Source of the DNA: Nautilus pompilius
Taxonomy: Eukaryota > Mollusca > Cephalopoda > Nautilida > Nautilidae
Reading direction: 5' to 3'
DNA: 64,000 bases
Assembly (NCBI GenBank): GCA_018389105.1
Contig: JACATO010002207.1
Location: 490,501 to 554,500, forward strand
A program made the position numbers and the translations under genes. This document shows, piece by piece, positions 1 through 64,000 of the stretch (position 1 is its first letter; each line of letters starts with the position of its first letter). A model generated the notes under the pieces. The model saw nothing but the letters and a program-made list of their open reading frames with translations, did no database searches and was not told the origin of the DNA.

Positions 1-245
1 ACTACTGGACTGCTAAGATTGAGGGCCCAAATTCAATCCCTGTAGGGGACCTATTTGGTTAGGCAAATCTCCTTGGCACAGACTCTTCTTCACCAGCTGG
101 CTACATCGATTTCCTCCCACATCTGAAAAATAAAGTTCTAGTAAAGCTTTCCCTGCTGGAGACAGAAGTGCTGGATTAGTAGCACTTCCTGGTGGACAAC
201 TGTAGCACTAAATTTCCTCACCAGAGTTGTTTCCCTTCATAAATA
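1..245 (+). repeat. tRNA-derived SINE, family A, cut by the window edge
   Basis: The window opens inside a SINE. The tRNA-like B-box relic (TTCAATCCC, about 33-41) is followed by the body shared with other copies: TCTTCTTCACCAG, then TTTCCTCCCACATCTGAAAAA, then AGTTCTAGTAAAGCTTTCC. The same order of blocks recurs at about 12.4, 33.0, 45.8 and 52.6 kb on the plus strand and inverted at 22.3 and 26.0 kb. The A box would lie left of base 1. SINEs of this type are copied by RNA polymerase III and inserted by a LINE partner; no partner LINE was seen here. Confidence 0.72.
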
Positions 246-1174
246 TTGGTTTGCAAATAAAAGCACCATAGCGGCTTAATAAGCAGCCAGAGTAAATAAA
301 AGAACAACTGTTTGAACTCTTATTAGTTCTTTTTTTTTTTGCCATCCTTGCAGTCGCATCTGAAAGTGGTAATGGCTAGCACCAACATGTTTATCACCAT
401 CATTTAACATTGGGGTACTAAACGAACAACAGTGTCTGTTTAATATTTGTCTCCTACTTGAACAAATTTTGATGTTTTTTCAGTGATTTAATCAAATTTG
501 CTCCAGAAGGGTAACTAACGGTATCTGAGCAATGTGCTTTGTTCATTATTACTTCCCTTTCTTCTCCTTCCCAAGAATGTAACAGGTTTTGAACAGTGAG
601 CCTTTCCTAGCAGCCACACACCGCCCAGTACATACGGTTGCACACACACACACTGGATGAACCAACAAACAATATGCATTCAGAGAATTTAGTGTGTTTA
701 CAGTTCCAACCAAACGATTGACTCAGTGGAGCTGATCTATTGTTGAATACCTTTGAAATGCCAGCAACAGGGTCAAGTGGTTACTCATGAAAGCTCTGCC
801 TGTCTACTGTTTCCCATATCAATTAAAGACCCAAGATGGCTGGCCATGAAAATATACCACAGTCTAAATAAAACTTGCAAATTAGAATGAAGACCAAAAG
901 TAACTAAGATAGTTTTTAATTCACTGCAGTATTAAATTTTTCTTTTGGAAAAAAAAAAAAAAAAACAGAAGAAGCACAAAAATCTGAGATGATTATTTTT
1001 GCAGAAAATTATTAGAAAATTTAGCAAGTTAAAAAAAAAAGGATTTGCAATTTAAATAAATGGAATTAGCCCATTTGTTGCTATTAAACTGGGGCGCTTG
1101 AATATTAAAGAATGTAAAAGTACTCAAACATTCAAATTAAGTTGTTTGAATAAAATAAGAGAGCTCTCGACTAT
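246..1174. other. AT-rich non-coding stretch
   Basis: No coding frame, RNA gene or repeat family was recognised. It contains long A runs (about 949-965 and 1031-1040) and a short CA run near 642-654. Confidence 0.5.
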
Positions 1175-1266
1175 GTAAAATATCCTCCATTGGGGCTTCG
1201 ACTAATATTCAGCATTGCCATAATAGTATCCAACCCTACCTGAGTTTCATTTGAATGGTGTCTAGT
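1175..1266. mobile_element. Decayed palindromic MITE (family M), copy 1
   Basis: The right half is clear: GAGTTTCATTTGAATGGTGT followed by CTAGTA, ending near 1266. The centre (CATTGCCATAATAGTATCCAA) matches the centre of the copy at 6.2 kb. The left terminus has drifted and cannot be placed exactly. The family has about 20-bp inverted ends and TA flanks, as expected for a non-autonomous Tc1/mariner-type element. Confidence 0.55.
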
Positions 1267-2442
1267 AAAAGAACCAAATAAAGGGTTTTTCAGGCAATAT
1301 TTACCTCAGTGCTTTCTACATGCAACAAAGTGGTAGACAACAAGCAACAATGATGCACAAATACTCCAATATGTCCTACTTGTTCAAACATTATGCATTT
1401 CTGGTGCTAGAGAGCAAGTAACCAACACTGTTGTGCCAGAGAAGAGCAGCGATCTGTATCTGTGGGTCAAAGTTGTTCTGCCAAATGAAATACACTGGGA
1501 ATTGCTGGTGCAATATAGAGAGAAATGTATGGTGCAAAGAAAAGCATAAGAGTAGGCGGACAGGTTTAAAAATGACCAAACAGTAGTGGATGAAGATCCA
1601 CCAGGATGCGGAAGCAGTGCCACATCACAGCCTTGCCTCATCTATTTGAATCCCCAAAAGATGTGCCAGTGATCTTGAGATCCACAGGCAGGCAGTTATG
1701 GCTTATACAACAACCAAAAAGCTACCAGGATGTTATCAATAAACTCACAAGTTGTTGGACTACAGGTACTGCAAAACGGAGGGATTACTTAGAGAATGGG
1801 ATGCAGTCCAATAAACAACACCTGGTCAGTCACTTGTTTTATTCATGAAAAAGCCTCATGTATTGGCATGTTCATCTGCTCTCTCTAAAACAAAGCATTT
1901 TGAAAGATTGTTAAAAAGGCTTTAATCAAGGTTTTCTCCCCAAACCAGATTCTCTCTTTCTCATAGATCTCTAACTCCAAATTATTGTGCACTCAGATTC
2001 TACTTTCAACTTAAAACAAACAATGTGGCACCTCAAAACGCACAAGCCAGATCCTCCCACACACATTCATCTTTCTGCTTGGTGCGTGATTTTATGGGAT
2101 TTCTTCATAAAGTGATTGAAATTTAGAAATGCAGCCTCCAAACTATTAAACTCTTAAGCAGCACATAACTAAAAAGCACAAACTATTCTTGGACTTATCA
2201 GGACCTGCATCAGTTCTTGAATTTAAAAACAACAATAATGAATAAGACGATTCTCTTTTAGATTCCATCCACCCCCTCCCTTACTCTCTAAAGCCAAAAA
2301 CACAAAAACGTCTTGTTTCAGGATCTGCAGGTGTTTACCTTTAAAACATATATACTTCTCCCCTTCTCAGTCTTGATTTAGTAATAAATTAGGGCCAAAC
2401 ATTTTGTCATCATGAATATAACAATGCAACAAAAGATAACCT
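1267..2442. other. Non-coding stretch, no recognised feature
   Basis: Short frames on both strands near 1.4-1.85 kb lack splice sites, family motifs or coding-like composition. Nothing else was identified. Confidence 0.5.
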
Positions 2443-2460
2443 TATATATATATATATATA
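2443..2460. repeat. (TA)n microsatellite
   Basis: An uninterrupted run of nine TA units in AT-rich DNA. Confidence 0.9.
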
Positions 2461-2792
2461 TGGTCTTAATGCAAATTCATACTTATTACCATCCTCCATG
2501 CCACACTATAATTAATTACATTCTGAAAATCATTTCTGCCCTCTACTGTATTCTGGATTTTTATTACTATTTTTTAGGATTCTCTTAACTTTTTTTTTCT
2601 TTTTCTTTTGGCATGGATGAACAATTTATGGCGATTAAGGAGTGATATATTCTAATACATCAATCTTTCCATTAAAAATACAATTTTTTTTTATTAGACT
2701 AGTCTGTTTGTTTAAGATGTCATAAGCATGTGAGTCACCCAACCCTGATAACAGGTATAAAATTATCTTTGCTGCATTGCCTCTGTTTTTTG

Positions 2793-2953
2793 GTGTGTGT
2801 GTGAGAGAGAGAGAGAGGTTTTCTGTGTCTGTCTGTGCTGATGATCTTCAATATGAAACCTGTCCTGATAATGAAAATCTCACTAGTGGTGAGATAGAAG
2901 GGGAAGGTGTGTACGTGCATATGTGTGTATGTGTGTGTGTGTGTGGGGGGGGG
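2793..2953. repeat. GT/GA microsatellite cluster
   Basis: A short GT run turns directly into a GA run (2793-2817). About 100 bp later lies a GT-rich run ending in a G homopolymer (about 2921-2953). Frames through it on both strands are Arg/Glu- or His/Thr-rich only because of the simple repeats. Confidence 0.85.
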
Positions 2954-3049
2954 TTACAAAGAAAACTACACAGGTACAGTTGGAGGCTCTTGAGAAGTAG
3001 ACAAGGTGCAACCCAATGAAGAGTTATCCGTGGAACTTCCAACCTGTGC

Positions 3050-3145
3050 CAGAGAGGTTAGATGGCAAAGCAACTGAACCAGTCCGGACCAGAGTTTTGA
3101 CTCAGGTTGGTCCAGTAGGCTACGAATTTGATCAGTGGACACCTA
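3050..3145 (-). repeat. Possible SINE family A head, reverse orientation
   Basis: On the minus strand this reads TAGCCTACTGGACCAACCTG, then a degraded B-box-like AGTCAAAACTC, then CTGGTCCGGACTGGTTCAGT. The order resembles the head of SINE family A (ACTGGACT, GTTCAAATCCC, AGTC-AGACC-GCTTGGTTCAAGT at 33.0 kb). The body is not clearly present, so this is a fragment or a coincidence. Confidence 0.35.
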
Positions 3146-3430
3146 ACTGATAATTCCCAAACCTTTTGTGAAAGTGGTTCTTTTTCTTTAACATTATAAT
3201 CCTGGGAAGATGTAAAACTGGCATTTTACTACTCACCATGATGATATAGAAGGCAAGACAATCCTTTGCAAAATATAGAAACTTCCATTGCAGTGAAATG
3301 TACGGTGCCAGTTGTTTAAAATTAGAAGAAGAAGAAATCAAATTAAAACAATGTGAAAAATAAACTTGCACAAATTTAAAAACCATAATAATTTGTTCAA
3401 CAAATAGAATTAAAGTGGAATTCTCAAAAT

Positions 3431-3470
3431 TAATAATAATAATAACAATAATAATAATAATAATAATAAT
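3431..3470. repeat. (TAA)n microsatellite
   Basis: About thirteen TAA/AAT units with a single C interruption. Confidence 0.9.
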
Positions 3471-3812
3471 GTTTGTAAAGCAAAATAAAGGAAATAAATT
3501 ATTCATGTAAAGGAAAGAAAGATATTTTTAAAAAATTTGTTATGAATATTTAAGTAAATTTTAAAAAAAAGAAACAAATTCAAATAATATTAATAGTGAA
3601 GTCATTGAACACTTGGTTGCTCAGTTTTTTTTTCTTCTTCAAATTTGAAATTGCCAGCAGAATACAAAAAGACTTTTGGTTCCAGTGAACTAATAAAATG
3701 CAATTTTTGATAACCAAAAAAATATAACACTACTTGAGATGGAACATATATTCTTTCATAAATCTTTGCCATTAGATGCAACATGCAAAAGGTAGAACTG
3801 AAAAATGTACTA

Positions 3813-4297
3813 CAGGTTGAGAATCCCTTATTTGAAATCCTTGGGGGCAAATGTGTTTTGGATTCCAGAATTTTTCAGATTTTGGAATATAGATATACCA
3901 GCATAGTTTGGTAGCTAACCAACTGGGGAGTGGGGACTGGGCACAAGTTCATTTACAACATTATAACTGCATATGGATACATGTAGCATACAGGTAGTTT
4001 TATGCAATATGTTTTAATCATTTTGTGCATGAACCCATCAGAAAGGTAAGCCATCTTTATGGTAGGCCTACCTGTACCGTAGAGGTATTTGCAGGCCTTT
4101 TCGTCATTTTCAAAGTATATTCACACCAACAACAAAGCACAAAAATTACAGTGAGTAATGCGCAAAATGTCAATCGTGTCGGGACCCCTGAGCCACCAAA
4201 GAATCTTCTGGAATTTTTCACTGAAGGTGCTCCAAAAATATTTTGGATTTTGGAGCTTTGCAGTTTTCAGAATGTCGGATAAGGGATTCTCGACCTG
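3813..4297 (+). mobile_element. pogo/Tigger-like non-autonomous DNA transposon, copy 1
   Basis: The 485-bp element is flanked by TA on both sides (3811-3812 and 4298-4299). Its left end reads CAGGTTGAGAATCCCTTAT and its right end is the inverted complement (GGATAAGGGATTCTCGACCTG). The copy at 54661-55154 has the same termini and interior in opposite orientation. The interior lacks a transposase frame, so mobilisation would need an enzyme made elsewhere. TA duplication and the CAG...CTG ends with a TATCCG-type motif are established traits of pogo/Tigger elements. From memory, the ends and several internal blocks (for example ATTTTGTGCATGAA and CCATCAGAAAG) resemble a Tigger-type MITE of mammals. 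Confidence 0.9.
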
Positions 4298-4299
4298 TA

Positions 4300-5233
4300 C
4301 CAACTTATTTATTGAAAAAGGGAAATAACTCTTGGCATAACCCCCCCCTGAGATTTACCCAATAAACATCAGCCAATTATAAAAAACAAACAAACAATCA
4401 AAAAAAAAAGAAGATCCAAATAATCTCACCACTTTTTTCTTTTTAAAGGAGACCAGTCTGCATGGATGTTCTCAAAAACTAACAAAAGTGACTGCTGTAA
4501 ACTGTAAAACTGAATAACCACTTCTTGGCTAACCCTAACCTTGACTTTTGAGACCTAAGAATGTCTGCCAGTGTTGAGCTGGGAGGGAAAGTGCGAGAAT
4601 CCGGTCCTGGCCTGGTGACCAAGCTGGTACCAGTATAGATACAATCTAAAATAAACAAACAAGCAGCTAAAACCTGATGCTGCTGCTGCTCCTGACAGAG
4701 GTGGGTGGGGGAGACTGTCAAAACACAGGGTGATGGGAAAGCCCGAAACACCCATCTAAGTTATTTATGAAAGAACAGAAAAAAAAAAAGCAACAAATCA
4801 CTCAGAGAAAACAAATTTTTTTCAACTGCAGGTGCAAGATTGATTGCCTTACGACTGCTTCAGCTCTCCTGGAAGTAACAGTACCCACACCACGCAGGAG
4901 CGTTTGCAGCACAACTGTCCAAAACCTTTCTCTCTCGTTATGAGCAATTTGAAAACTAGATGACAACAGCAGCGCCACTGGAAGGTGGGGGGCTTATTTG
5001 TCCGTCCAGATCATGACACTGACCTTCTTATGAAACTCGTCAGCGCAAAAGCGTTTGAAAAGAAGAAGAAAAAAAAACAGAAAATAACCAACATGGCCCC
5101 CCCCTCTCTCTCCTAACTTAACCACCTAAGAGTTATGGCTGTAAAGTGGGTACCCCAAACAACCTCGAACACCAAAAACCACCCTGGTATCTTGTTCACC
5201 GAGTAAAGAGAACAGTGTTCTGCCTTTGTACAA
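4300..5233. other. Non-coding stretch
   Basis: It holds A-rich runs, C homopolymers near 4340 and 5097, and a short CTG cluster near 4678-4690. Overlapping minus-strand frames at 4.48-4.75 kb lack splice signals or recognisable motifs. A TTGGTCACCAG-like match to the SINE A tail occurs near 4610 on the minus strand but is too short to call. Confidence 0.45.
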
Positions 5234-5277
5234 ACTTCAGAAGAAAGTCAACTGGTAAGTTGACTTCTGTATGAAGT
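5234..5277. repeat. 44-nt imperfect inverted repeat (hairpin)
   Basis: The arms pair as ACTTCA-GAAGAAAGTCAACT and AGTTGACTTC-TGTATGAAGT around a GGTA loop. The inner stem of eight base pairs (AGTCAACT/AGTTGACT) is perfect and the outer pairs resume after small bulges. It could form a hairpin in RNA from either strand. It is shorter than a usual animal pre-miRNA, so it may be only a small palindrome or MITE remnant. Confidence 0.6.
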
Positions 5278-5506
5278 AGTGAAAACAGTCAATCCATCCC
5301 ACCCTATATATAAGATTAACAAAAAAAATATCTTTATTTTCAGAAATCCAAAAGGAGTGTCTGAAAGACGGAATATGCCGGCTCGTGCAAATAATACTAT
5401 TAAAGAAACTGATTTAGAGAATTCAAGGGTAATGGATTGTGGCTAAATTAAATAAAAAAGAGAAAAAATAGAACCTATATGGTTGATTTCAGTGAGCAGC
5501 AAGTTC

Positions 5507-5657
5507 TTTACAGAAATGTCTGTAAGGAATACAGGAGAATGCTAGCTAAAATGGTCATTAACTTTGACTGAGAGATAGGAGATTGTGTGGCTTCACCGGG
5601 GTCGTCCTCGTACTTGTTAAGAAAGTCAACGAGCCAGTGGATGGTGGCTGTGGTTGG
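5507..5657 (-). other. Unrecognised 50-codon open frame
   Basis: On the minus strand an open frame includes the charged segment HWLVDFLNKYEDDPGEATQ and ends at a TAA (5507-5509). It lies in a segment that is somewhat GC- and CpG-richer than its surroundings (about 5580-5710). No ATG precedes this part and no convincing splice donor follows it, so it may be a degraded exon or chance. I do not recognise the protein. Confidence 0.2.
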
Positions 5658-5799
5658 TCAGCCGTGCCACAGCCGCCTTTGTCCAAGAGAGGGGTTTGTG
5701 CCCACGTCAGGGAAAGAAAAAAAATCACTGCTCTAATGAAGCCCCTCACAACCGGATTGCATGGTGGCAGTTTGTCGACATGTCAGGCTGCCTTTTGAT

Positions 5800-6190
5800 T
5801 GGTAATGCTTTACTGCCGAGGGCACTGATCTGAGGGCACTGCCTCGTTGCTGTCGGCTCCAAAACAATCACAGGAACATCCTACTGGAAAGCCAACCATC
5901 TGATTTAGCTGTGCATGCCAGCAAGGCTACAAATTACCATGGTGGCCGATTCATAAATTCAGGTCCAAACTTGCCTTCTTTAAACCTACAATTTATAAAC
6001 AGAAGAAAGCTAAAAATGAAAAAGAACTAACTTTGAGGAGTGTGCGACTACAATGATACTGTGACATGCTGCAATTTCAGAAAGTTTATAATGATTACAC
6101 AAGCATGACTGTATTCAGACAATTCATTTTATTCCAGGCAGATTCAACTCAGAATGTCTATAGTGATCTCACTATTTTAAAATTAAGCAC
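5800..6190. other. Non-coding stretch
   Basis: No coding frame or repeat was recognised. Confidence 0.5.
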
Positions 6191-6275
6191 TATAGGCATT
6201 CAGAAGAAGTCTGAATGAAGTAACATTGCCGTAATGATATCCAACTCCCCTGGCTTCATTTGAACATCCCTAGTA
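6191..6275. mobile_element. Palindromic MITE family M, copy 2
   Basis: The right end (GCTTCATTTGAACATCCCTA, then GTA) is the inverted complement of the family terminus. The left end (GGCATTCAGAAGAAGTCTGA) is degraded, probably by mutation of GGAATGTTCAAATGAAAC. The centre CATTGCCGTAATGATATCCAA matches the copy at 1.2 kb. Confidence 0.72.
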
Positions 6276-7909
6276 TATATATACATATATTTGTCTAGAG
6301 CATTTTGATATATAAAGTATAAAGTTAAAACTGGAGCTCAAATTTTCTGAGAGTCTACTGATTTTCTGGATTTTAAAATAGCTAGTTTATATCAGATGTG
6401 AGTTTTATATAACTAACTTTTTGGATATCTAGAATTTAATGATGTAGAAATTACATTGTAAAGATACCTATACAAATTTTTGAAGATGAGAAAACACCAT
6501 TTACTATTTCATTTATTCCATTAGAACTTATACAAAGGTGTGGTTAATACCATCCTTACATCACCTTAATCTATTCTTTAATTAAGACTAATTTTTTTTT
6601 TTATTTTCAGGTTTAGTAAACACATTATAAATTTTATCTGACTAATAGATGAGACATATTTTGTTAGTATTCTACCACTGGTTGAGTAATATTTGTTGTA
6701 TGGAGATGTTTACACTATAGTAGTAATATAATAGGTAAGCCACTGATAGATTAGCTAACAGTCTTGTAGATCAGGATTTAAGAGTTGTAAGCTTACAGAA
6801 TACATTCAAATAAAAGGTTGTCAATGTTAATTTTATTTATTTGTGCATGAAACTCAAAACAATGGTAAATACAGAGGTTTGAAACAGAATTTGCTTGTTA
6901 ACATATAAATGAAGAATATTAAAACAATGGGTTTATTATTTAAAAAAATTTTTTTTTTCTTGGAATTTCCAAAGGTGGGCTTTAATACAGATTTTAATGA
7001 CTAATTCCAAAGAGCAGCGGCCTGCTGGTCATAGTGGCATTGTTTCTCCCCTCCTCCAGATCAGAAGAGTTCTGGTAGGGAAACTAATGAGTGCATTAGG
7101 CATATTAATGTTAGCAAGTTTCTGGTGCCATACACCAACCAACTAGTACAAAGAATTGTTGTTTTTTTTCCTTTTACATTGAATTTAAGTCAAATCACAT
7201 CCACAATTCTAGCATTCTGAATGGATGCACTAATTTTACAATTTAACAGAGGCATCAGCATCTGTTGTTATTAAAGAGCCAATCAATACTGCTAGTTCTG
7301 AACAGCTCCAGTAAAGTCACATTCAACTTTCTCCGAGGACATTCTGCTGGGAGACACCTTGCCAAGTTGAGGAAGGATCTACCAGTCATGTAAAAGCTAC
7401 TGATTGATTTATTCAGTAATCAGGAAAAAGGCCTTGTGCTAAACTTGATTCATTATGATAAATCTCCAAAAACACCAGCTCATGACTGGATTTTTCCAAT
7501 GCATCAACTCCCCCTTTCATAAATGTCTTGCGCTCCAATTCCAGGTAAATTAATTAGTGCAAGAAGTGTATTATTACATGTACACCTGCCATTAAAAAAA
7601 ATGAAAGAAAAAAGGGACAGTGGTTGGAATTAACAATCAAAAAATTGACAGACTGATCTAATTCATGGCCTCTGGATTCTGAAATAAATTTTGTAATCAA
7701 TATTGAGAATCAAAGTCATTTAGGTAAAGAGATTCCCAAACATAAGAATGGAGCTTACAAATGTCAATAAATTTCTACACTTATACTTAAAGCTCTGATA
7801 CCTTTTCTTTAAAATAAATAAATAAAACAAATGATAAATAAAATAAGAACAAAATCTTTGCGTTTAAAAACAGAGAGATCTACTGAGGATTAAACACTGT
7901 TGAATATAA
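6276..7909. other. AT-rich non-coding stretch
   Basis: No gene, RNA or repeat family was recognised in this 1.6 kb. It has scattered T and A homopolymers (about 6592-6602, 6944-6958 and 7161-7169). Confidence 0.5.
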
Positions 7910-8230
7910 GTGGAAGAATTACCAATCAAGGATATCGCTGTAAACTGTAAGAACAAATTTGTTCCTCTCTGGGCTTTTATTCAGTGTGTATCTTTCAGAA
8001 CTAAGTTCACAAAATGGACAAGAATAATAGAGGGAAATACAGATAAGCAAAGCCTGAAAATGCTAAATTCAACATGGAAGTTTGATGAGAATGCCTACTG
8101 TTTGTTGAAACCCAACACATCAGTTTGGGCTGGGAAGATAGCAATTATTTGTCTTGAACGACACAGGTCTGAGATTGTTTACCACTTGTATATTGTTAAT
8201 CCCAAAACAGAATGCTCATCCCAGAATTGA
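7910..8230 (+). other. Unrecognised 106-codon ATG-to-stop frame
   Basis: The 106-residue frame has mixed composition (no simple-sequence bias) and includes stretches such as KFVPLWAFIQCVSF and WAGKIAIICLERHRSEIVYH. It has no signal peptide, clear domain or flanking splice consensus. In DNA this AT-rich a frame of this length can arise by chance. A relic of a transposon-encoded protein is another possibility. Confidence 0.18.
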
Positions 8231-8496
8231 TTTCTCAATCATCATCAGAAAACGGACAAACTTCGTAGTGTTAAAACATCAAATGAGACAAAAATGGATG
8301 GACTGAGAAACAACACAGATATAATTATTATAAGTATTCACAGCAGAATAGAATTCTGAGGTGGTAGATGTTAAACAGTTGGATTTTTTTTTTGGATAAT
8401 CTGCAAATCTTTTGTTGAAATTTGTCAAAACAATCTTACAGTATCTGGAAGCTGCACATTGTTTAAAGCTGAGCGAACAGAATATAAAATAAGTCT

Positions 8497-8976
8497 TCAG
8501 CTGTCAATTATTAAGAACAATCCAACAATACTATGCTGTGGGAGGTGACAAACTACTCTGTATGAGTAAAGCTCTGTTATGATGTTCACAGAAAAAACAT
8601 ACCAGAATAACAGGGGTATTACTTGAAATTTAAAAAAAAAAGAGAGAAGAAAGTGTAATGAGACCATGTATAAGCAAAGGGTTGACTTTTCCCCCGTATT
8701 GTGCTGTGAGAACACCATAATACACAGACTGAGAGTCAAGAGACTGCAGCAAGTCCATCTGTTATATAATTCAACATTAAAAGACTGAAATAAATCTTTT
8801 ATAAAGCCGTATGTCCACTGACTGCTATAGTCAAAAACATCAGCGTAACGTGCCTTACACGGTGAATTAACTACGTAGCTGTATGTCCCATAAAACTTAC
8901 ACAGTTTTAAACACTGAAGCACAGTTATCTCTAAAAATGAACAAAAATGAGCATGGGGCCCGCGTGGGTTTTCCAA
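8497..8976 (-). other. Longest ATG-to-stop frame of the window (159 codons), unrecognised
   Basis: The predicted product is Phe/Leu/Cys/Tyr-rich and includes a hydrophobic stretch around FLLSFFFKFQVIPLLFWYVF. This composition is typical of non-coding AT-rich DNA read against A runs; the TTT codons come from the A-run at 8631-8641. It has no recognisable domain. It is listed for completeness; chance is the most likely explanation. Confidence 0.12.
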
Positions 8977-11900
8977 CCAACAATTATCAGCAGATAGAAG
9001 AAACCTGCTTCATGTTCCACACAATGCCATGTTTAAACGGACCTCAATAAACAACTACTTGCGAAGAGAGATTTAGTGAGAAAAAAAAGCTCTTGGGTCT
9101 AGTTTAGTTAATATACACAACAGGAAAGGCCAGCATAAGCCCACCCACCCCCCTCCACTGTGTTAAAGGGACATCTATCAATGAAGTTTTTGAATACACT
9201 ATTAACAATTGACACTGGTAATTTATTCCACCCAGCTTTGCAGACAGCCAAGGTTTTATGTGTTTGTCCTTGTATCTTTTAAATTGAATTAGCTGCAAAC
9301 CAAGAAACAAAACAAAGTAAAACAGCCAGTTGCATAACATTTAAAGCCCACAACAATTAGAAAATCCACCTGTCTGATTATCTCTCAGATGGCTAAAAAA
9401 CTAAACTAAAGACATTTGTAACCAGCATAAGTAATCTAAATGGAAAAAAATTTAAAAGACTATTAACCTTGATATTTTTTTTTTCCATTATTTAAATCTC
9501 TCTCCCTTAACAACAACAACAACAACAAAAAAAAAGACTGCACACTTTAATGGAAAGTTTGCAGGTGCTGGTCTGAGGTGAATGATATAGCCATTTTTTC
9601 TGGCTCTATGTTCAGTTGGTTTTTCTTTGCACACACACACACAAACACATATATATATATATAGATCTTTATAATATGAGACTTCCATTCATGGTTACTC
9701 TAGCATCTTTTCCAGAACAAAAATGCTTTCTTTCCTTTAATTTTTATTTTATGTCAGGTTTTGTCATTTATTTCCACAGCCAGCTCCCTTCAGTGGAGAG
9801 GATTGGTGGTCCTTGTATAAGCCATGCTTTTGTAACAGCTAAAAGCTGAATTCAGTTAAACTACCTTCAATGATTCTTCTAATCATTGTCATTTCAAGAG
9901 AAAGCTGTCTGTTTTCCCATTATTAATTCTTCTGTAAATCTCTATATCACCCAATTCGGTTACAAGAAGCCAAATGCAAACCTCGAACGATGGCACTAGC
10001 CGCAAGAAACCACTGAGTTAAGGGTGTCTATTCTCCGCAGCTGATCTTTTTTTCTTTACATCCACCCTGCAAAGCTCTACTCAACTGCTGAGTTATAAGG
10101 GAACAGATGTGGCTGAGAAAGTTGCTGGAGCTTACTTACGCATGCAGATCCTAAATCCAAAAACTCCAACACAATTTACAATTAACTAAAAAAAAAAAAA
10201 ACTTAAAAAAAGGAGGATGATGGATGTGTGTGGGTGTGTGTGTGCTTTTATCAGTGTAGAGAAGCTTTGGTTCTACACATCCCCCCCCTCCCACCCGACA
10301 ATTTTAAGTATGCTGAGATCAAACAATGCCGAAGTCTCTGTGGACAAGATGTTCTGTGAGCTGTCGGAAAATAAATCATGTCAGGAAATAATGCAAACTT
10401 GTAATTTCTAGCCAATAGTCATAAAATTCCAATCAGTTAAAGATACAATAACACAAGCTTATCCCTTTACTAGCTGAAAACAAATTTTAAAGTATAAAAC
10501 TGTTCTTGAGTGACAGCATGCAAAAGAATAATTTTTTTTGTTTGTCAATAGGTGGCGCTACTCAGAAAAAATTGCTGAAGCATAATTGCTTTTAACATCT
10601 CACCGTTGTGTTAGTTATCGCTTAATAATGATGTAAGATGACAAAACCCACATACAACAAAGCGGGAACAAGAATTTTTCGGTGAATCAGATCCTTTGTC
10701 TATGTTATGACTGTATGGTGGACTAACACCAATTCTAGAATGACATAGGATTGGACAGGGGGGAAAGTAAGAGAGCAGTGCTCCCTTCCTGTGGTTAAAA
10801 TAAAAGGTACGAGAAATGAGGGATCACGTGGTGCAGAACAGAAGTACTACTACTACTACTACTGGTTACACAAACATGGCCATATATGGATCTGTACCAG
10901 TTGGTGTGTGTGTGTGGGGGGGGGGTTAGTGCTTGAATCACAGGAAGTGATAAAGTTAGCTCACTATCACAACTAGACAGAAGCAGCTCACATTGATGGA
11001 GAAGGTGACATCTGGTGATTGGATTGGGGCAGATGGCATGCACCCTCTCAATCCAGGTCACACTTCTGCCAGTGGTCCAACACCAGCTCCAGATTTCTAC
11101 TTTAACCACTGGGATCAGCCATTAGCATAACCTCCTTCGCTCACCTGTCTATCATCAGTGGTTAGCTGAAAAAATTATCGTAAACCCATTCAAGAACGTG
11201 AAGTTCGATAAAATAAAATGTTTGAAATTTACTTCACTTCAGTGTCACTAACTAAGACCATCAATGTGTAAACACCTTTAATAAATGTAAACTTGAACTG
11301 ACAATGCTTCTGCTCTTGGCAGCCTAATTAGCCACTGGGCTTTAAGAGAAGCCAGGTAGGTAGGTACCTGTGCCTGTAATGGGTTCTTGCTTAAAACACC
11401 AAGCCAACAGACTTCTTCTGTACCTGTCTGGAACTAATTAAAAGCAATCAGACTGGAAAATTTGTTTCAATTCTTAATTTAAGACTTTTTTAAAAACGAC
11501 GACGACGACGAGGATGGTTTATTGGGTTAGTAAATTAAATTCAGTGTCAATCCCTTAGCAGAATGGTCAGGCATTTGTTGCTCAAACCCAGAAAGTAAAA
11601 AAGTGCTCAAAACTGGCGGAATCCAGCATAAAAATTGAAGGGAAAAAAAAAGAAAAGAAAAAGAGTTACGTCTGCCACATTGTGCGAACACAAGGGGGTA
11701 GTACCCTGGATGGTGGTGGTGGTGGGGGATCTCGACATGCACTCCCTGAACCTGGAGGCTAGCTGTGAAATATATTTCTGGTAAATTTGATCTGATCACA
11801 CCAGGGCCTGTGTAGAAGACTGACAATGACTTCTACAGGTGCTGTCTGAAAAGCCTATTTGGGTCTCCTAAAAGTAACTCATAAAAAAAAAAAACCAGTT

Positions 11901-12435
11901 CCTACTCCACAAAGGTGAACTATTACATATCAGATGTATAGAATTTCTTCTTCTTCTTTTTTTTTTCCAAATAATTTAACTGAAAGTTATTCGGCATCAT
12001 CGTCACCCCCACGGAAACGTAGCGCACAAAAAACTAAACAGTCATAAAAAGTGGAAATAAAAGCTAAATTTGCCCAAGGAAAGAAGAAGAAGAAGAAAAG
12101 GTCTATGGAGTGTTGGGAATTTCTGAGATGATCTCATTAGCTCCCAGATTTAAATAAACTGAACCAAGTTCACTTTCTAACTAGTATCCTGCAAGAAACT
12201 GCTGGATTTTTAATTTAACCTGAATAAAGAGGTTATATCCTAAAAGGAAATAAAGCCAACATGTGCGCTAAATCGTACAATAAAGAGTAAAGCATTAGTT
12301 TCCTTATGGAGCCCACAGCACGTTAAGTATGCAGATAAAGTATCTTTTGAAACGTTAGAAAGTTCACCAAGGTAATTAGTCACATATGCATTTCTTATAA
12401 ACTACAAGATGTTTCCATCATGACAAACCTTCTAC
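8977..12435. other. Long non-coding stretch with scattered simple repeats
   Basis: It contains an (AAC)n run near 9510-9530, CA/TA runs near 9631-9663, a GT-rich run near 10225-10242, an (ACT)n run at 10845-10862, a GT/G run near 10903-10926, a (GAC)n run near 11496-11511, and (GAA)n/(TTC)n tracts near 11945-11965 and 12084-12098. A short repeat-free part near 9.98-10.14 kb retains a few CpGs. No gene was recognised. Confidence 0.5.
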
Positions 12436-12700
12436 AGTGGTGGTGCAGTGGTCGGTAGACCAATGGACTGCTAAAACTGAGATGCACCAAGTTCAAATCC
12501 CAGCCGGTTTGGTTCGGCATATCTCTCTTGTATGGTTTCTTCTCAGCTCTCCATTTTTTTAAGTCCCATCTCTAAAAATGAACAGCTCTAGTTGGGACTT
12601 TCTGAATCCCACAAATAATTCTTGACCAATTCTCAAAAGGCCCCTCCAGCCATACATAACTACTTACTTGCTTGGTCACCAGGGCAAATGCCCCCCCCCA
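12436..12700 (+). repeat. tRNA-derived SINE family A, full-length copy
   Basis: The tRNA-like head has an A-box region (GGTGCAGTGGTCGGTAGACC) and a B box GTTCAAATCCC at 12491-12501. The family body follows: GGTTTCTTCTC, CCCATCTCTAAAAATGAACA, GCTCTAGTTGGGACTTTC, and a tail CTTGCTTGGTCACCAGGG. Among copies in this window it has the most complete head and tail. Confidence 0.85.
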
Positions 12701-13129
12701 TACAAATGCCACAAGAAGCTTTTATATAATAATTTCAAAAATTTTAAAAACCAATGCTGTCTTTAGATAGAGACCATTACAACAAAATAATGATAATCAA
12801 TGTAATTTATAATCCCAACAGCAGGGATTCTCACATTCAGACCACATAATCATCATCATCTTTTGACTTTTTAAAAGAAGATTAACAAAAGCCAAGGTAG
12901 ATAATACTTGAGATGTCGCTGTGGTAAAACCCAACTGAAATAGCATCACCATAATGGTGTTTGTTTGTCCCCAGTGTAGCGAACTTGCTATTAAAATACA
13001 AACCACTGTTTATTAAAGAAATTCAAATATTTAATTCCAAGAATAAATAATACAAGCAATTTTTTTGTTGTTGTTGCAAAAATAAACAAACTTAGGATTT
13101 ATTTTTCTTTTATTTATAATTCACCTAAC
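12701..13129. other. Non-coding stretch
   Basis: No feature was recognised. It lies just upstream of the 3'-UTR-like segment and could be part of the same transcript. Confidence 0.4.
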
Positions 13130-13412
13130 ATGAGATTATTTTTTCTTCAACCTGTTATAAATCCATATTTTTTAAGTTTTTTTTTTGTTTTGTTTACTGT
13201 AAATATTTTGCAGAAACTTATTTGTGCACATTATTTATTTTGTGCACTGTGCTTTTTATATATAAATGTCTGTACTGGTGCAGTTATGTACTTACAGCCG
13301 TGTTTTGTATTTACTTCTACATATTCTGATTATCTGTAAATAGTGTTGACTAAGCTTTGTAAATGGAGACTTGGGTTGTTATCGTTTCGTTTTACAAATA
13401 AATAAATACTTT
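13130..13412 (+). promoter_or_regulatory. 3'-UTR-like segment with Pumilio-type motifs and poly(A) signals
   Basis: This U-rich stretch carries two perfect TGTAAATA motifs (about 13198 and 13335), the core bound by Pumilio/PUF proteins in metazoan 3' UTRs, and a third near-match TGTAAATG (13351). It ends in overlapping AATAAATAAATA poly(A) signals around 13398-13409, then a (CA)n tract. The mix of ATTTATTTTGTGCACTGTGC-type sequence with these motifs is typical of a long conserved 3' UTR read on the plus strand. I could not find the stop codon or coding exons it would belong to, so it is inferred from motifs only. Confidence 0.4.
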
Positions 13413-13442
13413 TTCATGCCATGGAGTACAGTGCAGAGCAGA

Positions 13443-13443
<1 letters not shown>

Positions 13444-13484
<41 letters not shown>

Positions 13485-13498
13485 GTGCGCGCACACGC
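13444..13498. repeat. (CA)n microsatellite with CG-containing end
   Basis: About nineteen CA units followed by a GCGTGCGCGCACACGC alternating purine-pyrimidine tail, a sequence type with Z-DNA potential. Confidence 0.92.
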
Positions 13499-13559
13499 AA
13501 AACACACAAATAAAATAGCAACACTTTTAGCGTTTGAAGTAGAGTTAATTTCTTTCACG

Positions 13560-14285
13560 TCTTTATTGTCATAGTCTGATGAACTACTCCACTACCATCT
13601 CTGTGCCCACCTACTGTTTGGCCTGTAGTTCAGCTTCATCAGTTGATACTTTCCGCACACAGCCACTAAACACGTGTTACTGCCAGATCATTTCAGGTTT
13701 TGCTGAGAAAAGGACTCGTCTACTGCTGGAATACCTATGATTCTTCTCGCGGTAATTTGACACTACGCTAACAACCCCCTCTTTCAGGTCACAGTCCCCA
13801 CATTAGCTGAAACCTGCCGTGCAGGTGCACAAACGTTCTCAAATCAGGGAACAAAACAACAACACAAGTTGAACCTGGAGGGTGGCAGGGAGCTTGGATC
13901 CACGGCTGGGATTATGCTGACAAGCTGCCAATTTGCAACATAAGAGAGGAGTGTACTGTCTGAGGGTCAGCAGAGCTCCTCCTCATCAGTGCAATTAACA
14001 ACAGAAAACTTTTAGAGATCACAACATGCTGGTCAATGGAATCTTAATCATCATGATTTTATTACAGATTCAGCCTGCACAATTAACTACCTAAGATGGG
14101 GGAAGAAAAAACCTCTCACTCTCACACACACTGTATATACTTACACAAGTAAAACATCTTTACTCTTCTCTCTCATATTTATTGTTATGTAAGTGCTATA
14201 TGGGCATGGCCTTCTATTTTTTTGTCATGGCAGTCAAAGATGAAATAAGAACAATACAAGGTGGGGAAAATGTAATCATAATCAT
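13560..14285. other. Repeat-poor non-coding stretch with some CpG
   Basis: Between about 13.64 and 13.85 kb several CpGs persist (for example CACGTG within AACACGTGTT near 13671 and CTCGCGGTA near 13747), unlike the flanks. No frame or repeat was recognised. A regulatory role is possible but unproven. Confidence 0.35.
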
Positions 14286-14874
14286 TTGCATAATTCTATT
14301 TCAGTATCTGTTAGAATACTGACTGGTTTTACAGTTATAACTGATCCCTTTTGTAAAGTCAGTCTGTCAGTGCTAGTAAGCTGCTACCATTCACATGAAC
14401 AGAAACAGATGCTGAGAGGGCAGGAAGCTTTTAACAACTTATTGTGCACATCTGCTTTATCCCTTACAAGTGTTTACATGCCTTGCTCATACAACCCAAC
14501 TTTGGCAAAACTGGTACAAAAAAACTCTCCAGGTTACAGCTCACAATTTAAATGGGCCGATTTGAAAAGGGTTAATCTGTTTGATGAACCGACATCTGAT
14601 GAGAAAATTCTAAAAGGAAGGAAGGAAACTGAAACCAAACATTCATTATCCTTTTGCAATTTTTCTAATTTTTTAAAAATATTAATTAACTAAAATGAAC
14701 ATTTCAGGAATTCCAGGTTTTCTGCGCTTGGTTTTGTTTCATTAATATAAGCAGGCAGGGAGCTGTAATGTCTAAAAACACAAAGCAGATGGGGCAAGGA
14801 ATTATCAATGGTTTTCTTTTAAATAGTTGACACTGTTAATCTATATACTTCCATTTGTTCACTAGAAAAATTAT

Positions 14875-14898
14875 ACACACACACACACACACACACAC
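14875..14898. repeat. (CA)n microsatellite
   Basis: About twelve CA units. Confidence 0.9.
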
Positions 14899-14968
14899 GT
14901 GCATATTCACTAATATTAATCCATGGAGATAGCTTAGTTAATTATAATCAATCTCACCATTATTAAGC

Positions 14969-15056
14969 TACTAGGAATGTTCAAATGAAACTCAGTTGGA
15001 TGCCATTACAGCAGTGCTACTTTTAGCTTGGTTCCAGTTGAACGCCCCCAGTGTAT
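14969..15056. mobile_element. Palindromic MITE family M, copy 3
   Basis: The left end is well preserved (TA, then CTAGGAATGTTCAAATGAAA, then CTCAGTTGG). The right end is GCTTGGTTCCAGTTGAACGCC followed by CCCAGTGTA. The centre TGCCATTACAGCAGTGCTA is shared with other copies. The flanking TA fits Tc1/mariner-type insertion. Confidence 0.85.
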
Positions 15057-15365
15057 AAGTTCAAGATTCTTGCAACGTCGCCAAACAATTAGCTGGTTTA
15101 TCATCATGAAAACGTCTTAGGTGAATCCATAGATTCTCTCAAATTCCTTACATATCCCTGGTCTTCACTTTGATGTTGCTTGCAAGTATTCATTTGACTT
15201 AAGACAAGTTTTGAGCTGCCTAAAACCTCTGTTTAAATTTGTTTCACTCCCAGTTTTTTTTTTTTTTTAATTTTCCTAATTTTTGGTGATAAAAATATTA
15301 GCAATAAACTTGATCAGTTCCTTACTTTTTTTTAAAACACGTTTTGTATATGTACATCATGTTTA

Positions 15366-15380
15366 GGGTCACAGTGACCC
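15366..15380. promoter_or_regulatory. Perfect palindrome GGGTCACAGTGACCC
   Basis: The 15-bp palindrome contains GGTCA-N3-TGACC, identical to the classical inverted-repeat-3 element bound by estrogen-receptor-type nuclear receptors. It lies some 240 bp upstream of the piggyBac relic. It may instead belong to the transposon's own 5' region, where short palindromes are common. Function is unknown. Confidence 0.45.
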
Positions 15381-15599
15381 AAAGTGTGTGTATGTGAATG
15401 TGCTATGTTTATGCAAAATTAACTCTTTTTTTTTTTTTTTGTTTTTGCACTTTTAAGTTAATTGTTTTTATTTATAGTTGTGTGAGCTTACCAGTGTCAT
15501 GTTTTCCTCAATATTACCGTGACAGTATCTGTCTGGGTTTGAGGCAAAACATTGGTAGTCATAGGTACTTTCCAGTTGAAGAAGTTTTAGCAGAGTAGT

Positions 15600-17690
15600 A
15601 GAGAAACAATGTTGAGAGGAAAGTATTAGAAATTGAGGATATTAATGGTGATCATCCTGACTTCTGCAATTAATCCTATTTAGATTGTGAGGATTTGGAT
15701 AATGAATATCCTGAACAGAAGTGAAATCTTCAGATCTAGAGATAAAAAAATACAGTGGATGCATCTTCATGACCAAGGGTCAAGGCAGGCTGTCAAATGC
15801 AAACATTATCTAAATGGTTCCAGGATCTACTTGATAAGTTATAACATGCATACATGACATAAAATTGTTTCAATCTTTTCATGCCATCAACAATTGTAAT
15901 TTCATTCTGGAAATTACCAACTTGGAACGCAGGCATGTCTTTGGCAAAAAAATGGATTGACATTGATTGCATGTACATCCAAGCTTATTTTGGATTACTT
16001 TTGTTAGCAAGAATTTATAGGTTCAACAGAGAAGCAACTGCTAGCCTTTAGAATGCTGAAACTGGCTGGGTTCTGCTTCCTCGCCACCATGTCTCTTAAA
16101 GTGTTCCATAACATTGCTTAACTGATTCAATTTGACAATCATGAGACCAGATTCAGCTGGCATAAATGAGACAAAAAATTGACCACCATTTGAGAAGTAA
16201 GGAAAAAATGAGTTGAGATTTTGCCCCTGCTGTACAATCCAGGTTCAAATGTTACCATGAACGAACGTTTGGTCTTCTTCTTGGGGTGCTGTCCCTTAAG
16301 GCAGTAAATGCCTAATAAACCAAAACAGTACAATGTGAAGTTCTTGGTGGTCTGTGATGCCAAATCCAGCTATGTCTGGAACATTCAAGTGTACACTGGG
16401 AAACTGTCTGGCAAAGCCCTGAAATGTAATCAGGGGATGAACATGGTATTGGATATGTTCCAGAGATTACAAAGCCATAACATGGTGGATAATTATTTCA
16501 AAACATATTGGCTTATAGCCAAATTCCTGAAGAAAAATACAGAATGCTGGAGATGATAAAGGAAAGGGATCTGAAGCTTCCAGCAGATATCCTACAACTG
16601 AAAGATTGCGTAGTTCATTCATCCATATTTTTTTCATGCTGACAAATACAGTTGTTTCTCACCAAGCAAGAAACAACAAAACTGTTCTTGTTTATGAGTG
16701 CACTGCACAAGGATGAAAAGTCTATGGAGGAAACGAGAGGAAGTCCCACCTCATCAGACTATTGGCCAGCTAGACCTGCTAACGAGCCACCTGCTGGCCA
16801 ATACTGTTGTTCTACAAACAGTTAGCTGTGCCAACATACAATGCCTTTATCTTGTGGATAGAAATCCATTCAAAGAGGAACTCCAAAAAAACTGTCAGCA
16901 CAGACTTTTTCAGAGATGCTGGGGAAGGCTCTAATTGGACACCCCCCTATCAGAACCAGATCTGGGGTGCTTAGAGAACCTGTAGCAATTGCTTTGCTGC
17001 AGAATGTTCACACACCAGGTGAATGAATGTGCAACAGCAGCAGCAACTACCGGCCCTGTGGGGCAGGTTAGCTCCATAAGGGGACCGTTGCTCCTGTACC
17101 GGGTTCAATCCCAGGTTGGGGTCGGAGGAGGCTTGTCGCTGATGATCGCCATAGCGTGAAACAGCTGTACGGCATTTCCTTGGTGCCCAACGTGAGAGAG
17201 ACCTCCCGGGTCCTTGGGGCCCCCAGTGTCGGATGGACCGGGCCGCTTGTCGGCTCAACGAACATCTCCCAGTTACGAGGACTCGGCATTTGGACGTCCA
17301 ACTCGCTTAACAACAACAACAACAACAGCAACAGCAGCAGCCCGACGCGAGAGCGACCTCCAGGGTCCTTAGGCCCCCCTCCTCCCTGGTGTCGCATGGA
17401 CCGGGCCGCTTGTCGGCTCGACGAACATCTCTCAGTAACGAGGAGGACTCGACAGAGAACAGGCCACTTGTCTTTATGGGATGCAATGCCATTGGCAGAG
17501 CCTTGTTCGGAAGTCCAACTCGCTCAACAACAACAACAACAACAGCAGCAACTGGCGGGAATGGGAAAAAAATGAGCCAGATGCTGCTTTTGCCATCCAG
17601 CAATGACAACAAGATGAATAAGATGAATATCACCTAAGAGAGATGCAAAAAGCATTTCTGCAAACATAGCTTCACATTCTGCTTGTAATC
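15600..17690 (+). pseudogene. Decayed piggyBac-family transposase
   Basis: One reading frame, broken by several stops, follows the piggyBac order. An acidic N-terminal part lies near 15.62-15.72 kb, then YIQAYFGLLLLARIYR (from 15974), ATMSLKVFH and DNHETRFSWH, then LLYNPGSNVTMNERLVFF. That is followed by LRQ-stop-MPNKPKQYNVKF, CDAKSSYVWNIQVYTGK, MVDNYFKTYWLIAKFL and ANIQCLYLVDRNPF. The first catalytic Asp of the DDD triad is Asn here (AAC at 16260-16262). The second, in VDN, is kept (GAT 16488-16490). The third is uncertain. A Cys/His tail (RCKKHFCKHSFTFC) lies at about 17641-17682, beyond an inserted SINE. Stops at 16305-16307 and elsewhere show the gene is dead. Ends with TTAA duplications were not located. 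Confidence 0.9.
17049..17542 (+). mobile_element. GC-rich tRNA-derived SINE (family C) inserted in the piggyBac relic
   Basis: The head has an A-box-like GGTTAGCTCCATAAG (17066-17080) and a B box GGTTCAATCCC (17102-17112). The body is present twice: the block CGGGCCGCTTGTCGGCTC followed by ACGAACATCTC occurs near 17239 and again near 17401. Each body copy ends in GTCCAACTCGCT then (CAA)n. Identical flanks CAGCAGCAACT at 17038-17048 and 17543-17553 are the target-site duplication. The element splits the piggyBac catalytic region from its Cys-rich tail. Gln/Asn-rich open frames across it are read-through of the CAA tails, not genes. Confidence 0.85.
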
Positions 17691-19274
17691 CGTGCTATGT
17701 AATGTATACTAGTGACCTTTATCCTTAATCCTAAACAGAATTGCAATTTTTTTCTTTTTGCATTAAAAAGTTTTTATTAAATAAAATCTACCTTTCTTAT
17801 AGTTAAAATTAAGAACATTAACTATTATTTTTTATCCTAGCCACTAAAAATTCGGATAAACCTGAAAAGCAACAATGGGACTAAATTCTCAACATAATAT
17901 GAGGTTAATCAGTAATGTATAATGTTTGCATTCACATAGTTATGGTCTCTTCACACAACCCAGAGATCAGTAATGTAAGAGATATCTCCCAGAACTTTTC
18001 TCACTTTTGGGTAGTTCAAAGTGAGAGAGATGAAAGATAACAATGAATTCATGCTCTTAAAGAAGAGAGCTGCGTAAATTTCTTCAAAATCATGGCCAAC
18101 CGTTATCTAGCATAAAAAGCAAAACTAACTGCAAGTGTGTGTGCATGTGTGTGAAAAATTTGTGATATGCGGTGCAGATAATGCAATCAAAGAAAAGCGA
18201 TATACAGATTGCCTGTTGACGCCTTGGTGAAACGTTGCCAGATTTGGAAAATGCTGTTAATCTCTCCCCACCCCCCCCCGGATGTGTCAGAATAGGAATT
18301 TTATAATTATTTAGTTTTTAAGTAAACATCAGTGTTCTGATAATAGCTCACTTGGCATTCAAAGACAACTTAAAGTCAAATCATTCCACAAAGATGGACA
18401 TGCTGAAAATCTTGTTTTCCATAAAGTTGATGATAAAAGTGGCTGTTATTTCACTAGGAGTGACTGCTTTCCATCACTATTAATGAATAACCATAAGAAA
18501 GCTGCACATGTTAATGGCGGCTGGTCAAATACACTCCACAAACTGCAATTGCACTGCTGGGTAGGCATGATTATTTTAATCAAATAATTTTATTATATAG
18601 CTAAAATACTAATTGTTTTCATGAATGCTGATAATCATAATTAATCAATCAACAGTCAGTATAATATTAAATTCTATTTTTGTAAAAATATCCACTTAGT
18701 TGTAGGTATTGATATTGTATTAATATTATATGCACATTTGTATATTATGCATTTAGCCAATGGTAGTGATGTTTTGCCAACTTTTTTTAAATTTGGTTTG
18801 TTCACCACAAATATGTTTTTTTAAGTTATAAACCTGAATAAAATTGGGAAAATAACCAGCCAACCAGCCAACAACGTATTACAGAGAATGGTAACAGGCC
18901 AATGAATGCCTTATGACAGTAAACTGCTGTTACTCATAGCTTAGTATTCCTTCTGAATTTATTTACTGTGTTGTCAAAATCAATTACTTAAAATTATCTT
19001 TATTAATATTTTTCTCTGGCAGGGGGTTAATTATTCAGAATTTTTGGCCATGATGTCAACTTAATCAATTCACCTTGTAAGACAACAAGCATTTAAAAAT
19101 TTTTTTTTGCAGATTTAATAAAATTAACCCTAACTAAATAATTCAAGCATGCACAGACATCAAATATAAACATTAAATAACTCAAGTTATAATAGTTAAC
19201 TATATTGTTGCAAATATTTTGAAAGTTAATTTGGAAGGAAGAGGATGTTCATTGTTTGAACTGCATTTAGCTTT
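17691..19274. other. Non-coding stretch
   Basis: No gene or repeat family was recognised. A GT-rich run lies near 18136-18153 and a C homopolymer near 18271-18280. Confidence 0.5.
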
Positions 19275-19463
19275 CTAGTGTTGGCAGAATTTTTTTGTGA
19301 CTGAATGTATCTTCCAGATGCTTCTCAGCAGCAAATAAGTCTTTTTCTCATCTAATACCATACTACTGTTGTTATGACATCTAGCAACAGCACAATATGT
19401 CTTCCCCATTGTAGGAAAATTCAAAAAGAACAACACTGATGAACAATAGCTACACTTAAGCAA
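19275..19463 (-). pseudogene. Possible THAP-type zinc-finger fragment
   Basis: On the minus strand the internal methionine begins MGKTYCAVARCHNNSS, which matches the start of THAP domains (a short basic lead, then C-x4-C and an Asn/Ser-rich loop). The later CysXXHis pair and the AVPTIF-like end of the domain are not recognisable in this 62-codon frame. THAP domains open P-element-type transposases and some transcription regulators. I read this as a small fragment of a P-like transposon or a lost exon. The evidence is one short motif only. Confidence 0.3.
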
Positions 19464-20909
19464 TGAATGACCTGAAGGTATAATTGAAAGCTCTTATTTC
19501 TTTTCACTATGGAATTCAGGGGAGATAAATTATAAGAGGCAAAATTGCACTCAACTGCCTTTGTGCCACAAAATAAATCTTAATTATTTTCTTTTACAAT
19601 GCAGTCAGTTACAGTGTATTACCACCATCTGTTCTGAATTACTTCTGGCATCACAGCAAGAATGAATTCTATCCAAAGCCGTTTCAGACTTGCATGAAAG
19701 CTTGGCAATACACCATGCCGTGAAGCAGTAAATAGTGGCCATGTAACTTAATCTATTATCTAGGGTTTTATTGGAACTGCATATACAAAGTAAAAATATA
19801 TATATTTATAGAAATAACATTAGCTAACAATGGCGTAAACGTAAAGAGTTTCGGCGGCTGACTGGTACACAAAAACCTAGGCAGAAGCTGGAATTCAGCT
19901 AAGCAAAGTCATCTATTTTTTAAGACCAGTGTCTTTCTAATTTTATTTTCCTTTATGCCAAAAGAAAACTCACTTCAGACAAGACTTGGCCCCTTCACAT
20001 TAGACATGAATTCTGTGGACCCTAGCTGCTGCTCACTTACTTTCTTATGAGAAACAATAGGTTCACTGGAGAGAAGATGGAACCATATGCAAAAGCAGTG
20101 CTGCAGCAGTGTCAGGTATTTTGTCTACTAATAGCTTCAAACTAAAAAAAAAACAACAAAATAATGTATTACCATTTATTGATTCCTTTCCCCTTGTTTT
20201 TATGTTAGGAACCAGATGCCAGAAATATTGAAGAAATCCCTATTTTTTTTTTTTTTTTCTGCAGAGGGTTTGAAGGAAGAGCTAACGAATCAAATGGATG
20301 AGTAGTTTATCGTCTGAAGTTATCCCTACTCTGAGATGGAACAAGACTTTTGGCCAGAAGAGAAGGGTCCACTCTTCAATTATTTATCTCCACTGGTTCC
20401 AGTCAAACTCTAAAGCATTAATCACAAAACTCTAAATGCACCTGCTGTTCAAGAAACCCTTAAGGGATCTGAATTTTAAAAACGCTGGAAGTTTTCCACA
20501 AAAGTTCAGTTAAAAAAAAAATATATATATATATATAGACACAAACATTTGTGGTGTTTTACTGCCATCAAAGCTTTTAAAGATGTAATGATTTTACTGC
20601 TCACATGTGACACTTAACAGCGAAGAACCTGGTGAGTCGTTATAGACTGTGGAGGTCAACTTTTTCAAACACCAAGTAAAGACATCAGTTACTCTTTTCC
20701 AGAATTCACGATTTAAAAAAAAAAATCCAAGCAAAAATATAATGCAAATAAACAAACAAACAAATAAATATTTTCTTTTTTCTTTTCTCTCTACAAAGAC
20801 CTAAAATTAATTTGGAGAAAAATTCTTGGCCAACAAGAGTTCTAACAAGCATTTTGCACTGGTTCTAATCTCAATCGACCACGTTTAACATCTGTAAATA
20901 ACTTTCTAC
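19464..20909. other. Non-coding stretch
   Basis: It contains an (AT)n run at about 20519-20538 and T/A homopolymers near 20242-20259 and 20716-20726. No gene was recognised. Confidence 0.5.
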
Positions 20910-21000
20910 TTGTGTGGGAGCCTTCAACCTCCACCTATTTCACATCTGCTGTACATGCCAACAGCTGTGGACTTCTTTTTCGGACTTGTTTTGTTTTTTT

Positions 21001-21054
21001 CTCTCTCTCTCTCTCTCTTCTCCCACCCTCCTTCCAAAAAAAAAAAAAAAAAAC
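21001..21054. repeat. (CT)n tract followed by an A18 run
   Basis: A (CT)9-type tract at 21001-21019 is separated by a pyrimidine-rich bridge from a run of about 18 A residues (21037-21054). Confidence 0.9.
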
Positions 21055-21071
21055 AAACTAAAGCGACAGAT

Positions 21072-21165
21072 TTCCAAAATGGCACAAAACATATGGCACC
21101 AGAAGATGTGAGTCTCGAGTCTTGTTACTATCATCAGATTGTGCATAGTACTCACGCACGAATTG
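21072..21165 (+). CDS. Candidate coding exon, unrecognised
   Basis: An open frame reading NGTKHMAPEDVSLESC and on through HQIVHSTHARI ends exactly at a strong splice donor (G|GTAAGT, 21166-21171). A possible acceptor (GCGACAG) precedes it, but the upstream tract is mostly A rather than pyrimidine, which weakens the case. A second donor-like GTGAGT lies inside. Composition is protein-like and the segment adjoins a CpG-retaining island at 21.5-21.7 kb. It may instead be a first exon or a chance frame. No family was recognised. Confidence 0.22.
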
Positions 21166-21504
21166 GTAAGTACCACTAACATACTGACTTGCTTTTCACA
21201 GCTTGCTAGACCCTTCCTTCCCTAACCGAAACAACCTAAGCATTGGCTGGACCAATGAACTCAAACAGTCTACATATCGTCCGTATTAGGGCCAAAACAT
21301 ATCTGCGTAGACAAAATGATTGATGTTTATTGCTAAACACAACAGTTCTGGGATAGGTAGAACGATCAGCTACATAGTTAAAAGGTTTGGGGTGCTTATA
21401 GCAGAGGTCAACTCCTTTTCTTCTTTTTTTTCCCCCCTTCGTCAACAAAGCTGAGTAAGAAATTGGTGGTGATTTTTCAACCTGAACACCTGCAGAAAGA
21501 AAGA

Positions 21505-21705
21505 AACACGTGGTTCACAGCTGACAACACGCAATGCATCTTATGAAGCTGGAAGCAAAGCCAGAATCGACATGAATGAGATGAAAACACATGTTCTATT
21601 ACGCTTACAGATGTTAACCGTACTTTCTGAACGCGCCGCCGCTTCTATTTCCGATATCTGCTTTCCTCCAGGCGAGGGCACGGTTTCAAAAATGCGTAAT
21701 CATAG
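21505..21705. promoter_or_regulatory. CpG-retaining island
   Basis: About thirteen CpGs lie in 200 bp here, including the run AACGCGCCGCCGC near 21630 and an E box CACGTG at 21509-21514, while the surroundings have very few. The segment is free of recognised repeats. A plus-strand frame crosses it (MLTVLSERAAASISDICF), so a coding exon is also possible. A promoter or enhancer is an inference from composition only. Confidence 0.35.
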
Positions 21706-21794
21706 AAAGTCAGTCTTACAATTTCTCTACAGTAACTGGGAGACGAGTTGGAACCCCCCCTCTCTCTCTCTCGTTATTCTCCAAAATTAGTTGT

Positions 21795-22145
21795 AAAAAA
21801 AAAAAAAAAACAAAAAAAAATTTTGTTTCGCCATTTTTTTTTTCTTCTTCAACATTTTGTTTATCAAATTCTGTAAAGATAAAGACTTTAACAGAATAGT
21901 TCTTCTCAAGCCCTGGAGAATGTAAAATAAGAAATAAGGGGAAATCGGCAGGGAAAAGATACCTAGCAGAAAAGTCAAAGAGGGTAAACTTTTAAATGAT
22001 CAGAAATTAATTTCTTATCGACACTTAGTTATCATTTTCTTCTAACCGGAGAAATTCTATATCTGTCGCTTTTGTATTTTTTTTTTATTTGCTCAAACAT
22101 ATTAAAGTAATATAACAAAACAAACCAACGATTTCCTTTCTTCAA
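21795..22145. other. A/T homopolymer-rich stretch
   Basis: Long A run (21795-21810), T runs near 21836-21842 and 22078-22086; no gene was recognised. Confidence 0.5.
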
Positions 22146-22149
22146 AGAT

Positions 22150-22455
22150 GAGGCAATCCAGCCAAATCAACATTTTTAGAAAGGCTTTTGGAAGAGAAAG
22201 CACACACAGAGGCTGGATGTCTCTTCGTCTCCATACCCTGAAGCCTATAAGGGAGACATGTATGTCGAGTTGTCTGTGAGAGGGCGCTGCTAATTCCATG
22301 CCTTCTATTACCTTCTCTTTATTATTTTTTAGATGTGGAAGGAAAATCAAGCAGCCAAAAGAAACTATGCTAGGGAGGTATGCCAGACTGGGAACTGAAT
22401 CAAACCCTGAACCTTAGCATTCCACTACCAGTAGACCACTGCAATACTCCAGAGC
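22150..22455 (-). repeat. SINE family A, reverse orientation
   Basis: On the minus strand the head reads GCAGTGGTCTACTGGTAGTG, then GGTTTGATTCAG (B-box relic), AGTCTGGCATACCTCC, and the body TTCCTTCCACATCTAAAAAA. The inner end, TGTCTCCCTTATAGG, corresponds to the tail of other copies. The outer 3' limit (near 22150-22240) is uncertain. Confidence 0.72.
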
Positions 22456-23440
22456 CTGGACTTACAGTAGGATTAAAGTATAAGGGCAACTCAAGAATAA
22501 TGCATGCATGTGCACGCACAACACAAGGTATAGTATATGCAAGTGAAATTATGACTACAACTTCCCAATTACCAAGTGCAATCTCCACCAACCTCTAGCT
22601 ATGTTTCTGTTATTTTAATAGCTGCATGGCTAGTAAATTAGCATCATCTGAATAATCAAAACTTATTATCCTGTCACACATTAGACAACAGATAATGAAA
22701 GGAAAAGGTTAAAACAACATGGAGTAAAAAGCATTAAGAAGATAAGACAAGTGTTTTGTTCCAGCTTGAACTTTAACTAAATGATATAATGAAATGACAA
22801 TGGATAACAACTTATCCAGTCAAGGTTTTAACTGACTGAGAGGTTTAATTAGATAGGATAGCATATTTTGTCTTATAAGCTTTTCAGTTCCTTTTCTATT
22901 TCGGCGTTTGCACACATGTTCAACAACACCAGGAAGGAACATTTCATCAGCCACATAAGTAAAAGGAGTTGCTTATCAGCCGCATAGTGTGAGACCAGTT
23001 TGCTTTAAAAAAATCTTTTTTATTAATAAAAGCAGTGACACGTACATCCTGTTTTTCGTCCTCTCCCCCCACTCCTGAATAATAATAAAAAAAGTGCTCC
23101 CAGCAAACACCATAATTCCATGGTCATAGGGAAGTAAATGTGGTTAACATCCTTAACATCCCCAGTGGCCATTCCAGTCAACAGATGCTTTGGGGGGTCA
23201 GCCAATCTTGTTGACAGGTGTCAGTGTAAAACAAAACAATGAAATTGAGATGAATTATCTACCTTAGCTTGTGCCAGCATGAGGAAACACCTGTGCTACC
23301 ACAGGGCGCTCTGTTCTATCACACATCAAACAAATCAGCTGCCCCATGTTAAATGTGACCTTTTAATAAGATTAAAAGAAGTCTATAATTAGTGTAAATT
23401 CATGGTGCTGGTTGATATCAAGCGAAACTAATAAACAAAA
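22456..23440. other. Non-coding stretch
   Basis: No gene or repeat family was recognised. Confidence 0.5.
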
Positions 23441-23467
23441 CGTGTGTGTGTGTGTGTGTGGGGGGGG
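23441..23467. repeat. (GT)n microsatellite ending in a G run
   Basis: About nine GT units run into eight or nine G residues. Confidence 0.9.
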
Positions 23468-23771
23468 TAACATGGTGTTCCTAATTCTTCTTTAGATTTA
23501 ATATTTTCCATAGGTAACTTAAAGACTGACCGGCGCCACTCTGTTCTGGCAATCACCAGAGAAACTCTCGAAATACAGAGAGACATTTCAAGTTTTTGTT
23601 GGATCAAGACTGTGTTTTAGTAGTCAGTGATTAAACAAATTACAGACAGTGTACAGTGATTCAGCACTGGGTCAAACTCCCCAGCCCTTGTAATTCTGTC
23701 AACCTGGTAAAGAGTCTGCCATGACATAGTTGCCAAATTACCAGATATTTGATTTATTTTCTTTAAAAACT

Positions 23772-24060
23772 GAGGCCTCAGTTGGCCAAGTGGTTAGCCT
23801 GGCTCTTCAGCCACTGAAGCCAGAAGGTCACTGGTTTGATCCCCAGCAGGGATGCCAAGACTTTGGTTGACTCAGCTGTAAACCAGTACCTGGTGTAACA
23901 GCTAGGGAAGTTCAAAGGTGGTTGGGGCTGATGCTGACCACACCCCCCTCCTGTACTGGTGGTCATGGAAACTGGTGTTCCCTGACAGTAATAGCCCTAG
24001 GGGGGAAGGGGCCATAGGCCAACTGAGGCTGAAGAAGAGCGCTGGGATCTACTGTCAAGG
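23772..24060 (+). repeat. tRNA-derived SINE, family B
   Basis: The head carries an A-box-like TTGGCCAAGTGGTTAGCC and a B box GGTTTGATCCC (23833-23843) inside a good T-arm stem (CTGG...CCAG). The body (CAGCTGTAAACCAGTACCTG, GTTGGGGCTGATGCTGACC) differs from family A. Only one copy was found. Its tRNA part is better preserved than in family A, which suggests a younger element or a different tRNA source. Confidence 0.72.
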
Positions 24061-24803
24061 AAACTAGCAAGTGTTAGTTTTTTAAACGTTATCATTTTAT
24101 CAGAAAAATCATAAAGAAATTAATTTACCAAAAAATTTGAAATTTCACTATCATGATTTGCATTTAAACAGTGGAAAAAAAACAAAAAAACAGAAATACA
24201 CAGCAGTTGTGAACTTAACTGCAAGAATCAGAGATGCATTAAGGACAGAAATTCTGATAAATTAACTCTACCCCACAATTCTTTTAGAAAGATCAAAGTA
24301 CAAACAGAAAGGAAAAAAAAGGGGATATTGTTTAATCTAATGCTTTATCTGATTCTGTAAGCAAATTTAAAGAAAAAAAGACAATTTATTATGACAAATG
24401 AAAATCTCATTCAAGAGATAATCTCAAATGCTTCTAGACTACAACCCTAAACCAAGAAAGCTGGCAGATAATCTTGGATACGTTAGGCATTAGATTTCAG
24501 AGACATGCTCCACTTACGAAAGTCAGATGAAAGAAAAGGAAACATGGGCATCTCTTCACATTTTAAATTCTAAAGAATAGAGCTGTGCTTCCATCCACCT
24601 AAACAATAGATAGACCCCAGGAAAAAAAAAAACAACAAAAAACACTACTCAGGTTTCAAGCAAAAACAAAATTGGGCATATACTTACACAGCTTCAAACA
24701 TTATAAGTGAGATGAATCTAATAAGTTACCGTCATGCTAATGTTAACAAATGAACATTATTCAAACCTAGAGAGTTCAGAGATTCAATAATGTAACCTTA
24801 TAT

Positions 24804-24955
24804 AATTCCACGATATTGGCTTTTGTTTCCTTTCTGTTCTCCTTATGCATCAGGTTGTTCCTATCTCCATCAGATTTCTAATTCCACGATATTGGCTTTT
24901 GTTTCCTTTCTATTCTCCTTATGCATCAGGTTGTTCCTATCTCCATCAGATTTCC
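24804..24955. repeat. Tandem duplication of 76 bp
   Basis: AATTCCACGATATTGGCTTT starts at 24804 and again at 24880. The two units match through CTCCATCAGATTTC with only one substitution seen (CTGTTCTC against CTATTCTC). Near-identity indicates a recent event or an assembly artefact. Confidence 0.93.
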
Positions 24956-25060
24956 TCAAAGCAGCCAGTTAGCCATCCAAGAGCACGCGCGTGTGCGCAC
25001 ACAGAGAGAGAACAGGAGTTCAAACTGTTCATAGGTTTTGAATGTTTGGATACCCAGTAG

Positions 25061-25870
25061 TGAAACATGGCCACAAGGCATTCCTCTTATGTTTCTTCAG
25101 TCTACCCTGTATTAAGGATCCAGCTGTCACATGAGATGAACATTAGCTGCTCACATTAAGAAACATAAAAGGGCCATCAAATCTGTGTAGTCCCTACAGC
25201 CAGCTCTTAAGAAATGTTGTTATATTTCATCCCAGGAACCATGACATGACTTTCTAGTTGTCAGTTCTGACAGGGTATATGAAAGAGGTCTGGCACTGGT
25301 CTCAAAGAGCTGTGTTGGTTCTGAGTAATAGATGCAAGTCAAATGTGCAGCATTACCAGAGCTTTATAAAAGTAAGATCCAAAAGATATAAACACCAGGT
25401 CTCAGCAACATGCACACAGAAGGACTGGCTATAATTAAAATGAGTTAATTAAAACCACGAGCATCAAAAGTCTGTGATATGAGATGAAGCATATAGTCAA
25501 ATACTGTACAGGATAAATTTATCACAAAGAAGACCAAGTAACTGTACCACATCCTTAACATCAACTTATCAAAAAGCTTGAAATGTTGTTAATGACTACA
25601 GGACACTTTATTTTCATGCACAGCATCAGTGAAAAATATAATAAGAATTTATGCCTACGAGAGTATGGTAGTATCTTTACAATCAGGCTCCCCACTAAAG
25701 AAAATACCACTCATAGCATGGAAGTGGTTCCAGATTGCTAAGTTATGGTAAAAGTTAATCAGACGTTAGACTAGATTAAGGGCCAGAATTTCTCACCACA
25801 AGAAACTGTAACTTAGCTACAAAATAATAAATATGGCTGCATTATGAAACAACTTCATCATCATCAGTAT
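25061..25870. other. Non-coding stretch
   Basis: No gene or repeat family was recognised. Confidence 0.5.
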
Positions 25871-25874
25871 TCTG

Positions 25875-26200
25875 TCAACAGGTAGATCCAGCAGCTCAGA
25901 GTCTTACCAGAGAGATTAATAGTTGAGGTGGCATCCTGTTGCCTTTCTCAGCAAATGCAGCTGTGATGAAAACCCTACTAGAAATCCTCAGTTTTAGATT
26001 TGAGAGGAAACTAGAGCCAGGAGGAAACCCACACTGGCTGGCTGTTGAAGGAGAGAGAGAGAAGAAATCATGCCAGGGATGGAGGTATGCCAAACTGGGC
26101 CCTGGTCCAGACTAAAAGTCAAACTGGGGGGGGGGGGCCCTCAACCATAGCAGTCCAGTAATCCAACATTGGAATGCTGCACCAGCCTAAAACAGTGTAA
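25875..26200 (-). repeat. SINE family A, reverse orientation
   Basis: On the minus strand: GGCTGGTGCAGCATTCCAAT, GGATTACTGGACTGCTATGG, a C13 expansion inside the B-box region (G run on plus at about 26126-26138), TTTGGCATACCTCC, TTTCCTCTCAAATCTAAAAC, then TTTCTAGTAGGGTTTTC. These are the family A blocks in order. The frame at 25896-26093 lies wholly inside the SINE and is not a gene. Confidence 0.8.
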
Positions 26201-27689
26201 AGCCTTGTCACCCCCAAAAAACTAACTAATACTATTTTTTATAGTCTATTTCTAGCAATCTTGCAACAAATTAAATATGGATACTGAATAATTCATACAC
26301 TTTCAGCTCATTTTACCTATAAAGATACAGTAAAAAAAGGAAGACAAACTGCATTATCTGTAGGACCTAACTCTCTCAGAGATTAAAGCTACACCTCTAG
26401 ATATGGAACTTTGCCATGAGTAATCATTTAACACTATCAACCCCTTTTCTATTTTATTTACTTGCAATGTTTTTTGGTTAAGATTTGTCAGCAAGTTTGG
26501 CAGAGTTGAAAGTGATGTGGTACATTTTAAAAGTCTGATTACATTCTTCATACTAAGACATGAAACATTATAACAGCACAGAATTGGGAGTTTTCTGGAG
26601 ATTGACGAATCAACCACCAACCAAGTAACTTTGGGATTCATAGGAATAAGAGATGTCCAAAACCAACACATCCAAGAGTTTTCTGTGAAACCAAGCAAAA
26701 CTGAGATATCTACGACTTTGCGCCTGGCCACAGACACCAAGAGTCATCTCTGTGGAGCGGAGAGTTTGTAAGAAAATGGTGTGGAGCAAAAACAGACAGC
26801 CTGCTGACCGGACGAGTTAGCTATACAGTGAGGTCTCCTGAGGTGGTACTAGCACCTGAACAACCAAGATCTGAACATATAAAAGCAGAAATACATAGTA
26901 ATAATAACATATCAATGGTCTGCTATAGAATATCTTAACCATCATATTTATTTAAGAAAGAGTTTGTGTTCCAAAGAAATTAAGTTCATTCACAACTTAT
27001 ACCTGTAGTAAAAAATAAGCATTCACACACACACCTGTAGGAGAAAGCAAGCATTAAAATATCAACTGCTGCTCATTTTAAAATGCTTATTTCTAAAAAC
27101 TGCTACACAACAGAAGTGGAGAAATACATCAATGCCATGACGACTTGGGTTAAATCACACTTCGGGTATAGAATCTTCATTAAAGATAATTAATGCTTTA
27201 AAAAAAGAAAACAACAAAGAGGTTTACTATTCTAATTAGATGATCTGCATAGTTTCAGATTAAAAAGAAAGACTTTAAAGATCTTAGATTGCTTCAAGGT
27301 AACAAAATTGAAGCATATATATATATATCACAATTTTTTTTTTTTTTACCAGTGTATCAGTAAAATTAATTGAATTTTTTAAATTAAATATTAGGTTTTT
27401 TTCACTAAAATAATGAACTCAGCATCTGTTTTACTGAGGTGATGAGTTGAAAAAGAGAGCATTAAAAAAACTTAAGATTTGTTTATATGTAATGTGTCAC
27501 AGATCTTCAATGAATTACTCATATGCTGAGTCTTGAAGAAAACCAAAACCCTCGCTTGTCATTCACGGAAAATTGACTCCTCTCACACAATATTTGCTTG
27601 TTGTTTTTCTCTGTTTATAAAGATATTCACATAAATATTGATTTACATTTTAATCAAGACATAAAATCAAAAGTCTTTTTTTTTTTCAG
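26200..27689. other. Non-coding stretch
   Basis: A 128-codon minus-strand frame (26354-26740) has no recognisable family and no splice context. An (AT)n run lies near 27317-27328 and a T run near 27336-27347. Confidence 0.4.
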
Positions 27690-27768
27690 CTGTCACCTGC
27701 GGATAGTGACAGACGACTTCTCATCTCAAAGTGAGCAAGATGATGGTCGGCTGGTTTGGCAAGGGAAG
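27690..27768 (+). CDS. Candidate internal coding exon, unrecognised
   Basis: A long pyrimidine tract ending in CAG (27674-27689) precedes a 79-nt segment that ends at AAG|GTAAGG. One frame is open throughout: CHLRIVTDDFSSQSEQDD followed by GRLVWQGK, beginning in phase 2 and ending in phase 0. The other two frames have stops. Both splice signals are strong, so this is the best exon-like object in the interior of the window. The next candidate on this strand (29063) begins in phase 0, which is compatible. I do not recognise the protein. Confidence 0.35.
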
Positions 27769-29062
27769 GTAAGGGATATGTTGCAATGCTTTGTGGCAGT
27801 CTGCTTGCTTTTCACAAGCCACGAGGATTCTTTTGCAGTGTTTCCGCTGATAGAACAGTTCTGACTAGAGGGGTGATGAACTACCCAGTAGTATCATTCT
27901 CACTGTCTACAGGTCAAGCATGGCATTCCATTATGCGGAACAAGCTCGTGAAACGTGATGGGACCAGTGATCAAAGGCTCACCTTTTACATTCTTCTTGA
28001 TACAACTGCTGATAAGTGAAAAGAACACCAACACAACATTTACCTGGTCACTCTTTGATGACGACCAATGTATCACACTTTTCAGGCATTAACAGGCACT
28101 CGGCAGCACAGGTGTGGTAAATTGATGCTCTTATCTATATGGCAATCAACTATTCTACACCTTGTCACAGGTGTTGTGCCAGAGGTAAGCCTTTCATGTC
28201 AAGCTGTGATGTACACAAGGTAACATTATATCCTTGGGAAGACAGAGCCATAAGATGGAAATAGACACAAAGTAATGTAGTTGGTGAACAAGGATAGCAA
28301 AATAATCTCTCAGCTAGAGAAGGGAAAGAAGATTCCATGAAGAGATAGACTAGAACAAACTGATAGGCCAAGGTGATTTAAGAAAGCCTTAAACAATTAA
28401 ACTAACTGTAATGGCTATCTATTCCTTTTCTAGAAAACCAGTAACAATAAAACCATCACTGCACAAGAAATGCGAAATTTCTCAATAATGAAAGCAAAGT
28501 CACTATCCATTAAATTCAATAGCCTCCCTGAAAAATCTATTACCTATTGTATTTTATGCTATTTCAACTCTAAGGACTAATTTCACACTGCTTCAGTATG
28601 TAAACATAGGTTGATCTTTTCCTTATGTATGACTGTTAGAGTTCAAGTTTGTTAATAATCAAAAATTCATTATAACATTTGATATCATGGCTCTCAAAAC
28701 AATTAAAAACGGTGATATAGCAGTAGTTCTTACAATGATAAACCCATCAAGTAAAGAATGTGGTGGTTGTGATAGGACTGTTTTTACAGCACAACCAAGA
28801 TATTGTGCAACTAAACACTTTATATTAAAGCTTTTGATTGTCTGTGGATTATGCATTTTGTTTCTGATACAAAACTTTCTCTAAAGACCCAACCACTGAC
28901 ACTTTGCAGTATATACTGCAAATACCCATTACAAAAGCCACAAGTATATAGTACATACAGTAAATGGCCACAATATTTGATAAAATTCACCTTAAAACAG
29001 TGTGAAACCTGCTACTGAAATTATAGTTCCTAATGCACTAATACATTTTTGTTCTTGTCCAG

Positions 29063-29287
29063 TGTCATGGTATGCAGCTCACAAACGTTGAGTTAATCAA
29101 TCAGGACCCATCTGCATCCAGAGCTATTGTTCCTTTTCTTCAAAACTTCCATCAGAAGACTGTCCTAACAGGCACTGCCCATCACACTGAGCAACAAGCC
29201 ATTTGTACAAGCAACTACATTAAAATCTCTAGTGAAGCCACTCCAATACTTGTGGTGGGCACCCTAACTCTCACACAGCTTACACAG
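29063..29287 (+). CDS. Candidate coding exon of 75 codons, unrecognised
   Basis: An acceptor with a good pyrimidine tract (TTTTTGTTCTTGTCCAG) is followed by 225 nt with one frame open throughout, beginning CHGMQLTNVELINQDPSASR. It closes at a donor ACA|GTGAGT, 29288 on. The other frames contain early stops. It starts in phase 0, matching the end of the 27690-27768 candidate. Composition is balanced and not simple-repeat driven. No domain was recognised; a pseudogene or transposon relic is possible. Confidence 0.33.
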
Positions 29288-30379
29288 TGAGTCATAACCA
29301 CACATCCTCATGACTTTAAACAAACTTAACTTTCCCTCAGACAGAAAAGATTACTGAATAAACACATTGCAACGTAGAAGGTAATAAATATCAAAGCATT
29401 AAGAAATTTCTCAGCAACTAAATACAGAAAATTTTTAGTATTCTGGCATCAAGCATATCAACAGTAGACATGACTTTTTCCACACTGACAGTGGAAAAAA
29501 AAGATGGTCAACTAACAATGAACTTTTTGTATGGAATATTGGCAATGAGGACCTGAATGAATCTGCTGTCTTCCTTGAGAAAGTGATGACTGGAAACTTA
29601 TAAACAGAGGAAGTGTGCCGTCTGAAAATACTTAGTAGAACTAAAGAAAAACTGGAAGTTTATATAGATTTCATTAGAAACAGAAAGAGTTTTCCTTTGA
29701 CTATAATCCATAGATATGACTGTCCTCTGTAGACACTCAACAAGGCTAAATGCATGGAAACTAGAAGCTCCATCTTTAATCATGCAAGGATGCTTTCAAA
29801 TTTTGCTTCTGATAGATACAATGTATGCCACATCTACTTCAATGTATCTAAAGTGTGTGTTGGCAATTGAAAAAACAAAACAAATCTAGAAATTCAGTAA
29901 TTTTAAATAAAATGTCATAACATAAAACAAGGTTGCATGAGAAGAGGGAGGAATCACATATGATATCTAACTTGCTTGTATGTGAGAGTCAAGCAAAACT
30001 CCACAAGCACATCTTTCAATAACATAAAAGAGAGAGAGAGAGATGATTATGTAAGCACAAAAAATCAAGAACATAAAATACCTTAACTATTGCTTTAATT
30101 TTCTTGAGAATCTGTGTTATTTTTTGCTGGGGGAAGGCAAGTGCAACATAATCTTTTGCTGTTATGGTTGGCCACCAAGACAAAAGTTGGCAGCCTAATA
30201 TAGTTGTGCCAGCCTCTCTCATCTACCTTCACAGCAGTCAGTAGAAAAGTCAAGCATGTTTCTGTTAGTCATACAGCCTAAAGGTAGATGGGGGAGCTGG
30301 CACAAATACATCAGACTGCCAAATTTTGTTTTCACAGCCAACTATGATAGCAAAAGGTCTGACTGTATTCAATTTTTAG

Positions 30380-30574
30380 ATGAAACCTTTACACTGCAAT
30401 AAAATCATAGGTGTGAAATATTTAATTAAGATCCAACATCTTGAAGATGGCTTTTATTGTAACCTAACATGTAAAACAACAGCCATTTGCAATTTTGCAA
30501 ATGGACCATCCGAAAGTAGTACAAAAGGCCTGTTGTCATCTTCATTGGATACAAAGATGGCTGTCCATCCATGA
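30380..30574 (+). other. Unrecognised 64-codon frame
   Basis: An ATG frame directly follows an acceptor-like CAATTTTTAG. It includes YLIKIQHLEDGFYCNLTC and a Cys/Ser-rich second half, and it stops at TGA (30572-30574). It sits between the 29063 candidate exon and the 30876 frame on the same strand. It may be part of the same unknown or decayed gene. Confidence 0.2.
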
Positions 30575-30875
30575 GAGAGACAGTGCATCTCATGTAAGAA
30601 ATTTCTGTTGTTAGAAATGAATTTTACCCCAAAAATTGGCCTCTTTACCAGGTAAAGCAAATTTATTTTTTGCCAACAAGTCAAAGACACAAAAATTCAC
30701 TAGAGGATCTTCTGAATGAACAATCTACCTTATCAATGGGGACAAACATTTGCTGATCATTAAGCAGGGGAATCAGCTAAAAGCAAGGTCATGCACTTGC
30801 TGGTAAAGACAAGGGCCAATCAGTGCTGCTCTGCACCATGTAATTCAGCTTGCTAAGGTATATATATATATATAT

Positions 30876-31315
30876 AACTTGAAGGCAAGAGTCAGAAAAG
30901 ATGGAGAAAAGACAAAACAAAGTATGAAACATTAGAGAAACCAACAGCCTGCTTAGAAAATCCATATGCTATTGTTGTTGTTTTTTACAAGCAATCTTGG
31001 GATGTAGCACAGCAGCTTGAGTCTTGGGAATTGGCAGTTGCTCAAAGTAAATCAAAAGAAGAGCCACATATTAGAGATTGTGCGAAGATTTTCAGTAAAG
31101 GATCTACAAAAAAAATATTAGTAAAGCAGGCAAAAGAGCAGTTTGTACAGTCTCAAGTCAGGCACCTCCAGTGGTTCTTTGAGAAAGTTTCCAACCTCAG
31201 ACCTTTATATCCTCTTTTGGCAGCGGTAGCAGACTTATCACTCATTAAAAGTGCTCTCTTAAGTTCAGAAGGATGTGGAAAAAATAGATGCATCAACAAA
31301 CTGACAGAGGAGTGA
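30876..31315 (+). other. Unrecognised open frame of about 145 codons
   Basis: From just after an in-frame TAA at the end of an (AT)n run, one frame stays open for about 145 codons to TGA (31313-31315). It includes NPYAIVVVFYKQSWDVAQQL and the basic-helical stretch KQAKEQFVQSQVRHLQWFFE. An ATG-based start would be at 31031 (94 codons). A pyrimidine tract ending TTTTTTACAAG (to about 30991) could serve as acceptor for a last exon. Residue use is balanced with plausible helices, unlike chance frames nearby. It could be a terminal exon, a retrocopy or a transposon fragment; I recognise no family. Confidence 0.3.
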
Positions 31316-31318
31316 GAT

Positions 31319-32985
31319 GAAGGCTGTGTTTGGGACATCTCTTTCCTGTCTACATCCACATTCCTTCAGCCCTAAGCTGTGTCATCAGATGCAACTGCAA
31401 GACTTGTTTTCTTTCAATGTAGGTGTGAAAAGCATGAATGAATGAATGATCTGCTGGATAAGGAGAATACTGTGAAGAGAACTAAATCAACTTGCCAAAG
31501 GTTGATATGGATGAGGGTAGTGATGCACAGTAAAAGCACTTCTAGGTCCAATATCTGATATTAATCTTCTGTATTTATTCTTAGTTTTGAAGTGATCTCT
31601 CTGTTAACCAGTCAGCTGTATAGGTTGTAAACAAAAGCCAAATCTGAACCATAGTGTAAATAACAGAGTTCTAGCTTGTTCTCAAAATATTCTTCTCATA
31701 TTTTAATACACCAAATATTTTATTTGGCAGTCTTGTCTAAGTATTAAACAACTTTAAGAGCTAATAAATGAAGGATAAAAAGGGAATGAATTTCATTGTG
31801 ATAGTAAGAACATATTTTTCAATGACTTATGATTTTTGATAATCATATTTCACTTTCAACAGATTTTCATGTTCAAAGAATTCTGAAAATAAAAAAGAGA
31901 GATTCCATTTTCAGCAAGAGAAGGTCAATAAAGAAATGAGTTTGAATATAGGGATAAGTGGATGTTACTACTGCAAGAATTTCTCAGCATGTACAATATC
32001 CAGATTGTGGATCCATAGTAGACCACAGTGTCAGAAAACAGTGGTGGTAATCCACACTCCACAATGGCAAAATGGGAGAAATATCTTGGTGTGTCCAGGC
32101 CAGGTAGAATCATATTGTGGATGCAGTACAAAATGGAACAGAATTCCAGCAAGAAACTGATGTTCAACTGCAAGAAACAGATTCCATCAGTCTAATTTGA
32201 GAGAGACTCTGGTGTAAGCAAGCCAGTCCAACTCTTCAGAGACACAAGTCTTGGCCAGGTTTTTTCTATACTTCCACATCATCATCCAAGTGTCTGAAGA
32301 AACAAAAAATGCCAAGTTCACCATGTAGTTAATAAACATGACAGATTTTAAAAAGACTGCTGATGTTTCATTTTTTGGAGGGTGGGGGGGAGGAGAGAGG
32401 AATTGATGGATGTGCATTTTACATCATCAGAAATAAAGCACCAACAGGTTTCCATTACTGAGATTAGATCTTAGCTCTCAGTGTTGGACTTCTTGCCAAT
32501 AAGCTTGCCCCCAGACTCTATCTTAATTAACAATAATAAGAACAATGCAAGACCCATAGAACAGAGGTAATCAGTGCTGGAAAGCTAATCCAGCAAAAAA
32601 TTTTTAAGGAGAGATTAAATGTGAACATAAATACCTGAATCAGAATTATAAATTCCACCTATAAAAGAATGTACATCCTCAAAACCCTGAACCCTTATTT
32701 TTCCCAGTGTATTTCAGAAAATGACAAACTGAATAATTTTCTTGTTTCTTTCTCTAATTTCATAGTTAGCAACAGATACACAACAGCTAAGTTTCTATGT
32801 ACTATAAATCACAATATTTTCATAGTGTGTTAATTTTGAGGTTTTGCTAGAAGACCATCTTGCACATCTTTTGAGTTTTACGATAAGATATAAATTGATT
32901 GATATTAAAGATAAAAAAAAAAAAAACTGTCTGGTTGCAGTTTATGCAAAAAAACGAAACTACAGACAGTTTTCAAAACAACAAT
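31319..32985. other. Non-coding stretch
   Basis: No gene or repeat family was recognised. Overlapping plus and minus frames near 31.93-32.17 kb have no recognisable motif. Confidence 0.45.
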
Positions 32986-32989
32986 AGAC

Positions 32990-33250
32990 TTGCTGCTGCA
33001 CATAGGTTAGATTACTGGACTTCCATGGTTAAGGGGGCCTTGAGTTCAAATCCCAGTCAAGACCAGCTTGGTTCAAGTCATCTCTCTGACATGTTTTTCT
33101 TTTTTTTTTTTGGTCTTCTTCATCAGCCAATTTCCAGCCACACCTAAAAACGAAAAGTTCTAGTAGGGGTTTCCTGGTATGTGGTGGAGAGCATCTCAAA
33201 AGACCCCAACTGCTCCACAATAACTTGCTTGGTTGCCAAGGTTAATACCC
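32990..33250 (+). repeat. SINE family A
   Basis: Head TAGATTACTGGACTTCCATG with B box GTTCAAATCCC at 33044-33054, then CAGCTTGGTTCAAGTCATCT, GGTCTTCTTCATCAGCCA, CACACCTAAAAACGAAAAGT, TTCTAGTAGGGGTTTCCTGG and the tail ACTGCTCCACAATAACTTGC, TTGGTTGCCAAGG. This is a nearly complete copy. Confidence 0.85.
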
Positions 33251-34200
33251 AACACCTTCCCTTTCTAGCTCCCTGTGAGATGACCTTAGATCTCAAAGCA
33301 GAGAGGACACAGCATGAGTAACGAGAAAAAAACCATTGATAAAGTAGATGGCTAATTTGTATAAAGAAAAGGTCACTTTGATTTTGATTCTTGTACAAGT
33401 TGTACTTTTATTTTCATGTGTTAATGAAATGTAAAGAGTGAGAAGTAAGCATATCTTCAATAAGTATACTTGTACGTAGTTTATAGAAATGAATATACTC
33501 AGTGTACTTTTTGGTAGGGGAGATAACTGTGTAAAAATTTCTTTCTTGAGATAAAAAAATAAAATGTCTATGGTCATTACTGCAAACCTTTTGCAATTTA
33601 CAGTATATACTTATTTAATTAAAACACAATATTAAAAAACCAACATGACAAATGATTGTCACTCAGTAGACTAAGTAAAATCAAAACTAGCCTTCTTTTT
33701 AAAATATTATTATACATCAACTTATGCAAAAACTACTGGCTAGTTGGATGAAAAGTAGCTATACCAACCTTAACAATGGACATAAAAATTACAAACTATA
33801 CTGCTCACCTCTTTCCCAAAACGGCTTCTAGAAAAGCAGCCATTTCTCAGCATTGTTTCAGAACTTCCTGCCTCTTTAACTTTCATTTTATACATGTAGA
33901 AGAAGATCACTTAAACAAAGCAGCCTTAGACCTACAGTATCACAATTAAAATAGTGCTAAACTTGGAAAAACATTGACCTCCAGCTTTCAGAACATACTC
34001 AAGTACAAGATCACGCCCATGACATCTGACTTTCTTTTTGCTGCCTCCTCTCTCAGAACGATCAAATCCAAGTAATTCTATATCACAATTAAAAACAGCA
34101 AATTTAATTACTCTGTGTACTGCAGGAAATATTGCTGAAAACAAATAGTTTGCTTACCAACAGTTAATTTTCTTCAACACATTAGACGCGGATATATACA
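33251..34200. other. Non-coding stretch
   Basis: No gene or repeat family was recognised; frames on the minus strand near 33.2-33.6 kb are Ile/Phe/Leu-rich, as expected from AT-rich non-coding DNA. Confidence 0.5.
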
Positions 34201-34249
34201 GGATGTGTGGCCATAGATTGAGATGACAGAGAATACATTTAAAACACAA

Positions 34250-34450
34250 ATCCCCCCCGTAACTCCCACCAACACCTATTCACAAACAAGGCCCTCGTAC
34301 TATTAAACGACTTTGAGGCGGGCAGGTTTCACAGTCCGCCAGACATTGATATTTTTGTAGCGGTTCTGTAGGAGGAATGCGGCAATGGTTAAGAGGTGCC
34401 ATTATAAAATACTTTTGGTTGTCAGCGGCTAATTCCGAAACCCCATGACA
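34250..34450. promoter_or_regulatory. CpG-retaining, repeat-free island
   Basis: Nine CpGs occur between about 34258 and 34440 (for example AAACGACTTTGAGGCGGGC and TAGCGGTTC). The neighbouring kilobases are strongly CpG-poor. No frame is convincing. It may be a regulatory element conserved by selection; comparison with related genomes would decide. Confidence 0.33.
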
Positions 34451-34687
34451 AAAAAGACAAGATGAATACACACTGCCAGAGTGACCTTTTGATATCCCCC
34501 CCCCTCCTTCCATCACCCCTGACAGATGGGTAATAACATTTATTCTCCAAATTTTCTCAAATCAACAAAATTTCTTTATTTATCCAAAGCGGTGCAATAT
34601 TTTTTTTTTCTTCTTTTTTTTTTTTTTTTTCTTTTGCTCTGCTGGTATAAATGCTGGCCTGTAATTAATGTTACTGCTTCTTTTCAG

Positions 34688-34735
34688 GGGGATGAAAAAG
34701 AGAAGGAAAAGAAAGAAAGAAAAAGACCTATTTGA
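34688..34735 (+). CDS. Candidate short terminal exon
   Basis: A T-rich tract and GCTTCTTTTCAG (to 34687) precede a 16-codon frame GDEKEKEKKERKRPI followed by TGA. An AATAAA lies about 15 bp downstream (34750-34755). A lysine/glutamate-rich tail like this can end a real protein, but purine-rich low-complexity DNA gives the same reading by chance. Confidence 0.2.
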   Translation, partial: GDEKEKEKKERKRPI

Positions 34736-35127
34736 AAATATCTCATTCAATAAATCATTTTTTTTTTCTTATAGAATCACGTGTTTATGCCTGTTAAACT
34801 GAGCTGCTATTCACCATCGTGGGTCAGGGTTGTTCAATGTGTGGGCTGCCGGCTTTGTACAGATTCTTACGATCCACCATAGTACAGAAAAGGAAAACAA
34901 CAGATCAAATAATAATACAGAAATACTTAACAGTTAAATAAGGGAGAAAACCGAAAACTGGTCTTTGGAAAGCTGTTGTATTTGATTTGATTTTAGAATT
35001 TTAAAAAAAAAATTATATGAAGTAAATCTTAATAATTTTTAAAAAATGTTTTCTTCTTTAGGGTGAGATATGAATGCGGGTCAATCCTTATATAATTATC
35101 ATTCTGTATTTTTCATTATCCCCTCCC

Positions 35128-35153
35128 ACAAACACACACACACACACACACAC
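35128..35153. repeat. (CA)n microsatellite
   Basis: About twelve CA units. Confidence 0.9.
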
Positions 35154-35399
35154 GTCAATTATCATCAGTTGTAGTGTAAAACAGACATTCTTTAAATTCT
35201 CAAGAAAATTATAGTCCAACACTTAAAACATTTTCCCCACCTATTTTTTTTTTTTTTTTAATGTGCGCATATTTATGTACTTTCCGATGGAGAGAAATCT
35301 ACAGAAAAGGTGAGGAGGGGGGGGGAGGAACCTCATTAAAATAGTGTAAATAGTATGCGCACAGAAAGTTAGAGGGACAGGAAGTTAGTAAAACTTCTA

Positions 35400-35655
35400 C
35401 AAAACCCTCGTTTTCTCGAGGAAATTAAAATCTCCGATGAAACGATGTTTTAGGTACAATGATGGAAAGAAGCGACAGTGGTGTAATGGCTGAAAAATTA
35501 GCCCAGCAGTTAAAAAAAAGTAAACAGAATTGACAGAAATACCGCTGGGCAGGTTTGATGGGAGGTTTATCCTGCAACAACTAAAGAGCCTTTATCTACT
35601 CTTCTAATCTTTGTGTAATAAAAGTGCTTTCGCGCCAACCAAAATGATGCCCGGG
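35400..35655. promoter_or_regulatory. CpG-retaining, repeat-free island
   Basis: Nine CpGs lie between about 35407 and 35653, including TTTCGCGCC (E2F-like, near 35629) and TCTCGAGG. Flanking sequence is AT-rich with few CpGs. No coding frame of note was found. A regulatory function is inferred from composition only. Confidence 0.3.
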
Positions 35656-35659
35656 AAAT

Positions 35660-37879
35660 GCTTTCAGTTTAAAGAAATGATTTTCAGATAAATACATTTT
35701 ACATTTCAACAATTTTTTAACCTCTCGCAGGCCAAAATCAACAGATATTTAGATAAGTTTAAGAAACCACTCACTTCCAAATGCATTATAATACACATAA
35801 CACGAACAGAATCTTTCAGGATAAATTGAATTCTCAGGACCAGCAACCAATGTCCAACGTGGCCTATTCAATAAAGCCAAGGATAAAATAACCAAGTTTA
35901 ATACAACACAATGGGATCTACGGTTAATTACTAAGCCAGAAGTTTTCTTTTGAGAGTGTATAAAAGCAAAATTCCAAATTCATCAATCTGAAATTTCAAT
36001 GTGTCAAGACTAACAGGATTTTTGCCCATATTAAAAGGAAACCCAGGTGTACAAGATATCCAAACATTAACCCATCCAAAATGAGAAAAGAAAAAACAAA
36101 CTGCACAAAACTACAGAATAAAGATGAAAAATATGAGACAAAAACCAATGGAAGTGAACAGAAAGGGGAAAATGGCTTTAGTAAACAAGCAGTCAGAATT
36201 GTTAAGGTTTTTTTTTTTTTCCAATCTTATCAAAAGTAGCCATTCATAATGGTATTTGAGACAAGGTGGTCTACAATAGTAGTTCTACTGCAAACGATAC
36301 AGTAGACAACTAATTAATTTTCCTCTGTTTTTTTTTTCTTCTTTCACACATGACAGTTGTGCGTCTATATAAATCCTTTTTGTTCACTGCGTAAAGTATA
36401 TTCACAACAACTGATCTCCTGCAAAATGTAAGGCCAATTTGCAATAGTTTGGTTTTTGAAAATGGACTATTTTCTTCTTTGCTAAAAACACCATAGCAAC
36501 AGGCATGAAAAGATAGGATTTTGTACTTCTAAGCTGTCACGCTCCATCCCTTATCTCTTTCAACTATCCCCAAAGAAGGGAAATCTTGGGTAAAAATCAG
36601 AAAAATCACAGCACCAAGAAATACATGAATGTATTTTGTAAGCAATATACCAGATACTGATGGCCTTAACTGTAGAATAACCAACCTGATGTTGTTTTAC
36701 GCATATTCAGTTTATTAGCAGATATGGTTAAACATGCTACAATAAGTTCACACTGGAACTTTGATCAAAATTATGTAAATTGATTGAATATGAAATACAG
36801 GATATCTTATGGGCATCTCCACCATTATGGCTACCAGTGCAAAACTGGAGAACTAAATTCAATCAAAAGTTGTTTCATTTTTACTTTTCAAACATGGCTC
36901 CTAGCCTCCTTGGCATATGTTGACCTTCAAACCACAAAGATCTGTTATCGTTCATTCTTATTTAGTAAAAAAATCTGTAAACAATTTGGGTTGTCAAAGA
37001 CTTTTGGAGTGAGCAGTAGCCATCACTGGTAAACCAAAACAGTGCCAATAATCAATTAAATCCCTTCAGACTTGCTTTCATTTTGCATCTACACAAGTAC
37101 AGTGTTAAGGTGCAATAGTATATTATGGAAAATGCGAAGTTTGTTGTTTATTAGCAGCAATGAGTATACTTATAGACCATGGTATATTACTTCAATTAAA
37201 ACGACAGACCAATGACAGAATGGCGTGGCGACCAAAGAGTTTGCACTTCTACTAGCTCGAGGAATGCCCTGTAAAGTCTAGAGAGAAGCAGGTTTGGGAA
37301 AAATCTGCCTGTACCAGAACCTGCTGTGCATTTAAATGGTCAAAAGAATGTCACACAGCCCTGTCAGAAAACCGGCAGACTGACATCTAAACCACTGGAT
37401 CCCATTAGCAGAAGGTACGATAAAAAAACACAAAAAAAACCAGTACAGTACCAATGTACCTGCATTCCTCTGTCTCCTTAATTGAGCACATTACAAGAAC
37501 TTTTCACCATAATGCCCATCAATGAAATGTTTTAAAAAGTACTTCTTTTTTTTTTTTTAAAGTTTTAGTATTTCTTAAAGAATGAATAAAGATAAGCTTA
37601 TTTTAAAACGGAAATACAGCAGCATTAAGCCTGGTAAAGTGAATAACAGAGTTAATTAAGCAGATTCTATTAATGTTAGAACCGACCGACACAGACTCAA
37701 TTTAAAAAAAACTTGAGAAAGTAACAGTGAAGCTTGGGGAAACATAGCTTATTAATAATATAACTGCTAAAATATGTTAATAAGGATGACTAAAACTGGG
37801 ATTTCTTTAATACTTATTAAATTAATAGCAAGTTAAAATAAATAACCATATTTTTCAAGTAATAGTTGAATTTCTCAAA
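35660..37879. other. Non-coding stretch
   Basis: No gene was recognised. The part at 37.24-37.42 kb has a weak tRNA-like minus-strand head (CAGTGGTTTAGATGTC) that might be an old SINE, but no clear B box follows. Confidence 0.45.
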
Positions 37880-37977
37880 TACAAGAGATGTTCAAATGAA
37901 ACCTGGTTGAAAACAGCAATGCCATAACTGCACCTGGCCGGGTTTCATTTGAACACCACCTCCTATAGCACCTGTGT
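37880..37977. mobile_element. Palindromic MITE family M, copy 4
   Basis: Left end GAGATGTTCAAATGAAACCT, right end CCGGGTTTCATTTGAACACC, then CCTCCTATA. The centre AGCAATGCCATAACTGCACC matches the family centre. Both arms are well preserved, so the element can fold over most of its length. Confidence 0.9.
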
Positions 37978-38124
37978 ATTTAAGGTGAATAAAAGAGGAA
38001 TAAAGTAAAGTTAATCAACAGTTTTCCTTTTCGACAGCAGGGCAAATTGGCAAAGCCAATGCAATAGTGCCATTAAGTATGAGAAACTTTAAGGGGTCTT
38101 TTGGGAATAGTGAAACCAGGAACT

Positions 38125-38412
38125 TCAAACCAAACTCAGAACAGTTATACGATACGCTTGATATTCTTCAACCTGAGATATGAGAGTAAATGTTGCAAGC
38201 TCAACAAATATGCAAAAAAACAAAACAAACAGGCACAGTTTTTTCCTCAGGTATTCATCAGAACTGAGTAATTTGTTGCTTTTTATTTTTAAATCTGAAG
38301 CTAACACCTGCTGCTTGGACACAATGTCCTGTGGGCTTTTGTATGTTTCTTCACCTGTCTTATTTTTAAAAATATCGCAAACGTCAGTTTTGACATCTTT
38401 ACCCCAAAAAAC
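38125..38412 (-). other. Unrecognised minus-strand open frame of 96 codons
   Basis: Stop to stop, this frame reads in part TGEETYKSPQDIVSKQQVLA, then KSNKLLSSDEYLRKKL, followed by a hydrophobic segment (CLFVLFFCIFVELATFTL) that would suit a membrane helix. Charged and hydrophobic residues alternate in a protein-like way. There is no clear acceptor or ATG near the start of the frame. It may be a terminal exon, a pseudogene piece or chance. Confidence 0.22.
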
Positions 38413-38545
38413 TTATGAAGACAACAGACTTTTCCATTGACACTGCATTTGGCAAATTTATGGGCATCTAGATGAAAAACAAGCAAGTATACTAATACCT
38501 TAAAACATCATATATTGGAAAATGCACGAGAAAACAGGTGGGTGG

Positions 38546-38566
38546 GCAGACAGACAGACAGACATA
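38546..38566. repeat. (CAGA)n short tandem repeat
   Basis: A GTGG/GCAGACAGACAGACAGACA run; a longer run of the same unit occurs at 39201-39230. Confidence 0.8.
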
Positions 38567-39200
38567 GTACCACCAAGTCCATACTTCCTCCACTGTCTTT
38601 ATTTCGCCCTAGCCCAACTTATAAATAAAGTGGGTAAATTTTCTAAATAGTTTTTTTTTTCCCAACCCTGAAAACACTTATAAGATTAAAACATCAGCTG
38701 TGGAATTGGCATATAAAAGATGATTAATGATAAGACTGCTGCTGTCTTATTAGGTTGTTTGACTGAAATATTCATTCAGTCTAACCTGATTTACTGAAGT
38801 AGTAGGACTCATCTTAATATCTGAACTTAAATCAGTATTATATCAATTCATTTAATTTATAAGAGAAGACAAGGTTACAGATAAATATTACAGGTATACA
38901 CATCCATACTTTGTATCCACTTGAAACAAAATGGTTAAAAAATTCTAAATTTTAGATCAGTACTCCAAATTTTAGACACAAGGATGAAAATAATCAATGT
39001 AATCCCTAGTTTAAACAGTAAGAAAAATGTTTAAAGACCCGGCCATCGAGGATGTGGAGTGACATCTAACATAAACTCCCATCAGTTTTTCATTTCTATT
39101 ACTAATGCTATTTTTTACTGACACCGTTTAGAAGTAACTCATCAGTTCTAGCAGTGTCAGTCTGATGTATAACTTCTTCGAGTTTTCAAACAATGCAACA

Positions 39201-39230
39201 CACAGACAGACAGACAGACAGACAGACAGA
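39201..39230. repeat. (CAGA)n microsatellite
   Basis: About seven CAGA units. Confidence 0.9.
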
Positions 39231-39429
39231 AGCTAATATATCTGTGAAAGAGTTAATATGTCAGAGACAATGCTCACACAGCAGTGATCCTCAACAAAGC
39301 CCATTTACCTAAAAGACTTATTAGCAATTTCATCTCACAGCATGTAGCCCATGTATATTAATTAACTCTCGTTTTAAAAGCCAAAAGCTGAAATAGCAAA
39401 ACTGCAATTCTCTCTTTGCACCAGCTTGT

Positions 39430-39645
39430 CTGATGCTCGCTCTTTGGAGCAGAATCAATTCTGTATTATCTTCTTGCGGGGCGTGCAAGTCTCGTTATCT
39501 CTGATGAGTGCCAGTCCAGGGCACCGCCACCCTGTAGCTGGTTCGCAGTATTAGGCGGCAGCTATGAAGTTCAGGACCAGTGTCTGTTTAACAATAAAGC
39601 AGTTTTTCACTCGACAACCCAAGCTAGCTTAATTCCGAGAACTGA
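39430..39645. promoter_or_regulatory. CpG-retaining, repeat-free island
   Basis: Nine CpGs lie between about 39439 and 39637, within sequence richer in GC than either side (for example CTTGCGGGGCGTGCAAG and GGCACCGCCACCCTG). No open frame stands out. It is a candidate enhancer or short unrecognised exon; the evidence is composition alone. Confidence 0.3.
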
Positions 39646-39739
39646 ATGCTCCAGTCAGCTCCTTTGTGCTTCGAATTACCCAGCAGGTGTTCATAATTAC
39701 TTCTCAAGATTTATTAACTACTTCTGTAGCTAAAAAGAA

Positions 39740-39774
<35 letters not shown>

Positions 39775-39790
39775 TAATAATGATAATAAT
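39740..39790. repeat. (AAT)n microsatellite
   Basis: About seventeen AAT/ATA units with two G substitutions at the right end. Confidence 0.92.
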
Positions 39791-40952
39791 GAAACTTTCT
39801 ATAAACTTTCCAATTACTATTAATACTACAACAGCAACAACAAAGTTGTGAATCATTATTTTATTCTAATTAATAAATAAGAATGGAAAAATCTTTGTGG
39901 AACAAATGAAGAAGTTATCTTAAAAAAGAAAAAAAAGACCCTGCCAAAAGCCAGAAATAATATTAAACCCTTTGACCACAGGATACATTTCATTGATCAG
40001 CCACTAACTTCTACCAATTTCATGCCATCTTAACATTCGCTCTTTAATTTTTTAATTTCAGAAACACACTGAGGTCGCCATGGATGACCAGACCTTCTGG
40101 CTGATGAATCATTTGAACAATTACTTTGAAGCTCAAATTTTGGTAACTTTCTTGCATCATAACACAATTTGATCAGTCTGAAGAGATGCATGGTGAAATC
40201 ATGGAACTGTGACAATATATGTATTCTTTATAGCAGAAGTTCATAATATCTTATGAAGTGCACAATCTCAGTTTCTTTAAAGTGTAGCAACCAATCCAGT
40301 TTTGTTCATTACATTTTGAGCAATACCACCAAACACACACACACACATGCAATTTAAAATAAGTTATTAGCTTCCATCACTAAATAAAAAAAAGCAAACA
40401 ACAATGAAACATGATCATGATGCTTAAAGCAATAAGCAAATATAAACTTTAGAAAAGTAACTTAAATTTCTAAAAATGAAAGTGGACATAAAAGTGTTTT
40501 GTATTTTACCTTTAAATGTTTTAATCAGCTTTGCACTGATGATAAAGCAGTGTAGGAGAAGAAAATTTTAAATACTTTGGGCATTTTCATTTTCAACTTG
40601 TAAGGACATATTAAAAAAAAAATTTTTTTTCCTTGTTTTTTTTTTTGAAAACTGTTCCCAGCACCAGAACAAAATAACACCATTTTTATCAAAGCTCCAG
40701 CAGCTCACCCCACACACCCTGCACGCCCTCTATATCACACTCTGTTTAGCATCCCTTGTAAAATTGTGAATTTCTCATTGCGGGATATCAACTTACAATC
40801 TTCAGGTTTTGCTGCAAGTCTATTAGGGTTTTATCATCTTTACAAAATTCCAACATGGTCATTTAAGTTATCCTAAAAAGAATTTATCTCAAAATTAGAC
40901 CCTTTTTTTTTTTTTGTTTCCCCTCCCACACACTTAACTTCCTTCTATCGTG
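39791..40952. other. Non-coding stretch
   Basis: No gene or repeat family was recognised; T and A homopolymers lie near 40611-40645 and 40901-40915. Confidence 0.5.
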
Positions 40953-41006
40953 TACTGGAGATATTCAAATGAAACGCAGCTAAAAACAAGCACAGCCATA
41001 GTGTTA
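40953..41006. mobile_element. Palindromic MITE family M, copy 5 (left half only)
   Basis: TACTGGAGATATTCAAATGA, AACGCAGC and a centre resembling GCACAGCCATAGTG are present, but the right inverted arm is missing. The element is truncated. Confidence 0.65.
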
Positions 41007-42541
41007 GGGAGGAGAGGAAAGGAAATACATTTTAGTTCTGATACAGTGAAGTCAATGCTAACCGCTGTAAGTAACTATGCAGTTTTTATCTTTTGTTTTC
41101 TATTTTCCCTTGTTGAACAAATGTGTCTACCATGTAATTTCTTTTTCAAAAAATGCCTTATTCCATTAAATATTGAAGATAATATCCAGAAATCGACTTT
41201 TGTTTATCCCTTTCAATTAAGATGCTTGACAAGACATTCAATATTAGCATTTTAATTCATTGCTTGATTACCTAATTGATCAGCTTTTTATTCTTTTTTA
41301 AAAAAGAAAAACCAAAAAAAAAAAACAAGATAGTGTTAAAGATTTTAGTTGCCAAAATATTAATTATTTTCCTTGTTGCAAGTAAAAAAATGAGAGAAAC
41401 TGATGAAGATGCACACTTTCCACTACTAAATTCACAGCCTATTAATTACCAAAGGTTTTGGTAAGTTACCGAAAACATGCCATAGAAGATGATCGTGTTC
41501 TGATGCATTGTGTTTGCTTTTCTCTTTCAAGAGGTTTCATAAAAAGACAACCATTAAAAAATTAATACAACTTTTAACCTGCCTAAGGAAGGGTCACCTA
41601 TAAAGAATTCAGACATGAAAATATCAAATTATTTATAAACTACATTGGAACCAAAAAAGAGAGAAGAAATCATTCTATTGTAAATGTATTGTTAATGCTT
41701 TTAGCAACTTTTTGTTAGCCAGCATTTGAGAACGCTACAGTTACACTTGTATCTAGTCTAGTCATGCTCAGACTCTCAGCTTTCTCTAACTTTCTAAGTT
41801 AACAACTCGTGATATTTGTAGTTAACTGAGATCAAGAAACAAGAGAGTAGCAAGAGTTTCTTTCAGCTGAAAAACCCCAACTCGCAAGTCTGCCCCCTTA
41901 TTTTAAACAACTCTGGCTGGTGTCCTGCTATGTGTCATCAGTTCTTTGATATTAACGTCTTGTTAGTAACACACATTTATCATCATTATTTATTTGACAG
42001 TTGTTCAAATTACCGACATACTTAAAAAGTCCAGCAATCTCAAATTTCCAGACATAAAACTTCAAAGATTAAATCCCCACCGTGGTTTAAATCTGGGAGA
42101 TGTGTGCGAGCATCATGGCATTCATAATGAATGCTGCTGATACAAGCTGCTTTGACTCACAGTGCTATATGCAGTAGCTAGTGATGTGCAGAGAATTAAG
42201 CAATTACCAGGTTCTCCCTAATTTCAATACTAGATAAAACAGCAACACATCAAAATGAACCCTTTTTTTTTCAAGTAAAATACTATGGTAATTTTCAACA
42301 TGCTGCCTGAAACAAAGTACCTTATTCACTGGACATCAAATATCACTGACAAAATAACTCAATTTTTTCAAACAGAGAGTTCAATTGTGAATATGTGATA
42401 CAAAATCATGATACAAGCCTATTATTAAGAATGCAAATGCTGCTCATAAACCATAATATTTCATATTTAAAAGTGCTGCATAATACCAGTGAAACATGTG
42501 AGAATTTTATAGGCACTTATTATCAAATTTCAACAATAATG
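41007..42541. other. Non-coding stretch
   Basis: No gene or repeat family was recognised. Confidence 0.5.
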
Positions 42542-42625
42542 TACAAGGAATGTTCAAATAAAACCCAACCGTATATCAATAAGATGATGCTATTTGAGCT
42601 TGGTTTTATTTGAACATCACTAGTA
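42542..42625. mobile_element. Palindromic MITE family M, copy 6
   Basis: Left end CAAGGAATGTTCAAATAAAA, right end GGTTTTATTTGAACATCACT followed by AGTA. The two arms carry matching changes relative to other copies (AAATAAAAC against TTTTATTT), which suggests this copy is a separate subfamily or that its arms were homogenised. Confidence 0.88.
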
Positions 42626-42629
42626 CGTC

Positions 42630-43726
42630 TGACAAGGAGGAAAAGGAGGAGAATGGTGGCTATACTAATGTTACAGGCTTGACCTTCCATGTTGGGATGA
42701 TTACACTCACAAATCCTCAAGAAATAAACTTTAGATTCTCAGTCAAATGCAATGCTGCCTAAAGGATTAGAGAAAGCATGTACATGCTTCAATCTTGTTT
42801 TGAGTCAGACTACTATACCTTGGTGTTATTACTTAGATTCCACGAAATAAAATAAAATTCTTTCTGACTTTCTATTCTATGCAGGGTTCCCAGAAAGGCT
42901 CTGTTAGAACTTTCCATTTTTGGATGTAGGAAGAACTTAATTTTGAATAAAAACATTAAAAAACCAAAAAATTACAGACACAGCATTAAGTGTATCTAGG
43001 CAAAGTCATGAGACTATAAATCACATTATAGAGAGTGTTATTATCTCAGTAGTCCATTAAAATAGATATGCACTTAATGGCCCCTTACATCAATCATCAT
43101 TATTTTATGGTCATAATGGGCAGTGACAAGGAAGAGATGGCCAGGAGGACAGAACAAACAAATGGGGGAGATGGAACAATAGTGTCAGGAAGCCACCACT
43201 GTCATCAACCCAAACAAGGTGGCATCACTGTGGTGCATGGTAGGTGAAATCAAACCTGCCTACTGTCAAATAAAAAAGCAACACAATTGAACAGAGTACA
43301 CACACCGCTGTATCTGGAGATCGCATTTAACCAAAGTTTAACATTCAAGGCAGATGTTGGGAAATGCCGAGGACAAAAGCTCAGGGTGATTAGAAGCACT
43401 GCATGCGATGGCAGTGTATAACTGAGAGTAGCAGATGCTGAATAGCCTGCTCTGACCCTTAACTGTGAAATAGGTTTTCTGACTGCATCCAAAATGTAAA
43501 AGGAGAGGCTGAAAAAAGAGTCAAAATATTAGTATACAAATAGAGTAAGGAAGGACATAGATAGCCCTTTGTGGAAAGGTGTGTGGTGGGTGTGCACACG
43601 TGCACTATCTTCCTGATCAATTGCCTATCAGGACAAGAAGATAGGTAATTGTTGCTCTCCGCATGAGGGTGACAGAACAAAGCAATCACACCCAATCAGG
43701 TACATATTGCCAAAAATAATCACTAA
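42630..43726. other. Non-coding stretch
   Basis: No gene was recognised. Minus-strand frames at 43.25-43.70 kb have no family motif. Confidence 0.45.
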
Positions 43727-44050
43727 ATGAAGGTTCATCACGGATGTTGCAAACTAAAGCTACATCAAAAACGTCAGAAGGTTAGGAAATCTGGCAAGAT
43801 AAGAGAACCAGGGAAGCTCCACAGTTTCTATCGAGTAAAAACCAAGGTAATTGTTTCTAAACAACAAGAAAGAATATCTGTAGGGAGTAGATTGCAGCTG
43901 AAGTACAGTGCTTGTTTGTTTGTTGGGATTTTTTTAACAGATGAAAACTTTAGGTTTGAAGATCTAATTGTTTGCAATGATGGGCCTATAATGACAGGTG
44001 AAAAGTTAGGGTGGGCGTTGTTGGTACATGAATGGGAACTCAGACAATAA
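43727..44050 (+). pseudogene. Possible Tc1/mariner-type transposase relic
   Basis: The 107-codon frame contains a basic first half (QKRQKVRKSGKIREPGK) and the stretch FVGIFLTDENFRFEDL near 43.93 kb, which resembles the first-aspartate motif of IS630/Tc1/mariner DDE enzymes (F[ST]DE followed by F). The second aspartate and the glutamate region were not recognised downstream. The similarity rests on one motif, so this is tentative. Confidence 0.25.
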
Positions 44051-44796
44051 GCACAGTGGAGTCAACTGAACAAGTGTGCAAGAACAACAAATATGCAGAT
44101 AGCACTGAGACGGGAAGGGTGTGGACTCAACAAAGTGGTGCATTCAGATGTTCAACACCAAGGTGTCTCATTGTCCTCTACATTCCAGTGCCGTGTTTAA
44201 TTAATAAGAGCTCTTGTACGTAAGACAATCTCACTGTTTGCTGGAGTAAGACTGAGTTCCCTTGAAAGCTCAAGATGGTAGGAATGCTTTTAATGGCCAA
44301 AGGAGGAGGAAAGTTAGAAGAAAGATGGTGTGAGATAAAGGTCAACAGGAGCGGAGGAAATGAGAAATCGGCTGATCATTGGCACCATGTCCATTTACTG
44401 ATGATGACTTCAGGATGAGGATAGTGTGTACACTTGTCTTGTCCCTACACAGTAATACCAACTAAAACAAGAACCAAAAAAATCAAATCCTGATTAGTGC
44501 AGAAGGGAATTTTGCTTGGTTTACTATCAATAACTTATTTATTTTTAGTAACTACTTTAAACACAGTATTATAACCTGTAGCTAAAATTTTTTACTACTA
44601 GAAAATAGAAATAAGAATATTACAGGGAAATAATTTGTTGCTTATAAATTATACTGTTAGAACATTCTATTAAATATCTTATCTACCCCATAAATTATAT
44701 AGTGAGGTACAGTAGCATTCAGCATGATTATTATAACTGTCAGTTTTCAAGGCATTTGCCAAACCCTAATCGCATTGTGTTTCATGTTACCCCTTT

Positions 44797-45215
44797 GTGA
44801 TGAATTATTTTTTGTTGTTGGCATCATCATGATTTATCATTACGCATCACGCATGACTATAAATTATTCCAGTGGTTTACCGTGAATTACAACAGCATAT
44901 TGTGAATCACTGTGAATTATCTCATGTTTTGGGTGCTATCATGATTCAGAGCTGGTGCCCTGCACATTACAAAAGAAATGTAAGTCTTTGGTGGGAGGGA
45001 GGGTGGAACACCCTTATAAATTATCGGTGTTTCAGGCACTGCAATGATTTATCTTATTGTTTCTAGCATCCCTGTGAATTATCATTAGACTTTAGGCATT
45101 AGCATGATTTATCTAGTGTCTTCAGGCAATCCCATAAATCAGAATGTTTCGAGCAATACCACCTGAAATGCCATGATGCTAACGTGAATTATCATTGTTT
45201 GTTTTGTTTAGATCA
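44797..45215. repeat. Degenerate tandem array, unit about 30 bp
   Basis: Units start with RTRAATTATC or ATGATTTATC and carry a TTTCAGGCA-like middle. Starts at 45044, 45074, 45104 and 45134 are spaced exactly 30 bp, and 44829/44859 and 44882/44912 also differ by 30. An adjoining unit begins at 45016 (28 bp). Units differ by many substitutions, so the array is old. A frame at 44872-45066 crosses it and is not a gene. Confidence 0.8.
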
Positions 45216-45796
45216 CTAAAAATTATGTCAGTGTATTATTATAAATCATCATAACTGTGTGTATGTGTGTGTGGCGCCATCAGATTTTCTTGTTTTGTTT
45301 TAGCTACTATTTTCTTTTTTTTTTCCCCTTCAAACATTCCGTAAATCATTTCATTGGCAGGTGCACAACCTATGGCCACCAGTTAACTGCTAGCAGAGTC
45401 TTTCACTCATATTACTCATTAGAATGTTTATTAGGTAATAAATGTTATGGAAAAACAAAAGTATCTTTAAAAATTTTTAATACTTTACTTTTTTCTCTTG
45501 GAAATCAAAATAGATTCCTGACATAAACAGAATGCTTGGCATATTCTTTGTTAAAGCAGAACCATAGAACCTTGTTATTTTTGATTTGGCTGCTGATAAA
45601 ATTTAAAAAAAAAAAAAAAAACGAAAAGGAGATAGAGTAGCCATAATTATTCACCATGCGAAAATATCGAAACAATGATAAAGTTGTCACTGAATCTGTA
45701 CTCAACACCAATGCCACCACCTTTTCATTTACAGAAATTTCATAAACTAAAAGCATTTACTCCATGCCAGATTGCACAAATGTACTAATTCTCAAC

Positions 45797-46060
45797 CCCT
45801 GGGCCTGCTGAACTACCAAGGCTGAGGGCCCAAGTTCAGAACTAACAGAGCATAGCATAGTCTCTTCTTCACCAGTTGATCATGTGAATTTCCTCTGGCC
45901 ATTCAGGTTTCCTCCCACATCTAAAAAAAGAAGAGTTCTATAGTAAGTCTTTCCCTGCTGAAGTCAATAAAGCTGAGGTCTCTTGTGGCACAGGAAAGGC
46001 AACACTTTTCAGCAACTGCGATCTTATGTTCCTTTTTCCAGGGTTGTCTCCCTTGTAGGC
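45797..46060 (+). repeat. SINE family A
   Basis: CTGCTGAACTACCAAGGCTG, AGGGCCCAAGTTCAGAAC (degraded B box), TCTCTTCTTCACCAGTTGAT, AGGTTTCCTCCCACATCTAA, AGTTCTATAGTAAGTCTTTC. The wording closely follows the copy at the window start (AGGGCCCAA-TTCA, TCTTCTTCACCAG), so these two form a subfamily with GGGCCC before the B box. Confidence 0.82.
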
Positions 46061-48003
46061 ATTTTTTAAAAAAATTATCTTGCAGTAATACTCTCTACAA
46101 TAGCTTAGGTACAACTTTCTTCTAGCTCTTAAAATGTAAATATTCTCAACTGTCTGAACGCTGTACATTAAAAAATATCAAAATATATATATATATTACA
46201 AATTAATCTGATGCTATGAGGTTAGTTCTTTAAAAAATGCTAATTACCAAAATTTCTATACAGAAAGTCAAGAATGTAGCTAAAAAAAATGTTAAACATA
46301 ATTCTGAAATTTTTGATGCTTTGTTTGACAGAATTTTACCCACTAAGCAGACAGTTAAATGAAGTAGCCAAGATTTAATTAAGTTAAGTGTCTACTGCAT
46401 TATTATTTGTTACCAGATGAACATCTGGCTTTCATGATACTGAATACAGATTAATTAGTACATAATATATATTATCCTACATAATAAAAGCCACAGCTGA
46501 GGCCATTTATAAGTAAATCATCACAAACTCCTCATCTAAAGAGAACCATCTATCATTCATTAACAACTTTTAAAAAATAAATTTTAAAAAAAAATGCTGT
46601 AAATTTTGAAAATCTTTTTCTAACTTTTAACATTCTGAAAGATTTAATTTTTACATTAATTAATAGGAACCTTATGCCAGTAAGATATGTATGTCACCAG
46701 CTTCTTCAAAACCATATACCATTTTTTAAAGATGAACTATCTAGTCAATAGTCTGCCCAAATAAGGCTGAGATTCTAGTACACTGAGTTTCATCCATTTA
46801 AATATGGCTACTAGCACAAAATAGAACTGGTTTATAGCAAAAGTCTTTTTAAAAATGTTATTTCATTTTTTTATAGAAAATATTATTAAGAAAGATAATT
46901 TTCCATCAGCTATTACAGTTTCTAAAAGCTAATCATAAACACTATATCTTGAAATAGATACAAGTGTTGTATTTGCTGTCTTTATTTAAAAAAAAACAAC
47001 AAAACAAGCAAGGTCTCACCTTTGTAACAGTACCAAAGGTGAAAATGGCTAAACTGTTACACACACAAATATATGTATATATATTTTTTAAATTACTGTC
47101 CACCTCCGCATACCAATGAATCTTGGAAAGTGGAGAGTGCCTGGCATTGCCATACAAATGTGTTTAAAATAATTTTCCTGGTATAGCACCACAAGGAAAT
47201 AACAAATGTATAGCAACAACAATCTGTTGGTGGGTGTACTTGCTGAGAGCAAGAAAGACATTTGTGGGCTCGCACAACACAAAAGAAGTTATGAGAATAT
47301 GAGAATTCAAAAGTTACATTCATCAATGTTTTGATCCTCCTCCCTCATTAATCAAATTCCCAGACCAATGACAGCAGCTTAGTAATGAGGAGGATTTGCA
47401 GGCAGACACTTAGGTAGGCAGGTAGGTGGGTAGCCTGCGGCTGTCTGGGAAAGCCGACTAATATTAGAAATCCGTGTATACATTTCTGACAATCTCTAAG
47501 AGCAAAGTTCACTCCCAACTTCATTCTTTGTGTGTTCGAGATAAATCTACCCTCAAAAACAAACAAACAAACAAAACACAGACGGGTTTAAAGAAAAAAA
47601 GAAGAAGAAGAAGAAAAAAAGCAGCAGCAGCTCAAAATTTGCATGCAAATATTCTAGGTGTGTCTTTAATCTTTTATGGCAAATCTTGTAAAATAAAAAT
47701 AAACCTTCAAAAAGAATGTTAAAGTGTTATTTAAACAAACAAACAAAAGGGTGTAGAGTTTTATGTGCTGTATATGTGCAAAGTTACTGATGTATTTTAT
47801 GGCAGTCTGAAAATATTGTAATGTAGATGAATTGCTTCCCATCCCCTTTAAAAATAGGGTCTGGATTATAGGAACTTTTGTAAACCTGCAGTGAAGAATG
47901 AACATTTTTTGGAAACTTAAAGAATGTATTTAATACAAGAGAAGTCATTCCTTTTGTCTACTTTCCAGAAGGTCAGAGAAGACCGAGAAAGTAAACTAAT
48001 ATT
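46061..48003. other. AT-rich non-coding stretch
   Basis: No gene was recognised. There are short (TA)n runs near 46180 and 47075, (CAAA)n near 47555-47575 and (AAG)n near 47600-47615. Confidence 0.5.
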
Positions 48004-48043
48004 GAGAGAGAGAGAGAGAGAGAGAGAGATATGACGTTAGTAC

Positions 48044-48110
<67 letters not shown>

Positions 48111-48144
48111 TAGAGAGAGAGATGGAGAGAGATAGAGAGAGAGA
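48004..48144. repeat. (GA)n microsatellite, about 140 bp
   Basis: This is the longest simple repeat in the window: (GA)n with a short unique gap near 48030-48044 and later GATGGA/GATA variants. A Ser/Leu/Ile frame on the minus strand is an artefact of the repeat. Confidence 0.95.
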
Positions 48145-49321
48145 CGTTTCACTAGTGAGAATTACTGTATGACAAAAAGTCACTTTTTTTTTTTTTTGTA
48201 TAAGTTTGCTGGGACATGGGTTGAAACCTGCCATTTTGAAAACCACAAACTCAGACTCCTGGGGTGCTTAGAACTTGCTAGCTAAGCAACAAAGTTTATA
48301 AAATAAATAAATCAATCAGTAGATATTGAATGTACTCACTCAACTCTCTCACTACTTTAGTGTGAATAAGTAACCAGAAAGTGTTAATTTCAAACTTAAA
48401 ACTCTCTCTCCTTTCAATACTAGAACCAAATCTGCAAGGATGGTTCTGGGCAATAACTTCAATGGATGTTACAAAAGCATGCCTATTACCTGTTCGAAAA
48501 AGGAATGATCAAATTCATATCAATGGGAGGAAAAACAAATTGTAATAGTTTCTTCTAAATGTCAAACAATGCTGGGAATAAAGCTGGAACATTGGACAGG
48601 AATGACAAACCATCAGATAGGAAGGAAGATAACACAGGAGGTTTACAAATAACTGGTCTCTGAATCTCTTTAGTACATCTTGTACCAATTACAAGTGATC
48701 CAGACTTGCCAGCCAGCACAGTACTAATGGGCAACTGTCAATGGATATGTAGTTCAGATAATGGAGTGGTATTTTACTGAAATTTACTGACCTTAATCAA
48801 CTGTGTGATGGTCAAATTATAGGTCTAAAACTCGTTTCAAAGAGACTTTTGTATAATAGCAAGCCTTGGAAGGTCTGTGTACCTCAAATTACACCCTTTA
48901 TAAAACACATTCTAACATAGCCATTTTCAATGTAATAGAAACAGTACTTCCTTTACACTAGCAGTTATGCTTGGAACTTCAATCTCTTTAATTTAAAAGC
49001 AATTTCTATTTTAACAGATTTCCCATTCAAAGCCAAAGTCAGAAAACACACAGCATCTAGATAACAACTGCTGACTGTACAAAAATATATTCGTTGATGC
49101 ATTTAGTACCCCAGGGTGTTCAGTTATTTTATATAATAAATAAAATAGTCTAAAGATCAAACAAACTCACTCTTCTTTCATTTACTAAAGAAATATATTT
49201 TTTTTAAATTCTAGATCTTTATACTCCAATGAACTAAAGTGGAAGATTCAATGCTCACCACATCTATTATAATTAGTTTCCTTCTTCTCCCACCAGTAAC
49301 CAAAACTGAATTTTAACAAGG
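48145..49321. other. Non-coding stretch
   Basis: No gene or repeat family was recognised. Confidence 0.5.
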
Positions 49322-49349
49322 AAAATAAATAAATAAATAAATAAATAAG
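49322..49349. repeat. (AAAT)n microsatellite
   Basis: About seven AAAT units. Confidence 0.9.
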
Positions 49350-51494
49350 ATTCAGCAAAGTTATTTCTTAAAACTTTTATCATTGTATTTAGTGATACAT
49401 AATAAGAGAACCAATTCTGTTGAGGTCTTTTGAATGCATTGAATTAATTCTCTCCTTTAAATTTAACAAGATGGATTTGTTGACTGAGCAAGAGTGGTAT
49501 CCCTTGGTTAACCTATGACTGGTGTCTTGTAGTGAGACTCAGCAATGAGCCTGGCTGACTGACTGACTGACTGACACCAGATGGGAATTGGGCCTAGCAC
49601 AAATTTGCCTGATGTGTTCTTCTATGGATGACCTGGTGACCTAATAGAAGAATCTTCTGAAAACTCTCCCAGGAGTCAAGGTGGGAAGAAAAGGGACAGT
49701 GGACAAAAATTCATTCTTACCCTAAGCTTTAATGACAGCCATAAAAAACACCAGCTCTGTGTGGTTGTTGTGCATGGTATTAAATATTTAAAATATTAAA
49801 TATCCAGTAAATGCCGTGTAAAAGGCGGTGTTTCAGTTCTTTTTTTTGTTGGTTATCATTAAAAAGGAATTTTCAGCCTTTCTCCATAATAATCCAGTGT
49901 TAAAAGTGGCAAAGTAAAGTGCAGGCTATTCCCTAAACTCACACCTGATTGATTCGCTACCAGTGTTCTTAACCCAATGTCTTTCAACAAGTCTGGAGTC
50001 CCCACCTGGGGAGTGATTCAGCAGTATTCATCTGTAGTAAGACTACTTTAAATATACATAAAACTATTTAATAAGTATGCATAGTAACCAGAATACTTGT
50101 TTCTGTGTGTAAAAACACCTTTATCAAGTCATTTCTCATCTCTTTGAAGCAGCTGAATTTTGGAAGAATTTGTTCTCTTCACAGTTATTGAATATTTCAC
50201 AAATAGCTTTAGTCGCATGCATTTTCACGTTTGTCTTCTACAGGCTGCATTTTAAGAAAAACTACACTGCTCTTAACAAACAAGTTCATGTCTTTTGTTA
50301 TCAGTACTCAACACAGCTACTAAATCTAATCCATCACTCCTAAAACTGGCTGGCAAAGGTCTGTATCAGTTGTGGTTTTATGAAGATTGTGATATTCACC
50401 TGGTAGTCTTAACGAGAATCCCAAAGTATCCATGCATACAACAGTTAAAAACAAACTAACACCTGCTTGGTCGGTTCTGCATGAATGCAGACAACTACTA
50501 TTATCCCGGAGTTCTTATTACCTGACAGCACCTCTCTTGCCTGTCAGTTTGACAAGGCCAGAGGGGGGGGGGGATAGAAACCCCTGTTGACTTAGTATGT
50601 ACAATTTATCTTTTAAATTTCACTCTGTGAACTTGCATCTCCCCCTCACGCACACACACACACACACAACAAATGAATAATTATGTATAACCTCCTGGCA
50701 AGGGTCTGTTTCAGTGCACCTGTGTTTGAGTCGTTTAATTAGGCAAACGTAAGAAAATTTAAGAGCCCAGAATTCAGACTGAAATTGCTTTGCTTGATAA
50801 ACACCAGAAGCTATTGGTAGCACCATAATGGTATTGAAAGTCAAAGTCTAAGCACAGCCTTGGTGCATTATTAAGCAGAAGAATTATCCTCACTCATTAC
50901 TTGTGTGCAGTCACCCGCAACTGGTGTAATCCTTGCCAAACAATCTTACAGTCTGGTTTTATCTCTTGATTCTTGATCTGTAGAACCAAAAGGTTAAGCG
51001 AGTTGTAAAAGTCACTAGTGCACGAGTGGTTCACATTCTGACAAACAATATTCTCAAACCAGAAACTTTAAGCCCAGGAAATGTAAAAAAAAAAATAATA
51101 ATATACTGCATACAACAACAAAAAGGGGGCTTCTCATTGTTTGTATTCAAGGAAATAAAACCCAGCAAAAGAGCACCAGGAGGGGTTAGGGGTGGTAGAG
51201 AAGAATGGGAAAGAAAAACAAACCACAATGACCAGTAACTAACCATGTCCTCTGACCCAGCCTCCGACCTTCTTGTGTTGACACCAGTAAATAAACCTAG
51301 TTTTAATAATCTTGGAAATGTAAATTTTTTTTTTAAGACGATGTCCACAAGCAAGCAAGCACTCAGGTGGAATGAAATTACCCCTTACGTCGTTGAGAAA
51401 TTTGTAGCAACGCCACAAACATTTGCTTCTCTGCTCTGCTATCTTAATACGGAGAAGTCGGGATAATGGACTTAAATCTGAATGAGCCACTCAG
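49350..51494. other. Mostly non-coding stretch
   Basis: It has a CTGA/GACT run near 49553-49574, a G run near 50562-50571 and (CA)n at about 50649-50668. A plus-strand frame at 51245-51466 (73 codons) retains some CpGs and lies just upstream of the candidate exon at 51495, but has no recognisable family. Confidence 0.4.
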
Positions 51495-51576
51495 TGCCAA
51501 AATCTGAGAAGATCCAAATCCAGCGGAGAACAAAGTGACAACAATGTGGTTGTCAAGAAAAAGAAAAAGGTGCACA
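51495..51576 (+). CDS. Candidate coding exon, unrecognised
   Basis: After CACTCAG an 82-nt segment is open in one frame, NLRRSKSSGEQSDNNVVVKK followed by KKKVH, and ends at the strong donor ACA|GTAAGT (51577 on). The Arg/Ser- and Lys-rich reading resembles a nuclear-localisation or disordered linker. The acceptor lacks a good pyrimidine tract, which is the main weakness. No family was recognised. Confidence 0.27.
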
Positions 51577-52590
51577 GTAAGTAACAAGCATCTTTGAAGT
51601 TCTAATTGCTTAAGGAAAATTACAAAATAGTTCAGTTTAGTTTATACAACCAGACAGGCTTACACGTAACGTCAAGAGTTAAATATTTAATTTGTTGTAT
51701 ATAAAATTAAAATAAAAAATCAGTCTGTATATAACTTGTGTGTATAAAGTCAGTAAGATCTGTTATCAATGTTGATTTAAGGGCTTTTATGGAAGAACCT
51801 CTTTCAAATAAACCATGGGTTTATCCAAACATGTGTATGGACTCCTTACAATGACCATGTATTTTACTTTCAGCTGACAATTACACTGTGGAATGTAGCA
51901 CACACAATAGCCAGGCTAACTGTAAAGTCACTTGTATTTACCCCCTTGTTAAAAATTTCATTAGGGGATAAATAATCCATTGAATACAAGTAACAAAAAC
52001 TTCCTTTTGTAAACAAAAAGGAATGGTCTCTCTCATGATGTGGGGATCTAAGACTTCCATGATAACCAGCTCAACTGATAGATAATGCACCATTCCAAAC
52101 TGCTGCATGCTGTCAGTGGAAACCAAAAGGCAGGAAGTGATAAGATAAGAAGCAAGATTGCAAATGAGATCTTTTGTGCTGGGTTCTGAAAGATATCACT
52201 AACAGGGGAGATGCAGGTCAGTCAATGAGACTGACACTCGTGGGACTCTTCTAATAATTTTCAAATCTAACTGCACAGTGGTCCCAGAACTTCTTGAGGG
52301 ACAGCCTAACAAGAGGATCAGGATGATGAGGATGGAGACAACTCCAGATCCAGTAATAGTAGCAAACAAAGTTCTCAGGTATCCTGAAAAACCTCTGGAG
52401 ATTAGAGCATCAATCCCATATTAACCCAACATCTTTTGCAGATGAGGCTTATCTGTAAGTTTAATATTTTCATATTAAAAAACAAAAAAGGTGGCAGCCA
52501 CAAGAAATTTACGTTTCTCAAAAACAACAACAGACAAACAATAAACTTAATTAAACTAAATTTATTGTTGTGTCATATGTATTATATTAT

Positions 52591-52880
52591 GGTAGGTGGT
52601 ACAATGTCTCAGTGATCAGATTACTGGATTGCTATGATTGAAGGCTGCAAGTTCGAATCCAAGTCAGGACTAATTCAGTTGGTCTGCCTGGTATTGCTCT
52701 TCTTCACAACCAGCCACACAGGCTACCTCCCACATCTAAAGGTGAAGAGTTTTAGTAGGGATTTTTGGTAGTTAGTTCCTGTGTAGCATAGAACGCTTAT
52801 GGGAAACTACCGTGCAAGTACCATGTCTTCCTAGTTTATTTCAGATCATGGATGTGAGATCTTGGATTGTTAAACCTCCA
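52591..52880 (+). repeat. SINE family A
   Basis: A-box region GGTGGTACAATGTCTCAGTG, perfect B box GTTCGAATCC at 52651-52660, then TCTTCTTCACAACCAGCCAC, CTACCTCCCACATCTAAAGG, AGAGTTTTAGTAGGGATTTT and the tail to about 52880. This copy has the best B box of the family. Confidence 0.87.
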
Positions 52881-54658
52881 AACAGAGCTATAACTCACTG
52901 ATGATGGTTATACTCAATAGTAGAAATAAAAAATAATTTTTTTTTAAAAATCCAAAATTAGATCTTTGTTACTGATGGTCACTTAGCAAAGACTAGATGT
53001 ACAAAGTTGCTTCTGCAGAAACATCATGGCAAAATGATGGCCTCCACTTAACTTTCAAAGGAAGCCTGGCTGTATTTCAACAAGTTTTACTTATTTGTTT
53101 ATTAAAGACTATACACCATTAAATTCCCAATTTCAGTCTTCATTTGGAACTAACCCAAAATGCAGAGCCTCACCTATTAACAAAAGTAAATTCCTAAGAA
53201 AATATACAAATCTTACTGCAAAAATGGTTCTCTTTCAGACTGAACATTCTCCTTAATCAATGCTGCCCCCATTTAAAGTTGGAGTTAGGTAGGTAGATTT
53301 CTTTAATTTGTTATGCAAAATATGAAATTTAATTTTGCTTGTTTCATAATTTCTGTTTTGGTTTCAGTTTACTTCTTTAACTTAAAGGTTTTCTCCAACA
53401 GTATGAAAATTAAACACACACAACATTCTAGTTAATTAAACAAGATCATGAAATACATAACGATCAACCTTGTGGGTGTCACAGTTGCGCATAATGCAGT
53501 ATAGCAATTGGTTGTATAATGATCATATGGGTCTGACATTACTACTTTGTCATTTCAAAAGAACTCTGAAACTCAACTCGCAAATACTGGTGATATATGT
53601 CAAAGCAGTGTAGGCATTATGCTTTACAAATCAACCAGTTCAAGGGAAACAACTCTGTATTGCATTTAAAATTTATTATAACAATACAAGAGTTTCATTA
53701 AAGATATAAACTGATTATTTTATGGTAATGAAAAATTGGAAAAAATATAATTTGATTTTTTCTTTTAACCATATTTTGACTTTAAAAAAGTGGATAAACC
53801 TAAATGTTCTAGACGACAGAACCAATATTACCCACACACAATTACAAAACCTTCAACAAAAGAGATAACTCTGTTGTTTATTTGTGACTGCAACTAAATA
53901 GTATGTAAAGTAAATGAAATGCATGGCATTACCAAACTACAGGCATTCCATCTACTGCTGTATAAAATTTGTCTACTACAGTATCTTTATCATCTTTTCT
54001 TAAAAATCTTCAGAAAACACTTCAGCAAGGTAAAAAAAAAAATATTACACATAACTACAGAATGGAATTTGTAAAAATTCACAAATGGCCTTCTATTATT
54101 TCTAAATTTTTAGTAGGTGTGTAAAAAAGATCTATGATAATAATGTGGAACAGTTACACAATACAATTGTAGGTAAATGCATAGTTTTCTTCCCATCCAA
54201 ATAAACTGTCCAACATTTCCAGTGGACCTTTGTTATTCATTCTGAATTTTTCTTTCTCCTTAAAACCAAACTAGTTCACTGTGTTATAAGTAACTCTCTT
54301 TTGAAATTGTAATAGTCTTCTATGGCTTGATAAGATCCCTAATACAGAAGTTTTGTACAAATAGTCTATTTGTTCATTTTTTCAAGCATTTTTTAGTGTA
54401 TAAAACATCCTGTTATTAGTAAAATACATATAAAATACTTGAATGATTGTTGTGCCAAACATTTATAAAATGTTTTACATTTGTAAGCTTTATAAGTCTG
54501 GTGCAGAAGGTGAGCTATTTAAATACATTGTTCAACTTATATCAAACCAAGCAGGCTTAAGTTTAAAAAAATATTAAACCTCTTGTCAACCTTCCCAAAA
54601 AAATCTTGTCATAAAGTTCACAGAATCCTTTTTTGTATAGTTTTCTACAAATACTAAT
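52881..54658. other. AT-rich non-coding stretch
   Basis: No gene or repeat family was recognised. Confidence 0.5.
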
Positions 54659-54660
54659 TA

Positions 54661-55154
54661 CAGGTCAAGAATCCCTTATCCGAAATTCTGAAAACCAAAA
54701 AGCTCCAAATTTCGAAATATTTTTGAAGCGCCTTCAGTGGAAAATTCCAAAAGGTTCTTGGGTGGCTCACGAGTCCCGACCCACTTGATGTATGCACATT
54801 ACCCACCGTCATTTTTGTGCTTTGTTGTTGGTGTGAATATACGTTGAAAATGTCGAAAACACCTGCAAATACCTCTACGGTACAGGCAGGCCTACCATAG
54901 TGATAGCTTGCGTTTCTGATGGTTAAATGTACATCTTTTTCTAATGGGTTCATGCACAAAATGATTAAAACATATTGCATAAAACTACCCTGTAGGCTAC
55001 ATGTATCCATATGCAGTTATAATGTTGTAAATGAACTTGTGCCCAGTCCCCACTCCCCAGTTGGTTAGCTACCAAATTATGCCTGTATATCTATATTCCA
55101 AAATCTGAAACACATTCAGGCTCAGAGGATTTCGGATAAGGGATTCTCAACCTG
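54661..55154 (-). mobile_element. pogo/Tigger-like non-autonomous DNA transposon, copy 2 (inverted)
   Basis: TA flanks at 54659-54660 and 55155-55156. The left end CAGGTCAAGAATCCCTTATC and the right end (GATAAGGGATTCTCAACCTG) are inverted repeats. The 494-bp interior is the reverse complement of the 3813-4297 copy throughout, including TTCATGCACAAAATGATTAA and GTGCCCAGTCCCCACTCCCC. The 118-codon frame on the minus strand lies inside the element and is not matched to any transposase; I treat it as non-coding. Confidence 0.92.
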
Positions 55155-55156
55155 TA

Positions 55157-58100
55157 TAAAGGATATCATCTCCATCATCATCATGTGCCATCTCCGATTT
55201 ACAGTTGATAGCCATGGATCACCAACCATGATCCAAGATAGATAAGGGCAAAAGAATTCTTGTGTGGCAAGCACCTGTAATCCTCCCATGCTGGGTGTTA
55301 TGAACCAGCCAATAACCCAGAATAAAAGATATACCCCCTCCAAAAAAAGAACTTTTAAAATCTCTATAAAAACAACAGTAGATAGCAAATTATCTTCTAT
55401 AGTACTGAATAAGATTGAATCAGTGGATATAACTTCACAAATAAAATGTTCTTTGTTTGTGTGTTCAAAACATGGTCTATTAGTAATGTCTCTTAAGAAA
55501 AATGTCACCATATTTCTTCATAATAAGCCCACAATTTAAATCAAGTTGTGATAAAACAGAGCTGGGCTTATTTGTGAATCACCCATCTAGTGGTGCTTGG
55601 GTAGCATCAGTAATTGTGGAACCACTTAGGTACAATGTAGATTCTGATTTTTTAAAACAATTCTTTATATATATATATATAATATATATTTTAAAAAGTG
55701 GATCTTGTTGGCCAAAAAAGAAATATAGCATATGAAGTTTTTTAAAAAAAAACATAATATATAAATAATTTTAAGATATATTAAAATTACAAAATTAAGC
55801 AAAAAAGATGCATCTTGTTTTGTCTTATTCTCTTTCTCACACATGCACATCTTTTTTTAATGGTTAAGGGTAATATATGTATACATACATGAAAAAAAAA
55901 AAACCTAAACGTTAACAAAAAACAACAGATAAGATGGCAGATATCTAAAACATAAACAAACAGATATACTGGAAATAATGGTTCAGCATAGTTAAACATG
56001 GAAGTTTTTGGAGTAAACTATCATTCTAAAGTTACACGATATTTTCCATGTGTGGATATGTGCAGATGTGCTCATTCACATAGCCCCTGTATTAGTCAAA
56101 CTAAAATATTTTTAAAATATCAGTTACTGAAAGAAATATTTTTGTAACAATATAATATGCTAGGATTTTAGAGCAGATATATTGTTTTATTTTTGAAAAA
56201 AGAAAAGTTACAAGCATTCAGAATCCATTAAACACAGCTCCTTATTCTGGTTGGACTAAGAACCTGTTGATAGACTGAGTCAATAAATTCAAACAGGTCT
56301 AATGTAAACTGAAGCTCAGCTACATGTGTGGGTGGCTGCTGTCCTGGTGTGTTAAACTCTAGAGATAAGGTGATAGCCTACAGTCTCTAGTCATTAGGCA
56401 AGCTGTGCCAAAAGATTTACAGAAAATATCCATCCAGAACCCTAGGGGTCACAATTGAGGATTAGTATTCAAAATCATAAAGGCATCTATCACTTTAAAA
56501 TACAAAAGGCAGATAGATGTACTAGCATGTATATGGAAAAATACAGATTTGTCTGCACTTCGGTTACATAGATGTCCAGAAACATGGAAGAAATCCAAAA
56601 GAATGCTGGCATATCTGAGAGCTCAGGGATCACCAACAGCAAAGATGATCTCATTACAGAGAACATAGGAAGTTCCAAAAAGGAATGCTTCTAGAATAGT
56701 GCTTAGTCACCTGTTAAAATGAGATAAAAATGCTAAATGTACAAATCAGATAACTAACATAATGAAGGAGAAAGCGCACCATTCCTACTATTCCACACCA
56801 AATTAATTTTAAAATGAGATACTTTGAATCTGAATAATTTGGTAGAAAACTTCAGAAGTTATCTTATACCATAAAATAGTGCACAACCTCACAACCTGTC
56901 TGCTGCCCAGTACTGGCTACCCAACTGTTTAGTCTTCGCCAGTCTAGGTATGCAGTCCACAAGTAATTGGTTACCACTAATGTCTGACTATCACCTAGTG
57001 TTTTGTTTAGTTTTCCATTTACAGACTTTGAGATTTAATGTATTAACCAGTTTTAAAAAAAACCTTATAAACTATACCAGTGAGAATAATATACACCAAA
57101 AAATAAACAGTATGAAAATCATTAAAATATATAGACTCCAGGGGGGGGGGGTAAATATAATAAGCACAAGTTCCTCTCTATTTGTCTCTGTCACTCACTC
57201 ATTCTAAGTTATTTTAAAAAATTGATAAAGTTTATGAGTTACCTCCATTTTAATACTGGTGATATAATAAATAGCCCTTTATGTCTAAGGGAGATAATAC
57301 AAACAAGAGGCAGTCTCCAAAAAGTCAAACGTATAATAAATTGTTAATTTAGAAGCAATTAAAAAGCACATATTTAGCATTTAAAATGCAAAAACAATTT
57401 GCGATGTAAGACAAATTTATGACACACATTTATTTTTGTTTCAAGTTGTTGGTTAGATAAACTGAAATGCATATTTGAGTAATAAAGTTACTACATAATT
57501 TTGAAGAGATACAGACAACATGGAGACAAACAGAAATGATATTGAACTGATGCTGAAAAGAAAATTATATCAATCATGCATACAAGTTTTCTAGTTAAGA
57601 AAGAAAAAGATGTTTTAAGTGTATCAAATCAGCTAGTAGATACCTCAAAAATATTTGAAAATACTAGAAGATATGTTTTTTTTATTTTCAGATATTGTAT
57701 TATTTAAACATTATCATCTATCTATAAAAATACAGGTTGCATCAAAGAACTTAAATTTATATATATGAAACAATGCAAAATTTTTAATATTGTACAATGC
57801 ACCAGTTCCCAATTCATTTTCGAGTGTCCCTATTAACACTGAAAAATTCTTGACCCCCCCCCACCAACTTCCAGCTCCATCAGTGTAAGCTGCAGGCAAA
57901 CATATGCTGAGGGAGTCTGAGAATGGAATATTAAAAAAAAAAAAGTGAAATAAATGTAATTCTCACATTCTAGGCCATGGAATAACTGCATCTGGAGATG
58001 TCAATATGAATTTAGTGGATCGTTGATGTATGGGCTATAGAAGGGTGTGGGCAATAAATGCAGTGGTGTGGATTACACCATGAATAAGAGGGCATATATA

Positions 58101-59039
58101 CGTCAACCATAGTCAAAAGATTACATCTTGTGTGAAAATAACCATGGTAATGGTTGGCTTTGCAACCCCATCCCTTCTTGTTGCAATTGATAGCATGGGT
58201 ACTGCTGATATAATGCTTCTATAAAAATAAAATATAATATTTTGGATGTAAACTGAAAAACAAATATTTTCAATTTTTAAATTAAAAAGGGGGATAACTT
58301 TCAGCTTCTAAAATTATCTCCCTTCAAACAAAAAAACCATAAGTAATATTCAAAGAAAATAAATTTAAAATTAAAAAAATCCACCCCTGAATATTTATTT
58401 TTAAAAACATGGCATTCAAAAAAATGCCTTTGAGAAAATGAGGATTCATATTTTAAGTAAGAATATTAAATGTTTTTTAAACTTAACATTACTCTGAATG
58501 ACAAAAAAATTTTAATGATAATAAAAACAAATATGCGATTAAAATGACAATTTTTCTATTCATTATGCTAAAACTTAAAAAATAAAGAATCAACACAAAA
58601 AGATTTGAATATATTCTATGAAACAAATGTAAAGCACTTCTTTTCCTTTGTAAGTCATCCAAAATAAGATAAACTTATATATATATATATATATATATAA
58701 AAGCTTTAAATTTTTCACATCTTTATTTGATGTTTTCATAATCCAGTACAGAGATGCAATCAAATTATTTTTAAGTCATTAAACTTTATTTCAAATCAGC
58801 ACAAATGTTTTGCTGTGTATTTTTTTGATCTTTGTGAATAAATTAAGTTTTTAATACTACACATTTTCAAGTAAATATTGCATGCATATGTAAACTAATT
58901 CAAGTATTAAAAAAATGTCTTTAAAAAATAACTTTAAGCAAAAAAAAACACAAATTTCGTATTAGTATCTACACCTTCAAATAAATTCATCACTAATTTT
59001 TGTTTCTTAACATGGCTTATACAGCATCCCCCAATAATA
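55157..59039. other. AT-rich non-coding stretch
   Basis: No gene was recognised in about 3.9 kb. (AT)n runs lie at about 55667-55688 and 58677-58700, and homopolymers include a G run near 57140-57149 and a C run near 57855-57862. This is the most AT-rich and CpG-poor part of the window. Confidence 0.5.
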
Positions 59040-60050
59040 ATAGGATACAGATCATGACTGCAAGAGTGACTCCTGCTAGTACTTGATTGAACCGCCTTTT
59101 GCAGTTTTAAGACCCTCTACCTCCAGGGTTGCTAAATATTCATTAGAAAGAGCTTTTTAAAATTCCAATATACTGATACTGCCAATTGATGATCCAGAAG
59201 CTCTCACAGCTCAATTAGATTCATGTCACAGCTTTTGGGTATCCAAGAGAGGTGTGACATGTAGCACCATTGTCATAAAAAATATAGGCTTCAAATTGTT
59301 GGTGAAATGGTAAAAAGTGTCTCTTTAAAATAGCAATGCATCCAACAAAATTTAAATATCCTTTGACAAATTCAACTTTCTTCTATGTCAGATTGTAGTC
59401 TGCACCATGACAATCCCACCTCCAAAGTTGATCATGTGCTGACAACACTTGAAAATCTTTGTTATGTCTTCTCTGAATTCAGGTAAGAGACATGAACTTA
59501 TAAAACCTGGACTCAATGGAGAATCATATATGCTGCCCAAAAACTCCAGGGTCTTGCCAGACATCTGATCAGAAATATCAGCATTTTATTCCTAATGGAT
59601 GGAAGAGTTTTTTTTTTTATGTTTGACACCCTCTGTAGCCAAGTTGGTGAAAGTGATGTTGAGTCATTCTACAACTCATTTCTGTTGCATAGTATTTGTC
59701 AGCAAGAAAATCTTGATTGTGAGTCTAGATGCAGTGAAAAATGGCTTGTTCTTGTCATGGTGTCACAACCGTTCCAGGTCACTTTGTTATGGCAAGGGAA
59801 TTCACAGTTCACTTCCTTAAACTTTGTGAAAATGCTGACAACAGATGCACAAGAAATCTCAAGATTTTTGGCATTCACACTGGCCCACATTCTGAACAGC
59901 TCATAACATAAGTGAGAGCTCAGGTAGATAAAGAAATATTGTAGAATCCTCTCGTTTTCAGTATAGTGATAGTCCACACTGGTTACCTGTCTGCCTAGAT
60001 GTCCAATATAAATGTAATCACAACTGAACCATTCAGTAAGATACATTCAT
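59040..60050 (-). pseudogene. Decayed Tc1/mariner-type transposase
   Basis: Read on the minus strand in shifting frames, the region gives the DDE-family landmarks in order. These are INFGGGIVMVQ (59402-59434, equivalent to the FGGGxxMVWG motif), IFYDNGATCHTS (59255-59285, equivalent to QDNAPCHT), and DMNLIELWELLDHQL (about 59190-59227, equivalent to SPDLNPIExLWDxL). The N-terminal part corresponds to the 115-codon frame 59699-60046. Frameshifts and stops between the blocks show that it is inactive. Clear terminal inverted repeats were not found. Confidence 0.8.
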
Positions 60051-60524
60051 TTGTTGGAGAGGCCAAATATGGTAGGAAGCAACCAGTGAAAAGAAATAAT
60101 CAGTTTGATTCTTTTTAATGTGGTTTACTCCTTCATTTTTAACAAATATTATTAATAATTTGTTGAATTCATTTGCATTTATAATTTGAAATATTATTTC
60201 TATGATTCCATTGTGATAATTTAAGTTATAACTGCGGACAATCCAAATAATTTGTCACTAAAAATATTAAATGCTTAAATTCTTGAAAAATGCTGAAGAA
60301 TTTATGTTGAATTCTTTCCAATAATTAACTGACTTCTTTTAAACACAGCTCCACACCTACACAGCATATAATAGGTGGATCAACTAGGAATGAACACTAG
60401 AAAACCACAATTTCTTAAGTTTCATTTTCAGGTTAATTATTCCAGATATTTTTTATTTATGCTTGAAGCTCGACATTCATTTGTTCTTTATATTTAAAGT
60501 TTTTAATTAATAAAAACCTCATGC

Positions 60525-60665
60525 TCTAATGTCCCATCTAAAAAAGGAAGATTTCTAGTAGAGACTTTTGCTAGAGTCATTTGGTACACTGTCCAATTCA
60601 CTGTCTTCAAAGAGCCCGGCCACCCACCAAGAACCTACTATTCTCAGCCCAAGATCCAATGTTGA
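60525..60665 (+). repeat. SINE family A, 3' part only
   Basis: AATGTCCCATCTAAAAAAGG, AGATTTCTAGTAGAGACTTT and a tail with AAAGAGCCCGGCC match the body of the family, but the tRNA-like head is missing. It is a 5'-truncated copy. Confidence 0.6.
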
Positions 60666-60669
60666 AATG

Positions 60670-61768
60670 ATTTGTCTCTCTTGGCTGACCATGTGGCTCA
60701 TAGCAAGCTATGTGACTTAGACAATGTCAATATCAATATTGTAAAACAATACCCAGTAATCTCTAAATGAAACCATGTGGATGACACACAAGAAACTTGA
60801 TGATATAAAGTCAGTTCACAATTTAAAACTAACTGAAAAGGTGTCAGAACAAATTTTAAACTTAACTGCCCCACCTTATTTTTTCTTCTTAAAACCACAT
60901 AATATTCTACATTTTCTAAAGAATTCAATCAAACACGGCAGTTAACTTTTAGAAGATTAGTTCTTTATATACAACTCTATCAAAAATCTTACTAAAGTCT
61001 AAGCAAGCAACACACACACACAACAGTTATAGCACCAAAAAATCCGAGATGATTAAAAATGTTAGACATTTTTATCCTGAAACCCATGTCAAGAACCTGC
61101 TAGAATAGCAAACTGCCTTTAATGAAGAAGTAGAATTGCGAATACTACCAAGGTTGAAGTAACCACTAATCATCCTTTCTTTTAAAACTGGCCGACAGTG
61201 CACAAGCGCAGCATGGCGCCGTTTATCTACTCAGGGTATGAAGTCAAAAAAGAAAAAAACAGCTTGATAATTATTTACTTGCCATAGAATTTTCCGTCTA
61301 TGAAAACGAGCAAGCAACTCTTGCCATCTTGTTGTAGCTCCAGCCAAATCTTTCAAAATGTTGTATCTTCTTCACCGGTTTGGATATTTAACCATCATTC
61401 AATTTAAAACCTAAGCAAAAAAAAATAGAAAAACTTCATTATATATGAATAAATTATATACTGTCCCAGGGCCTCCACAAGCCAAGGGATATACCTGTAT
61501 TTTATTAAGGTACAATGATGTACAGCGAAGGTAGTGAGTGGACAGGTGTCCTCAGGATTATGTCCTGTTTTTATTGTTTACTCTAAAAATCAAAAGCATT
61601 TGTCTACACATTTTTCTAAAGCAAAATTTTTTTATGTGAGAGTTAGAAATTTCTTAAGTATGCACATGCAAATTATAGTCTACTCTTAGTCTAAATGCTG
61701 ATATCTTGAAACTAAACATGGGGCCTGCGGCGGAATCACTGCATCACAAAATATGAACCCTGTATCGT
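60670..61768. other. Non-coding stretch with a small CpG patch
   Basis: At 61.18-61.23 kb a short CpG-containing patch (GTGCACAAGCGCAGCATGGCGCC) includes an ATGGCG. A donor-like GTAAAT and an acceptor-like GCTTAG on the minus strand bound 61279-61410, but every frame between them is closed. No gene is called. Confidence 0.4.
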
Positions 61769-61850
61769 ACTGGACATGTTCAATTACAACCTCAGCTAAA
61801 TAGCATCGTTTAAATGGCATCTGGCTGGGTTTCATTTGAACGTTCCTAGT
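61769..61850. mobile_element. Palindromic MITE family M, copy 7
   Basis: Left end CTGGACATGTTCAATTACAA is degraded; right end GGGTTTCATTTGAACGTTCC then TAGT is intact. The middle TTAAATGGCATCTGGCT fits the family. Confidence 0.8.
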
Positions 61851-62599
61851 CCACACACATCAATGAAAATGCAAACAATATTTTAATGATTATATAAACA
61901 TTCTATAAAAAGAAGTATTTATATTTTTAACCTAAATGAAACTGAATTTGTGCCATTAAGCATTAGTACATGTCAAAGTGGACTTAGCTCGGTATTATTT
62001 CATCAGTAAAAAATTGGCATGAGAATTTCTAGTGTTTCTAGAAATCACAGTAAATAAAATAAACACCAACACACACATCACAAGGGGGTTATTTTGATTG
62101 TCAGTGTGTATTTTGAAATTTATAAATTGGGTATAAACTGAAACAGAACTGGTTACAAACAAAATAAATCACATTCAGTTGCAATGAATACAGCTAGCTG
62201 GAAACATTAAGTATACTATACAGAAGTGTATGCTTTCACATTAATTCAAAAAAAAAACTTCTAAAATGTTAGAATTCTTTCTGCCTATATCGGTTAGTCT
62301 GCTACATGTATATAAACATTTTAGTTACAATCTTTGCATTTACGGTATTTCTATCTATGAAGCTTTAAAGGAAACAGAAATGACAAGTAATCTTGGGTGA
62401 GTGAAGTGCTACTGCATTTGTCAGGATTATTTAACCCAGTGTAAAAAAAAGTACATGGTTTTGAGTGATATGAAACAATCATAAATTGCTTTTTCCACTA
62501 AAAAAAATATACATTAATGGATGTCAAAAATATTTTTACTGCGCTTACAAAACAGCAATTCATTATTTTGAAATGTAAATATCTTGTGTAGAAAATAAA
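61851..62599. other. Non-coding stretch
   Basis: No gene or repeat family was recognised. Confidence 0.5.
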
Positions 62600-63330
62600 A
62601 AGGGTAAGAGCTACAATACCGCAAAACACATTGATCCAACAGTCTCATTAACTTGTCTGATGCAGTTTGAGTCAAAGATTTTTCACATTTACCTGCAGCA
62701 TCATCCACAATGTTGCTTCACTGACAGCAGGCGTATCTTCTTTCACTGTTATCCAAGTGATCCCCACATGCTTTCCATATGATTTAGGTTAGGGCTCGAC
62801 CACTTCATCACTGCTTAGATACCTTCTGTGGCCTTTTTGGTCAAGTAATCCCCTCCCCTGCAGAGATTTGAAATGTTTTGGTTTATTGTACTCCTGTGGT
62901 TTACAGCTCATTCAGACTATTCTGAATCCATTAGAGACAGCATGGTAAGCAAGAATGCCAAACTTCCTTGTCCACTATTCCATAAACTTTCTTTAGATTT
63001 TCAACCCCCCCATCACAATAAATGCAGCCCCTGGCACCGATCTTACCCATGCCATGTCTGACAATAGGGGCAATAGTTTCACTTTGGCTTTTCTTCTTTG
63101 CAAACAAACTCTGTATTTTATTGCCAAACAGTTAAGGCTCATTCCTGCTGTTCGATCGCCTAGTTCCTGCACATTCCTGGCCCATTTCAGCCTTGTTGCC
63201 GCTGGGAGCTTCTCTAGACTTAAGTCTGTTGATCTCCGAGATCTTGAGATGTCCAGGCAGGAACATGCACATGCTGAAATGCTCCATGAGCATGTAGCCA
63301 GTTTCCTTTTTGACCACACTGTGATCTCCT
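62600..63330 (-). pseudogene. Second decayed Tc1/mariner-type transposase
   Basis: On the minus strand the strongest block is KWSSPNLNHMESMWGSLG (about 62755-62808), matching the WPSQSPDLNPIExxW signature that holds the last acidic residue. Just upstream in the protein, YLTKKATEG corresponds to the DPKHTAKATKEF region, and VYGIVDKEVWHS (about 62960-62998) to the GIMDKxVYxxIL region. A C-terminal part follows toward 62600. The frame changes several times and stops are frequent. It differs in wording from the relic at 59-60 kb, so it is a different Tc1 lineage. The N-terminal limit is uncertain. Confidence 0.72.
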
Positions 63331-63559
63331 GCCTCCTGTTGAATGGAATTTCTTGATGCAGGATACAAATCCCCAGCTCACCCTAACGTCCTCCCTACAC
63401 TTTCTCCCCACTCCCAAGGAAACCATCAGTACTCTGTAATCCAAACTTTGAAATCGACTTCGATTTTTAAGGCTTCGAATTCCACAGATTCCGATCGATA
63501 TATCACTAGCCTAACCTGTATTAAAGTAAACCCTCGCTAACCATCATCTACATTTCGCA

Positions 63560-63957
63560 CCATCTGTCTTCCAAAGTGATCAAATAATGATCTCCACGCG
63601 GTTTCCGTTAGCACGGATCTTTTGATTTTGTCTGGGGGTGGGTGGGGGGTTTCTTTTATTGTTCTGGACGGAAACCACCAGCCTCCATCTCTCTTTCTTG
63701 TAAATAAAAGTTCTAAGACGATAATATGGTTGTGTTTTTTTGTTTTTTTTATTTTCCCAGACCCAGTTCTTAAACCGGCCGGATGCCATTTTCAGACCAA
63801 CAGCTCCCCCCCCCCACCACCAGAACGCCGCCACCTGGCGGCGAGAAAGCCAACCTTCTCCAGTAACCCACAAACCCAAACAGCCAGGCTGCCAAGAGAT
63901 CCGTCCATTCGAGTCGGTGATGGTTACGGGCCGGGGCCTAGAACTACGAGAGAAAAC
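63560..63957 (+). promoter_or_regulatory. CpG-rich promoter / 5' UTR of the gene starting at 63958
   Basis: From about 63.7 kb GC and CpG content rises sharply, as is usual around metazoan transcription starts of broadly expressed genes. It includes a C run (63806-63815), the CTCF-like palindrome at 63826-63843, and YY1-like ATGGC motifs near 63784 (minus) and at the start codon (AACATGGCGAC). No TATA box was recognised. A 132-codon minus-strand frame across it is a by-product of GC-rich sequence. Confidence 0.6.
63826..63843. promoter_or_regulatory. CTCF-like palindrome CGCCGCCACCTGGCGGCG
   Basis: A perfect 7-bp stem (CGCCGCC/GGCGGCG) surrounds ACCT. The minus strand contains CCGCCAGGTGGC, which fits the bilaterian CTCF core CCRSYAGRKGGC. 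It lies about 115 bp upstream of the predicted start codon. CTCF binding at promoters is established in bilaterians; binding here is inference. Confidence 0.5.
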
Positions 63958-64000
63958 ATGGCGACATCCTCCACCCACGGCGGCGGCGGCGGCGGCGCGT
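63958..64000 (+). CDS. 5' end of a protein-coding gene (partial first exon)
   Basis: ATG at 63958-63960 in good context (AAAACATGG) opens a frame that runs to the window end: MATSSTH followed by six Gly and Ala. The (GGC)6 run encodes polyglycine, common at the N-terminus of nuclear regulators, but too little is visible to name the protein. The CpG-rich upstream DNA and the sharp base-composition change support a true first exon. The remaining exons lie to the right of the window. Confidence 0.6.
   Translation, partial: MATSSTHGGGGGGA

Follow-up and report, generated by a model that had tools for sequence, protein, structure and literature searches.

The window, by which we mean the whole 64-kb stretch of DNA analysed here, carries two copies of a short element that, judging from its sequence, probably represents a large non-autonomous pogo/Tigger-type MITE family of an invertebrate, with ends and one or more internal non-coding blocks that it has in common with a mammalian repeat at the ASNS gene through horizontal spread. 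We put the probability of this reading at roughly 0.7. One Tigger lineage would have spread horizontally into both hosts and would then have been amplified separately in each. Horizontal spread appears to be the best explanation because a non-coding body is common to such distant hosts, and a crossing between phyla would be the likeliest cause of the mammalian likeness.

The two copies were found where the preliminary description had placed them. Copy A (485 bp; 3813-4297, plus strand; 86.9% to the family consensus) is flanked by TA at 3811-3812 and 4298-4299, while copy B (494 bp; 54661-55154, minus strand and thus in the opposite orientation; 89.2% to the consensus) is flanked by TA at 54659-54660 and 55155-55156. 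Both copies have CAGGT/ACCTG ends and can be aligned with each other from end to end with few gaps. The inverted repeats lie at 3813-3841 (plus) and 4269-4297 (minus) in copy A, and at 55126-55154 (minus, element-left) and 54661-54689 (plus, element-right) in copy B; counted with the TA, the inverted ends are 31 nt long and show 84% complementarity in copy A and 90% in copy B. The exact terminus first proposed, CAGGTTGAGTATCCCTTATC, is absent from A, B and the consensus, all of which read GAGAATCCC. When treated as single-stranded DNA, copy A folded better than 100 of 100 shuffles (z -4.65), a result to be expected from inverted ends. The window gave no match in Rfam and tRNA scans.

Two kinds of features were found inside these ends. 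The internal blocks of copy A (4020-4045, plus strand) consist of ATTTTGTGCATGAA at 4020-4033 and CCATCAGAAAG at 4035-4045, and those of copy B (54913-54962, minus strand) of ATTTTGTGCATGAA at 54949-54962 and CCATCAGAAA at 54913-54922. ATTTTGTGCATGAA is present in both copies, but the 11-base CCATCAGAAAG in A and not in B. Copy A also has a 41-nt subterminal direct repeat (3848-3888 and 4233-4273, both on the plus strand), the members of which are 71% alike and match a pair of TTTCGGATTTTGGA motifs located in the same orientation at consensus positions 59 and 451. From its sequence and position, this repeat is a possible candidate for a second transposase binding site.

We searched for the family in the genome from which the window comes (727.6 Mb in 2558 contigs). 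A first look gave 697 candidates with copy A as the query and 696 with copy B, and 40 were scored for each. Among these 40, identity was 76-84% (A) and 82-87% (B), the copies themselves and their near-identical duplicates on the same contig excepted, and 35/40 (A) and 39/40 (B) of the scored matches spanned the query approximately end to end. We fetched 38 loci (8/40 from the search with A and 30/40 from the search with B) and built a consensus from 36 of them, leaving out L002 and L010, which are duplicates of the window copies. This consensus is 507 bp long, and both its ends and its body are conserved. Within the window, it matched the two copies, and its other matches were short and weak (E 0.026 or worse). 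Of the 38 loci, 24 have TA at both edges of the matched stretch; TA is at the left edge in 33 and at the right edge in 28, several matches having been trimmed before the ends. The exact 28-base TIR pattern had 47 matches in the genome, versus 0 for the reversed control, which indicates that the inverted ends exceed chance.

The 36 copies, which come from the best-matching sample, showed a median K2P distance of 0.080 (0.050-0.110) from the consensus. As the sampled copies are the best matches, the age of the whole family probably exceeds what this value suggests, and the earlier proposal that the family crossed phyla recently is not supported when even such a sample has diverged to this extent. 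The inverted partner 50 kb away, also pointed out earlier, is real but not special: the 38 fetched loci, window copies and duplicates included, are split 19 to 19 in orientation, so that an inverted partner at this distance is what would be expected of a common repeat. Of note, the contig carries both MITE copies a second time 448 kb upstream (window 3813-55154 versus G000:C2105:46047-97539), with nearly the same spacing and with flanks identical in 3476/3492 and 3478/3499 aligned columns; either a large region has been duplicated or this is an artefact of assembly or haplotypes.

We also looked at COX1 in the host genome. The best match, L069, shares its contig with other matches of nuclear type and is for this reason probably a nuclear copy. 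In a comparison of L069 with a solved mammalian COX1, 3/6 ATA codons coincide with a conserved Met, 4/6 TGA codons with a conserved Trp and 1/3 AGA codons with a conserved Ser; two AAA sites that precede the decay of its frame were uninformative. This codon usage fits the invertebrate mitochondrial code, and speaks against a vertebrate (AGA) and against an echinoderm (ATA). The host may be a mollusc or another spiralian. A total of 117 COX1-like matches are spread over many contigs, and many of them are short and share an arrangement of one in-frame TGA and two in-frame TAA; they correspond either to many nuclear mitochondrial DNA copies or to a repeat derived from mitochondrial DNA.

The possibility of a gene inside the element was rejected. 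Stop-free stretches reach at most 94 codons in copy A, 118 in copy B and 93 in the consensus; no Pfam family was found for the longest ones of A and B, and a third stop-free stretch of 69 residues gave a single Pfam match far below the cut-off. The 93-codon frame of the consensus is open in 4/36 copies and broken in the other 32, and the length is not divisible by 3 in 23/36 copies. Substitutions in the 36 copies number 258, 288 and 290 at the three codon positions, a spread as in non-coding DNA. Elsewhere in the window (17068-17575), both strands have open frames whose translations include stretches of leucine, or of glutamine and asparagine; a simple repeat, and not a gene, is their probable source.

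Assignment to the Tigger-type MITEs, which had been suggested at the outset, is thus backed by the ends, the TA target, the copy number and the lack of a conserved frame. The elements are short, with inverted ends, a target duplication, a high copy number and no transposase gene, as MITEs are, and both window copies show the TA target site duplication of the Tc1/mariner-pogo group. The anatomy (no inner gene, TA targets and matched ends) points to cut-and-paste by a transposase acting in trans: a Tigger-type enzyme encoded elsewhere would bind the inverted ends, excise the element and insert it at TA.

A potential source of this enzyme was sought among the DDE_1 transposase matches in the genome (5074 candidates, 150 of which were scored, 150/150 being over the cut-off). 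We fetched 30 of the 150 scored loci, each as the match and about 1.5 kb on either side, and scanned them allowing 6 substitutions in 20 TIR bases. In none of the 30 loci did any site come closer to the TIR than 5 mismatches in 20. Two candidate partners, L052 (5 mismatches, no TA) and L049 (6 mismatches, after TA), look like chance and were rejected. Among these loci (L039-L068), 22/30 have, after TA, a different TIR belonging to one of three types, CAGTCAAAGCTCG (13 loci), CAGACGCTCCCCTAC or a close form (6 loci) and CAGTAGAACCTACG (3 loci), and are pogo-like transposons with DDE_1 frames. The autonomous partner of the MITE family may be unsampled or lost.

The mammalian likeness was assessed with independently printed sequence. 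A literature search with the TIR led to PMC7145870, in the passages of which the ASNS-RE3 primers and site are printed; the ASNS locus is inferred to be human from the gene name and the cells, and those passages do not term the ASNS-RE3 site a repeat. The TIR-side primer matches consensus positions 5-32 at 24/28 bases, and its partner, which was not among the search letters that led to the paper, matches positions 237-256 at 18/20, in the order and orientation expected. In copy A, CCATCAGAAAG sits beneath the match of one of these primers. The mammalian sequence aligned in this way amounts to 48 bases from one locus. No dinucleotide shuffle of 2000 reached the score of either primer with the consensus; for the TIR-side and partner primers, respectively, the counts were 0 and 1/2000 with copy A and 0 and 0/2000 with copy B. 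With score and position limits set in advance, the TIR-side primer was found at the expected place in 34/36 copies, the partner in 35/36 and both in 33/36. As a control, 8 other primers and 3 p53 sites from the same passage scored 10-20, versus 36 and 30 for the two primers. The 25-base ASNS-RE3 site itself had no match in the consensus, 1899/2000 shuffles being as good. A likeness that extends beyond the termini is supported by one internal piece, the partner primer, and not by the other, the RE3 site.

These matches have to be weighed against an ordinary Tigger-type MITE whose resemblance to mammals is limited to the ends and to short motifs that selection maintains for transposase binding, without any transfer. 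Binding constraint could act on the ends and on the subterminal motif TTTCGGATTTTGGA, Tigger elements are present in many animal phyla (PMC9219625, PMC7386202), and the unmatched RE3 site would also be in line with it; however, the partner primer matches about 200 bases from the nearer end, and we regard this explanation as unlikely. Assembly contamination or chance similarity is far less credible still and can be nearly dismissed, given the dozens of diverged copies with differing flanks on many contigs of one assembly, which speak against contamination, and the shuffles scored against the consensus (0/2000), which speak against chance. Further literature searches with pieces of the repeat led back to PMC7145870 and yielded no second mammalian locus; a TBX20 primer, a mouse Cactin primer and a TPH2 probe that they returned were chance-like and were not counted. 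Searched as one exact gapped pattern, the two internal blocks gave 0 matches in viral_contigs and genome_contigs, and the TIR gave 0 in viral_contigs.

The mammalian repeat at the ASNS gene is probably a MER2-like element. The MER2-like letters compared here are a reconstruction set down after the window had been read, and do not come from a database hit; an alignment to them is a lead and not a test. They agree with all three printed ASNS pieces at 31/34, 21/23 and 25/26 positions, RE3 included, and as the window family lacks RE3, the reconstruction is more than an echo of the window. Against the consensus, they agree at 211/246 ungapped positions on the left (183/216 beyond position 30) and at 61/70 at the right end; they align over about 270 bp as well as the right end. 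The score was 183, with a shuffle maximum of 34 (130 versus 34 without the first 40 bases), and the right-end score was 85 versus 24 (50 versus 26 without the last 30 bases). Scores against copies A and B were 116 and 104 and fell to 76 and 86 when the first 40 bases were left out, with shuffle maxima of 32-38.

A likeness in non-coding sequence across several hundred million years is unexpected without selection, which counts against another explanation, namely that one very old Tigger family was inherited vertically from the common ancestor of the host and mammals. The copies of the best-matching sample differ from their consensus by about 8% on average, which also argues against such an age, and we consider vertical inheritance highly improbable in spite of the wide distribution of Tigger elements in animals (PMC9219625). 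Under horizontal spread, the preferred reading, it is conceivable, at somewhat less than even odds, that the non-autonomous element itself, its non-coding body included, moved between the mammal lineage and the host, or from one donor to both, within the last 100 million years or so; this timing is a rough inference. If the non-autonomous element did move, a human repeat family would have a traceable invertebrate sister family, and if the match of the body holds against real mammalian copies, it would help in dating and placing the origin of the mammalian Tigger-type wave.

The class of event is already known, as a Tigger transfer between mammals and arthropods has been described from transposase genes (PMC9219625). 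According to that paper, Tigger is present in 180 species of invertebrates and 145 of vertebrates and has undergone 13 horizontal transfer events, of which the one between Eutheria and arthropods is the sole event between phyla. Tigger transposons were likewise found across many animal phyla in PMC7386202, Tigger1 and Tigger2 are distant from each other in the pogo tree of PMC7325037, MER2 is listed under Mariner/Tc1 in PMC5753468, and the passages of PMC10294476 name neither pogo nor Tigger. Literature searches that covered neither Repbase nor most journals turned up no MER2-like non-autonomous body described from an invertebrate.

Several known systems can be set beside the window family. 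With Tigger elements as described in passages of PMC9219625, PMC7325037 and PMC7386202, it has in common the TA target site and a TIR of about 20 bp, but it differs from them in having no transposase gene and no partner with its ends in the 30 fetched DDE_1 loci. The mammalian MER6 MITE (PMC6887750), compared here by description only, is also a Tc1/mariner MITE with a 24 bp TIR and a TA duplication, but it is 865 bp long and has a SINE V domain. The MER2-like repeat (ASNS-RE3, PMC7145870) differs from the invertebrate family in that its ASNS-RE3 site is without counterpart in the consensus and the family reads GAGAATCC where the ASNS primer has GAGTATCC; in addition, none of the reconstructed MER2-like pieces matches the middle of the consensus (about 270-435). 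The TIR-side primer and the internal ACCATCAGAAAG block are nevertheless common to both, in the same order and orientation.
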